Of a stretch of 48,094 bases of DNA, positions 1 to 48,094 are shown in pieces; position 1 is the stretch's first letter; every line of letters begins with the position of its first letter. The notes beneath the pieces are model-generated. The model was not told the DNA's origin. It saw nothing but the letters and a program-made list of their open reading frames with translations, and searched no databases. The DNA comes from Lysobacteraceae bacterium (GTDB taxonomy: Bacteria > Pseudomonadota > Gammaproteobacteria > Xanthomonadales > Ahniellaceae), in NCBI GenBank assembly GCA_021299185.1, contig JAJTHZ010000018.1:1-48094 (forward strand), written 5' to 3'. The position numbers and the translations under genes were made by a program.

Positions 1-300
1 CGCTTCGCGCGGCCGGAACGCGGCTGGGTGCCGCTCGACGTGCTGGCGCGCGTCGGCGTCGATCGCACGGGCGCGACTTCGTCGGCGCCGGTCGCACGCG
101 CGCTGCTGGGCGCATTGCGCGGCGTGCTCGACGAGGCGCCGCGCGCCGGCCTGCGCGGCATCGACGGCGCGCGCGTGGCCGCGGCGCGCGCCTGGGCATC
201 ACGCATGGCCTCGGCCGCGCCCGCGCTGGTGGATGGTCGGCTTGCCGCGCCGCGCGTGCCGCTGGTGTTCGCGCTGTGGCGTGTCGGACGGCGCCGCTGA
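1..300 (+). CDS. Squalene/phytoene synthase family protein, C-terminal end (partial)
   Basis: The frame is open from base 1 to the TGA at 298-300, so the gene starts before the window; 99 residues are visible. The segment begins with a GWVPLDVLARVGVD stretch, which resembles the late 'lPxdxLarhGv' element of bacterial squalene/phytoene synthases. It ends with Ala-rich helices and a hydrophobic PLVFALWRVG tail, as expected for the all-alpha fold. The Asp-rich diphosphate-binding motifs would lie upstream and are not visible, so catalytic competence cannot be judged. Such enzymes condense prenyl diphosphates for carotenoid or hopanoid synthesis. The family call rests on general resemblance of a short C-terminal piece. 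Confidence 0.5.
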   Translation, partial: RFARPERGWVPLDVLARVGVDRTGATSSAPVARALLGALRGVLDEAPRAGLRGIDGARVAAARAWASRMASAAPALVDGRLAAPRVPLVFALWRVGRRR

Positions 301-374
301 TCGCGTCACGCGATCGATACGCCGCATGCACGCGATCGCAACGACCGGGCGTCGCGCGCGCCCATTGACAGTGG

Positions 375-1430
375 ATGCACGGGACCCCACCTAACGTGAC
401 GACTCCGAATCCGCCCGCCGACGGTGCGGGCGCAATCTCCGAACAGGAACTCGATCCGATGGGCATCCTCCCCAACGCCGCGCGCGTCATGCCGGACATC
501 GCCAAGGAAGCGCGCGCGCAGGTCGCGGGTCGCCTCGACTGGGTCGGCATGGACGACATCGAAGTGCCGGTCTCGCTGCCGCTGGCCGATGGCCGCGTGT
601 CCACCGCGCCCGCACGCGTGTCCGCCTTCGTCGACCTGCAGCGGCCGGAAGTGCGCGGCATCCACATGTCGCGCCTCTACCTGCACGTGGACCGCGCGCT
701 GGGCGAGCAGCCGCTGACGCCGGGCTCGGTGCGCGCGCTGCTGTCGGAGTTCCTCGCCTCGCATCGCGACCTGTCGCGGCGCGCGATGGTGCGGATCGCC
801 TTCGACCACCTCGTGCGGCGCCCGGCGCTGGTGTCGGGCAACACCGGGTGGAAGGCTTACCCGATCGCGATCCGCGGGCTCGTCGAGGACGGGCGCGTGG
901 ACCTCGAGCTCGCCTTCCAGGTCGCCTACTCCAGCACCTGTCCGTGCTCGGCGGCGCTGGCGCGGCAGTTGATCCAGGAGAAGTTCCTCAGCGACTTCCC
1001 GGCCGAGGAAGCGCTCGACCATGCGCGCGTGCTGGACTGGCTGGGCAGCGAGGAGGGCATCGTCGCCACCCCGCACAGCCAGCGCAGCACCGGCGAGGTG
1101 CGCGTGCGCCTCGACGCGTGGCGCGACGCCTTCCCGATCATCGAACTGATCGACGTCGTCGAGGGCGCGCTGAAGACGCCGGTGCAGGCCGCGGTCAAGC
1201 GCGAGGACGAGCAGGCCTTCGCGCGCCTCAACGGCGCCAACCTGATGTTCTGCGAGGACGCGGCGCGCCGCATCCAGGCCGCGCTCGAGGCCGCGCCGGG
1301 CGTGCTGGATTTCTGGACCCGCGTGTCGCACCACGAGAGCCTGCACCCGCACGACGCGGTCGCGGTGGCGACCAAGGGCGTCGCCGGCGGCTACGCGCCG
1401 GGCGCCTCGTTCGGGCCGATCAAGGGCTGA
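375..1430 (+). CDS. folE2: GTP cyclohydrolase FolE2 (type IB)
   Basis: This enzyme opens the GTP ring to give 7,8-dihydroneopterin triphosphate, the first step of folate and queuosine-type deazapurine synthesis. It belongs to the FolE2 family, which unlike FolE1 does not depend strictly on zinc. The protein is up to 351 residues. It carries the family signature SSTCPCS at 186-192, with the active-site cysteine region at C189/C191, and an ATPHSQRS segment near residue 240. The first ATG is at 375, but the family usually begins close to the LPDI-like segment, here VMPDIAK at 38-44. The ATG at 459 (MGILPN) is therefore an equally good start. No FolE1 is visible in the window. Confidence 0.93.
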   Translation: MHGTPPNVTTPNPPADGAGAISEQELDPMGILPNAARVMPDIAKEARAQVAGRLDWVGMDDIEVPVSLPLADGRVSTAPARVSAFVDLQRPEVRGIHMSRLYLHVDRALGEQPLTPGSVRALLSEFLASHRDLSRRAMVRIAFDHLVRRPALVSGNTGWKAYPIAIRGLVEDGRVDLELAFQVAYSSTCPCSAALARQLIQEKFLSDFPAEEALDHARVLDWLGSEEGIVATPHSQRSTGEVRVRLDAWRDAFPIIELIDVVEGALKTPVQAAVKREDEQAFARLNGANLMFCEDAARRIQAALEAAPGVLDFWTRVSHHESLHPHDAVAVATKGVAGGYAPGASFGPIKG

Positions 1431-1453
1431 TCGGCCGGGCCTGGAGTGCCAAC

Positions 1454-1474
1454 CGGCGGGTCGCGCGCCCGCCG
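1454..1474. terminator. Hairpin between convergent folE2 and M23 peptidase genes
   Basis: Seven-base GC-only arms (CGGCGGG at 1454-1460 and CCCGCCG at 1468-1474) with a seven-base loop sit between two converging stop codons. There is no T tract on either side, so this is at best a weak or factor-dependent terminator. Confidence 0.3.
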
Positions 1475-1482
1475 TGCCCCGA

Positions 1483-2289
1483 CTAGCGCCCTGGTTCCGG
1501 CAACAGCAGCGCGGGGTCGATCCGCACGTCGAACCAGTTCATGCCCCAGTGCAGATGCGGGCCACTGGCGCGGCCTGTCGCGCCAACCGCGCCCAGCGGG
1601 TCGCCGCGCGCCACCCGTTGACCCACCACGACATCGATGCGGCTCAGGTGGATGAAGACGCTGCTCACCCCGTGGCCATGGTCGAGCAGCACGGTGCCGC
1701 CGGTGAGATAGAGGTCCGGGTCGGCGAAGGTCACCACGCCTGCGGCCGGAGCGACGAAGGGCGTGCCGGTCGCTGCCGCGATGTCCAGCCCGTAGTGCGG
1801 GTCCTTCGGCACGCCGTTGAGGATGCGCTGGCTGCCGTAGACGCCGCTGGTGCGGCCGGCGAGCGGGCGCACGAACGGGCCGCGCCAGTCGTCCCGATCG
1901 TCGTCCAGCAGCCGCGCGCGCGCGACCTGTGCCTGCTCGGCCTGGATGCGTGCGGCGATCGCCGGCGGTGGATCGACCGTCGAGGGCGGCACGCCGTCGA
2001 CGCGCTCGATGCGCCATTCGCGCGCGCCGACGGGAACAGCGGTGTGGTGCAGTCGATCCGCGGCCCGGCCCGTCGAGACGCTGATCCGTGGCGGCGCGTC
2101 GCGTCCGACGCCGAACACGAACGCCCCGTCCGCGGCGACCCGCAGGCTGCGCCCGGCCACCTGCACCTGGCAGCCCGGCGCCACGCGTCCTTGCACGAGG
2201 CTGCCCTGCACGATGCCCTCGGGCAGCGTGGGCGCGCAATCGCCGGCGGCCGCCGCCAGCGCGATCGCCGCCAGCCAGGGCGGCATCAT
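1483..2289 (-). CDS. M23 (LytM-type) metallopeptidase, exported
   Basis: Predicted periplasmic peptidase or peptidase-like factor acting on peptidoglycan crosslinks. The chosen start, ATG at 2289, gives a hydrophobic signal sequence (MMPPWLAAIALAAAAGDC). It overlaps the yidD stop in an ATGA arrangement, so the two genes look translationally coupled; an upstream in-frame ATG at 2382 would remove the signal peptide. The C-terminal half has the M23 zinc motifs: HYGLDI (HxxxD) and, near the end, SGPHLHWGM (HxH), plus an intervening IHLS histidine. The full set suggests an active enzyme rather than an EnvC-like pseudo-enzyme. It could degrade peptidoglycan or regulate amidases; the sequence does not decide. 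Confidence 0.88.
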   Translation of the reverse strand: MMPPWLAAIALAAAAGDCAPTLPEGIVQGSLVQGRVAPGCQVQVAGRSLRVAADGAFVFGVGRDAPPRISVSTGRAADRLHHTAVPVGAREWRIERVDGVPPSTVDPPPAIAARIQAEQAQVARARLLDDDRDDWRGPFVRPLAGRTSGVYGSQRILNGVPKDPHYGLDIAAATGTPFVAPAAGVVTFADPDLYLTGGTVLLDHGHGVSSVFIHLSRIDVVVGQRVARGDPLGAVGATGRASGPHLHWGMNWFDVRIDPALLLPEPGR

Positions 2290-2597
2290 GCTTGCCTGTC
2301 CTGCGACTCGCCCGGCGCGACATTGCGCCGCCAGGGACGAGGTGGCCAGCGGTCGGGCACCGGATCCAGGCCGCCATCGCACAGCGGCTGGCAGCGCGCG
2401 ATGCGGAACGCCGCCAGCAGGCCGCCGCGCAGCACGCCGAAGCGCACCACGGCATCGGTGGCATAGGCCGAGCAGGATGGATGGAAGCGGCAGCGCTGGC
2501 CGAGCAGCGGGCTCAGCACGGCGCGATACACGCGCAGCAGGCCGAGCACGGCTCGCTGCACTGCGGTAAGGGTGGTGGGCTCGGGACCGGGCTGCAT
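2286..2597 (-). CDS. yidD: Membrane protein insertion efficiency factor YidD
   Basis: Small amphipathic inner-membrane-associated protein that assists YidC/Sec-dependent insertion. The 103-residue product has the family core: an amphipathic N-terminal helix (LGLLRVYRAVLSPLLG), then CRFHPSCSAYATDAV and a late CQPLCDGG with the conserved cysteines. The gene normally lies between rnpA and yidC near the origin. Here it is translationally coupled by ATGA to an M23 peptidase gene instead. The Arg/Pro-rich C-terminus is slightly longer than in E. coli. Confidence 0.93.
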   Translation of the reverse strand: MQPGPEPTTLTAVQRAVLGLLRVYRAVLSPLLGQRCRFHPSCSAYATDAVVRFGVLRGGLLAAFRIARCQPLCDGGLDPVPDRWPPRPWRRNVAPGESQDRQA

Positions 2598-2611
2598 CGG
2601 AGGGGCCGCGG

Positions 2612-2640
2612 TTGCCGGCGTAGGGGGAGTAGGCTATAAG
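2612..2640 (+). promoter_or_regulatory. Sigma-70-type promoter for dksA
   Basis: TTGCCG at 2612-2617 and TATAAG at 2635-2640 are separated by exactly 17 bases, about 88 bases before the dksA start. Both hexamers are close to consensus, so this is one of the clearest promoters in the window. Confidence 0.7.
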
Positions 2641-2728
2641 ACTCGGCTGTCGTGCCTCAACCGGTGGCCCGGCGGCTGCCGATTAGGGCGCGGCGTCCAC
2701 GCTGCCCTGCAAGGAATCCCACATCGCC

Positions 2729-3643
2729 ATGGCGAAGAAGGCCCCTCCGAAGAAAGCGTCCAAGCCCGCGCCGCGCCCTGCGAAGGCGAAACCGGCCAAA
2801 GCCGCCAAGGCCAAGCCGGCGGGTGCCCTGAAGAAGATCGCCAGCGCCGTGGTCGGTCGCGCCAAGGCCGCGCTGGCGGGCAAGGCGAAGCCGGCTGCGA
2901 AGCCGAAGCCCGCCCCGAAGCTGGCGCCGAAGCCCGCCGCGAAGCCCGCACCGAAGGCGCCGGCAGCGAAGCCGGTGGCCGCCCCGGCCGCCAAGGCTGC
3001 GCCGGTCGTCGCCAAGCCCGCAGCGCCGGCGAAGCCCGCAGCCCCGGCGAAGCCCGCGGCGCCGGCCAAGCCGACGCCGACCGTCCCGGTCGCCGCCGCG
3101 CCGCGGCCTGTCGCCGCGGCGTCGCGCCCCGGCGCGGTCGCCGTCGCGGTCGCGGTCACCAAGCCCAAGGTCGGCCCGAAGGCCGCGCCGCGCAAGGCCG
3201 CCCCGATCGTGGTCGCCGGTGACGAACGCGTGCGTCCGGAACTGCCGCAGGGCTATCGCCCGGGCCCCGGCGAGCCCTACATGAGCCCGATGCACCTCGA
3301 GTACTTCCGCCAGAAGCTGCTCAACTGGCGGGTCGAACTGGTCGAGGAATCGAAGCAGACCATCGACAACCTGCGCGAGGAAGTGCGCGACGTCGGCGAC
3401 GAGGCCGAGCGCGCCACCCGCGAGACCGAGAACTCGCTGGAACTGCGCACCCGCGACCGCTACCGCAAGCTGATCTCGAAGATCGACAAGGCGCTCAAGC
3501 GGATCGAGGACGGCGAGTACGGCTACTGCGAGGAGACCGGCGAGGAGATCGGCATCGAGCGCCTCGAGGCGCGTCCGATCGCCACCCTGTGCCTGGATGC
3601 GCAGGAGCGCTGGGAGCACCGGCAGCGGCAGATGGGCGACTGA
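2729..3643 (+). CDS. dksA: DksA/TraR family RNA polymerase-binding factor with long basic N-terminal tail
   Basis: DksA binds the RNA polymerase secondary channel and, with ppGpp, resets transcription in starvation. Residues 1 to about 165 are a low-complexity Lys/Ala/Pro region resembling histone H1 or AlgP. The remaining part is a full DksA: coiled coil with tip motif DVGDEA (the DxxDxA element) and a C-terminal zinc-finger-like region. In that region only C267 and C288 of the four usual cysteines remain; the other two positions are T270 and A291. Total length is 304 residues against about 150 in E. coli. The extended, cysteine-reduced form is what I recall from Xanthomonads. It has its own promoter and terminator, so it is probably monocistronic. 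Confidence 0.9.
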   Translation: MAKKAPPKKASKPAPRPAKAKPAKAAKAKPAGALKKIASAVVGRAKAALAGKAKPAAKPKPAPKLAPKPAAKPAPKAPAAKPVAAPAAKAAPVVAKPAAPAKPAAPAKPAAPAKPTPTVPVAAAPRPVAAASRPGAVAVAVAVTKPKVGPKAAPRKAAPIVVAGDERVRPELPQGYRPGPGEPYMSPMHLEYFRQKLLNWRVELVEESKQTIDNLREEVRDVGDEAERATRETENSLELRTRDRYRKLISKIDKALKRIEDGEYGYCEETGEEIGIERLEARPIATLCLDAQERWEHRQRQMGD

Positions 3644-3668
3644 TCGTCCATCGCGCTGGTGCGTGCTT

Positions 3669-3701
3669 GCGAAGCCCCGCATCCGCGGGGCTTCGCATTT
3701 T
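3669..3701 (+). terminator. Rho-independent terminator of dksA
   Basis: A perfect 12-base stem (GCGAAGCCCCGC at 3669-3680 pairing with 3685-3696), an ATCC loop and a following ATTTT lie 25 bases after the dksA stop. This is a textbook intrinsic terminator. Confidence 0.88.
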
Positions 3702-3710
3702 CGGGCCTGC

Positions 3711-4057
3711 CATGCAGGCGCGCTGCGCGACCGCCACCTGTCGATCTCTCCGCGGTCGTCCTGCACCCAGGCGCGTCTGTAGGAGCGCTGCGTGCAGCGC
3801 GACCGTCACGTATCGGTCTTGCCTTGGGCGTCTCGAGTGCGGGATTACGTTGTTGTCGCTTGCACTGACCCAAGCGCCTCGCATGCAAGCCGACAGCCGC
3901 GAGACCGACAGGTGGCGGTCGCGCTGCACGCAGCGCTCCTGCAGCCGGCGGCGGTACGACGCGCTCAGTCGCTAGCGGCGAGAGAACGACCTCTCACGCA
4001 GGATGCGGGGCGACGGCGCGGAAGGTGACGGTGGCGCCGCACGCGGCGCTCCTGCGT
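3711..4057. repeat. REP-like GTAG palindromes in the dksA-fadB spacer
   Basis: The 498-base gap between the dksA stop and the convergent fadB-like stop holds no convincing gene. It contains four related elements. One is forward and degenerate (about 3711-3747). One is forward and typical (3778-3804: GTAGGAGCGCTGCGTGCAGC, GTAG head at 3779-3782). Two are inverted (3918-3943 and 4029-4057). The core is a GCGCTGC/GCAGCGC hairpin. The flanks match too: bases 3727-3747 are the reverse complement of 3901-3921 with one mismatch. Short reading frames here are translations of the repeats. Confidence 0.75.
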
Positions 4058-4141
4058 GCGAGCCCATGTTCGTGCGCGCCAGGGCGCAACCGCACAGCCC
4101 GGTCGTTTCGGTCGCGCGCCGCAGCCCGGCGCGCCGGCGCC

Positions 4142-6181
4142 TCAGCCGATCCGGTCCCAACCGCCCTTTGGTTTGAAGCGCGGCCCGTACTTCGCGGCCA
4201 GCGCCTCCAGGCGTCCGCGCACGACGTCGACGCCCGTTTCGCGGACGTACTGGATGGGACCGCCACGGAACGGGGCGAAGCCGGTACCGAAGATCACGCC
4301 GGCATCCAGCAGGTCGGCACTGTCGACCACGCCGTCGCCGAGGCAGGCGACGGCCTCGTTGACCATCGGCAGCACGAGGCGCTCGGCGAGGTCGGCCGGC
4401 GGCACGTAGTCCTTCGGCACCTCCGGCTTGACCGGCTTGCCGTCCTTCCAGGCGTAGAGGCCCTGGCCGTCCTTCTTGCCGCGGCGGCCGGGCTCGACCG
4501 AGCCGTCGAGTCCCTTCGGCAGGTCGAGGCCGAGGAAGGGCGCGAGGATGCGGCCCACCGACGCGGCGACGTCCAGGCCCACGGTGTCGATCAGTTCGAT
4601 CGGGCCCATCGGCATGCCGAACGACTTCGCCGCGCGGTCGATCGCGGCACCGGGCACGCCCTCGGCCCACGCCGTGGCAGCCTCCAGCATGTAGGGCATC
4701 AGGATGCGGTTGACGAGGAAGCCGGGGGTGGGCGCCACCACCACCGGCAACTTGTCGATGCCGCGCACGAAGCCGGCGAGGCGCTTGGCGGCCCCCGGCG
4801 CGAGCGCATCGTGGCGCACGATCTCCACCAGCGGCATCTGCGCCACCGGGTTGAAGTAGTGCAGGCCGGCGAAGCGCGACGGGTCCGCCAGCTTGCCGCG
4901 CAGCACGTCGAGCGGGATCGACGAGGTGTTGCTGACCAGCAGCGCGCCGGGTTTCAGGCGTGGTTCGATCGACGCGTACAGCGCCTGCTTGGCCTCGGCG
5001 TTCTCGAAGATCGCCTCGATCACCAGGTCGGCGTCGGGCACGCGCGCGCCCTCGACGTCGGCGACCAGCCGCGCGCGCACCGGGGCGATGCGGTCCTCGG
5101 TCTTGAGCTTCTTCGCGAACAGTTCCTGCGCCCGATCCAGCGCCGGCTGCACGAACTTCATCTCGCGGTCCTGCAGGCTGACCTCGAAGCCCTGCAGCGC
5201 GCACCAGGCCGCGATGTCGCCGCCCATCACGCCGGCGCCGACCACGTGCACGCGGGCGATCCCGTGGCCGTCCTTCGCGCCCTGCGCCTTGAGCGCCTCC
5301 TGCAGGAAGTACACGCGCACCAGGTTCTGCGCGGTCGGGGTGGCGGCGAGTTTTTCCACCGCGCGCGGTTCGGCGCGCAGCATGCCGCGTACGCTGCCGC
5401 CGTGCCTGCGCCACAGGTCGATCATCGCGAACGGCGCGGGGTAGTGCTTCGGGTTGGCCTTGCGCGCGACCTGCTTGCGGATCGTCGGCGCCAGCACCTG
5501 GCGCGCCGGCCACAGGTTGGTCGCCCAGGCCAGCAGACGCTGCTTCGCCGGGCGCGGCGCGCGGCGCGCGAGGAGTTTCTTCGCGGTGTCGAGCAGCGCC
5601 GCCTCGTCGCAGACCGCGTCGACCAGGCCGATCGCGCGCGCCGCCGAGGCCGACAGGGCGCGGCCGGTGAGCATCATGTCGAACGCCGCCGGCGCGCCGA
5701 CCAGGTGCGGCAGGCGGGCGGAGCCGCCCCAGCCGGGCTGGATGCCGAGCATCACCTCGGGCAGGCCGATGCGGGTCCTGGGGTCGTTGCTGGCCACCCG
5801 CCAGCGGCAGGCCAGCGAGATCTCGGTGCCGCCGCCCATGCAGGCGCCGTGGATGGCCGACACGGTCGGGCAGGGCAGGGCGGCGAGGCGGTCGAACGCG
5901 CGATGGCCGCGCAGGATCGCGTCCTGCACCTGGCCCTTGCGCGCGAACTGCTCGAACTCGCGCAGGTCGGCGCCGACCACGAAACTGCCGGGCTTGCCCG
6001 AGCGCAGCACGAGCCCCTTGGGCGGCTCGATCGCGACCCGTTCGAGCAGCGCGGAGAGCTCGTCCAGCACCTCGCGCCCCAGGCTGTTGGCGGACGCCCC
6101 GTCACGGTCGATGGTGAGCACCAGGATGCGGTCGGCGCCCAACTCGGGCCGCCAGTGCTTGAAGCGCAGTCCTTCGAACAT
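4142..6181 (-). CDS. FadB-like bifunctional enoyl-CoA hydratase/3-hydroxyacyl-CoA dehydrogenase
   Basis: Catalyses the hydration and NAD-linked oxidation steps of fatty-acid beta-oxidation. The 679-residue protein has an N-terminal crotonase domain (about 1-290) with both catalytic glutamates in context: GGGTEISLAC and GLPEVMLGIQPGWGG. Next comes a 3-hydroxyacyl-CoA dehydrogenase NAD-binding domain with VVGAGVMGGDIA and the catalytic-histidine segment HYFNPVAQMPLVEI. A C-terminal dehydrogenase domain with FAPFRGGP completes it. It is about 40-50 residues shorter than E. coli FadB, and no fadA thiolase is adjacent. It could be FadB or a FadJ-like paralogue. The gene is divergent from the small gene at 6281. 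Confidence 0.92.
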   Translation of the reverse strand: MFEGLRFKHWRPELGADRILVLTIDRDGASANSLGREVLDELSALLERVAIEPPKGLVLRSGKPGSFVVGADLREFEQFARKGQVQDAILRGHRAFDRLAALPCPTVSAIHGACMGGGTEISLACRWRVASNDPRTRIGLPEVMLGIQPGWGGSARLPHLVGAPAAFDMMLTGRALSASAARAIGLVDAVCDEAALLDTAKKLLARRAPRPAKQRLLAWATNLWPARQVLAPTIRKQVARKANPKHYPAPFAMIDLWRRHGGSVRGMLRAEPRAVEKLAATPTAQNLVRVYFLQEALKAQGAKDGHGIARVHVVGAGVMGGDIAAWCALQGFEVSLQDREMKFVQPALDRAQELFAKKLKTEDRIAPVRARLVADVEGARVPDADLVIEAIFENAEAKQALYASIEPRLKPGALLVSNTSSIPLDVLRGKLADPSRFAGLHYFNPVAQMPLVEIVRHDALAPGAAKRLAGFVRGIDKLPVVVAPTPGFLVNRILMPYMLEAATAWAEGVPGAAIDRAAKSFGMPMGPIELIDTVGLDVAASVGRILAPFLGLDLPKGLDGSVEPGRRGKKDGQGLYAWKDGKPVKPEVPKDYVPPADLAERLVLPMVNEAVACLGDGVVDSADLLDAGVIFGTGFAPFRGGPIQYVRETGVDVVRGRLEALAAKYGPRFKPKGGWDRIG

Positions 6182-6280
6182 GGGGGGTCAATGGCCGGAC
6201 AACTCGGGGCCGGAAAGACTATCATCCGCGCGAAGAGGGGGTCCCGCACCGCGTACGGTCGGGCCAGCCCGGGAACCCAG

Positions 6281-6814
6281 GTGGACAAAGCCAGCGCCAG
6301 CAGCACGCCCGAACAGGGCCCGGTGTTCGTCACCCCGCAGCTGTTCGAGCGGATCGTCGCCTCGCCGCGCGCGCTGGTGGCGATCGACACCCCGCGCGGT
6401 GCCGAGGTGCTGGCGCAGTTCAAGCACTTCGCGGTGCGCAGCGGCAATTCCATCTATGCCTGGAGCGAAGACGGCGGCATCGCCAGCCTGCGCGAAGGCG
6501 GGGTGTCGGTGCCGGGCAGCGCGCGCCTGCCGGAAGCGCTGCGCTTCATCCAGTCGAGCCCGCAGTTCGGCGTCTACCTGTTCCACGAACTGGCCGCGGC
6601 GCTGCGGTTTTCGCCGACGCGCGCGCAGGTGCTGTCCCTGCTGCGCCAGATCGGGCGCGGCCGCAACGCCGGCGCCAACGTGCGCAAGGTGGTGCTGATC
6701 GATGCCCGCGTGAGCTTCTCCGAAGGCGTCGACGACCTGATGGAGCGCTTCACCGACGATCCCGGCGGCGGCCGCCGGCTGCGCCTGCGCGACGGGCGCT
6801 GGGTGGTGCGGTGA
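6281..6814 (+). CDS. Small protein resembling the N-terminal domain of Ycf46-type AAA ATPases
   Basis: The frame is open far upstream, but that upstream part is antisense to the fadB-like gene. The GTG at 6281 gives a 177-residue product; an ATG at 6191 is also possible. The middle (LFERIVASPRALVAIDTPRGAEVLAQF, then IYAWSEDGGI, then FGVYLFHELAAALRF and a KVVLIDARVSF strand) follows the pattern of the N-terminal region of Ycf46-like AAA+ proteins, but no Walker ATPase domain follows. This is similarity from memory, not a search result. The stop overlaps the next start (GTGA), so it is coupled to the GGDEF-EAL gene and may act with it. Confidence 0.7.
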   Translation: MDKASASSTPEQGPVFVTPQLFERIVASPRALVAIDTPRGAEVLAQFKHFAVRSGNSIYAWSEDGGIASLREGGVSVPGSARLPEALRFIQSSPQFGVYLFHELAAALRFSPTRAQVLSLLRQIGRGRNAGANVRKVVLIDARVSFSEGVDDLMERFTDDPGGGRRLRLRDGRWVVR

Positions 6815-9420
6815 CGCGGCGCCTGATCCGCGGCTCGGTGCTGGTCGTGGTGCTGAACCGCGAGGATCGTCGCGCGCTGTTCGAGACACTCGACGGCTAC
6901 GAGTTCGACGCCATCTACACCGCCAAGGACTTCGCGCAGGCGCACGCCTTCCTCGCCCAGGCCCCGCGCCTGGACGCCGTGCTGCTGGAGTTCCAGGGCG
7001 AGGCCGTCGAGGCGGTGGCGTTCTGCAAGGCCCTGCGCGGGTCGGGCAGCGCGGCGCCGGTGGTCGGCGTGGCCACGGCCGCCGACCTCGCCACGCGCTG
7101 GCGCATCGAGGACGAGCCGGACGTGGTGGCGGACTGGCTGCGCAGCCCGGTGCTCGGCCAGGAGGCCTTGCACCGCCTGCAGCGCGTGCTCGCGGCAGGC
7201 AAGCCGGCCTTCGATCCCCGGCGCACGGGCGAGCGCCCGCTGGTGTTGGGCGGCGGCGACCCGGCGGTCCACGACGCGGCGGACGAACTCGGCATCGCCT
7301 TCGAGCAGCACCCCGACGAGTTGGTCCTGTCGGATCTGGACAGTGGCCGCATCGTCGACGCCAACCCGGTGTTCTGCCGTCGCAGCGGGATTGCGCGCGA
7401 GCAGGCGGTGGGCCGCTCGATCGACGGCATCGACCTCACGCACGACCCCGCCGCGCGCCATTCGCTGCGGCAGGCGCTGCGGCGGACCGGCGCGGTGCGC
7501 TTCCGCTGCGACAAGCCGGACGCCTCCGGGCGACCCTACCTGGTCGACGTCGCCGCGCAGATGGTCGACACGCCGCGCGGCCGCTTCGTCCTGTCCACCC
7601 TGCGGGAGTTGCCCGGCGAGCGCGCGCTGCACGATGCGCTGCAGGCCGCCGCCGCGCTCGGCCGCCCCTCGGGCAGCCCCGGCGAAGGCGTGGTCGAGGC
7701 CCTCGTGGCCTGGCTCGACGCCGACGCGATCTGGGTGGTCGAGCGCGCGGACGCGACCTCCGACGTGGAGTCGGTCCTGCACCAGCATGGCGAGGCCAAC
7801 CTGCCGGAGGGGTTCTTCCCCGACGTGTTCCGGCGCCTGCGCGGCGGCGAGCCGCTGGTGCACGCGGAGAACGCGGCGCTGTCCCTCGGGCGCGACCGCC
7901 CGGCGGGACTGGCCGGCTTCGAGGGCTTCGCCGCGGCGCCGATCATCGACCAGCGACTGGCGCAGACCGGCGCGGTGGTCGCCTGCCGGCGCCGGCCGTT
8001 CGTGGCGCAGGGCCTGCGCGAGGTGATGGAGGTGGCCGCGGCGCGCCTCGGCCTCGAGATGGAGCTCGAGCACACACGGGCGCTGGGCCGCGCGCAGGGG
8101 CTGCAGGATTCGCTCACCGGCATGCCCAACCGGCTGCTGTTCAACGACCGGCTCGACACCACCATCAAGGAAGCGCATCGCACCGGCGAGATGTTCGCCG
8201 TGCTGTTCGTCGACCTCGACCGCTTCAAGAACATCAACGACAGCCTCGGCCACGGGGTCGGCGACGAGGTGCTGATGGTCGTCGCGCGCCGCCTGCGCGC
8301 CAGCGTGCGCGCTTCCGACACCGTCGCGCGCTACGCCGGCGACGAATTCACCCTGATCCTGCGCCACATCGTGCAGCGCGACGACGTGCTGCGCATCGCG
8401 GAGAAGATCTGCCGCGTGCTGGAGTCGCCGCTGCCGCTGGACGACGGGCGCGAGCTGCACATCACGGCCAGCATCGGCATCAGTTTATATCCCGACGACG
8501 CCGCCAGCGCCGACAAGATGCTGCAGCACGCCGACGTGGCGATGTACAGCGCCAAGGGCATGGGTCGCAACACCTTCCAGACCTACGTCGCGGTGCCCGA
8601 GGAATCGCACCAGCAGCGCCTCGCGCTGGAGGCGAAGCTGCGCCAGGCCGAGCGCAACAACGAGTTGCGCGTGTATTACCAGCCGCAGATCGCCGCCGAC
8701 AGCGAGGACGTGGTCGGCATGGAGGCTCTGATCCGCTGGGAGCACCCCGAACTGGGCATGATCAGCCCCGGGTTCTTCATCCCGCTGGCCGAGGAAACCG
8801 GGCTGATCGTGTCGATCGGCGAGTGGGTGCTGCGCCAGGCCTGCGCCGACACGCGGCGCTGGCAGGACCGCTTCGGGATGCCGCTGCGGATCAGCGTCAA
8901 CCTCTCGGCGCTGCAGCTGCGCCAGCCCAATCTCGCCGAGGTGGTGCGCCGCGCGGTCACCGACACCGGGCTCGATCCCAAGACCCTCGAACTGGAGGTC
9001 ACCGAGAGCATCAGCGTGAAGTCGATCCCGAACCTGATGGAGACCCTGCAGTCGCTGCGCGAACTCGGGGTCTCGATCGCGATCGACGACTTCGGCACCG
9101 GGCAGTCCTCGCTGGACTACATCCGGCGTTTCCCGGCCGACCGGATCAAGATCGACCAGGTGTTCGTGCGCAACATCGGCGTCGATCCCGACGACGAGGC
9201 GATCGTGCGCGCCACCATCCACATGGCGCACAACCTCAACCTCAGCGTGGTCGCCGAGGGCGTGGAGTACGAGGAGCACTTCGCCTTCCTGCGCGAGCAC
9301 GGCTGCGAGGAACTGCAGGGCTATCTGTTCTGCCGCCCGCTGGCACCGGCCTCGTTCGAGAACCTGCTCGCCGAGCGCGAGCGCCTGCTGGCCGCAGGCG
9401 CGGCCGCGGGCGGGCAGTGA
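6811..9420 (+). CDS. Diguanylate cyclase/phosphodiesterase with REC-like, PAS and GAF-like regions
   Basis: An 869-residue cyclic-di-GMP enzyme. Residues about 1-130 resemble a degenerate receiver: VLVVVLNREDR at the start and a YDxxL-like AVLLEF, but no clear acidic pocket. A PAS-like segment (about 170-270, VLSDLDSGRIVDANPVFCRRSG) and a GAF-like segment (about 290-425) follow. The GGDEF domain has AGDEF at 509-513, a variant often still active. The EAL domain starts at E638-A639-L640 and keeps DDFGTG and the late EGVE motif, so phosphodiesterase activity is likely. It begins with a GTG overlapping the preceding stop, and its own stop codon lies inside the predicted sigma-E promoter of rpoE. 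Confidence 0.9.
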   Translation: MTRRLIRGSVLVVVLNREDRRALFETLDGYEFDAIYTAKDFAQAHAFLAQAPRLDAVLLEFQGEAVEAVAFCKALRGSGSAAPVVGVATAADLATRWRIEDEPDVVADWLRSPVLGQEALHRLQRVLAAGKPAFDPRRTGERPLVLGGGDPAVHDAADELGIAFEQHPDELVLSDLDSGRIVDANPVFCRRSGIAREQAVGRSIDGIDLTHDPAARHSLRQALRRTGAVRFRCDKPDASGRPYLVDVAAQMVDTPRGRFVLSTLRELPGERALHDALQAAAALGRPSGSPGEGVVEALVAWLDADAIWVVERADATSDVESVLHQHGEANLPEGFFPDVFRRLRGGEPLVHAENAALSLGRDRPAGLAGFEGFAAAPIIDQRLAQTGAVVACRRRPFVAQGLREVMEVAAARLGLEMELEHTRALGRAQGLQDSLTGMPNRLLFNDRLDTTIKEAHRTGEMFAVLFVDLDRFKNINDSLGHGVGDEVLMVVARRLRASVRASDTVARYAGDEFTLILRHIVQRDDVLRIAEKICRVLESPLPLDDGRELHITASIGISLYPDDAASADKMLQHADVAMYSAKGMGRNTFQTYVAVPEESHQQRLALEAKLRQAERNNELRVYYQPQIAADSEDVVGMEALIRWEHPELGMISPGFFIPLAEETGLIVSIGEWVLRQACADTRRWQDRFGMPLRISVNLSALQLRQPNLAEVVRRAVTDTGLDPKTLELEVTESISVKSIPNLMETLQSLRELGVSIAIDDFGTGQSSLDYIRRFPADRIKIDQVFVRNIGVDPDDEAIVRATIHMAHNLNLSVVAEGVEYEEHFAFLREHGCEELQGYLFCRPLAPASFENLLAERERLLAAGAAAGGQ

Positions 9421-9446
9421 ACTTCCGTCGCGGAGCACGGTCCGAG
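9419..9446 (+). promoter_or_regulatory. Predicted sigma-E (RpoE) promoter driving the rpoE operon
   Basis: GAACTT at 9419-9424, a 16-base spacer, then TCCGAG at 9441-9446. The E. coli rpoE autoregulated promoter has GAACTT, 16 bases and TCTAA, so the fit is close. It lies 105 bases before the rpoE start and its -35 element begins at the G of the upstream gene's TGA stop codon. Autoregulation is inferred. Confidence 0.65.
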
Positions 9447-9550
9447 AGCAGCGACCCGGCGCCCGCCGCGGCGGCCGGCGACGGCGCCGTGACGCGCGCG
9501 ACGGGCGCCTGCCTGCCGGCCGGCCGGCGGGGGAATGGCCGGACCCGGGG

Positions 9551-10141
9551 ATGAGCGAGAACGAGATCGACCAGGCGCTGGTCCTGCGGGTGCAGGCCGG
9601 CGAGCGGCGGGCCTTCGACCTGCTGGTGCGCAAGTACCAGCACAAGGTGGTGGGCATCGTCTCGCGCTACATCGGCGACTGGGCCGAGTGCCAGGACGTG
9701 GCGCAGGAGGCCTTCATCCGCGCCTACCGGGCGCTCGGGAACTTTCGCGGCGAAAGCGCGTTCTATACGTGGCTTTACAAGATCGCCACCAACACGGCGA
9801 AGAACTGGCTGGTGTCGCAGGGACGCCGCCCGCCCACCGACGACGTACCGGTGGACGACGCGGTCCACCTCGACGCCGCGGTCAGGCTCAAGGACGGCTC
9901 GACGCCGGAACGGGAACTGCTGCGCCAGGAGATCGAGGCCGCCGTGACGGCCGCGGTCGACGGGCTGCCGGAGGAACTGAAGCTGGCGATCACCCTGCGC
10001 GAGGTCGACGGGCTGAGCTACGAGGAGATCGCCGAGTCCATGAACTGCCCGATCGGCACCGTCCGCTCCCGCATCTTCCGCGCCCGCGACGCCATCGACC
10101 AACGCATCCGCCCCCTGTTGAACGACACGGAATCCGAATGA
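9551..10141 (+). CDS. rpoE: RNA polymerase sigma factor RpoE (AlgU)
   Basis: ECF sigma factor for the envelope-stress response. The 196-residue protein follows E. coli RpoE nearly block for block: KYQHKVVGIVSRYIGD and DVAQEAFIRAYRAL in region 2, SAFYTWLYKIATNTAKNWLVSQGRRPP, then LPEELKLAITLREVDGLSYEEIAE and GTVRSRIFRAR in region 4, the -35 reader. It heads a coupled run (ATGA overlaps) of rseA, rseB and rseC, and degP follows. This gene order is the classic rpoE/mucABCD arrangement. Activity is expected to be held by the RseA next door and released by regulated proteolysis. Confidence 0.97.
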   Translation: MSENEIDQALVLRVQAGERRAFDLLVRKYQHKVVGIVSRYIGDWAECQDVAQEAFIRAYRALGNFRGESAFYTWLYKIATNTAKNWLVSQGRRPPTDDVPVDDAVHLDAAVRLKDGSTPERELLRQEIEAAVTAAVDGLPEELKLAITLREVDGLSYEEIAESMNCPIGTVRSRIFRARDAIDQRIRPLLNDTESE

Positions 10142-10764
10142 GCAACGAGCCCAGCCTCCGCGAGCAACTCTCGGCCCTGGCCGACGGCGAACTCGCCCCC
10201 GACCAGGCGCGTTTCCTGCTGCGGCGGATCGACGCCGAACCGGCGCTGGCCGCCGAATGGCAGCGCCTGCACCTCGCGCGCGCCTGCCTGCGCCGCGAAC
10301 GCATCGCCTTGCCGGACGTGGGTTTCGCCGACGCGGTGGCGGCACGGATCCGCGCCGAGGCGGCCCCCGCCGCGCTGGGCGGCTGGCGCCGGACCGCACT
10401 GGGCGGCGCGATCGCCGCCGGCATGGCGGCGCTGGCCCTGTTCGCAGTCGCCCCGCGCACCGACGTCGCGCCGACCGCGGCCCCGGTGCTGGCCGAGGTC
10501 GCCCCGCTCGACACCCGCGACCTCGCCCTGCGCGCCGCGCCCGGCGAACTGCAGCGCGCCAGCGACCGCACCTGGAGCCCACTGCCGGTGGCCGCGCCCT
10601 TCGATCTGCGTGTCGAGTCGTATTTCCTGCGCCACGGCGGCGCGGCCACGGCCGCCCCGCGCGGCGGCTTCGTGCCCTACGTCAATGTGGTGGCGACTCC
10701 GGCCGCCGCGCCGCCCATCCCCCTGCGCGACCCGCAGTCCCAGGGCGAAGCCGCGCGTCGATGA
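10138..10764 (+). CDS. rseA: Anti-sigma-E factor RseA (MucA)
   Basis: Membrane-spanning anti-sigma factor that sequesters RpoE at the inner membrane. The ATG overlaps the rpoE stop (ATGA). The N-terminal cytoplasmic domain has the family pattern LREQLSALADGELAPDQARFLLRRI (residues 7-31). A single transmembrane segment lies at about 87-106, followed by a periplasmic region of about 100 residues that should contact RseB and be cut by a DegS-type protease. The periplasmic C-terminus ends in Arg-Arg rather than the hydrophobic tail expected of a signal. Length is 208 residues, in the family range. Confidence 0.9.
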   Translation: MSNEPSLREQLSALADGELAPDQARFLLRRIDAEPALAAEWQRLHLARACLRRERIALPDVGFADAVAARIRAEAAPAALGGWRRTALGGAIAAGMAALALFAVAPRTDVAPTAAPVLAEVAPLDTRDLALRAAPGELQRASDRTWSPLPVAAPFDLRVESYFLRHGGAATAAPRGGFVPYVNVVATPAAAPPIPLRDPQSQGEAARR

Positions 10765-11657
10765 CCGCCGGCGCCCTGCGCCGCGCCGGCGCGCTGCTGG
10801 CGCTGCTGGCTTCCGCGGCCTGCCTCGCGCAGGAGCCGCAGCCGGCGGAACTGCTGGAGCGCATGTCGCGCTCCCTGCAGTCGCTGGAGTACGAAGGCGT
10901 CTTCGTCTACGTGCACGAGGGCCGCGTCGACGCGGTGCAGGTGACGCGGACGCAGTCGCCGTACGGTCCGGTCGACCGCCTGGTGACCTTGAGCGGCGAC
11001 CGGCGCGAGGTCGTGCGCGAGCGCGGCGAGTTGCGCTGCCTCACGCCGGGCGGCACCGTGACCGCCAGCGCGGGCGAGCGCTTCGCCCTGCTGGCACCGG
11101 ATCCGGCGGCCGTCGGGCGGCTGCAGGAGTCGTATCGATTCACCATCGCCGGGCGCGACCGCATCGCCGGCTATGACGCCACCGTGATCGACGCCACGCC
11201 GGTCGATGCGCTGCGCTACGCCTACCGGCTGTGGCTGGAGCGCGCGAGCGGCATGCTGCTGGCGTCGATGCTGCGCGAGCCCGGCGGCGGCCCGGTCGAG
11301 CAACTGGCGTTCACCAGCCTGCGCCTGCGCGAGTCCGGCCTGGTGCCGCTGGACGAGGCCGCGGCGCCCGCGCCCGCCGCCCCGATCGGCTGGCAGGTCG
11401 CCGACCTGCCGCCCGGGTTCCGCCTGATTGCCCGTCCGGCGGCGCCCGAAGGCAGCCAGCACCTGCTGTTCTCCGACGGGCTCGCGTCGGTGTCGGTCTA
11501 CATCGAGCCGCGGGGCGGCGGCCTGTTGGGCGCCGCGCGGCGCGGTGCGACCCACGCCTACGGTCGCGCGCTGGACGATGCGCACGTGGTGGTGGTCGGC
11601 GACCTGCCCGCCGCGACCGTGGCCCGGATCGCCGCTTCGGTGCGCCGCGACGGATGA
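10761..11657 (+). CDS. rseB: Sigma-E regulatory protein RseB (MucB)
   Basis: Periplasmic negative regulator that shields RseA from cleavage and is thought to sense misassembled envelope lipids or proteins. It is a 298-residue protein with a signal peptide (RRAGALLALLASAACLAQ). The MucB/RseB N-terminal domain has ELLERMSRSLQSLEYEGVFVYVHEG and DRLVTLSGDRREVVRERGELRC; the C-terminal domain carries HVVVVGDLPAATVARIAASV. ATGA overlaps join it to rseA upstream and rseC downstream, so balanced co-translation is likely. Confidence 0.93.
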   Translation: MTAGALRRAGALLALLASAACLAQEPQPAELLERMSRSLQSLEYEGVFVYVHEGRVDAVQVTRTQSPYGPVDRLVTLSGDRREVVRERGELRCLTPGGTVTASAGERFALLAPDPAAVGRLQESYRFTIAGRDRIAGYDATVIDATPVDALRYAYRLWLERASGMLLASMLREPGGGPVEQLAFTSLRLRESGLVPLDEAAAPAPAAPIGWQVADLPPGFRLIARPAAPEGSQHLLFSDGLASVSVYIEPRGGGLLGAARRGATHAYGRALDDAHVVVVGDLPAATVARIAASVRRDG

Positions 11658-12139
11658 ACGGCCCCTTCGTGCGCCGCCTGCGGGTGGTCGAGGTCGCTGC
11701 CGACCGCGCCAGCCTCGAGCCCGCGAGCGGCGCCTGCGAAGGCTGCACGGCCTGCAGCGGGCGCTGCCACGGGATCCTGTCCGGGCTGTCGGCGGCGGGT
11801 CGGATGCGCATTGCCCGCGACGTCCTGCCGCCCGCGCTGGCGGCGGGCGACGAGGTCCTGCTCGAGTTCGATCCGGGCGCGCTCGCGCGCCGCGGCTGGC
11901 GCGTCTACGGTCTGCCGCTGGCCGGCCTGCTGCTCGGTGCATGCGCTTCGGCGTTCGCGCTGCCGGCGGCGGGACCGGCCCGCGACGCCGGCGTCGCGCT
12001 CGGTGCGCTGGTCGGCGTCGTGCTGGGTTTCGTCGTCGCCCGCTTGATCGGCGGCACTGCGACCCCACCGTACCGTTTCGCATCCTTCCCATCCCCCCGC
12101 AACGCCATCCCGCCATGCGAGCCCAGACCCGAATCCTGA
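11654..12139 (+). CDS. rseC: SoxR-reducing/RseC-type membrane protein
   Basis: RseC/RsxC-associated family protein, linked in other bacteria to sigma-E signalling and to electron transfer that reduces SoxR. The 161-residue product begins with a beta-rich segment, then a cysteine cluster C28, C31, C34 and C38 that could bind a metal or Fe-S centre. Two transmembrane segments follow (about 83-102 and 107-127). The start overlaps the rseB stop by ATGA, and the last 25 bases overlap the beginning of degP. Confidence 0.88.
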
Positions 12140-13539
12140 GTGTGCTGCTGATCCTCCTGGCCGCCGCGCTGAGCGCGCCGGCCTTCGCCCAGTTGCCCGA
12201 CTTCGTGCCGCTGGTCGAGAAGAACACCCCCGCCGTGGTCAACATCACGGCGCGCAAGACCGGCGCGGGTGGCTCGGCGGACGATCCGTCGCAGATCAAC
12301 CCCGAGGACATGCCCGAGCTGTTCCGCCGCTTCTTCGGCCCCGGCATGCCCGACCCGCACCGCGGGATGACCCCGGAGCGCATTTCCGGCGGTTCCGGCT
12401 TCGTGATCAGCGCCGATGGCTACCTGCTGACCAACCACCACGTGGTCGACGGCGCGGACGAGATCACCGTGCGCCTGAAGGACCGCAGCGAGTACACCGC
12501 CAAGCTGGTCGGCTCCGACCCGCAGAGCGACGTTGCCCTGCTCAAGATCGACGCCACCGGCCTGCCCACGGTCACGCTCGGCAACTCCGATTCGCTCAAG
12601 CCCGGCCAGTGGGTGCTCGCGATCGGCTCGCCGCTGGGGCTCGAGTACAGCGTCGCCGCCGGCATCGTGTCGGCGGTCGGGCGCAGCAACCAGTTCGACA
12701 ACACCCAGCGCTATGTGCCCTTCATCCAGACCGACGTGGCGATCAACCGCGGCAATTCCGGCGGCCCGCTGATCAACCTCGCCGGCGAGGTGGTGGGCAT
12801 CAACTCGCAGATCCTGTCCACCAGCGGCGGTTCGATCGGCCTGTCGTTCTCGATCCCGATCAACCTGGTGAAGTCGGTGACCGAGCAGCTGCGCACCAAG
12901 GGCCGCGTGTCGCGCGGCGTGCTGGGCGTGGGCATCCAGAACGTCACCCGCGACGTCGCCGAGACCTTCAAGCTGCCGCGCATCGGCGGCGCGGCGGTCA
13001 GCAACGTGCAGCCCGATTCCGCGGCCGAGAAGGCCGGGGTGAAGGCCGGCGACATCATCCTGTCCTACAACGGCACCGAGATCGGCGATTCCAGCGAACT
13101 GCCGCCGCTGGTCGGCGCCACCGCGCCCGGCACCCGCGCCCGCATCACCGTGTTCCGCGACGGCAAGACGCTGGAACTGCCGGTGGTGGTGGGCGAACTG
13201 GAGGAAGGCGAGGCCTCGCCGGCACGGGCCGAGGCACCGGCCGCGGCCTCGCGCAGCGCGCTGGGCCTGGTGGTGCGCGCGCCGACCGCCGAGGAACGCG
13301 AGGCGATCGGCGAGCAGGGCGGGGTGGTGGTCGAGCGCGTCGAAGGCGCGGCCGCCCGCCGCGCCGGCCTGCAGCCGGGCGACGTGGTGCTGATGGTCGG
13401 CCGCACCCGGGTCGCCTCGGTGGCCGAGTTCGAGGCCGCGGTGAAGGGCATCCCCGCCGACCAGACCGCGCTGCTGCTGGTCCGTCGCGGCGAGGGCAGT
13501 TCCTTCATCGGCGTGCGCCCCGAGCCCAAGGGGCGCTGA
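12115..13539 (+). CDS. degP: Periplasmic serine protease DegP/MucD
   Basis: HtrA-family protease-chaperone that removes misfolded envelope proteins. It is 474 residues with a signal peptide ending around APAFAQ. The trypsin-like domain has the full triad: H109 in TNHHVVD, D139 in QSDVALLKI and S215 in GNSGGPL. Two PDZ domains follow, about 270-360 and 385-470. The start lies inside the rseC reading frame (25-base overlap), so it is translated as part of the rpoE operon. DegQ-type naming is also possible; operon position favours MucD. Confidence 0.95.
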
Positions 13540-13576
13540 GCATCGGCGACCCCGGCCGCTCCACGCGGCCGTCACG

Positions 13577-13615
13577 CCGCCGAAGGCCGTCCGGACCCCG
13601 TCCGGGCGGCCTTCG
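13577..13615 (+). terminator. Hairpin after degP
   Basis: CGAAGGCCGTCCGGA at 13581-13595 pairs with 13600-13614 through a short loop with one G-T pair, 40 bases after the degP stop. No T run follows. It probably ends or attenuates the sigma-E operon before lepA. Confidence 0.5.
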
Positions 13616-13636
13616 CGCATCCGGCATCCCCGTTTC

Positions 13637-13645
13637 TGCAATAAT
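13637..13645 (+). promoter_or_regulatory. Possible extended -10 element before lepA
   Basis: TGCAATAAT is an AT-rich island in very GC-rich DNA. It fits an extended -10 (TG-N-AATAAT) about 53 bases before lepA. No matching -35 at normal spacing was found. Confidence 0.35.
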
Positions 13646-13697
13646 CCCGCGCCTTTACCCAAGCCCGGCCGGCACGCGCCGCGGGCGAAGCCTCCGC

Positions 13698-15494
<1,797 letters not shown>

Positions 15495-15520
15495 CCGGCC
15501 CGCCACCCCACCCGGACCCC

Positions 15521-16321
15521 ATGGACAAGCTCGATCTCGATTTCGCCGCCCTGCTGGTCGGCTTGACTGCGTTCACCGGCGTGGTGTGGGCGATCGACCA
15601 TTTCCTGTTCCGCGCCAAGCGCCTCGCGCGCAACGCCGAGGCGCGCGAGCCGGTGATCGTCGAGTATTGCCGCTCGTTCTTCCCGGTGATCCTCGCCGTG
15701 CTGGTGATCCGCTCGTTCCTCGCCGAGCCGTTCCGGATCCCGTCCAGCTCGATGATGCCGACCCTGCTGATCGGCGACTTCATCCTGGTCAGCAAGTTCT
15801 CCTACGGCGTGCGCCTGCCGGTGACCAACACCAAGATCATCGACCTCGGCGAGCCCAAGCGCGGCGACGTGATCGTGTTCCGCTACCCCGAGGACCCGCG
15901 GACCGACTACATCAAGCGGGTGATCGGCGTGCCCGGCGACCAGGTGTCCTACCGCAACAAGGTCGTCTACGTGAACGGCGAGCCGGTCCCTCAGGAGGAC
16001 CTCGGCATCTACCAGGGCGAGCGCTCCGGGGCCGAGTACACCGGCAGCCTGCTCAAGACCGAGCGCCTGTTCGACGTCGAGCACCAGATCCTGCAGCGGC
16101 GCTCCGGCAGCGGCTTCTTCCCGCTGCACCAGGGGCCGTGGACGGTGCCGGCTGGCCAGTACTTCGTTTTGGGCGATAATCGGGACAGCAGCCAGGACAG
16201 CCGCTTCTGGGGCACGGTGCCCGAGGAGAACCTAGTCGGCAAGGCAGTCTTGGTCTGGGCGAACTGGGACTTCCGCACCGGCGGGGGGGACTTCGGCCGG
16301 ATCGGGACCGTGATCAAGTGA
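15521..16321 (+). CDS. lepB: Signal peptidase I
   Basis: Inner-membrane serine protease that removes signal peptides from Sec and Tat substrates. It is 266 residues with two N-terminal transmembrane segments (about 5-25 and 50-66). The catalytic serine is S77 in SSSMMPTLLIGDFILVSK and the catalytic lysine is K132 in DYIKRVIGVPGD. The box-E motif GDNRDSSQDSRFWG is also present. It lies 26 bases after lepA, the usual order. The stop overlaps a possible GTG of the next gene. Confidence 0.97.
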   Translation: MDKLDLDFAALLVGLTAFTGVVWAIDHFLFRAKRLARNAEAREPVIVEYCRSFFPVILAVLVIRSFLAEPFRIPSSSMMPTLLIGDFILVSKFSYGVRLPVTNTKIIDLGEPKRGDVIVFRYPEDPRTDYIKRVIGVPGDQVSYRNKVVYVNGEPVPQEDLGIYQGERSGAEYTGSLLKTERLFDVEHQILQRRSGSGFFPLHQGPWTVPAGQYFVLGDNRDSSQDSRFWGTVPEENLVGKAVLVWANWDFRTGGGDFGRIGTVIK

Positions 16322-16331
16322 CCCGCCCTTC

Positions 16332-16336
16332 GGGAG
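16332..16336 (+). promoter_or_regulatory. Ribosome binding site deciding the DUF4845 start
   Basis: GGGAG lies 8 bases before the ATG at 16345. It favours that start over the in-frame GTG at 16318, which overlaps the lepB stop and has no comparable site. Confidence 0.55.
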
Positions 16337-16344
16337 ATCAGACC

Positions 16345-16731
16345 ATGCGCCATCCTCGCGAGCAGTCCGGCATCACGCTCATCGGCTTCCTCGTCGTGCT
16401 CATGGTGGTCGGCTTCTTCGCCTTCCTGATCATGCGCCTGTTCCCGGTCTACACCGAGTACTACGGCCTGCGCCAGGCGATGAAGGCCGTCGCCGCCGAG
16501 CCCGGCATCACCACCCGGTCGCCCGAGCAGGTCAAGCAGCTGCTCGACACCAAGCTGTACATCTCCTACGTGACGAGCGTGAAGAAGAACCACATGCGGG
16601 TCACGCGCCAGGGCGGCGACTACCTGCTGAACGTGCGCTACGAGGTGCGCGGGCCGCTGCTGTACAACCTCGAGTACATCGCGACCTTCGACCACACGGA
16701 AACGCTGAGCCGCGGTGGCCCCGCGCCCTGA
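16345..16731 (+). CDS. DUF4845 family membrane protein
   Basis: A 128-residue protein of unknown function that usually sits between lepB and rnc in gammaproteobacteria. The N-terminus SGITLIGFLVVLMVVGFFAF is a single membrane segment that looks like a type IV pilin-like start, but lacks the expected glutamate at position +5. A small periplasmic domain of about 95 residues follows. The ATG at 16345 is preferred because of its Shine-Dalgarno sequence. The 3' end overlaps rnc by 17 bases, so it is part of the lepB-rnc-era operon. Confidence 0.88.
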   Translation: MRHPREQSGITLIGFLVVLMVVGFFAFLIMRLFPVYTEYYGLRQAMKAVAAEPGITTRSPEQVKQLLDTKLYISYVTSVKKNHMRVTRQGGDYLLNVRYEVRGPLLYNLEYIATFDHTETLSRGGPAP

Positions 16732-17458
16732 CGCCGGTCCGGTGGCATCCTCCGCGGCCACGGCGGGCGTGATGCGCGCCGCGCTGCGCGGCCTGGACTA
16801 TCGGTTCGCGGACCCGGCCCTGCTGGAGACCGCGCTCACGCATCGCAGCGCCGGGCGCGGCAACAACGAGCGGCTCGAGTTCCTCGGCGATGCCGTGCTC
16901 GGGTTGCTGGTCGCCGAGGCCCTGCATGCGCGGTTCCCGCGCGCCAGCGAGGGCGAACTGACCCGGATGCGCGCCGCGCTGGTGCGCGAGGAGACGCTGG
17001 CCGCGATCGCGCGCGAACTCGCGCTCGGGAGCATGCTGCACCTCGGCCAAGGGGAACTGCGCTCCGGTGGCCACCGCCGGGAATCGATCCTCGCCGACGC
17101 CTTCGAGGCGGTGGTGGCCGCGATCTATCTCGACGGTGGCCTCGCCGCCTGCCGTGCCGCGCCGATGCCGCTGCTGGACGCGCGGATCGCCGCCCTCGGC
17201 GATGCGGCAGCGAACAAGGACCCCAAGACGCGCCTGCAGGAGTGGCTGCAGGGCCGCGGCCTGGGCTTGCCGGCCTACACCCTGGTCGAAACCGCGGGCG
17301 ACGACCACCGCAAGACCTTCTTCGTGCGCTGCAGCGCGAAGGCGCTGGGATTGGCCTGCGTCGGCGAAGGCGGCAGCCGTCGCGCTGCCGAGGCCCATGC
17401 GGCCCGCCTCGTGCTGGAGCGCATCGCCGCCGGCGACGCCGGGGCGGTCGCGCCATGA
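16715..17458 (+). CDS. rnc: Ribonuclease III
   Basis: Double-strand-specific endonuclease for rRNA and mRNA processing. The catalytic domain has the signature NERLEFLGD at 51-59 and a second acidic patch in SILADAFEAVVAAIYLDGG. A double-stranded RNA-binding domain occupies about 160-240 (DPKTRLQEWLQGRG, GSRRAAEAHAARLVLERI). The GTG at 16715 is the longest start. GTG at 16742 or ATG at 16772 would trim a poorly conserved N-terminus and may be closer to the truth. The stop overlaps the era start by ATGA. Confidence 0.96.
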   Translation: MAPRPDAGPVASSAATAGVMRAALRGLDYRFADPALLETALTHRSAGRGNNERLEFLGDAVLGLLVAEALHARFPRASEGELTRMRAALVREETLAAIARELALGSMLHLGQGELRSGGHRRESILADAFEAVVAAIYLDGGLAACRAAPMPLLDARIAALGDAAANKDPKTRLQEWLQGRGLGLPAYTLVETAGDDHRKTFFVRCSAKALGLACVGEGGSRRAAEAHAARLVLERIAAGDAGAVAP

Positions 17459-18348
17459 GCACGCCGTTCCGCAGCGGCACCGTGGCGGTGGTCGGCCGTC
17501 CCAACGTCGGCAAGTCGACCCTGGTCAACGCGCTGGTCGGCTTCAAGGTCAGCATCGTTGCGCCCAAGCCGCAGACCACGCGCCACCGCATCACCGGCGT
17601 GCTGACCCGCGACGATGGCCAGATCGTGTTCGTCGACACGCCGGGCCTGCACGATGCCGGCGGGCACGCGATCAACCGCCAGTTGAACCGCGCCGCGCGC
17701 GGTGCGCTGGGCGAAGCCGACGTCATCGCGCTGGTGGTCGAGGCGCACCGCTGGAGCACCGAGGACGACGCCGCGCTCGCCGCCGCCGTGCAGGGCGGCC
17801 GCCCGGTGGTGCTGGTGCTGAACAAGGTCGACCGCATCGCCGACAAGGGCGTGCTGCTGCCGAAGATCGCCGAACTCGCCCGCCGCCATGCGTTCGCGGC
17901 GCTGGTGCCGCTGAGCGCCGGCAAGCGCGACAACCTCGAGGCCCTGGTGCGCGCGCTGCTCGACCTGCTGCCGGAGGGGCCGCCGATCTTCGGCCCCGAC
18001 GAGGTCACCGATCGCAGCGAGCGCTTCATCGTCGCCGAACTGGTGCGCGAACAGCTCGTGCGGCAGTTGCACGCCGAACTGCCCTACGCGACCACGGTCG
18101 AGATCGAGGCCTTCAAGCGCGAGAACAAGGTGCTCAAGATCGCCGCCATCGTGTGGGTCGAGCGCGAAGGCCAGAAGGGCATCGTGCTCGGCGCCGGCGG
18201 GGCGCAGATAAAGCGCATCGGCATCTTCGCGCGGCGCGAGATCGAGCGCCAGTTCGGCGGCCGCGTGCACCTCGAACTGCACGTCAAGGTGCGCGAGGGC
18301 TGGTCCGACGACGAGGCCGCCCTGCGCCAGTTCGGCTACGCCGACTGA
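17455..18348 (+). CDS. era: GTPase Era
   Basis: Essential GTPase that binds 16S rRNA and helps mature the 30S subunit. It is 297 residues with P loop GRPNVGKS at 14-21, DTPG, NKVD and an SAGK in place of the usual SA(K/L)xG. The C-terminal KH domain includes GQKGIVLGAGGAQIKRIGIFARREIE. Overlap with rnc by ATGA gives the conserved rnc-era pair, so rRNA cleavage and subunit assembly are expressed together. Confidence 0.98.
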   Translation: MSTPFRSGTVAVVGRPNVGKSTLVNALVGFKVSIVAPKPQTTRHRITGVLTRDDGQIVFVDTPGLHDAGGHAINRQLNRAARGALGEADVIALVVEAHRWSTEDDAALAAAVQGGRPVVLVLNKVDRIADKGVLLPKIAELARRHAFAALVPLSAGKRDNLEALVRALLDLLPEGPPIFGPDEVTDRSERFIVAELVREQLVRQLHAELPYATTVEIEAFKRENKVLKIAAIVWVEREGQKGIVLGAGGAQIKRIGIFARREIERQFGGRVHLELHVKVREGWSDDEAALRQFGYAD

Positions 18349-18371
18349 GGTCGGGCCGGCGCGCGCCCGCG

Positions 18372-19103
18372 ATGCAGCGCATCGACCGCCAGCCGGCCTG
18401 GGTGCTGCACGAACGGCCCTACCGCGAGACCAGCGTCCTGCTCGAGGTGCTTACCCGCGACCACGGTCGCGTCGGCCTGGTGGCGCGCGGCGTGCGCAGC
18501 GCGAAGCCGCGCTTCGCACGCGGCACCGTCAAGCCCTTGCAGGCGCTGGAACTGTCGTGGCTGGGCCGCGGCGAACTCGGCAATCTCGCCGGTGCCGACC
18601 CGGTCGGCGTGCCGGTGCCGCTGGCCGGCGATGGCCTGCTGTGCGCGCTGTACCTGAATGAACTGCTGGCGCGCTTGCTGGCGCGCAACGATCCGCACCC
18701 CGACGTCTTCGCCCGCTATGCCTCGGTGCTGTACGAACTGGCGGCAGCCGGCGACGCGCTCGGCCAGGCGTGGGCGCTGCGCCGCTTCGAGCGCGACCTG
18801 CTCGCCGGCCTCGGCTATGCGCTGCCGCTGGACGAGGACGAGCAGGGGCAGGTGCTGGAACCCGCCGCGCAGTACGCGATCGACCCCGAGCGCGGTGCGC
18901 TGCGCTGGTCGGGGCGTGGGCCGGCGCCGCTGCTGGTCAGCGGCGCCGCGCTGCGTGCACTCGCCGACGACGCCGCGCCGGCGCCCGAGGTGCTGCGCGA
19001 GCTCAAGCGCGCGCTGCGCGCCTTGCTGCGCCACCACCTCGGCGGGCGCGACCTCGCGGCCTGGTCGATGCGCCCGCCGGCCAGCGGGTCGATCAACGAC
19101 TGA
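18372..19103 (+). CDS. recO: DNA repair protein RecO
   Basis: Recombination mediator that loads RecA with RecR and anneals single strands. It is 243 residues. The N-terminal OB fold begins QPAWVLHERPYRETSVLLEVLTRDHGRVGLVARGVR and a helical domain with ALYLNELLARLL follows. The zinc-finger cysteines of Gram-positive RecO are absent, as is usual in proteobacteria. It lies 23 bases after era. Its last 11 bases overlap the end of the oppositely oriented REC-HPt gene. Confidence 0.95.
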   Translation: MQRIDRQPAWVLHERPYRETSVLLEVLTRDHGRVGLVARGVRSAKPRFARGTVKPLQALELSWLGRGELGNLAGADPVGVPVPLAGDGLLCALYLNELLARLLARNDPHPDVFARYASVLYELAAAGDALGQAWALRRFERDLLAGLGYALPLDEDEQGQVLEPAAQYAIDPERGALRWSGRGPAPLLVSGAALRALADDAAPAPEVLRELKRALRALLRHHLGGRDLAAWSMRPPASGSIND

Positions 19104-19824
19104 CTTCGGCGATGTAGCCGTCGGCGGCGCCTTGGAGGCGCGCCAGCGCGGCCTCGGGTGCTGCCGCGTCGCCGCCTTCGAGCGCGGCCTGAAGGTGCGT
19201 GCCCGCCGCGGCCAGCGCCGCTGCGCCGCAGAAGCGGGTAGACGCGTGCAGCCGGTGCAGGATCGCCCGTGCGCCGGCCGCGTCGCCAGCCGCCAGCGCG
19301 CGGCGCAGGGTGTCGACCTGCATCGGCAATTCCGCGGCCAGCAATCGCCGCAGGTCGGCTACCGCGTCGAAGCTGCCGAGTGCGGCCAGCGCCGCCGCAT
19401 CGTCGAGCACGGGCGGTCCGTCCGCCGCCTGCGGCGCGGCGAGCCCGGGCGGGCGGCGGTGCAGGGCCGCGGCGAGCTGCTCGATGGTCGCCGGCTTGCG
19501 CAGCAGGCCGTCGAAACCGGCGCGGGTGAGTTCGGCCACGGACGGTGTCGCGGCGCTGGTGGCGATCGCGCGCGCCTCGCGGGACGCAGCATCGCTGCGC
19601 GCGCGCAGCGCCTGCAGCACGCCGCGTCCGTCGAGGCCGGGCAGGCCGAGGTCCAGCAGCAGCAGGTCGAAGCGTTCCGCTGTCGCGAGCGCGAGCGCCG
19701 CCGGCCCGTCCGCGCGGGTCTCGACCACCGCGCCCAGCAGGGCCAGCGCCTCGGCGAGGTAGCGCGCGCTGACCGGGTCGTCCTCGGCCAGCAGCACGCG
19801 CGGCACGGGCGCAGTGGGGACCAT
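19093..19824 (-). CDS. Response regulator with C-terminal HPt domain (REC-HPt)
   Basis: A 243-residue phosphorelay protein with no DNA-binding or enzymatic output. The receiver (about 8-125) has the acidic pair E14/D15, phospho-acceptor D58 in LLLDLGLPGLDG, T89 and K110. The C-terminal domain (about 145-240) looks like an HPt four-helix bundle with ILHRLHASTRFCG; H190 is the likely phosphohistidine. No kinase lies nearby, so it is an orphan, perhaps a shuttle between a hybrid kinase and another regulator. It is convergent with recO and overlaps it by 11 bases. Confidence 0.87.
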   Translation of the reverse strand: MVPTAPVPRVLLAEDDPVSARYLAEALALLGAVVETRADGPAALALATAERFDLLLLDLGLPGLDGRGVLQALRARSDAASREARAIATSAATPSVAELTRAGFDGLLRKPATIEQLAAALHRRPPGLAAPQAADGPPVLDDAAALAALGSFDAVADLRRLLAAELPMQVDTLRRALAAGDAAGARAILHRLHASTRFCGAAALAAAGTHLQAALEGGDAAAPEAALARLQGAADGYIAEVSR

Positions 19825-19900
19825 GGCGGCGATGATACGACCGTCGCCGCGGTTTGATTTGTGCCGCGCCGGCCGCGATCATGCGCGGTTCCCACCCTCC

Positions 19901-19904
19901 GGAG
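19901..19904 (+). promoter_or_regulatory. Ribosome binding site deciding the rlmD start
   Basis: GGAG with a 6-base gap to the TTG at 19911 supports that rare start over the upstream in-frame ATGs at 19854 and 19881. Confidence 0.5.
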
Positions 19905-19910
19905 CCTGCG

Positions 19911-21206
19911 TTGAGCGACGTCGAACTCACCATCGAGGACCTGAGCCACGACGGCCGCGGCGTGGCCCGCGTCGACGGCAAGGCGTGGTTCGTGGCCGGC
20001 GGCCTGCCGGGCGAGCGGGTGCGCGCGAAGCGCACCGCCAAGCACCGCCAGTTCGACGAGGCCGAGGTGGTCGAGGTGCTCGACGCCTCGCCCGAACGCG
20101 TCGCGCCCGCCTGCCCGCACTTCGGCACCTGTGGCGGCTGCTCGCTGCAGCATCTGTCGCCGGCCGGCCAGATCGCGGCCAAGCAGCGCACCCTGCTCGA
20201 GAACCTCGAGCGCATCGGCCACGTGGCGCCGGCGCGCGTGCTCGCCCCGCTGCAGGGCGCCCCGTGGGGCTACCGCCGGCGCGGTCGGCTGTCGGCCAAG
20301 TGGGTGGAGAAGAAGGGCCGCATGCTGGTGGGTTTTCGCGAGACCAACGGCCGCTTCGTGGCCGAACTCTCGCGCTGCCCGGTGCTGCACCCGGCGATCG
20401 GCGAGCGCATCGATGCGCTGGCGCGCACCATCGAGGCGATGGATGCGCGGCGCGAGATCCCGCAGGTGGAGTTCGCGGTCGGCGACGCGCAGGGCGCGCT
20501 GGTGTTCCGCCATCTGGTCGAACTCGGCCCCGCCGATCGCGAGCGACTGGCCGCCTTCGGTCGTGAGAACGGGCTGTACATCTACCTTCAGCCCGGCGGC
20601 CTCGACAGCGTGGTCGCGCTGGAGCCGGCCGACGCCGCCCTGTCCTTCGCGCTGCCGGCTTACGACGTCTCGCTGGCCTTCCGCCCGCTGGACTTCATCC
20701 AGGTCAACGGCGACATCAACGCGCGCATGATCGATCATGCGCTGGCCCTGCTCGATCCGCGCCCCGAGGACCGCGTGCTGGACCTGTTCTGCGGGCTCGG
20801 CAACTTCACCCTGCCACTGGCCCGGCGCTGCGCACACGTCACCGGCGTCGAGGGCGAGGCGGGCCTGGTGCAGCGTGCGCGCGACAACGCCGCGCGCAAC
20901 GGCATCGCCAATGTCGAATACCACGCCGCAAACCTCGCGCAGGACCAGCGCGACGCGCCCTGGGCGCGCGCCAAGCACGACCTCGTCCTGCTCGATCCGC
21001 CGCGCGCCGGCGCGATCGAGGTGCTGGCCTACCTGCCGCGCAAGGACGTGCGCCGCGTGGTCTACGTGTCCTGCCATCCCGTGAGCCTCGCCCGCGACGC
21101 CGGCGTGCTGGTCCGCGAGCACGGCTTCAAACTCGCCGCCGCCGGAGTGATGGACATGTTCCCGCACACGGCGCATGTGGAGTCGATTGCCGTGTTCGAG
21201 CGGTAG
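19911..21206 (+). CDS. rlmD: 23S rRNA (uracil-1939-C5)-methyltransferase RlmD
   Basis: Methylates U1939 of 23S rRNA using S-adenosylmethionine. From the TTG start it is 431 residues. An N-terminal TRAM domain (VELTIEDLSHDGRGVARVDG) precedes the Fe-S cluster ligands C68, C74, C77 and C156 (CPHFGTCGGC). The methyltransferase core has DLFCGLGNFTLPLAR, and the nucleophile is C388 in YVSCHPVSLARD. All elements of an active RumA/RlmD are present. It is divergent from the REC-HPt gene and is followed by the heptamer repeat block. Confidence 0.95.
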   Translation: MSDVELTIEDLSHDGRGVARVDGKAWFVAGGLPGERVRAKRTAKHRQFDEAEVVEVLDASPERVAPACPHFGTCGGCSLQHLSPAGQIAAKQRTLLENLERIGHVAPARVLAPLQGAPWGYRRRGRLSAKWVEKKGRMLVGFRETNGRFVAELSRCPVLHPAIGERIDALARTIEAMDARREIPQVEFAVGDAQGALVFRHLVELGPADRERLAAFGRENGLYIYLQPGGLDSVVALEPADAALSFALPAYDVSLAFRPLDFIQVNGDINARMIDHALALLDPRPEDRVLDLFCGLGNFTLPLARRCAHVTGVEGEAGLVQRARDNAARNGIANVEYHAANLAQDQRDAPWARAKHDLVLLDPPRAGAIEVLAYLPRKDVRRVVYVSCHPVSLARDAGVLVREHGFKLAAAGVMDMFPHTAHVESIAVFER

Positions 21207-21225
21207 GTTTTGGGGGGCAGGGAGG

Positions 21226-21505
21226 AGGGTATAGGGCTTAGGGCATGGGGCTTAGGGTATAGGGCCCAGGGTATAGGGCCCAGGGCCCAGCCGAAGGGAT
21301 GGAGGGCCTTGTGCGGTGATGCGCGATGGTTATCGTCCATGCAGTCGCCTCGACGCGGGGATCGTGCCCCGGTCCCCAAACTGCTCTATACCCTGGGCCC
21401 TATACCCTTGTGCTCCGAGCGCACGGTCGCGGCCGACCACGCGCAACCCCCATCGAAGCCGCTGGGCCCTGGGCCCTGAGCCCTGAGCCCTGAGCCCTGG
21501 GCCCT
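21226..21505. repeat. Inverted arrays of 7-base tandem repeats
   Basis: The 362-base gap between rlmD and the CYTH gene contains three heptamer arrays. Array 1 (21226-21288) is nine units of the form AGGGNNN (AGGGTAT, AGGGCTT, AGGGCAT, AGGGCCC). Array 2 (21388-21408) is three units in the opposite orientation. Array 3 (21464-21505) is six units in the opposite orientation (GGGCCCT, GAGCCCT). Bases 21254-21274 and 21388-21408 form a perfect 21-base inverted repeat enclosing 113 bases. Reading frames here translate to repetitive Gly/Arg/Ala peptides and are not genes. Function unknown; large hairpin or cruciform formation is possible. Confidence 0.9.
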
Positions 21506-21568
21506 CAATCAGCATTCGACCGGGAAGCACCCCATGCCCCCGAAAAGAACAACAACCGGAGCCGCAAG

Positions 21569-22060
21569 TTGGGCGTAGAAATCGAACGCAAATTCCTCCT
21601 CCGCAACGACGCCTGGCGCGCGGAAGCGCAGCGCAGCGTGCGCATGGTGCAGGCCTATCTCGGCGGCGACCGCTGCTCGGTGCGGGTGCGGATCGAGGGC
21701 AACGAGGCGTTCCTCAACCTGAAGTCGAAGGACCTCGGCGCACAACGGCTGGAGTTCGAGTATCCGGTGCCGGTGGTCGAGGCCGAGCAGATGCTCGCCG
21801 CCTTCGGCGGCCAGCAGGTGGCGAAGACGAGGCACTATGTCGTTCGCGGCGCGCACACCTTCGAGATCGACGTGTTTTCCGGCGACAATGCGGGCCTGGT
21901 GGTGGCCGAGGTCGAACTCGGCGCGGTGGACGAGGCCTTCGAGCGACCGCATTGGCTGGGCGCCGAGGTCACCGACGATCCGCGCTACTACAACGTCGCG
22001 CTCGCGCGCGTGCCCTTCCACACCTGGCCGGACCGCGAGGCGTTCCGCGCCGGAGGCTGA
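21569..22060 (+). CDS. CYTH domain protein (triphosphate tunnel metalloenzyme family)
   Basis: A 163-residue single CYTH domain. It has the diagnostic N-terminal ExExK motif (E4, E6, K8 in VEIERKFLL) and alternating charged strands (RVRIEG, LNLKSKD, RLEFEYPVP, EIDVFSG, VVAEVEL) that line the tunnel. Known members act as inorganic triphosphatases; some are adenylate cyclases, which a single short domain does not favour. The only start with proper length is TTG at 21569. It precedes nagZ by 1 base, making it the first gene of the CYTH-nagZ-hpt-mtnP operon. Confidence 0.9.
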   Translation: MGVEIERKFLLRNDAWRAEAQRSVRMVQAYLGGDRCSVRVRIEGNEAFLNLKSKDLGAQRLEFEYPVPVVEAEQMLAAFGGQQVAKTRHYVVRGAHTFEIDVFSGDNAGLVVAEVELGAVDEAFERPHWLGAEVTDDPRYYNVALARVPFHTWPDREAFRAGG

Positions 22061-22061
22061 C

Positions 22062-23084
22062 ATGCTCCTGATCGGCATTCCCGGACTCGAACTCGGCGCC
22101 GCCGACCGCGACGCCATCGCGCATCCCGCGTGCAGCGGCGTGATCCTGTTCAAGCGCAACTTCGCCTCGCGCGCGCAGGTCGCGGCGCTGATCGACGCGA
22201 TCCGCGACGTCCGACCCGGCCCCTTCCTGCTCGCGGTGGACCAGGAAGGCGGGCCCGTGCAGCGTTTCCAGGACGGATTCACCCGCCTGCCGCCGCTGGC
22301 GGCGATCGGGGCGCTGTGGGAAAGCGACCGGCCGCGCGCGCTGGCACTGGCCGAGATGCACGCCTGGCTGATGGCCAGCGAGACGCGCGCGATCGGCATC
22401 GACCTCAGCTTCGCCCCGGTGGTGGACCTCGCGCGCGGCAACCGCGCGATCGGGCCGCGCGCCTTCCACGCCGATCCGGAGGCCACCTCGGCGCTGTCGC
22501 TGGCCTACCTGCGCGGCATGCGCATGGCCGGGATGGCGGCCACCATCAAGCACTTCCCCGGCCACGGCTCGGTGCTGGAGGACACGCACTTCGACGACGC
22601 GGTCGATCCGCGCACGCTGGACGAACTGCGCGCGCAGGACCTGGTGCCGTTCCACGATGCGATCCTCGCCGGCGCCGAGGCGGTGATGATGGCCCACGTC
22701 CGATATCCCGCGGTCGATGCCGATCCGGCGGGGTATTCGCGGCGCTGGATCGTCGACATCCTGCGCGGCGACCTCGCGTTCCGCGGCGCGGTGTTCAGCG
22801 ACGACATCGGCATGGCGGCGGCCGAATCGGCCGGCGGCATCCGCGCCCGCATCGAGGCGCACCTCGATGCCGGCTGCGACTTCGTGCTGGTCTGCCAGCC
22901 CGCGCAGGCCGCCGAAGCGCTGGCCGCCGTCGCCCACCGTGCGCCGGCGTCGGCGGCCACGATCGCCGCCCTGCAGGGCCTGGTCGCGCAGGACTGGGAC
23001 CGGCTGGTGGACAATCCGCAGCGCGATCGCTTCATCGCCGCCGTCGGCGCCCTTGACACCCCACCGACCGGAACCTCCGCATGA
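22062..23084 (+). CDS. nagZ: Beta-N-acetylhexosaminidase NagZ
   Basis: Cytoplasmic glycoside hydrolase of family GH3 that removes N-acetylglucosamine from anhydromuropeptides in peptidoglycan recycling, which also controls AmpC induction where that pathway exists. It is 340 residues, typical for the single-domain form. Motifs: VDQEGGPVQRF, KHFPGHG (substrate-binding and flexible catalytic loop) and FSDDIGM, whose aspartate is the nucleophile. There is no signal peptide, as expected. Coupled by a 1-base gap upstream and ATGA downstream. Confidence 0.95.
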   Translation: MLLIGIPGLELGAADRDAIAHPACSGVILFKRNFASRAQVAALIDAIRDVRPGPFLLAVDQEGGPVQRFQDGFTRLPPLAAIGALWESDRPRALALAEMHAWLMASETRAIGIDLSFAPVVDLARGNRAIGPRAFHADPEATSALSLAYLRGMRMAGMAATIKHFPGHGSVLEDTHFDDAVDPRTLDELRAQDLVPFHDAILAGAEAVMMAHVRYPAVDADPAGYSRRWIVDILRGDLAFRGAVFSDDIGMAAAESAGGIRARIEAHLDAGCDFVLVCQPAQAAEALAAVAHRAPASAATIAALQGLVAQDWDRLVDNPQRDRFIAAVGALDTPPTGTSA

Positions 23085-23620
23085 CCGACCACCTGCTGTC
23101 CGAGGCGCTGGCCAAGGCCGACCTGATCCACGACCGCGCCACGCTGCTGGCCGCGATCACGCGCATGGGCGCCGAGATCGACCGCGACTACGCGGGCAAG
23201 CGGCCCATCTTCATGCCGGTGATGAACGGCGGCCTGATCGTCGGCGGGCACCTGGCGCTCGCGATCGCCACCGACATGGAGTTCGACTACTGCCACGCCA
23301 CGCGCTACCGCAGCGGCATCGAAGGCCACAGCCTGATCTGGGCCAAGGCGCCGAAGCTGTCGATGCGCGATCGCCACGTGCTGCTGGTCGACGACATCCT
23401 CGACGAGGGCTACACCCTCGCCGCGGTGATCAAGCACTGCTACGCGGAAGGCGCGGCCAGCGTGCGCATCGCGGTGCTCAGCCGCAAGGTGCACGACCGC
23501 TGCGTGCCGGGCCTGAAAGCCGACTACGTGGGCGTGGAACTGCCCGACCGCTGGGTGTTCGGTTTCGGCATGGACTACTACGAGCAGGGCCGCAACCTGC
23601 CGGGGATCTGGGCCCTGTGA
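23081..23620 (+). CDS. hpt: Hypoxanthine-guanine phosphoribosyltransferase
   Basis: Purine-salvage enzyme that joins hypoxanthine or guanine to PRPP. It is 179 residues. The PRPP-binding loop is VLLVDDILDEGYTLA and the N-terminal FMPVMNGGLIVGGHLA is typical of the family, with an aromatic base-binding segment WVFGFGMDYYEQGRNLPGIWAL at the end. It overlaps nagZ (ATGA) and mtnP (GTGA). Next to a methylthioinosine phosphorylase its role is clear: it recaptures the hypoxanthine that enzyme releases. Confidence 0.92.
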   Translation: MTDHLLSEALAKADLIHDRATLLAAITRMGAEIDRDYAGKRPIFMPVMNGGLIVGGHLALAIATDMEFDYCHATRYRSGIEGHSLIWAKAPKLSMRDRHVLLVDDILDEGYTLAAVIKHCYAEGAASVRIAVLSRKVHDRCVPGLKADYVGVELPDRWVFGFGMDYYEQGRNLPGIWAL

Positions 23621-24405
23621 GCGCGGATCTGCGCCCCGTGCTGGCTGTGATCGGCGGCACCAGCGTCTACGACCTGCCGGGCCTCGAGGAACGGCAGGAA
23701 CGCATCGTCGACACGCCCTACGGCGCGCCGTCGGCCCCGGTGGTGCTGGGCCGCCTCGGTGGAAACCCCGTTGCCTTCCTCGCCCGCCACGGCAAGGGCC
23801 ACGCGGTCGCCCCGCACCGGGTGAACTACCGCGCCAATGTCTGGGCCCTGCATGCGCTGGGCGCGCGCCGCGTGCTGGCCATCAACACCGTCGGCGGCAT
23901 CACGCCGCGCATGGCGCCCGGCGTGCTGGCGATGCCCGACCAGGTCATCGACTACACCCACGGCCGCGCGGCGACGTACTGGGACACCGACGGCGAAGGC
24001 ACCATGCGCCACGCCGAATTCGGCGAGCCGTATGGCGCGTCGATGCGCACCGCCGTGCGCGCCGCCGCCGCCGCTGCCGGCGTCAGCGTGGTCGAACCCG
24101 CGACCTACGGCGCCACCCAGGGCCCGCGTTTCGAATCGATCGCCGAAATCGCCCGCATGGCCACCGACGGCTGCGACCTGGTCGGCATGACCGGCATGCC
24201 CGAGGCCGCGCTGGCGCGGGAACTCGACCTCGACTACGCCTGCCTCGCCCCGGTCGCCAACTGGGCCGCCGGCTGCGACGCGCGTGGCACCGGCCTGCGG
24301 GACGTGCCGCCGATCACCCTCGACGAGGTGTTCGCAAACCTCAAGCGGGCGACGGCGCCGCTGGCTGGGATTGTCGCGGCACTGCTCGACGCGAGCACTC
24401 CATAG
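23617..24405 (+). CDS. mtnP: S-methyl-5'-thioinosine phosphorylase (MTAP/PNP family)
   Basis: Phosphorolyses methylthioinosine (or methylthioadenosine) to methylthioribose-1-phosphate and free base. It is 262 residues with AVIGGTSVYDLPGL at the N-terminus, VAPHRVNYRANVWAL, GGITPRMAPGVLAMPDQ and PRFESIAEI. The base-binding position reads VANWAAG, with Asn where adenosine-specific MTAPs have Asp. This favours 6-oxopurines, as in the Pseudomonas enzyme that I recall lying near nagZ. The GTG start overlaps the hpt stop. Adenosine-type activity cannot be excluded. Confidence 0.9.
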   Translation: MSADLRPVLAVIGGTSVYDLPGLEERQERIVDTPYGAPSAPVVLGRLGGNPVAFLARHGKGHAVAPHRVNYRANVWALHALGARRVLAINTVGGITPRMAPGVLAMPDQVIDYTHGRAATYWDTDGEGTMRHAEFGEPYGASMRTAVRAAAAAAGVSVVEPATYGATQGPRFESIAEIARMATDGCDLVGMTGMPEAALARELDLDYACLAPVANWAAGCDARGTGLRDVPPITLDEVFANLKRATAPLAGIVAALLDASTP

Positions 24406-24715
24406 CGGCACCGAGCACGGTGGGTCCCGAATGGGTCCGACGCATGCCCTGCTCGCCATGGCGAGTTCATTAGGGGCAGCGAGCGCGCACCTTGTAGCGG
24501 CCGGAGCCGCTGTTTTGTTGCGATCGCCCATCGGCTCCGGGCGCGGCTTTCCTCGGGTGATGGGCATGGGTAGTCTAGCGAGCACACCCTTGGCTGCCGG
24601 GGGCTCCGGGCGTGTCACGGTCGACGGCGGGTACTTCGTGTGAGCCTCGACGCAAGCAGCTAGGAAGCCAACCCGAGACCAATGACAGGTCGCGGCGTCC
24701 GAAAATGGAAAGGAC
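24406..24715. other. 310-base spacer between the mtnP operon and the res-fic-mod cassette
   Basis: No convincing gene. It contains the terminator at 24496-24519 and, near the end, a purine-rich ribosome-binding region (GGAAAGGA) just before res. No recombinase site, tRNA or direct repeat shared with the far end of the accessory segment was seen by eye. Confidence 0.6.
24496..24519 (+). terminator. Intrinsic terminator downstream of mtnP
   Basis: AGCGGC pairs with GCCGCT across a CGGA loop and is followed by GTTTTGTT, 90 bases after the mtnP stop. It separates the salvage operon from the restriction cassette. Confidence 0.55.
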
Positions 24716-27700
24716 ATGACGATCCCGTTCTTCGAGAAGCCGATCCTCAACTCGCCGTACCGGTACCCCACGAAGCATTGGGAACTGGACGGTTCTGGAC
24801 AGCCCACCCAGAGAATCCTTGACAGCCGCCGCCCGGCCGACTTCATCACCCCCATCCCGAAACCGCGCAAGCGCAAGGGCGGCGCCGGCGATCAAGGATC
24901 GTTGGTCTTCGACGAAGGCAAGGCGCTGTCCACGGCGGACCAGCAGTACAGCCATACCGCCGTCATCAACGGCGTCCGTCAGGAAGTCGATGCTTGGCGC
25001 CAGCTACCGCAGTCACAGTGGCGGGTAACTTCGGAGACCGCGCGGCTGCTGAACCACTGGCGCAGCCATCCCTTTTCCAGCATCCGCCCGTTCTTCTGCC
25101 AGGTCGAGGCCGTCGAGACTGCGATCTGGCTGACCGAGGTCGCGCCTGAGTTGGGGAAATCGGGACAACGCTTCCTCGATCATCTGCGACAAGCCAACGC
25201 CGACGCCAACCCCGATCTGATGCGCGTCGCGTTGAAGCTCGCCACCGGTGCCGGCAAGACCACGGTCATGGCCATGCTGATCGCCTGGCAGACGGTCAAT
25301 GCCGTGCGCCACCCCGGCAGCAAGCGGTTCAGCCGCGGGTTCCTGATTGTCGCGCCCGGGCTGACCATCAAGGACCGCCTGCGGGTCCTCAACCCCAGCG
25401 ACCCGGACAGCTACTACGCCAGCCGGGAACTCGTCCCCACCGACATGCTGGGTGAGGTCGAGCGCGCCAAGATCGTCATCACCAACTACCACGCCTTCAA
25501 GCTGCGCGAGCGCGTGGAGCTGTCCAAGGGTGGTCGCCTGCTTCTGCAAGGGCGCGGTGGCGACGCGCCGAACACCCAGGAAACCGAAGGCCAGATGCTC
25601 CAGCGCGTCATGCCCGAATTGATGGGCATGAAGAGCATCCTCGCGATCAACGACGAGGCGCATCACTGCTACCGCGAGAAGCCCGACGCCGCAGACGACG
25701 ATGACCTGAAGGGCGACGACAAGCGCGAGGCCGAAGAGAACAACGAGGCCGCGCGCCTGTGGATCTCCGGCCTCGAAGCGGTCAATCGCAAGCTCGGCAT
25801 TTCGCTCGTGATCGACTTGTCTGCCACGCCGTTCTTCCTGCGCGGCTCCGGCTACGCCGAAGGCACGCTGTTCCCGTGGACGATGAGCGATTTCTCGCTG
25901 ATGGATGCCATCGAGTGCGGCATCGTCAAGCTCCCGCGCGTGCCCGTGGCCGACAACATCCCCGGCACCGAGATGCCGAAGTTCCGCGAACTCTGGAAGC
26001 ACATCGGCCCGAAGATGCCGAAGAAGGGCCGCGGGAAGGCCAGCCAGCTCGACCCGCTCAGTATTCCCGTCGAACTGCAGACGGCACTGGAAGCGCTCTA
26101 CGGCCACTACGCGAAGACCTTCGCGCTGTGGGAGCAGGCCAAGATCCGCGTACCGCCCTGCTTCATCGTGGTGTGCAACAACACGTCCACGTCCAAGCTC
26201 GTCTACGACTACATCTCCGGCTTCCACCAGGAGAACGAGGACGGCTCAACCACACTGCAGAACGGTCGCCTGCCGTTGTTCCAGAACTTCGACGAGCACG
26301 GCAACCCGATCCCGCGCCCGCGCACCCTGCTGATCGACTCCGAGCAACTCGAATCAGGCGAAGCCCTCGATGACAAGTTCCGCAGCATGGCTGCCGACGA
26401 GATCGACCGCTTCCGTCGCGAGATCATCGAACGCACGGGCGACGTGCGTGCCGCCGAAACCATCAGCGACCAGGATCTGCTGCGCGAGGTCATGAACACC
26501 GTCGGCAAGGAAGGCCGGCTCGGCGAATCCATCCGCTGTGTGGTCTCGGTCGCCATGCTCACCGAGGGCTGGGATGCCAACACGGTCACCCATGTGCTCG
26601 GTGTGCGCGCCTTCGGCACCCAGTTGCTGTGCGAACAGGTCATCGGCCGAGCGCTGCGCCGCCAGTCCTACGAGACCAACGAGGAAGGCCTGTTCAACGT
26701 CGAATACGCCGATGTGCTGGGCATTCCCTTCGACTTCACCGCCAAGCCCGTGGTCGCCCCGCCGCAGCCGCCGCGCGAGACGGTCCATGTGCGTGCGGTC
26801 CGGTCCGACCGCGACGCGCTGGAAATCCGCTTCCCGCGCGTCCAGGGATACCGTGTGGAGCTGCCCGAAGACCGGCTGACCGCCAGCTTCAACGAGGACT
26901 CGGTGCTCGAACTCACGCCCGAGATCGTCGGCCCCTCGATCACCCGCAACGCCGGCATCATCGGCGAAGCCGTCGACCTGAACCTCCAGCACCTCGGCGA
27001 TCTGCGCCACTCGACCTTGCTGTTCCACCTGACGCAGCGCCTTCTTTACACCAAGTGGCGCGACCAGGGCGAGCAGCCCAAGCTCCATCTGTTCGGCCAG
27101 CTCAAGCGCATCACGAAGGAATGGCTGGACCACAGCCTCGTCTGCAAGGGCGGCACCTTCCCCGGCCAGCTCATGTACCAGGAACTGGCCGATCTCGCCT
27201 GCGAGCGCATCACCCGCGCCATCACCCAGGACGAGCTGAAAAAGGGCAGGCCGGTCAAGGTCATCCTCGACCCGTACAACCCCACCGGCTCAACCGCGCA
27301 CGTCAGCTTCAACACCTCGCGGGCGAATCGCTGGGAGACCCTCGGCCCGCCGCCGCGCTGTCACGTCAACTGGGTGGTTCTCGACAGCGACTGGGAAGCG
27401 GAGTTCTGCCGCGTCGCCGAATCCCATCCGCGGGTGCTGGCCTACGTCAAGAACCACAACCTCGGCCTCGAAGTCCCGTATCGCTACGGCTCTGTCACCC
27501 GCCGCTACTTCCCCGACTTCATCGTCAAGATCGACGACGGCCGCGGCCCGGACGACCCGCTGCACCTCGTCGTGGAGGTGAAGGGCTACCGCCGCGAGGA
27601 CGCCAAGGAGAAGAAGGCGACCATGGACTCCTACTGGATTCCCGGCGCCAACAACCTCAAGACCCACGGCCGCTGGGCCTTCGCCGAGTTCACGGACGTC

Positions 27701-27826
27701 TACGAGATGCAGGAGGACTTCGCCGCCAAGGTCGAGGCCGCGTTCGAACAGATGCTGGCCGCCATCTGCAACGGGAGCGGGCATTTCCATACACATCCCG
27801 GTGACGTGCATAGGAAAGTGCCGTAA
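24716..27826 (+). CDS. Type III-like restriction endonuclease subunit: helicase with C-terminal nuclease domain
   Basis: A 1036-residue ATP-dependent restriction subunit. The SF2 translocase part has ATGAGKTT at 176-183 (K181), VIVITNYHAF-like motif Ia/Ib sequence, the DEAH box NDEAHH at 312-317, DLSATPFFL, and motif VI IGRALRRQSY. The C-terminal region holds a PD-(D/E)xK nuclease: FPDF (D934) and VVEVKGY (E954, K956). It resembles the group I recall as BPTD_3080-type endonucleases. A good ribosome binding site precedes the ATG. In the usual type III order mod comes first; here res is first and a Fic gene separates it from mod. GC content is lower than in the housekeeping flanks. Confidence 0.9.
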   Translation: MTIPFFEKPILNSPYRYPTKHWELDGSGQPTQRILDSRRPADFITPIPKPRKRKGGAGDQGSLVFDEGKALSTADQQYSHTAVINGVRQEVDAWRQLPQSQWRVTSETARLLNHWRSHPFSSIRPFFCQVEAVETAIWLTEVAPELGKSGQRFLDHLRQANADANPDLMRVALKLATGAGKTTVMAMLIAWQTVNAVRHPGSKRFSRGFLIVAPGLTIKDRLRVLNPSDPDSYYASRELVPTDMLGEVERAKIVITNYHAFKLRERVELSKGGRLLLQGRGGDAPNTQETEGQMLQRVMPELMGMKSILAINDEAHHCYREKPDAADDDDLKGDDKREAEENNEAARLWISGLEAVNRKLGISLVIDLSATPFFLRGSGYAEGTLFPWTMSDFSLMDAIECGIVKLPRVPVADNIPGTEMPKFRELWKHIGPKMPKKGRGKASQLDPLSIPVELQTALEALYGHYAKTFALWEQAKIRVPPCFIVVCNNTSTSKLVYDYISGFHQENEDGSTTLQNGRLPLFQNFDEHGNPIPRPRTLLIDSEQLESGEALDDKFRSMAADEIDRFRREIIERTGDVRAAETISDQDLLREVMNTVGKEGRLGESIRCVVSVAMLTEGWDANTVTHVLGVRAFGTQLLCEQVIGRALRRQSYETNEEGLFNVEYADVLGIPFDFTAKPVVAPPQPPRETVHVRAVRSDRDALEIRFPRVQGYRVELPEDRLTASFNEDSVLELTPEIVGPSITRNAGIIGEAVDLNLQHLGDLRHSTLLFHLTQRLLYTKWRDQGEQPKLHLFGQLKRITKEWLDHSLVCKGGTFPGQLMYQELADLACERITRAITQDELKKGRPVKVILDPYNPTGSTAHVSFNTSRANRWETLGPPPRCHVNWVVLDSDWEAEFCRVAESHPRVLAYVKNHNLGLEVPYRYGSVTRRYFPDFIVKIDDGRGPDDPLHLVVEVKGYRREDAKEKKATMDSYWIPGANNLKTHGRWAFAEFTDVYEMQEDFAAKVEAAFEQMLAAICNGSGHFHTHPGDVHRKVP

Positions 27827-27837
27827 TCTATGCACGT
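27804..27837. promoter_or_regulatory. Inverted repeat across the res stop codon, ahead of fic
   Basis: ACGTGCATAG at 27804-27813 is matched exactly by CTATGCACGT at 27828-27837, with 14 bases between; the res TAA is at 27824-27826. The arms are AT-richer than their surroundings. A second perfect palindrome, CCAGCGCTGG, lies at 27846-27855, 12 bases before the fic ATG. This could be an operator for a dimeric winged-helix protein or an RNA hairpin that sets fic expression. Confidence 0.55.
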
Positions 27838-27867
27838 TATCCCCGCCAGCGCTGGAATCCGGCCGTA

Positions 27868-28959
27868 ATGGCACACACTCCCTTCCCGCCGCCCCTGGAA
27901 GCGCTCGCACCGGCCCGGTTCGACACGGTGCCCATTCTGAAGAAGCTGGCCATGGCCCACCGCCACCTGGCCGAACTCAAGGGCGTGGCCGCGTCCATGC
28001 CCAACCAGGGCATTCTGATCAACACGCTGGCCCTGCGCGAAGCCAAGGACAGCTCCGAGATCGAGAACATCGTCACCACCCACGACGAGCTGTTCCGTGA
28101 TGCCGCGAATGCCGCCGCCGGCACGCCCGCGGCCAAGGAAGTGGCGCGCTACCGGCAGGCCCTACGCGTCGGTTTCGACTCGGTTCGCGCCTCGGGCCTG
28201 CTCACCACCAACCAGATCATCGCCATTCAGTCGGAGCTGGAGAAGAATCGCCCCGGCCTGCGCAAAGTGCCCGGCACCGTGCTGGCCGATGGGGCAGGGA
28301 AGGTCGTCTACACCCCACCATCGCCCGAACATCTACCGGGCTTGATGGGCGACCTGGATCGCTTCATCAACGAGCCGGAGCGCTTCGACGCCGACCCGCT
28401 GATCAAGATGGCCCTGATCCATCACCAGTTCGAGAGCATCCACCCGTTCTACGACGGCAACGGACGCACCGGCCGCATCATCAACGTGCTGTACCTGGTG
28501 AAAGAAGGCCTGCTCGACATCCCCGTGCTGTACCTGTCCCGCGCCATCGTGCGCAGCAAGGCCGACTACTACCGGCTGCTGCAGAGCGTGCGCGAGCAAG
28601 GCAACTGGGAAGACTGGGTGCTCTACATGCTCGACGCGGTGGAGAAGACCGCGGTCGACGCCATCGCCGTCATCGGCGCGATCAAGGCGCTGCTGATGGA
28701 CTACAAGCACCGCATCCGCGAGGCCCACCGGTTCTACAGCCAGGACCTGATCAACAACCTGTTCTCCCACCCCTACACCAAGATCGAGTTCATCCAGCAC
28801 GATCTGAAGGTCTCGCGCCTCACCGCCACGCGTTACCTCGACCTGCTCACCGAAACCGGGTTCCTGCGCAAGCGCAGGCTCGGCCGCAGCAACTACTACA
28901 TCAATGAACCGCTGTTTCGCATCCTGACCGGCGAAGCACCTCCCACGGACGAAGCCTGA
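27868..28959 (+). CDS. Fic family protein, class II, with C-terminal winged helix
   Basis: Fic enzymes usually transfer AMP from ATP to a protein target. The 363-residue product has the complete active-site motif HPFYDGNGRTGR at 192-203 (H192). An N-terminal inhibitory motif of the (S/T)xxxE(G/N) type lies at 62-67 (S62, E66, N67), which marks class II (SoFic-like) autoinhibited enzymes. Residues about 295-350 form a winged-helix-like domain (KIEFIQHDLKVSRLTATRYLDLL). It lies 41 bases after res and 2 bases before mod, so it belongs to the restriction cassette. Whether it modifies Res, Mod, host gyrase or something else, or acts as a regulator, cannot be read from sequence. Confidence 0.93.
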   Translation: MAHTPFPPPLEALAPARFDTVPILKKLAMAHRHLAELKGVAASMPNQGILINTLALREAKDSSEIENIVTTHDELFRDAANAAAGTPAAKEVARYRQALRVGFDSVRASGLLTTNQIIAIQSELEKNRPGLRKVPGTVLADGAGKVVYTPPSPEHLPGLMGDLDRFINEPERFDADPLIKMALIHHQFESIHPFYDGNGRTGRIINVLYLVKEGLLDIPVLYLSRAIVRSKADYYRLLQSVREQGNWEDWVLYMLDAVEKTAVDAIAVIGAIKALLMDYKHRIREAHRFYSQDLINNLFSHPYTKIEFIQHDLKVSRLTATRYLDLLTETGFLRKRRLGRSNYYINEPLFRILTGEAPPTDEA

Positions 28960-28961
28960 CC

Positions 28962-31793
28962 ATGGCCGGAAAGAAACCCAAGACCCCGCTCAGCGTCGAA
29001 GCGCTCAAGCACGGCGACGCCACGCGCAAGAACATCCCCACCGCCGAATACCAGTCGGTGCTGGCGCAGGACGAGAAGTCGCCGGTGCGGGTGGCCTACG
29101 CGCGCCGCAACCGCGACCTCGACCCACAGTTGGTCTGGCGCGGCAAGGACGAGCAGGACTGGTCCGACCTGGTCGTGCACGCGCCGCCTCTGTACATCCA
29201 GGAGAAGGTCCACCCCAAAGTGCTGATCGACGACCTGCGCCGGCAAAGCGAACAGCGCCGCGCGCAGGAGGCTCGCGAGCAGCAGGGCGCGATGGTCGAC
29301 CTGTTCGCCGACTTCAACGGCTTGCCCAGCGAGGCCGCACGCACCGAGTTCTACCAGCACGATGCGCACTGGGCCAATCGCATGATCCTCGGCGATTCGC
29401 TGCAGGTGATGGCGAGCCTCGCCGAGCGGGAAGGCCTGCGCGGCAAGGTGCAGTGCATCTACTTCGATCCACCCTACGGCATCAAGTTCAACAGCAATTT
29501 CCAGTGGTCGACCACCAGCCGCGACGTCAAGGACGGCAACGCCGAGCACATCACGCGTGAGCCTGAGCAGGTAAAGGCCTTCCGCGATACCTGGCGCGAT
29601 GGCATCCACTCCTACCTGACCTACCTGCGCGACCGGCTGACGGTGGCGCGGGATCTGCTGACGGAGTCGGGGTCGATCTTTGTGCAGATCGGAGATGAGA
29701 ATGTGCATCGCGTTCGCGCGGTGATGGATGAGGTGTTCGGTGATCAGAATTGCTGTGGATTTATCGCTTTCAAGAAGACCAGCGGGGCGGGCAGTTTTTC
29801 TGGTGGAACGGTGCTGCTTGCCGCCGTGTATGACTACGTTGTCTGGTACGCGAAAGATGTTGCGCACGCAAAGTATCGACAGATTTACCTGGCCAAAGAG
29901 TTGGGGGGGGTGGGAGGCGGTCAGTACACCCGCGTCCTAGAGCGCAATGGCCTAGAGCGATCACTCAGTCCTAGCGAAATAGCGGGCTCGCCGGTTAATG
30001 GCCGAGTGTTTCGTGGCGACAACCTGACTTCACAAACCACCCGCGTAGGGCAGACAACGGTCTTCCCGGTAGCCCTTCGGGGACAGAGTTTTTCGCCAGC
30101 CAAAGGAGGCTGGAAGACCAATCGCGAAGGAATGAATCGGCTCGCAAGAGCGGACCGACTCTATCCTCAAGGGCGGACTCTCTCCTATCGCAGATTCTTC
30201 GAGGACTTCGCTGCCTTCCCCGTCGTCAATGCGTGGGACGACACAGTTACCTCAGGCTTCGGCGAGACGAAAACGTACGTAGTCCAAACCAACACAAAAG
30301 TCGTAGAGCGTTGCATTCTGATGGCCTCTGACCCTGGCGATCTGGTGCTCGATCCGACCTGCGGCTCTGGCACTACGGCCTACGTTGCCGAACAGTGGGG
30401 CCGCCGCTGGATCACCATCGACACATCACGCGTCGCGCTTGCGTTGGCCCGCGCCCGTATCATGGGCGCGCGCTACCCGTACTACCTGCTCGCCGACAGC
30501 CGCGAAGGCCAGCTCAAGGAAGCCGAACTCACCCGTAGCACGCCCAGTAGCCAGCCGGTGCGCGGCAACATCCGCCAAGGCTTCGTCTACGAGCGCGTGC
30601 CGCACATTACGCTGAAGTCCATCGCCAACAACGCCGAGATCGATGTTATCTGGGACCGCCACCAGCAAACGCTGGAGCCGCTTCGCGAGCTCCTGAACAA
30701 GGCGCTGAAAAAGACCTGGGAGGAATGGGAAATCCCGCGCGACGCCGACTCCAAGTGGCCGGCCGAAGTCAGGCAGGCGCACGCCGACTGGTGGCAGCAG
30801 CGCATCGCCCGCCAGAAGGAGATCGACGCGTCCATCGCCGCCAAGGCGGAGTCGGAATACCTCTACGACAAGCCCTACGAGGACAGGAAGAAGGTCCGCG
30901 TCGCCGGCCCCTTCACCGTCGAGAGCCTGTCCCCGCACCGCGTGCTCGGCGTCGACGAGAACGACGAGCTGATCGATGGCGCTGCGGACGGCCGCGGCGA
31001 CTACGGCCCCGAGCGCAACTTCATTGCCATCATTCTCGACACGCTCAAGACTGCCGGCGTGCAGCAGGCGCACAAGCAGGACAAGATCAACTTCACCGCG
31101 CTCACGCCCTGGCCGGGCGAACTGGTCTGCGCCGAAGGCCGGTACATCGAAGGCCACACGGAAAAGCGCGCTGCCATCTTCATCGGCCCCGAGTTCGGCA
31201 CCGTCGCTCGCCCCGATCTGGTTGATGCCGCCAAGGAAGCTGCCGAAGCCGGTTTCGATGTCCTGATCAGTTGCGCCTTCAACTACGACGCCCACGCCAG
31301 CGAGTTCGCCAAGCTCGGCCGCATCCCCGTGCTCAAGGCGCGCATGAACGCCGACCTGCACATGGCCGAAGACCTGAAGAACACCGGCAAGGGCAACCTG
31401 TTCGTCATCTTCGGCGAACCCGACATCGAGATCCTCGACGCCGGCCCCGACGGCGAACCCGGCCAGCTGCGCGTCAAGGTCAATGGCGTCGACGTCTTCC
31501 ACCCCAACACCGGCGAAGTTCGCAGCGACGGCCCCGACGGCATCGCCTGCTGGTTCGTCGACACCGACTACAACGAAGAATCGTTCTTCGTCCGCCACGC
31601 CTACTTCCTCGGCGCCAACGACCCCTACAAGGCCCTCAAGACCACCCTCAAGGCCGAAATCGACCCCGACGCCTGGGCCACCCTCAACAGCGCCATCTCC
31701 CGCCCCTTCGACAAGCCCACCTCCGGCCGCATCGCGGTCAAGGTGATCAACCACCTCGGCGATGAGGTGATGAAGGTGTTCAAGGTGCCGTGA
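28962..31793 (+). CDS. Type III-like site-specific DNA methyltransferase (Mod subunit)
   Basis: A 943-residue SAM-dependent methyltransferase, probably N6-adenine. Catalytic motif IV DPPY is at 169-172 and the SAM-binding motif DPTCGSGTT is at 464-472. The IV-before-I order is the beta class typical of type III Mod proteins. The sequence between them, where the target-recognition domain sits, is encoded by DNA of clearly lower GC and different codon use (about 29,650-30,340). About 470 residues follow motif I, including a long charged C-terminal domain likely to contact Res. The ATG follows the fic stop by 2 bases. All motifs are intact, so methylation should be active. Confidence 0.93.
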   Translation: MAGKKPKTPLSVEALKHGDATRKNIPTAEYQSVLAQDEKSPVRVAYARRNRDLDPQLVWRGKDEQDWSDLVVHAPPLYIQEKVHPKVLIDDLRRQSEQRRAQEAREQQGAMVDLFADFNGLPSEAARTEFYQHDAHWANRMILGDSLQVMASLAEREGLRGKVQCIYFDPPYGIKFNSNFQWSTTSRDVKDGNAEHITREPEQVKAFRDTWRDGIHSYLTYLRDRLTVARDLLTESGSIFVQIGDENVHRVRAVMDEVFGDQNCCGFIAFKKTSGAGSFSGGTVLLAAVYDYVVWYAKDVAHAKYRQIYLAKELGGVGGGQYTRVLERNGLERSLSPSEIAGSPVNGRVFRGDNLTSQTTRVGQTTVFPVALRGQSFSPAKGGWKTNREGMNRLARADRLYPQGRTLSYRRFFEDFAAFPVVNAWDDTVTSGFGETKTYVVQTNTKVVERCILMASDPGDLVLDPTCGSGTTAYVAEQWGRRWITIDTSRVALALARARIMGARYPYYLLADSREGQLKEAELTRSTPSSQPVRGNIRQGFVYERVPHITLKSIANNAEIDVIWDRHQQTLEPLRELLNKALKKTWEEWEIPRDADSKWPAEVRQAHADWWQQRIARQKEIDASIAAKAESEYLYDKPYEDRKKVRVAGPFTVESLSPHRVLGVDENDELIDGAADGRGDYGPERNFIAIILDTLKTAGVQQAHKQDKINFTALTPWPGELVCAEGRYIEGHTEKRAAIFIGPEFGTVARPDLVDAAKEAAEAGFDVLISCAFNYDAHASEFAKLGRIPVLKARMNADLHMAEDLKNTGKGNLFVIFGEPDIEILDAGPDGEPGQLRVKVNGVDVFHPNTGEVRSDGPDGIACWFVDTDYNEESFFVRHAYFLGANDPYKALKTTLKAEIDPDAWATLNSAISRPFDKPTSGRIAVKVINHLGDEVMKVFKVP

Positions 31794-31960
31794 TGAAGGG
31801 CGAGGACTCAAACGCGCTGGAGCCGAAGTTCCTGGTGGAGAGCCGTCACGAGAGGCACAGCGGACGGACTCCGTGGGCGGAGTCTTCTTCGAGGCTGCTT
31901 GCATGTGCGTCAGTCGTCATCAGCCGCCGGCCCGGTCGTTGTGAGGGACATGCCCGATGA
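31793..31960 (+). CDS. Possible 55-codon ORF after mod (remnant?)
   Basis: An ATG overlaps the mod stop (TGATG) and the frame runs to a TGA that overlaps the LysR start (ATGA). It encodes 55 residues beginning MKGEDSNALEPKFLVESRHE, with an Arg/Ser-rich end that does not look folded. The terminator-like hairpin at 31867 lies inside it, which argues against a real gene. It may be the start of a gene once carried by the cassette and now cut off. I recognise no family. Confidence 0.2.
   Translation: MKGEDSNALEPKFLVESRHERHSGRTPWAESSSRLLACASVVISRRPGRCEGHAR
31867..31890 (+). terminator. Terminator after mod
   Basis: GACTCCG (31867-31873) pairs with CGGAGTC (31878-31884) across TGGG and is followed by TTCTTC, 74 bases after the mod stop. 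It is a plausible end for the res-fic-mod transcript. Confidence 0.5.
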
Positions 31961-32865
31961 GTGAACCGGACTTCGACTGGACCCTGATCCGGTCATTCCT
32001 TGCGGTCATGGAGGCCGGAAGCCTGCTGGGGGCATCGAAGCGCCTGCACACCACCCAGCCGACCATCGGCAGGCACATCGCCCAGCTGGAGTCCCAATTG
32101 GGATGCGCGCTGTTCGAGCGGACGGGCCGCGGCCTGTCTCCGACTCGGGTGGCGCTCCGGATTGCCGAGGACGCCCAGAGAATGGCCGATGGCGCGCACG
32201 CCGTCGCCCGGGCCCTGTACAGCCTACGGGAGGACGTTTCCGGATCGGTGCGGATCAGTGCCAGCCAGACGATGGCCTACGTCGTCCTGCCGGAAATCGT
32301 CCAGCGCCTGCGGTCTGTGCATCCGCAGATCCACGTCGAGATCCAGTCGACCAACGCGGTGGCGAACCTGCTGCGGCGCGAGGCGGACATCGCCGTGCGG
32401 ATGCTGGCTCCCGAGCAGGGCAGTGTGGTCGCGCGCAGGCTCGGGGTCTCCAAGGTCAGTGCGTATGCCTCCCGCGACTACTTCCAGCGTCGCGGCCAGC
32501 CGGTTCGTCCGGCGGAACTGCTGCAGCACGATCTGATCGGACTCATCGATGATGACGTACTGCTGCGCGGGTTCGCGGAGGGCGGCGTCATGGCGACTCG
32601 CGAAAACTTCCAGGTCAGAACCGACGACCAGCTGGTGGTGTGGCAACTGGTCCGCGCGGGCCTGGGAATCGGATTCCTCACCGACAGCATCGCGCAGAGG
32701 GACCCGTCCCTGGTCCGGGTGCTGCCCGAGGTGGGGCCGGTCATGCCGGTCTGGCTGGTCGTGCACAACGAGATCCGTGGCAATCCGGCGATCAGGGTGG
32801 TCTTCGATTTCCTCGCGTCGGAACTGGAACGCGAACTGGCCGCAGGCCGGGCGGCGGACGGGTGA
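31957..32865 (+). CDS. LysR family transcriptional regulator
   Basis: A 302-residue regulator. The N-terminal winged helix-turn-helix (residues about 7-66) reads WTLIRSFLAVMEAGSLLGASKRLHTTQPTIGRHIAQLESQLG. The C-terminal co-inducer domain begins at GSVRISASQTMAYVVLPEIV and includes VRAGLGIGFLTD. The effector is unknown. LysR targets are often divergent neighbours, but here the upstream neighbour is mod on the same strand. The candidates with an oxidoreductase theme lie at 34015-35915 on the other strand. Confidence 0.93.
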   Translation: MSEPDFDWTLIRSFLAVMEAGSLLGASKRLHTTQPTIGRHIAQLESQLGCALFERTGRGLSPTRVALRIAEDAQRMADGAHAVARALYSLREDVSGSVRISASQTMAYVVLPEIVQRLRSVHPQIHVEIQSTNAVANLLRREADIAVRMLAPEQGSVVARRLGVSKVSAYASRDYFQRRGQPVRPAELLQHDLIGLIDDDVLLRGFAEGGVMATRENFQVRTDDQLVVWQLVRAGLGIGFLTDSIAQRDPSLVRVLPEVGPVMPVWLVVHNEIRGNPAIRVVFDFLASELERELAAGRAADG

Positions 32866-32963
32866 TGCGGGCCGTCGATGCGCCAGCCCCGTATAGCTGG
32901 CTTGCAGCTCTCGGGAATGGCAGCCGGGGGACGGCCGGATGAACATGGCCACTGGTTCCCCAT

Positions 32964-33812
32964 GTGAGCAACGCAATGGCCCGTTCCCTTCCGCTTCCTG
33001 TGGCGGCACTGATCCTGCCGTGCGCAGCCTTGATGTCCGCCTGTGCGACCGCGCCGAAAGGCGTCCCGGGCAGCCTGATCGCGCCGGATGCGCAGCTCGA
33101 TCGGGAGCGTGATCGCCCCCAGTCGTCCCGGGAGCAACGCATCGACCGCGCGGCGATCGCGCGTTCAAGGACGCTGCGGATCGAGCCTCCCGCTTTCGCA
33201 GACGGTGCGGACGCCGACCTTTCGCCTCGTGAGCGCGACGTGATCCTCGCGGGCGTGGGGCGTGCCCTTTGCATGCGCAGCGCCAGTTTCTTCGAGCTCG
33301 TCGCCGCTGACCAGCCTGCGGACATCGCGCTGAGGAGCGAGATTACCGGTGTTGGCGTGACCAACCGTGGCTCGGCGGTCGTCTCCCTGGTCACGGGGGT
33401 GCTCTCGCCAGTGCCGTTCACACCCCGCTGGCCGGCAGGCATGGGGGGCTTGAGCGTCGACGTGGTCGCCAGCACGGCGGACGGCTCCGATGTGCTCGCC
33501 CTGCGCTGGGCGCAGGGCGCCAACGCCTTCACCACCAATGCGACGCCATCGAGGATCGGTGACGCCTACGCCCTTTCCGACGTCCTCGGCCGCGACGTTC
33601 GCGGCCTGCTGCGCGACCACGGCAATGGTCGACGCCGCGAGCGAGTCGATCAGTCGACGCAGCGAAAGAGCGAGGCCAATTGCGTCGCCTCCTTCGGCAA
33701 GATCGACACCGGCGTGCGCCTGGCGCGTTTTGCGCTGCCGCTGACGCCCGAGTTCGTCGAGCCGGAAGCCGGTGCGAGTGCGGCCGAGCAGTCCAGCCGC
33801 CCGGACCGGTAG
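32964..33812 (+). CDS. DUF3313-like lipoprotein
   Basis: An exported protein of about 280 residues. The N-terminus MARSLPLPVAALILPCAALMSACATAP is a lipoprotein signal with a lipobox ending in the lipidated Cys (MSAC). The rest is a mixed alpha/beta domain with a FADGADADLSPRERDVILAGVGRALC segment and IALRSEITGVGVTN, which resembles DUF3313 proteins. No catalytic motif is apparent. The GTG at 32964 is the longest start; the ATG at 32976 gives a cleaner signal peptide and may be correct. It lies 98 bases after the LysR gene, perhaps with its own promoter. Confidence 0.75.
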   Translation: MSNAMARSLPLPVAALILPCAALMSACATAPKGVPGSLIAPDAQLDRERDRPQSSREQRIDRAAIARSRTLRIEPPAFADGADADLSPRERDVILAGVGRALCMRSASFFELVAADQPADIALRSEITGVGVTNRGSAVVSLVTGVLSPVPFTPRWPAGMGGLSVDVVASTADGSDVLALRWAQGANAFTTNATPSRIGDAYALSDVLGRDVRGLLRDHGNGRRRERVDQSTQRKSEANCVASFGKIDTGVRLARFALPLTPEFVEPEAGASAAEQSSRPDR

Positions 33813-34014
33813 CAGGGTGTCGGAAGCGCGCGTCACCGCGCTTTCCCGACCTCGGTGTCGCGCTTCACTCAGGAGCCGCTCCCGTGCATCGGTCGTCCGC
33901 GCGATCGATCCGCCGGGAGCACTGGTTCGGCGGCACTGCTTGTCCACATCCTCACATCCTGCGCCGATCCACATCCTGCGTGTGAGGACGATGCGGCAGA
34001 CGGCCGCCGCATCC

Positions 34015-35157
34015 TCATCCTCGGACGGCGTCACGCAGTGGTGTCGCCGCTGTCTTGCGCGATTCGGCGCGAGGATAGGCGACGCCTCCGCCTCCGTCAC
34101 CGATCGGCGATGCCAGGTCGAGCACGAGCCGGCCCACGACCCGGCCCGATTCGATCAGGCGATGCGCCTCGACCGCCTCATCCAGCCTGAACACGGTCTG
34201 CACGCGTGGTGAGATGCGGCCGTCCTCGAGCAGGTCGAACAGCGTGGTGAGGTCGTCCCGGAAATCGTCCGGACGCCGGACCCGACGCTGCACGATGTCG
34301 TAGAAGCTGATCCGCCGCGAGGTGCCCGGCCATGAGGCCAGCCACTTGATCCGCAGGAAGTCGAAGGCGAAACCCAGCCGCGCCATCAGGCCCGGCTGCT
34401 GCCTGCCGTTCCTGCGGGCGTCGCGGAATGGCGCGCTGAAGCCCAGCACCACGAGCCTGCCGTCCGGTGCGAGCCGCGACATGACGGAAGAGAGCGCCTC
34501 GCCTCTGGCGGCGTCGATGATCACCCTGAAGCCCTTGCGCTCGCGCGCAAGCCGGTCCAGTTTCCCTGCTGAATCGGGTTCGTCATAGGCAACGAATGCC
34601 GCGCCCAGGCCGTTCACGATCCGCTCGCGCCGGGCCGATGCAACGCCGACCGCCGGCAGGCCGAAGGCCCGACAGAGGTCGAGCGCGGCCATGCCCACGG
34701 CGCCGGTGGCTCCGTAGACCAGGACCTGGTCGCCCCGCTTGGCCTCGGCTTCGCGGAAGAGGGCCTGATGTGCGGTCAGATAGCTCAGGACCAGCGGTTC
34801 CGCCCGCGTCGCGTCGAGCCGTTGCGGCACGGCAACCAGCGTGGCGGCCGGTCGCACCAGGTGGGTCGTGTTGCCGCCGGTCTGGATGAGATCGGCGACG
34901 CGGTCGCCGACGCGCCATCGGGCCACGCCCGGGCCCACACTGTCGATGCGGCCGATGAAGTCGTAGCCCGGAGTCAGGGGCAGGCGGAGCTTGAGCACCG
35001 GATAGAGATTGCGGCGGATGAGCGTGTCGGTGAAGGCAAGGCTCGACGCCTCGACCCGGACCCGCACCTCGCCCGGGCCCGGCTCCGGCGGCGCTTCGTC
35101 GTCCACCAGCCGGATGACTTCCGGGGCACCGAAGGCCCGCAGTTCCAGTCGTCTCAC
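34015..35157 (-). CDS. Zinc-free medium-chain dehydrogenase/reductase (quinone-oxidoreductase/VAT-1-like)
   Basis: NADPH-dependent oxidoreductase of the MDR superfamily. The 380-residue product begins RRLELRAFGAPEVIRLVDD and has the GroES-like domain (PGYDFIGRIDSVGPGVARWRVGDRV) and a Rossmann motif YGATGAVGMAAL, followed by substrate-domain helices. The Cys/His zinc ligands of alcohol dehydrogenases are missing, so a quinone- or enone-reductase role fits better. The GTG start at 35157 has AAGGGG 8 bases upstream and lies 17 bases after the stop of the membrane protein gene, forming a two-gene operon. The substrate is unknown. Confidence 0.88.
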   Translation of the reverse strand: MRRLELRAFGAPEVIRLVDDEAPPEPGPGEVRVRVEASSLAFTDTLIRRNLYPVLKLRLPLTPGYDFIGRIDSVGPGVARWRVGDRVADLIQTGGNTTHLVRPAATLVAVPQRLDATRAEPLVLSYLTAHQALFREAEAKRGDQVLVYGATGAVGMAALDLCRAFGLPAVGVASARRERIVNGLGAAFVAYDEPDSAGKLDRLARERKGFRVIIDAARGEALSSVMSRLAPDGRLVVLGFSAPFRDARRNGRQQPGLMARLGFAFDFLRIKWLASWPGTSRRISFYDIVQRRVRRPDDFRDDLTTLFDLLEDGRISPRVQTVFRLDEAVEAHRLIESGRVVGRLVLDLASPIGDGGGGVAYPRAESRKTAATPLRDAVRG

Positions 35158-35174
35158 GCCCGTGCCCCTTGCCC

Positions 35175-35915
35175 TCAAGCGGGCCGCTCCAGCGCGCGCC
35201 GCACGAACAGCACACCGAGGGCCATGAACCAGAGCTGGATCCCCGTCGTGGAAACCACGATCGAGACCGGCGGCGCGATCCCGAACAGTTCGAGACCGGG
35301 CAGGGCCACGAGCACTCCGGCGAACAGCCCCGTCACTCCCGCCCACGCCGGCAGCCGCCGGTCGCGCAGGATCACGAGGCTGGCGGCGACGGCCCAGATC
35401 GCGGCGAAGGCGGCGACGCCCAGTGACTCCCCGATGGCGCCGCCCCATGCATTGATGGCGGACTGCATGGTCTCGATCGCGGCGCGGCCTTCCGCGGACA
35501 GGCTGGGGTCGGCGTGGGCCTCGGCCAGGGCCGCGCTCCCCGTCAGCCAGCGCACGATGCCAATCGTCCGTGCGAGCGCGGAGGCCGCCGCCGCGCCGAT
35601 GGCGATGAGCGCCAGCGCGCCGATCGGGCCGGGACGCGCCGCCAGGCGAACGGTCAGGACCCCGGACACCAGGAAGAGCAGCGAGTAGCCGAGATACAGC
35701 CCATAACCCAGCCGCACGCTGTCAAGCTGCTCGCGCAGCAGCGGCAACATCTGCGCCGGCCGAAAGTCGAGGCTGTCCGGCCATTGGATCGCGCCCCCCA
35801 GCACGGCCATCGGCGCGAAGATGCCCAGTCCCTGCAGGAGCAGGATGCCTCCGGCCGCCAACAGAAGGCTGCGGGGAATCGTCCGGTCGCTGCCGGGAAT
35901 CTCGGGTGGTGCCAT
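35175..35915 (-). CDS. Six- to seven-helix membrane protein of unknown function (DUF4386-like)
   Basis: An integral membrane protein of 246 residues with hydrophobic segments including SLLLAAGGILLLQGLGIFAPMAVLG, YGLYLGYSLLFLVSGVLTVRL, IGALALIAIGAAAASAL, LGVAAFAAIWAVAASLVIL, AGVTGLFAGVLVALPGLELFG and a last WFMALGVLFVRRAL. No transport or enzyme motif is visible. The layout resembles DUF4386-type proteins, but this is a weak match from memory. The ATG at 35915 is chosen because GGAG lies upstream of it; an in-frame ATG at 35960 exists. It is the first gene of an operon with the MDR oxidoreductase. Confidence 0.78.
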   Translation of the reverse strand: MAPPEIPGSDRTIPRSLLLAAGGILLLQGLGIFAPMAVLGGAIQWPDSLDFRPAQMLPLLREQLDSVRLGYGLYLGYSLLFLVSGVLTVRLAARPGPIGALALIAIGAAAASALARTIGIVRWLTGSAALAEAHADPSLSAEGRAAIETMQSAINAWGGAIGESLGVAAFAAIWAVAASLVILRDRRLPAWAGVTGLFAGVLVALPGLELFGIAPPVSIVVSTTGIQLWFMALGVLFVRRALERPA

Positions 35916-36234
35916 GGAAGTGCTCCGATCGGTGGGTCTGGGATGGGAACGGGGTGCCACGGTCGTTGGAGTCGGCCTGCCGTGGGTCGTTGATCCTTGG
36001 CCGGCCGGCCGATCGAGCCGGGTTCGGCACGGTGCGCGGGCCGATCCGAACGCCGATCCGCCTGGATGATGGCGGCGCGCGGCCCGCGGGTGGGGGAGTC
36101 GCGGCCGGAACCAGTTCGGCGGCCGTGCTGTCGCCGAGCCAGCCCGCGACCGTTCCGCAGGGCGGCGAAGTGCCTGCGTGCTGGCTCGGCAGGTGCGATG
36201 CCTGCCGCGATGAAGTGGGGCGGCACGACGTTTC
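35916..36234. other. 319-base spacer between two minus-strand units
   Basis: It should hold the promoter of the DUF4386-like/MDR operon and the 3' end of the hydrolase transcript. I see only a hairpin, CGGCAGG/CCTGCCG at 36187-36207, 28 bases past the hydrolase stop and without a T run. No convincing gene or -10/-35 pair was found. Confidence 0.5.
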
Positions 36235-37521
36235 TCAGTGGGATGCCACGCCCTCGCCCCAGCGACGGGCGCCCGCCTGGTCGATAAACTCGCCGATCCG
36301 CCGCTCCAGGTCCGTGAAGTGAGGGTTGAACGTCGCCCGGGCGCCGGCCACGCCGGCAGGCGGCGTCTGGCCTCCGGCGCCGTACCAGACCTGCTCCGCC
36401 CGCCGGCAGGACTGCACGTCGTCCTCCGGGCGGAAGGGCGCGCTACCGCAGTTGCGGTAGGTGCCCAGGACCCCGTAGTGCGGGTTTTGCGGTGAGATGT
36501 GGACCGCGAGGTGCGAGAGTCCGATCACCCTGAACGGGTCATGGGCGGCGGGGAGCCAGATCACGCGGTCGCCGGGGTTCCGTTCGCCCCGGTCGGAGTG
36601 ATAGTTGACGAGCACGCTTCGGGGATCGCGGGCGTTCGCATCGAAGAAACGCCGGTTCTTGGCGACGTCGATCACCTCGTCGTCCTCGCTCTGGACGACC
36701 AGCCAGGGCGTCCGTACCGCACCCTGCCGCCTGACGCGGGAATCCATGCTGTCGATCAGCGCCATGGTGGAGGCGATGCCGCGCGTCGGCATTGCCTCGT
36801 ACCGTGCGAACTCTTCGCGCGGATCGACGTCTAGCCACGGACGGAATACAGCGAGCCATCGTGCCTGGCGCGCAAGAAGGGAGGAGTTGATCCGGTAGGC
36901 TGGCGACAGGCCGATTACCGCATCGACGTCGTCGGGCGCGTCGGCGGCCACGCTGAGCGCGAGGACGGCGCCGAGGGAGAAGCCCGCGACCACCACGAAG
37001 TTGCTCTCGCGTCCGGCCTGCGCTACGGCGGCCTCGACGTGATCGAGCCAGTCGTTGTGGTCGACCACCATCAGGTCCGCCGGCCGCGTACCGTGTCCGG
37101 GCAGCAACAGTACGCGCGACTCCAGGCACTGCCGAGAAAGCGACACCGCAAGGTCGCGCATGGCGAACGCAGTGTCGGACAGTCCGTGGACGAGGATCGC
37201 GATGCCGCGGGGCGCGCCGGAGGCGCATCCCTGGCTCGGCCGTATCCGGAAGGGCGCCACCAGGCTCAGTTCGATCGCCGCCTTCGTTGGATCGAAGGGC
37301 ACCCGATGGTTGCGCAGCTCATCCGTGATGCCGGCGACGTAGGCGTCGAAATCGGCGGCGGGCGCCAGCGCCGACGGGTCGCTCCAGCCGGTGCTCACGA
37401 GTTCCGACGATGGCGCCGTAGTCCGCGTGGTGGCGCAGCCGAACAGCAAGGTGAGCAGGACGGCCCCGAGGGCGATTGCAGGCATCGAAAGACGCTTGGA
37501 CCTTGGACGATCGTAGGACAC
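36235..37521 (-). CDS. Alpha/beta-hydrolase lipoprotein
   Basis: A serine hydrolase of 428 residues anchored by a lipid. The signal sequence (SMPAIALGAVLLTLLFGC) ends in a lipobox with C29. The hydrolase core has the oxyanion region VHGLSDT, nucleophile S182 in AGFSLGAVLAL, an acid in QSEDDEV (D280/D281) and H337 in LSHLAVH, so the triad looks complete. A Cys-containing insertion (YRNCGSAPFRPEDDVQSC) may form a disulphide outside the cytoplasm. It resembles carboxylesterase/lysophospholipase-type enzymes; the substrate is unknown. Confidence 0.88.
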   Translation of the reverse strand: MSYDRPRSKRLSMPAIALGAVLLTLLFGCATTRTTAPSSELVSTGWSDPSALAPAADFDAYVAGITDELRNHRVPFDPTKAAIELSLVAPFRIRPSQGCASGAPRGIAILVHGLSDTAFAMRDLAVSLSRQCLESRVLLLPGHGTRPADLMVVDHNDWLDHVEAAVAQAGRESNFVVVAGFSLGAVLALSVAADAPDDVDAVIGLSPAYRINSSLLARQARWLAVFRPWLDVDPREEFARYEAMPTRGIASTMALIDSMDSRVRRQGAVRTPWLVVQSEDDEVIDVAKNRRFFDANARDPRSVLVNYHSDRGERNPGDRVIWLPAAHDPFRVIGLSHLAVHISPQNPHYGVLGTYRNCGSAPFRPEDDVQSCRRAEQVWYGAGGQTPPAGVAGARATFNPHFTDLERRIGEFIDQAGARRWGEGVASH

Positions 37522-37630
37522 GGGCCGCTCCCGGAAGAATCAAAGGAGCCCAGAATGTTGCCGATGGCCGAAACAGGACAAGCCTCGAAAGTGCATGCCT
37601 GCCTTGCAGGTTTGCCCGAGGTCCCGGAGG

Positions 37631-37664
37631 CGCCGCCCTCGCGCACGCCGCCGCGAGGGCGGCG
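37631..37664. terminator. 13-base GC hairpin downstream of the LexA-like gene
   Basis: CGCCGCCCTCGCG at 37631-37643 pairs perfectly with 37652-37664 around an 8-base loop, 127 bases beyond the LexA-like stop on the minus strand. No T tract follows. It may stop read-through into the hydrolase promoter, but the distance is large. Confidence 0.35.
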
Positions 37665-37790
37665 ACCGGGCGCTCGTGACGGTCAGGCCCCTCATCGCGC
37701 CGGAGCCCGAAGCGGCGCCGGACGCCCTCTGCAGCAGTTCGTTGCCGCACTGATTCCCGGCGGCCGAGTCGGTCCGGCCGGTGCCTCGGG

Positions 37791-38885
37791 TCAGTACCGC
37801 CGCAAGGCCGCCACCAGAACGCCCTGAATGGCCACCTGCTCCGGCCGGTAGCGCTGCGGGACATAGGCGGGGTTCTCGGCGTGCAGGACGACCTCGCCGG
37901 GGGTCTGCTCGATGCGCTTCAAGGTCGCCGCTTCGCCATCGATCAGGGCGACCACGGTCTCGCCGTTGCGGGCGTGCTGGCGCTGCTCGACCACCACCAC
38001 GTCGCCGTCGAGGATGCCGGCGTCGCGCATCGAATCGCCTTTCACGCGCAAGGCATAGCAGGGGCCGGGCACGCGCAGCCAGGCGGGCAGGGCGACGAGC
38101 TCGTCGCGGATCAATGCCTCGATCGGGCGGCCGGCCGCGATGGCGCCGAGCATCGGCACGGCGCCTTCGGCGTCGTTGGCGGCGTCCATGAGGCGCACGC
38201 CGCGCTGCTTGCCGTTCATGGCCTCGACCAGGCCGGCTTCGACCAGGGCCACGACCTGCTTGTGCAGGGAGCCGCGCGAGGCGAGCCCGAGGTCCTTGCA
38301 GATCTCGCCCAGCGAGGGCGCGCGGTCGCCGCGGGCGCGGCGCTCGCGCAGGTAGATCAGGAGGTCGTGCTGGCGGCGGGTGAGCGGGGGCAGTCGCTCG
38401 GCGCCAGCCAGCGGGGCGGTGGCGCGGGAGCGCGCGGGCGCCGGCGTTGCCACCGCGGCGGGCGCGCTGACGCCACGCAGTGCCGGCGCCGCAGTCGGTG
38501 CAGGTTGCGCCGCTGATGCCTCCGCCGGGGAAGGTTTCGGGGTCGACGCGGGGAGGGAAGGCGGCAGCATGCGGGCCACCGCCAGCGGCGGGGCGGGTGG
38601 CGTGGTGCTCTCCGTTCTCCTTTCGACAATCGACCGGGGCGCAGGTGCTGGCTCGGCCGAGGCGATCGCCTGGGGCGGTTCGGCCTTGACGAGCGGCGCC
38701 GCAGAGGCCGGAGAACGATCGGAAACCGTATATTCTTCATCAGCTTGTGGGTCAATCCTCGACGCCGTCTCCGGCGCGGGTGCCGGCGCAGGCGCGCCCG
38801 CGGACCACAGGTCCAGCTGCCGTTCGTCGGGCCCGGCGGCCTTGGCGCGGCCGCGTGTCTTCTTGCCGTCTTGTTTGTTCTCCAT
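37791..38885 (-). CDS. lexA: LexA family repressor with a long disordered N-terminal extension
   Basis: SOS-type repressor that self-cleaves when RecA filaments form. It is 364 residues, against about 200 for ordinary LexA. Residues 1-167 are a Pro/Ala/Ser-rich low-complexity extension. A winged helix-turn-helix occupies about 168-235 (APSLGEICKDLGLASRGSLHKQVVALVEAG), with a recognition helix unlike the E. coli one. The S24 domain has cleavage site A251-G252 (GAIAAGRP), S285 in KGDSMRDAGI and K323 in GEAATLKRIE. The catalytic dyad is intact. It is divergent from a mrfA/mrfB-like pair, which it may control. It may be a second LexA beside a canonical one elsewhere. Confidence 0.87.
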   Translation of the reverse strand: MENKQDGKKTRGRAKAAGPDERQLDLWSAGAPAPAPAPETASRIDPQADEEYTVSDRSPASAAPLVKAEPPQAIASAEPAPAPRSIVERRTESTTPPAPPLAVARMLPPSLPASTPKPSPAEASAAQPAPTAAPALRGVSAPAAVATPAPARSRATAPLAGAERLPPLTRRQHDLLIYLRERRARGDRAPSLGEICKDLGLASRGSLHKQVVALVEAGLVEAMNGKQRGVRLMDAANDAEGAVPMLGAIAAGRPIEALIRDELVALPAWLRVPGPCYALRVKGDSMRDAGILDGDVVVVEQRQHARNGETVVALIDGEAATLKRIEQTPGEVVLHAENPAYVPQRYRPEQVAIQGVLVAALRRY

Positions 38886-38926
38886 TGGTTTCGTAGCCTC
38901 TGGGCAGAACCGGACGGGATCATGCT

Positions 38927-41431
38927 ATGCCCAAGCTGTCCACCATGCCAGTAGCGACCCGTCAGAAAACGCCAGAAAAACCGATAGAGGACTTCGCCGG
39001 CGCGCTGTGCCGCAAGCACGGCGGCCGCAACACGGGGCAGCTGTCGCTGCCGGCGCGGGAGGGCCGCCATGCGGATTTCCCGGCCGAACTCGACCCCGCG
39101 CTGCGCACGGCGCTGGAGCGACGAGGCATTTTCCGCCTGTACTCCCACCAGCGCGAGGCCTGGGATGCGGTGCACGACGGCCACGACGTGGTGGTGGTGA
39201 CGCCCACCGCCTCGGGCAAGACGCTCTGCTACAACCTGCCGGTGCTGCACGCCGCGCGCACCCAGCAGGCGAAGGCGCTCTATCTGTTCCCCACCAAGGC
39301 GCTGGCCCAGGACCAGGTGGCCGAGCTCAACGAGCTCAACCGCGCGGGCGAACTGGGCATCCGTGCCTACACCTTCGACGGCGACACCCCGGGCGACGCG
39401 CGCAAGGCGGTGCGCACCCGCGGCGACATCGTGGTCACCAACCCGGACATGCTGCACCAGGCGATCCTGCCCCACCACACCAAGTGGGCGCAGTTCTTCG
39501 AGAGCCTGCGCTGGGTGGTGATCGACGAGGTGCACAACTACCGCGGGGTGTTCGGCTCCCACGTGGCCAACTTGATCCGGCGGCTGCGGCGGATCTGCGC
39601 CTTTTACGGCGTAAGCCCGCGCTTCGTGCTGTGCTCGGCGACGATCGGCAACCCCAAGGAGCACGCCGAAGCGCTGCTCGGCGGCCCGGTCCACGCCATC
39701 ACCGAGAGCGGGGCGCCGACCGGGGCCAAGCACCTGCTGCTGTGGAACCCGCCGGTCATCAATCCCGACCTCGGCATCCGCGCCTCCAACCGCTCGCAGA
39801 CCACGCGCATCGCCCGCGCGGCGATCCGCGCCGGCTACAAGACCATCGTCTTCGCGCAGTCGAGGCTGATGGTCGAGGTGCTGACCAAGTACCTCAAGGA
39901 CGTGTTCGACCACGACCCGCGGCGCCCGGCGCGGATCCACGCCTACCGCGGCGGCTACCTGCCGGAGGAGCGCCGGGCCACCGAGCGCAAGCTGCGCGCG
40001 GGCGAGATCGACTGCGTGGTGAGCACCTCGGCGCTTGAGCTCGGGGTCGACATCGGCTCCCTCGACGTCTGCATCCTCAACGGCTACCCCGGCTCGGTGG
40101 CGGCCACCTGGCAGCGGCTGGGCCGCGCGGGGCGCCGCAAGCAGGCGGCGCTGGGCGTGCTGGTGGCCAGTTCCGACCCGCTCGACCAGTACGTCGTGCG
40201 CCACCCGGAGTTCTTCTTCGACGCCAGCCCCGAGCACGCACGGATCGCGCCCGACCAGCTGCTGATCCTGCTCGACCACGTGCGCTGCGCGGCCTTCGAA
40301 CTGCCGTTCCGCGACGGCGACCGCTTCGGCCACGCCGATCCGCGGGCACTGCTGGAGTTCCTCGCCGAGCAGGGCGTGCTGCACGGCGACGCCGGCCAGT
40401 GGCACTGGATCGCCGACGCCTATCCGGCCAACGCGGTCTCGCTGCGCTCGGTCGCCGACGGCAACTTCGTGGTCGTCGACCGCACCGACGGCCAGCAGGC
40501 CATCATCGCCGAGGTCGACTATTCGGCTGCCGCCGAGACCCTGTACGAGGGCGCGATCTACATGGTGCAGAGCCGGCCCTGGCAGGTCGAGAAGCTCGAC
40601 TGGGTGGGGCGCAAGGCCTACGTGACCCGCACCAACGTCGACTACTACACCGATGCGATCGAGTACCAGAAGCTCAAGGTGCTGGAGCGCTTCGACGGCG
40701 AACGCGGCGCCGCATCCGACGCCGGCCACGGCGAGGTGCACCTGGTCCGTCGCGTGACCGGCTACAAGAAGATCCGCTACTACACGCACGAGAACATCGG
40801 CTACGGGCCGGTGAACCTGCCCGACCGCGAGATGCACACCTCCGCCCTGTGGTGGCAGGTCGATGAAGCCGCGCTGGACCGCGCCTTCGACAGCCGCTGG
40901 GCGGCGCTCGACGGTTTCCTCGGCGCCGCCTACGCACTGCACACGGTGGCGGTGCTGGCCGCGATGGCGGAACCACGCGACCTCGGCAAGGCGGTGGGCT
41001 CGGGCGCGGGCGAATGGAACGCGGTGGTCGATGCGCGCGGGCGCGGCCAGTTGCGCGATGCCAGCGATCGCGAGATCCAGCCGGAGATGCTGGCGCGTTT
41101 CGCACCCACCGTGTTCCTGTACGACAACTACCCCGGCGGCACCGGCTTCTCCGAGCCTTTGTTCGGCCAGCGCCGCGCGCTGGTGGCCGCCGCGCGTGGC
41201 CTGGTGCAGGGTTGCGATTGCGCCCACGGTTGCCCCGCGTGCATCGGACCGGTGCTCGGCTCCGACGAGACCCACGCCCGCGCGCCCAAGGCGCTGGCGC
41301 TGCGCGTGCTGGCCCTGTTCGACGGCACGGCGCTCGACGACGGCGACGCGGTGCCGGTCGCGCGGCCCGATCCGGCCGTGCTCGCGCGCGAGAGCGAGGC
41401 GCGGATGCGGGAACTCGCCGTCGATGGCTGA
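38927..41431 (+). CDS. mrfA: DEAD/DEAH-box DNA helicase, MrfA/YprA-like
   Basis: SF2 helicase related to Hrq1 and to Bacillus MrfA (YprA), which repairs mitomycin C adducts independently of UvrA. The 834-residue product has TPTASGKT (K98), DEVH at 200-203, SATIGN, and motif VI QRLGRAGRRKQ. The C-terminal DUF1998 zinc module has C763, C765, C769 and C772 (CDCAHGCPAC). The N-terminus may begin at ATG 38927 or 38945. It is divergent from the LexA-like gene with only 41 bases between starts, and overlaps the mrfB-like gene by 8 bases. No known SOS box was recognised in the spacer. Confidence 0.93.
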   Translation: MPKLSTMPVATRQKTPEKPIEDFAGALCRKHGGRNTGQLSLPAREGRHADFPAELDPALRTALERRGIFRLYSHQREAWDAVHDGHDVVVVTPTASGKTLCYNLPVLHAARTQQAKALYLFPTKALAQDQVAELNELNRAGELGIRAYTFDGDTPGDARKAVRTRGDIVVTNPDMLHQAILPHHTKWAQFFESLRWVVIDEVHNYRGVFGSHVANLIRRLRRICAFYGVSPRFVLCSATIGNPKEHAEALLGGPVHAITESGAPTGAKHLLLWNPPVINPDLGIRASNRSQTTRIARAAIRAGYKTIVFAQSRLMVEVLTKYLKDVFDHDPRRPARIHAYRGGYLPEERRATERKLRAGEIDCVVSTSALELGVDIGSLDVCILNGYPGSVAATWQRLGRAGRRKQAALGVLVASSDPLDQYVVRHPEFFFDASPEHARIAPDQLLILLDHVRCAAFELPFRDGDRFGHADPRALLEFLAEQGVLHGDAGQWHWIADAYPANAVSLRSVADGNFVVVDRTDGQQAIIAEVDYSAAAETLYEGAIYMVQSRPWQVEKLDWVGRKAYVTRTNVDYYTDAIEYQKLKVLERFDGERGAASDAGHGEVHLVRRVTGYKKIRYYTHENIGYGPVNLPDREMHTSALWWQVDEAALDRAFDSRWAALDGFLGAAYALHTVAVLAAMAEPRDLGKAVGSGAGEWNAVVDARGRGQLRDASDREIQPEMLARFAPTVFLYDNYPGGTGFSEPLFGQRRALVAAARGLVQGCDCAHGCPACIGPVLGSDETHARAPKALALRVLALFDGTALDDGDAVPVARPDPAVLARESEARMRELAVDG

Positions 41432-42662
41432 TCCGCGCAGCGGCGCCGACCTGCAGGCCCGGCTCGGCGCGCTGCTGCGCCAGCGGGGCAGCGTGGTCGC
41501 GTCGCCGCCGTCGGCCGGAACCACCGCGCCGACGCCGGCGGCCGGCGTTGCCGACCGGGTGGCGGACGCCGTCCCCGCCGACGACTGGACCGCGCGCATC
41601 GAGTTCCTGCGCCAGGCGCAGCGCGTGCGCGAGGCGCGCCGCCGCACGGCGGAACGCGCGCTGCCCGGCACCGAGGTCGCGCCCGGCGTGCGCTGCATCG
41701 AATTCCGAGCGCCGCTGCCGCCCTGCGCGCGCGATCCCGTGCCGTGGGAGGCGGGGGAGGGCGCCGCGGGGCCGCTGGTCTACCTCGACACCGAGACCAC
41801 CGGACTGGCCGGCGGCACCGGCACGCTGGTGTTCCTGCTCGGTCTGGCCTGGCACGACGGCGACGCACTCGCCGTGCAGCAGTGGCTGCTGGTCTCGCCA
41901 GGCGCGGAGGAGCGGATATATCGCGCGATGATGGATCGCCTGCCGGAGAACCCGCACCTCGTGTCGTTCAACGGCAAGGCCTTCGACCTGCCGCTGCTGG
42001 CTGCGCGCCTGCGCCTGTCGCGGCTGCGCGATCCGCTCGCCGGCCGCGCGCACTGGGATCTGCTGCATCCGCTGCGCCGCGCCTTCGACTCGCGCTGGCC
42101 GGACTGTCGCCTGCAGACCGCGGAACGCCGCCTGCTCGGCATCGAACGGGTCGACGACCTGCCCGGGGCCTTCGCCCCGCAGGCCTACACCGCCTTCCTG
42201 CGCCAGGGCGAGACCGCGATGCTGGGCGAGGCGATCCGCCACAACCGCGACGACGTGGTGGCGCTGGCGCGCCTGCTGCCGGCGCTGCGGGCGGTGTACG
42301 CGGACCCGTCGCGCTTCGATGCCGATGCGGCGGCGATCGGCCGCCGGCTGGCCCAGGCCGGTCGCCCCGATGCGGCCCGCGCGGCCTTGGAGGGCGCGCT
42401 GCACGACGCTGCCGCGCGCCGCGCGCTGGCGTCGATCCACGCCCGCGAGCGTCGCTGGCCGGCGGTCGAGGCCCTGTTGGCCCCGCTGGCCGAGGGTCCA
42501 CGACCCTGCGCGCTGGCGCTGGAGCGCCTGGCCAAGATCGCCGAGCACGTGCACCGCGATCGCGACCGCGCGCGCCGCTACGCCGAGCGCCTCGTGGCCA
42601 TTGCGCCGACCGACCCCCGGCACCGCCGCCGATTGCAGCGCCTGTCCCGGTCCAGCGCCTGA
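41424..42662 (+). CDS. mrfB: RNase H-like exonuclease with TPR-like tail, MrfB/YprB-like
   Basis: Partner of the helicase just upstream; in Bacillus MrfB (YprB) is a DnaQ-like metal-dependent exonuclease with a TPR domain. The 412-residue product has the DEDD set: D122 and E124 in YLDTETTGL, D188 in FNGKAFDLPLL, and H273/D277 in RHNRDDVVAL. The C-terminal 120 residues are helical repeats with TPR character (AQAGRPDAARAALEGALHD). The 8-base overlap with mrfA implies co-translation. An internal Ala-rich linker (about 20-55) precedes the nuclease. Confidence 0.92.
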   Translation: MADPRSGADLQARLGALLRQRGSVVASPPSAGTTAPTPAAGVADRVADAVPADDWTARIEFLRQAQRVREARRRTAERALPGTEVAPGVRCIEFRAPLPPCARDPVPWEAGEGAAGPLVYLDTETTGLAGGTGTLVFLLGLAWHDGDALAVQQWLLVSPGAEERIYRAMMDRLPENPHLVSFNGKAFDLPLLAARLRLSRLRDPLAGRAHWDLLHPLRRAFDSRWPDCRLQTAERRLLGIERVDDLPGAFAPQAYTAFLRQGETAMLGEAIRHNRDDVVALARLLPALRAVYADPSRFDADAAAIGRRLAQAGRPDAARAALEGALHDAAARRALASIHARERRWPAVEALLAPLAEGPRPCALALERLAKIAEHVHRDRDRARRYAERLVAIAPTDPRHRRRLQRLSRSSA

Positions 42663-42910
42663 TCGCGCTGCACGCAGCGCTCCCACAGGCAAGGCACCTG
42701 GCCGATCCGCCGCGTCGAAGCCGGTCGCGTGTAGGAGCGGCGCGTGCGCCGCGAGCTTTTCGCGCTTGCGGCAAGCCCCGGTCGCGCTGCACGCAGCGCT
42801 CCTACAGTCGATGCGCTCGGGCAAAGCGCCGCGTCGAAGCCCAGGCTTTGTGGGAGCGGCGCGTGCGCCGCGAGCTTTTCGGGCTTGCGGCAGCCCCGGT
42901 CGCGCTGCCC
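42661..42910. repeat. Tandem array of paired REP-like palindromes
   Basis: The 330-base gap after mrfB carries two copies of a unit of about 118-119 bases plus the start of a third. Each unit has an inverted element (42661-42689; 42780-42807; a truncated one at 42898-42910). A GCGCCGCGTCGAAGCC-like linker follows. Then comes a forward element (42729-42772; 42849-42893) with GTAGGAGCGG or GTGGGAGCGG, a GCGCGTGCGCCGC hairpin and GAGCTTTTCG. The inverted elements match the family near dksA; the forward ones are a variant. No transposase is nearby. The remainder up to 42992 shows no gene. Confidence 0.82.
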
Positions 42911-42992
42911 GGGTTGGAGCCGGCCAGCGCCCCAACGCGATCCGATACGGACGTGTCGCGCATCTGGCGCCGCGAGTACCATCGGCGGTGCG

Positions 42993-43325
42993 ATGGATCC
43001 TTCACCGCCCCTCGAGGACCTGCTGGCCGTGTGCGTCGCGCATGCCGACTACGCGGCTGCGCGCGGGCGGGCGGTGCGGGTGTGGTTGCCCGGCAGCCCA
43101 GGGTCGGTGGCGGCCGGCGTGCTGCGCGAGGTCAGCGCGCGCCACTGCGCCGGGGGGTTCGAGTCGTTCGCACTCGAATTCGCCGTGCGCGATGCCGCGG
43201 CGGCGCAGGGGCTGTATGCGGTCGATATCGAAGGCCTGCCGTCGCACGCCCTGCTGCTGGTGCCATTCGGGCGGGCCGACGGTACCAGTGCGTACCACGC
43301 GAGCTTCAACCGTCGCCTCGAATGA
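42993..43325 (+). CDS. Small protein paralogous to the facing gene (DUF6916-like)
   Basis: A 110-residue protein without signal peptide. Its core SFALEFAVRDAAAAQGLYAVDIEGLPSHALLLVPFG has the same plan as FALEFALLGPARPAQATFEIVHPALPRFAALAVP in the gene on the opposite strand 14 bases away. I recall such domains (catalogued, I believe, as DUF6916) beside tail-collar genes, which matches the context. Residues conserved between the two copies suggest a small beta-sandwich. Function unknown; an accessory role in assembling or docking the tail-collar proteins is a guess. Confidence 0.72.
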   Translation: MDPSPPLEDLLAVCVAHADYAAARGRAVRVWLPGSPGSVAAGVLREVSARHCAGGFESFALEFAVRDAAAAQGLYAVDIEGLPSHALLLVPFGRADGTSAYHASFNRRLE

Positions 43326-43339
43326 CGCGCCGCGTCGCG

Positions 43340-43723
43340 TCAGCGTGGGCTGTTGAACACGACAACCAGCCGGTCGCCGGCGTGTGCCGTCGGCACCGCC
43401 AGCGCGGCGAAGCGTGGCAGCGCGGGATGCACGATTTCGAACGTGGCCTGCGCCGGCCGGGCGGGGCCAAGCAGCGCGAATTCCAGTGCGAAGCAATGCT
43501 CGGCATCGCCTGCGCGCGGCAGGTCGCGGATCGCCACCAGTTCGGCCACGTGCGCGGCACCTGCGTCGCGCAGCACGAAGGGCTCGCCGAGCAGTGGCGC
43601 GAATCGCGACCGCGCGCCGACTTCGGCGCTGGCGCGCAGCGCGGCGTCGGCGTCTTCGACGAGCGCGCCGGCCACCGATGCGGACAGCGCGGACACGATC
43701 AGGCTGCGGCGGGAGCAGTGCAT
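43340..43723 (-). CDS. Exported DUF6916-like protein with twin-arginine-type leader
   Basis: A 127-residue protein whose N-terminus CSRRSLIVSALSASVAGALVEDADA looks like a Tat or Sec signal (twin Arg then a hydrophobic stretch). The rest parallels the small protein at 42993: LGEPFVLRDAG, FALEFALLGPARPAQATFEIVHP, and a final RLVVVFNSPR. It is divergent from the first tail-collar gene, separated by 81 bases that contain a promoter. Two paralogues, one cytoplasmic and one apparently exported, face each other. Confidence 0.72.
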   Translation of the reverse strand: MHCSRRSLIVSALSASVAGALVEDADAALRASAEVGARSRFAPLLGEPFVLRDAGAAHVAELVAIRDLPRAGDAEHCFALEFALLGPARPAQATFEIVHPALPRFAALAVPTAHAGDRLVVVFNSPR

Positions 43724-43753
43724 GCGGGCCTCCAGTGGTGCGCAGGATGCGCC

Positions 43754-43784
43754 TTGCGACGGCCGCGGGCAAGCGCGCTATAGT
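43754..43784 (+). promoter_or_regulatory. Probable promoter of the tail-collar gene cluster
   Basis: TATAGT at 43779-43784 is a good -10. TTGCGA at 43754-43759 could be the -35, though the 19-base spacing is longer than ideal. GGAGG at 43796-43800 then serves the ATG at 43805, giving a very short leader. Confidence 0.45.
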
Positions 43785-43804
43785 CGACGCCGGACGGAGG
43801 CCCC

Positions 43805-44320
43805 ATGAGCCAGCAGTTCCTCGGCGAAATCCGGCTGTTCGCGTTCGACTTCCCCCCGCGCGGATGGGCGCTGTGCAACGGACAGTTGCTGTCGATCGCC
43901 CAGAATTCCGCCCTGTTCGCGCTGCTCGGCACCACCTACGGCGGCAACGGACAGACCACCTTCGCCCTGCCCAACCTGCAGGGGCGGGTTCCGGTCCACG
44001 TCGGCCAGGGGCCCGGTCTGACGCCGCGCTCGCAGGGCGAGGTGTTGGGCGCCGAGTCCGTCACCCTGTTCGCCTCGCAGATGCCACAGCACGCGCACGC
44101 GCTCGCCGCCAGCGACGCGCTCGCCGACCGCACCGACCCCTCGGGCGCCGTGCCGGCCCGCGCCGGCTCGCCGCTGTGGCGCAGCGGGGCGGTGACGCCG
44201 CTCGCCACCGGTGCGAATTCGCTGCCCGCCGGTGGCGCGCAGCCGCACGCCAACATGATGCCCTTCCTCGTCGTGCAGTTCGCGATCGCGCTGCAGGGCG
44301 TGTTTCCATCCCGGAACTGA
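43805..44320 (+). CDS. Phage tail collar domain protein, copy 1 (MdpB-like)
   Basis: A 171-residue protein of the tail-collar/microcystin-dependent-protein group. The signature is EIRLFAFDFPPRGWALCNGQLLSIAQNSALFALLGTTYGGNGQTTFALPNLQGRVPVH (residues about 8-65), then MPQHAHALAAS and a C-terminal AQPHANMMPFLVVQFAIALQGVFP. Such domains occur in tail-fibre tips and in stand-alone bacterial proteins. The rest of a phage tail module is missing, so this is a stand-alone cluster. A strong GGAGG ribosome binding site precedes the ATG. Confidence 0.92.
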   Translation: MSQQFLGEIRLFAFDFPPRGWALCNGQLLSIAQNSALFALLGTTYGGNGQTTFALPNLQGRVPVHVGQGPGLTPRSQGEVLGAESVTLFASQMPQHAHALAASDALADRTDPSGAVPARAGSPLWRSGAVTPLATGANSLPAGGAQPHANMMPFLVVQFAIALQGVFPSRN

Positions 44321-44324
44321 ACGC

Positions 44325-44834
44325 GTGAGCGAGCCCTACATCGGCGAGATTCGGATGTTCGGCGGCAACTTCGCGCCGCTGGGATGGGCCTTCTGCGATG
44401 GTTCGCTCCTCGCGATCAGCGAGAACAGCGCTTTGTTTTCGCTGCTGGGCACCACCTACGGCGGCAACGGCCAGACCACCTTCGCGCTGCCCGACCTGCG
44501 GGGCCGGATCCCGATCCACTTCGGACAGGGCGCGGGGCTGTCGCCGCGCGTCCTCGGTCAGTCGGGTGGGGCCGTCGACGTGACCCTGAGCAGCGCGCAA
44601 CTGCCCGTGCACACCCATCCGTTGCTGGCCGCGACGGGCGGCGTGCGCAGCGTGGCGCCGGCCGGCGCCTTCCCCGCCGCCGGCGAAGCCGACCTGTACA
44701 CCGGTGCTGCGGCCAACGCGCAGCAGCCGGGCCTGCTCGGCGCTGGCGGCGCGCAGCCGCACCCGAACCAGCAGCCCTACCTTTGCGTGAGCTTCATCAT
44801 CGCGCTGTTCGGCATCTTCCCGCCGAGGAACTGA
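44325..44834 (+). CDS. Phage tail collar domain protein, copy 2
   Basis: A 169-residue paralogue of the preceding protein. It has the same core (FAPLGWAFCDGSLLAISENSALFSLLGTTYGGNGQTTFALPDLRGRIPIHFGQG), PVHTHPL, and the ending QQPYLCVSFIIALFGIFPPRN. The most variable part is the central region at about 85-140, as expected for the exposed segment. The GTG start at 44325 follows the previous stop by 4 bases, so the copies are co-translated. Confidence 0.92.
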   Translation: MSEPYIGEIRMFGGNFAPLGWAFCDGSLLAISENSALFSLLGTTYGGNGQTTFALPDLRGRIPIHFGQGAGLSPRVLGQSGGAVDVTLSSAQLPVHTHPLLAATGGVRSVAPAGAFPAAGEADLYTGAAANAQQPGLLGAGGAQPHPNQQPYLCVSFIIALFGIFPPRN

Positions 44835-44838
44835 GCCG

Positions 44839-45348
44839 ATGTCCGAGCCCTTCATCGCCGAGATCCGCATCGTCGGCTTCAACTTCGCGCCGGTCGGCTG
44901 GGCCCTGTGCGACGGGCAGTTGCTGCCGATCTCGCAGAACACCGCACTGTTCTCGCTGCTGGGCACGACCTTCGGCGGCAATGGCCAGACCACGTTCGCC
45001 CTGCCGGACCTGCGCGGACGCGCGCCGATGTTCGATGGGCAGGGTCCGGGCCTGCCGCCGCGCGTACTGGGCGAGCGCGGCGGCACCGAGTCGGTCACGC
45101 TGACGGTCGCCGAGATGCCGCCGCATTCGCATCCGGTGGCGGTCTCCACCGCGGTGGCGGATCGCGCCAATCCGGTTGGGACCCGCTTCGGGTCCACGGT
45201 GGATCCGGTGTATACCGCGGCCAACCCGGGCCTTGCGGCCGCCGCGCAGGGTACGGCCGGCGGGTCGCAGCCGCACGAGAACATGCAGCCCAGCCTGGTG
45301 CTGAACTTCATCATCGCCCTGCAGGGCATCTTCCCGCCGCGCCCATGA
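44839..45348 (+). CDS. Phage tail collar domain protein, copy 3
   Basis: A third 169-residue paralogue: FAPVGWALCDGQLLPISQNTALFSLLGTTFGGNGQTTFALPDLRGRAPMFDGQG, MPPHSHPVAVSTA and the ending MQPSLVLNFIIALQGIFPPRP. The ATG at 44839 follows copy 2 by 4 bases, and its stop overlaps the acetyltransferase start (ATGA). The three copies share the N-terminal 65 residues and the C-terminal 25, and differ in between. This suggests three subunits of one complex rather than a recent duplication. Confidence 0.92.
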   Translation: MSEPFIAEIRIVGFNFAPVGWALCDGQLLPISQNTALFSLLGTTFGGNGQTTFALPDLRGRAPMFDGQGPGLPPRVLGERGGTESVTLTVAEMPPHSHPVAVSTAVADRANPVGTRFGSTVDPVYTAANPGLAAAAQGTAGGSQPHENMQPSLVLNFIIALQGIFPPRP

Positions 45349-45845
45349 TCGCCGCCGCCCCTGCGATCCGCCTGCGCCCGGAGACCGACGACGATCGCGC
45401 GCTTTCGCGCTCGATCTACGCGTCCGCCCGAGCCGACGAACTCGCGCGGGTGCCGTGGTCGGTGGCGCAGCGCGAGGCCTTCCTCGACATGCAGTTCGAG
45501 GCGCAGCGCCGACACTATCGCGACCACTATCCGCAGGCCGAGTGGTCGATCGTGGTGGTCGACGGCGCCGACGCCGGACGGCTCTACCTCGACGACAGCT
45601 GCGACGCGCTGCTGCTGGTCGACGTGGCGCTGCTGGCGCCGTTCCGCCGGCGCGGGATCGGTCGCGCCTTGCTGGCCGCTGTGCTGGCACGTGCGGACGC
45701 CGGTCGCCGCGCGGTCCGGCTGCACGTCGAGAAGGACAATCCCGCGCTGGCCTGGTACCAGCGGCTCGGGTTCGTCGTCGACGGCGACGCCGGCGCGTAC
45801 TGGCGCATGCAGCGCCCGGCGACGGCCAACGAGGCAGCGGCATGA
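45345..45845 (+). CDS. GNAT family N-acetyltransferase
   Basis: A 166-residue acetyl-CoA-dependent acetyltransferase. The acetyl-CoA loop is ALLAPFRRRGIGRALLAAV (RRRGIG), followed by RLHVEKDNPALAWYQRLGFVV, the usual GNAT motif B. It is translationally coupled to tail-collar copy 3 (ATGA) and to the next exported protein (ATGA), so it belongs to the cluster. Its target, perhaps one of the collar proteins, is unknown. Confidence 0.93.
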   Translation: MIAAAPAIRLRPETDDDRALSRSIYASARADELARVPWSVAQREAFLDMQFEAQRRHYRDHYPQAEWSIVVVDGADAGRLYLDDSCDALLLVDVALLAPFRRRGIGRALLAAVLARADAGRRAVRLHVEKDNPALAWYQRLGFVVDGDAGAYWRMQRPATANEAAA

Positions 45846-46984
45846 AGACTTGCGGGATCGCGATCCTTTTCCTGTGCGGTATCGGCAGCGCATACGCGCA
45901 GGCAACGACGCGGGTCGTGACCACGATCGCCGACGCCGGCACCGGCAGCCTGCGCGCGGCGGTCGCCGGGGCGCCGGACGGCACGCAGATCACCTTCGAT
46001 CCGGCGCTCAACGGCCAGGTGATCACCCTCACCAGCACGCCGATCGTGATCGCCACGGCGCTCACGATCACCGGCAACGGGGCCAGCAACACGCGCATCT
46101 CGGGCGCCAATGCCCGCCGGCTGTTCGAGGTGTCCAGCAGCGCCGCCGGCGGCACGGCGATCCGCAACCTCACCCTGGCGTCGGGCAACGCCGGCAATGC
46201 AGGCAGTGGCGGCGCGATCCTCAACACCGGGGTGCTGCGCCTCGAGGGCGTGCGCCTGACCGGCAATGGCGCCGGCATCTCCGGTGGCGCGGTGCTCAAC
46301 CAGCGCAGCGGCGCCGGCGGCAGCCTGGTGGTGCGCGGCAGCGTGTTCGACGCCAACACGATCGACGCCGCGGATTGCGGCAGCGGCGCGGCGATCCGCA
46401 GCGAGGGCGCGGGCGCGAGCGTGGTGATCGTCAACACCACCCTGGCCGGAAACACGGCGGGACCTGCGTGCAGCGGCGGCGCGATCGGCATCGGAAACGG
46501 CTCGCTGGAAGTGGTCTCGAGCACGCTCGGCCCGAACACCGGCGGGCGCAGTGGCGGCAATCTCTACAAGGGCGCGCGCGCCGCCACCATCGTGATGCGC
46601 AACACGGTGCTGGTCGAAGGTTCGGCGGTGCTCAACCCCGACCTGCACGGCGCGGCCATCGGCTTCGCCTCGCTGGGGTCGAACCTCGTCGGCGACCGCG
46701 GCGACGCCGCGGGGTTCGTCGCCAGCGACCTGGTGGCCGGCACGCCGCCGATGCTCGGTGCCCTGCAGCCGTCCGGCGCCGTGCAGTTGCCGGCGCGCGT
46801 GCCCATGGCCGGCAGCGCGCTGCTGGACCGCATCGGCGCGGCGGCCTGCGTGGATGTGGGTGGGGGGGCGTTGGGCGTCGACCAGCGTGGCGTCGTTCGC
46901 CCGCAAGGCCCGGCCTGCGACATCGGCGCGGTCGAGCGGACCTTCGGCCTCGACGAACTGCTGTTCGCCGACGGCTTCGAATAG
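45842..46984 (+). CDS. Exported right-handed beta-helix-like (choice-of-anchor Q type) protein ending in DGFE
   Basis: A 380-residue exported protein. The signal peptide is MKTCGIAILFLCGIGSAYAQ. The body begins VTTIADAGTGSLRAAVAGAPDGTQITFD, a standard opening of this surface-protein class, and continues with Gly/Asn/Ser-rich repeated strands (GGAILNTGVLRLEGVRLTGN, GSVFDANTI, NTTLAGNTAG) typical of parallel beta-helices. It closes with GVDQRGVVRPQGPACDIGAVE and the C-terminal FADGFE. That ending recurs in Xanthomonadales exported proteins as I recall and may be a sorting tail. It is the last gene of the tail-collar operon (ATGA with the GNAT gene). Confidence 0.85.
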   Translation: MKTCGIAILFLCGIGSAYAQATTRVVTTIADAGTGSLRAAVAGAPDGTQITFDPALNGQVITLTSTPIVIATALTITGNGASNTRISGANARRLFEVSSSAAGGTAIRNLTLASGNAGNAGSGGAILNTGVLRLEGVRLTGNGAGISGGAVLNQRSGAGGSLVVRGSVFDANTIDAADCGSGAAIRSEGAGASVVIVNTTLAGNTAGPACSGGAIGIGNGSLEVVSSTLGPNTGGRSGGNLYKGARAATIVMRNTVLVEGSAVLNPDLHGAAIGFASLGSNLVGDRGDAAGFVASDLVAGTPPMLGALQPSGAVQLPARVPMAGSALLDRIGAAACVDVGGGALGVDQRGVVRPQGPACDIGAVERTFGLDELLFADGFE

Positions 46985-47007
46985 GCACGCCGCGACCTCG
47001 GTTGCGG

Positions 47008-47036
47008 TTGGTCGCGCCATGGGCGCGGTGTAGCAT
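47008..47036 (+). promoter_or_regulatory. Sigma-70-type promoter for the phaE-like gene
   Basis: TTGGTC at 47008-47013 and TAGCAT at 47031-47036 are 17 bases apart, 28 bases before the ATG at 47064, with GAGGGA as a ribosome binding site at 47049-47054. Confidence 0.5.
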
Positions 47037-47063
47037 CCCGGCGATCCCGAGGGAGCCGCTGCG

Positions 47064-48094
47064 ATGCCGAAACCCAATCCCCCCGAGTCCTGGCTCGCCG
47101 GCTGGCAGGCGCTGCAGGAGCAGTTCGCGCGCGCCTGGAAGGACGCCGCGGGCGCGCCCGGCGCGACGCCGCCGATGCAGGAAGGTTTCGAGCAGTGGGC
47201 GCGCATGGCCGGTGGCGGCGCGTCCGGCAACGAGGCCGTCGACCGCATGGTCGCCGGTGCGCGCCAGATGGTGCAGATGATGCAGGCGGGCCTCTCGGCC
47301 GCGTCCGGCAAGGCCGCGCCCTCCGGCGTCGACTGGGCTTCGGCGATCTCGTCGGCCCTCGGTGGGCTCGGCCCGCAGGACAATCCGATGCGCGATGCGC
47401 TGCGCGAGGCCATGGGGCAGGGCGCGCGCGGCTTCGAGCAGCTGTTCGGCGACTTCGCCGCGGCGGCCGCCCCGCTGCGACAGGACTTCCAGGCGCTGAT
47501 GCACCTGCCGGCGTTCGGCTACGCGCGCGAGTCGCAGGAGCGCCAGCAGCGCTTCGCGCTGGCGCTCGACGACTACCGCGCGCGGATGGACGAGTACAAC
47601 CGCCTGATGGTCGACGCCAGCCGGCGCGCGCTGGAGAAGGTCGAGGCGAAGCTGTCCGCGCACAGCGAGCCGGGCCGCCAGCTGAAGTCGTTCCGCGCCC
47701 TGTACGACCTGTGGATCGACGCCGCCGAGGAAGGCTACGCCGAAGTCGCGCTGTCGCCGGAATTCCGTGCTGCCTACGGCGCGCTGGTGAACGCGCAGAT
47801 GGCGGTGCGGCGCCACGTGCAGCAGGAGGTCGAGCGCGGCAGCGCGGCGCTCGGCATGCCAGGGCGCGCCGAAGTCGATGCTTTGCATCGCAAGGTGGCG
47901 GACCTCCAGCGTCGGCTGGCGGAACTCGAACACGGTGCGCATCGGGCCACCCCGACGACGACACCCGACGCACCGCCACCGCCGGCGCCGCCCAAGGCGG
48001 CGAAACCGCGTCGCGCCGCTGCGAAGCCACCGCGCGCGCCGGCGCCCAGGAACGAGGCGCCCGCGAAGGTCGCCCCGGCCGCCGCCTCGCGCGC
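47064..48094 (+). CDS. phaE: Class III poly(3-hydroxyalkanoate) synthase subunit PhaE-like (partial, 3' end beyond window)
   Basis: The frame is open from the ATG at 47064 to the window edge, about 343 codons. PhaE is the partner subunit of the PhaC catalytic subunit in class III PHA synthases. Visible features are an N-terminal amphipathic region (PESWLAGWQALQEQFARAWKDA), long helices with the PhaE-like core ALDDYRARMDEYNRLMVDASRRALEKVEAKL and SFRALYDLWIDAAEEGYAEVALSPEFRAAYGALVNAQMAVRRHVQ. A coiled coil (VDALHRKVADLQRRLAELE) and a Pro/Ala/Lys-rich tail follow. The tail suggests granule or DNA association. phaC is expected just downstream, outside the window. Confidence 0.88.
   Translation, partial: MPKPNPPESWLAGWQALQEQFARAWKDAAGAPGATPPMQEGFEQWARMAGGGASGNEAVDRMVAGARQMVQMMQAGLSAASGKAAPSGVDWASAISSALGGLGPQDNPMRDALREAMGQGARGFEQLFGDFAAAAAPLRQDFQALMHLPAFGYARESQERQQRFALALDDYRARMDEYNRLMVDASRRALEKVEAKLSAHSEPGRQLKSFRALYDLWIDAAEEGYAEVALSPEFRAAYGALVNAQMAVRRHVQQEVERGSAALGMPGRAEVDALHRKVADLQRRLAELEHGAHRATPTTTPDAPPPPAPPKAAKPRRAAAKPPRAPAPRNEAPAKVAPAAASR

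Follow-up and report, generated by a model that had tools for sequence, protein, structure and literature searches.

A gene-less inverted-heptamer element at the rlmD-CYTH junction of a Lysobacteraceae genome and its possible relation to elements carrying an IVP gene

In the 48,094-nt stretch of a Lysobacteraceae genome analysed here (the window), opposed arrays of AGGGNNN heptamers lie between two protein genes. At close to an even chance, we read this feature as a non-autonomous copy, lacking a gene, of an inverted-heptamer element that is related to IVP elements. When complete, an IVP element would consist of an inward heptamer array, a PF05635 gene (23S-rRNA-intervening-sequence protein, IVP) and a second inward heptamer array. 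The reading draws on the dispersed AGGG family with its constant polarity, a sister GGCGAAT family with one IVP-bearing member, armed IVP genes in other bacteria, sites that are empty in related plasmids, and the long junction in the window.

The upstream gene (19911-21206, plus strand), predicted by our gene model, is assigned by Pfam (tRNA_U5-meth_tr, 4.3e-21, plus TRAM) to the rlmD/rumA-like 23S rRNA (uracil-5-)methyltransferases, and is 61-73% identical across eight family relatives. The left arm (21219-21290, plus strand) begins 12 nt past its stop codon and holds nine units from 21226, eight AGGG and one GGGG (at 21247), plus AGGGAGG at 21219. The centre (21291-21382) is unique, with a best second match in the own genome of 16 bases (E 0.4). 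It is followed by the inner right arm (21383-21408, minus strand), with three AGGG units at 21391-21408 preceded by a degenerate one, by a spacer separating both right arms (21409-21456), and by the outer right arm (21457-21505, minus strand) of six to seven heptamer units, six of them at 21467-21505. The outer arm ends 63 nt ahead of the start codon of a CYTH-domain gene (21569-22060, plus strand; Pfam CYTH, 4.2e-11). An earlier note on this DNA had described nine units facing three and then six, with an exact 21-base inverted match (21254-21274 with 21388-21408) around 113 bases. Both descriptions are correct, and a repeat search extends the match to 26 bases at 96%, the inner right arm being 26 nt long and 96% complementary to 21254-21279. 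With one mismatch allowed, AGGGNNNAGGGNNNAGGG has 16 matches in the window; 100 shuffles averaged 0.16, and no shuffle had as many as 16. The RNA of 21207-21520 is predicted to fold at -187.4 kcal/mol into a single long branched stem (z = -6.6 versus 100 shuffles). The element does not lie inside 23S rRNA, and no PF05635 gene is present between its arms. Rfam matches at the gathering score in six sources comprised only a tRNA, in locus L089. Elsewhere in the window, a Fic-domain gene (27928-28959) follows the gene of a large protein that contains a ResIII helicase domain (24716-27826).

The same two genes are neighbours in 8 of the 13 rlmD loci from other genomes, namely in seven family relatives and in G043, a genome of another family; in G001, G019 and G028 rlmD has no CYTH neighbour, and the G055 and G006 loci are cut. 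Counted with the stop codon, the eight junctions measure 4, 4, 8, 10, 12, 33, 69 and 79 nt and are free of arrays, versus 365 nt in the window. The window copy would thus have been gained at this junction. The neighbour protein of locus L057 is present in 5 of 9 relatives. A different picture is seen between guaB and guaA (L037:2489-2568), where the junction of the own genome carries AGGG arms within 80 nt and that of six relatives spans 63-156 nt. This copy looks as if it had replaced other sequence or grown on the spot instead of adding DNA, since its junction does not exceed those of the relatives.

The array is not unique. In the own genome (G000, a 4.84-Mb draft) the pattern (AGGGNNN)x3+AGGG has 144 + 159 matches, and the reversed control has 0 + 0. 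We counted 93 array starts spread across the genome with a search pattern that misses arrays having G as the preceding third base. We examined 83 clusters from 75 fetched stretches plus the window; they are a subset, with places of four-unit matches listed up to contig C82 and with C36 and C200:223 outside the wide stretches, and they include contig ends (L104, L105). Both orientations occur in 66 clusters (47 '+-', 8 '+--', 7 '++-', 2 '++--', 1 '+++--' and 1 '+-+-'), and all 66 face inward, '+' first and '-' last. The earlier note would have given up its idea if the array were unique or other copies unpaired, and neither is the case; it also asked whether arrays are always paired, which is right for these 66 and wrong for the 17 single-orientation clusters (6 '+', 8 '-', 3 '--'). 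The outward order, '-' then '+' within 300 bases, was met once in the own genome (in the '+-+-' cluster) and four times in the G043 loci. The variable triplet of 612 units was CCC in 319, TAT in 84, CTC in 78, TAC in 32 and CTG in 18. In 80 inward pairs, two-unit arms allowed, the gaps were 20-44 nt in 28 pairs and from the seventies to 246 nt in 52.

The note had also proposed to look for a conserved central segment, an idea that we rejected. When 47 two-armed centres were compared all against all, most of what matched was other repeats embedded in them, besides short matches; the window centre occurs only once, and nothing beyond a short purine-rich border is shared. Among the embedded repeats, a palindromic repeat related to TAGGGTGCAATGAGCGCAGCGAATTGCACC lies within three heptamer-element centres (L042, L060, L072). 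The motif GGAGCGGCGCGTGCGCCGCGAGCTTTTCG of a 119-bp tandem repeat present twice at 42663-42908 of the window recurs in the centre of the L049 element, which points to a second dispersed repeat family. At 65 AGGG elements a shared 5-mer flanks the element in 4 cases versus 4.3 expected, which gives no signal of target duplication.

We determined the gene context of the clusters with a self-trained codon-usage gene model. None of the 83 clusters lies wholly within a predicted gene, and a few overlap gene ends. They fall between convergent genes in 29 cases, tandem genes in 45 and divergent genes in 5, with 4 at contig edges. Element-free gaps of at least 100 nt in the same loci are tandem in 48 cases, divergent in 34 and convergent in 7. 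Convergent pairs hold 29 of the 79 elements with both neighbours, versus 42 of the 317 adjacent gene pairs on five contigs, of which 230 are tandem and 45 divergent. In tandem pairs the median distance of the element is 33 nt to the upstream stop and 59 nt to the start that follows (p = 0.015), and in convergent pairs the median distance from stop to element is 28 nt. Another possibility is a host-useful hairpin behind stop codons that halts transcription arriving from either side or shields the ends of mRNAs. We consider this unlikely. The placement fits it, yet a parasite avoiding promoters would be placed likewise. A search for terminators (a GC stem followed by a T run) found none in 20700-22000, and the window copy splits genes that are adjacent in relatives. 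The border A(A/C)AGC at the inner side of arrays would also agree with a 3'-end function; it is seen in 27 of 175 arrays of the own genome versus 3.6% at random, in 43 of 196 arrays of G043 versus 5.5%, and inside arrays of G252. However, the test is not clean: the border also stands outside, on the other strand, at 20 of 175 arrays of the own genome, and it occurs in only 2 of 31 arrays of G055 and 1 of 10 of G038.

Selection on base pairing would be expected to leave traces in the arms. The lengths of paired arms are uncorrelated (rho 0.02). Variable triplets agree between arms in 80 of 183 comparisons (expected 0.36), a value reached by 32 of 5000 permutations and barely above chance. There is no sense-strand wobble bias (22 G-U versus 20 A-C mismatches), which also speaks against the hairpin behind stop codons. 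Together these three results weaken strict base-pair selection. Independent arm lengths would suit another explanation, in which every arm stands by itself as a G-rich repeat and is kept at no fewer than four GGG tracts by quadruplex folding. The commonest array length is indeed four units (69 of 176 arrays in the own genome, 97 of 177 in G043), and interior units conserve GGG at 98-99.6%, a value inflated by the choice of arrays by AGGG; the passages of Rehm et al. 2015 (PMC4692102) that we used report a four-unit preference and in vitro quadruplexes for Xanthomonas. Against this, the leading A, inflated in the same way, is conserved at 96-99%, close to the Gs, and CCC, a competitor of the quadruplex, makes up about half of the triplets. 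The second family of arrays, described below, makes the explanation quite improbable.

Between guaB and guaA of G004, a member of another genus, we found GGCGAAT arms opposite ATTCGCC (L324), at the site occupied by AGGG arms in the own genome and with a similar junction length. To look for such arrays we used a period detector that is blind to the unit sequence; with it, periods divisible by three do turn up, as they do in coding DNA. The 382 kb of G004 yielded six period-7 arrays, all GGCGAAT-like, and none at periods 4, 5, 8, 10, 11 and 13; all four two-armed GGCGAAT clusters face inward. Five large contigs of the own genome (398,623 bp) gave 21 period-7 arrays, 13 of GGCGAAT and 8 of AGGGCCC, and again none at periods 4, 5, 8, 10, 11 and 13. 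This sample is contiguous, not random, as AGGG arrays had previously been seen on these contigs, and it overlaps the earlier loci. All seven two-array clusters in it are inward and built of the same unit on both sides. A single GGCGAAT array lies within a predicted gene, near the end of a stretch (L384). Samples of 47-80 kb each from G001, G002, G003, G005 and G008 held no heptamer arrays. GGCGAAT arrays lack GGG and share the period, the polarity and the same-unit pairing, in G004 as in the own genome; canonical quadruplexes therefore cannot be the common principle, and we rejected them as the general reason. For the same reason, the suggestion that the AGGG spacing is selected for protein binding is not supported as a general explanation.

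One GGCGAAT/ATTCGCC pair of the own genome (L389:6241-6673, contig C231) encloses an IVP gene (23S_rRNA_IVP, PF05635, 1e-30). The orthologous junction of G004 (L343, about 11731-12140) holds the same GGCGAAT-armed IVP gene. No other IVP matches came up in the loci of the order that were scanned, and the two copies count as one event because their site is a common ancestral one. The IVP product is a small four-helix bundle whose relatives have solved structures (2gsc, which is XCC0516 of X. campestris, and 2rld); the protein called S23p is presumably of the same family, in keeping with the Pfam model's name. An AGGG-armed IVP gene was absent from about 0.8 Mb of own-genome loci (with some overlap), from 0.36 Mb of G043 loci and from 0.62 Mb of named loci, and 83 + 67 gene-less elements held no IVP remnants; these scans were locus-based, not genome-wide, and covered loci other than L001-L030, L224-L273 and L294-L337. 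A search of plasmids with the DNA of a GGCGAAT element gave no match, and a search for IVP in phages gave none either.

Plasmid homologues of IVP are mostly cyanobacterial (24 records). Their flanks carry arrays of, for example, AGGGTAT/AGGGTGT, AGGGAGT, GGCAGAA, TCAGGAG and GGGAAAA; the AGGGTAT/AGGGTGT and AGGGAGT arms flank IVP in Calothrix and Nostoc. Other IVP arms are built of ACGTTCA and AAAGCTA units, which again does not suit a quadruplex. We assessed the flanks in 44 non-redundant IVP loci (52 minus 8 near-identical ones; 18 genome or plasmid loci and 26 contigs of a viral collection). The inverted-flank score exceeded that of 95% of random positions in 39 of the 44. At the 5% cut, period 7 passed on both sides in 33 loci and as the best side in 26, whereas periods 8 and 10 each passed in 5. 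With a period score of at least 13, period 7 was found in 26 loci, period 8 in 2, and periods 5, 6, 9, 10 and 11 in none. As a control we used annotated genes from the plasmids. We examined 16 of the 24 plasmid records, and 14 of these 16 entered the control (one record and one IVP being unannotated). Both arms had period 7 in 10 of 14 IVP genes versus 0 of 111 non-adjacent annotated genes, and the inverted score was at least 14 in 11 of 14 versus 2 of 111. The upstream arm was the more purine-rich in 20 of 26. There are exceptions: 5 of the 44 loci lack inverted flanks, a few arms have period 8, and arms in Pseudanabaena are direct. Two IVP genes lie among CRISPR genes. In Picosynechococcus PCC 7003 one stands between cas10 and cmr3 in a CRISPR operon (L426:5980-6336) and is missing in PCC 7002, and a further one stands between cas6 and cas4 in Pseudanabaena (L429).

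Plasmids of Nostocales allowed us to compare filled and empty sites. In Trichormus and Scytonema, IVP lies between two conserved genes. In plasmids of Aulosira, N. carneum, Tolypothrix and N. linckia the same junction measures 13 nt, and the neighbour protein is 99% identical. The two filled plasmids have an additional 428 and 414 nt that hold the arms plus IVP, with GTAAT on either side. The empty site reads ...AAAAAGTAATTAAC... versus ...AAAAAGTAAT, arms and gene, and GTAATTAAC... in the filled one, and from these strings, read by eye, GTAAT appears as a 5-bp duplication. No heptamers were found at the four empty sites. The comparison of these sequences shows that arms and gene were inserted as one unit at this site. 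Nostoc C052 (pC052_E) carries one arm and a truncated IVP at this position, apparently a decaying copy. At the L428 site, four more Nostocales records lack IVP and have 3-11 nt there, and the duplication is ambiguous. The records examined for empty sites were 5 of the best 25 of 99 matches, 1 of the best 15 of 22, and 4 of 10. It could be supposed that arrays are pre-existing targets and that IVP genes merely insert into heptamer hairpins, as IVP-less arrays far outnumber IVP-carrying ones in the own genome. We hold this refuted for the Trichormus/Scytonema site, where the empty sites have no heptamers and the filled ones hold arms and gene in one insertion, and very improbable in general.

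Related genomes show how the arms change. AGGGCCCAGGGNNCAGGG matched in 5 of 398 genomes of the order. Outside the own genome it matched in G043 (217 + 219), G055 (38 + 34) and G049 (0 + 1), which belong to one genus of a different family, and once in one further genome. G043 is JAUIFV01 (100% identity), and we take G055 to be JAGRJL01 (HKST-UBA245), with which the array coordinates agree among the named contigs listed. In three elements common to G043 and G055 the left arms are identical at 30/30, 29/30 and 24/30 positions, the right arms at 23/30, 4/10 (with a badly set boundary) and 33/36, the centres at 71/100, 21/40 and 10/32, and the flanks at 67/100 to 90/97. Left arms are thus better conserved than centres, as a hairpin useful at the 3' end would be, yet right arms are not uniformly so. 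Certain sites are filled in just one of the two genomes, and array length varies between related genomes, a point that the earlier note had wanted checked. In L184 and L200 entire elements are repeated in tandem with differing arm numbers. Heptamer elements also occur in apparent coding linkers of tandem domains that we read as acyl carrier protein domains (L179:199-682 and L193:269-352), with arms kept between species and variable centres. Other genomes of the order contain a GGGATCA run of 40 units (L288:19182-19457) and a GGGAATC run of about 100 units (L293:16876-17571).

A five-unit array of G055 corresponds to a seed of one to two units in G043. This observation, together with the guaB-guaA junction that is not lengthened by its AGGG element and the polymerase slippage suggested for heptamers in the passages used of PMC4692102, would agree with heptamer runs that grew in place from chance seeds and have no meaning. 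We disfavour this explanation and regard it as improbable. Slippage leaves the inward polarity in 66 of 66 clusters and the same-unit pairing unexplained, as well as the tandem copies of whole elements (L184) and the two-armed insertions at empty sites. We also considered REP elements with RAYT transposases and rejected them. PF01797 occurs in 16 of 18 genomes regardless of arrays, with one match in G043, which has hundreds of arrays, and 16 in G001, which has none.

Dispersed copies, inward arms and a window junction of 365 nt versus 4-79 nt in relatives make the mobile non-coding element and the long inverted repeat the best-fitting proposals of the earlier note. Under our preferred reading of a gene-less element related to IVP elements, an IVP element would insert whole between adjacent genes, and AGGG elements would be of the same class, either descended from IVP elements or moved by them. 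In transcripts, the two arms may pair into a single stem, in the manner of the 23S rRNA intervening sequences that RNase III cuts; with the arms so folded, an insertion right after a stop codon could be tolerable. Single heptamers would be gained and lost in the arms via slippage. The common architecture, the sister family in the own genome and the similar inner border suggest the link between AGGG elements and IVP, which does not come from an AGGG-armed IVP gene in that genome. Counting against the reading are the lack of such a gene and of an AGGG target duplication, the guaB-guaA junction that is not lengthened, the uncorrelated arm lengths, the weak triplet agreement, the absence of a wobble bias and the exceptions among IVP arms.

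A wider proposal, which we put somewhat below an even chance, is that the inverted heptamer arrays dispersed in Lysobacterales and cyanobacteria (AGGGCCC, GGCGAAT, GGGAATC and the cyanobacterial short tandem repeats) form the ends of a single class of mobile elements, widespread and scarcely recognised. Its full form would bear IVP/S23p, its MITE-like majority would be gene-less, and the intervening sequences of 23S rRNA would be a special case that landed in rRNA. Past descriptions have kept the heptamer repeats of Xanthomonas and cyanobacteria apart from the intervening sequences of 23S rRNA. If the proposal is true, they become one testable question, namely what moves an element of about 400 nt that has only a gene for a four-helix bundle, and why its ends come in sevens, and 'simple repeats' in many genomes would be annotated differently. 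Titles and abstract openings, with most subscription journals outside the scope, contained no published link between intergenic heptamer arrays and IVP genes.

Several known systems resemble the element in part. REP/BIME elements with RAYT transposases and MITEs are likewise intergenic, palindromic and dispersed; unlike them, the arms here are variable arrays with no fixed terminal sequence. The STRR heptamers of cyanobacteria are comparable short tandem repeats. The TAACTGA heptamers of Beggiatoaceae are also abundant and intergenic, but in the passages used of MacGregor 2015 (PMC4679880) they are direct repeats, mostly within several nucleotides of the start codon. The P6b stem of the Nostoc trnL intron is built on heptamer motifs on both sides, with lineage-specific units and with seven or fourteen bases gained or lost; it belongs to a group I intron, and the passages seen of PMC4476775 do not mention a link to IVP. 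The 23S intervening sequence of Coxiella burnetii, according to parts of PMC4990558, carries the S23p gene, inverted termini and strain-variable heptameric repeats upstream of the S23p start, is cut by RNase III and is called selfish. Its terminal inverted repeats give a long stem as in our case, but it lies inside 23S rRNA, whereas the window element is gene-less and lies between protein genes. Another close system is that of the GGGNATC heptamers of Xanthomonas and the GGGGA(C/T)T heptamers of Nostoc, which form convergent inverted pairs, 70 in Xcc and 75 in Xac, and whose function is stated as open for Xanthomonas in the parts used of Rehm et al. 2015 (PMC4692102). They share with our arrays the period of seven, GGG in each unit, the four-unit preference, the intergenic position near stop codons and the convergent pairing. 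In contrast, the units here are AGGGCCC, AGGGTAT and AGGGCTC rather than GGGNATC, a family without GGG has the same architecture here, and IVP genes are not mentioned in those passages of PMC4692102. Inverted heptamer pairs are thus a known phenomenon; what is new is their link to a mobile IVP element, together with the GGCGAAT sister family, the IVP gene inside one of its pairs, the period-7 flanks of IVP genes and the empty sites in Nostocales.
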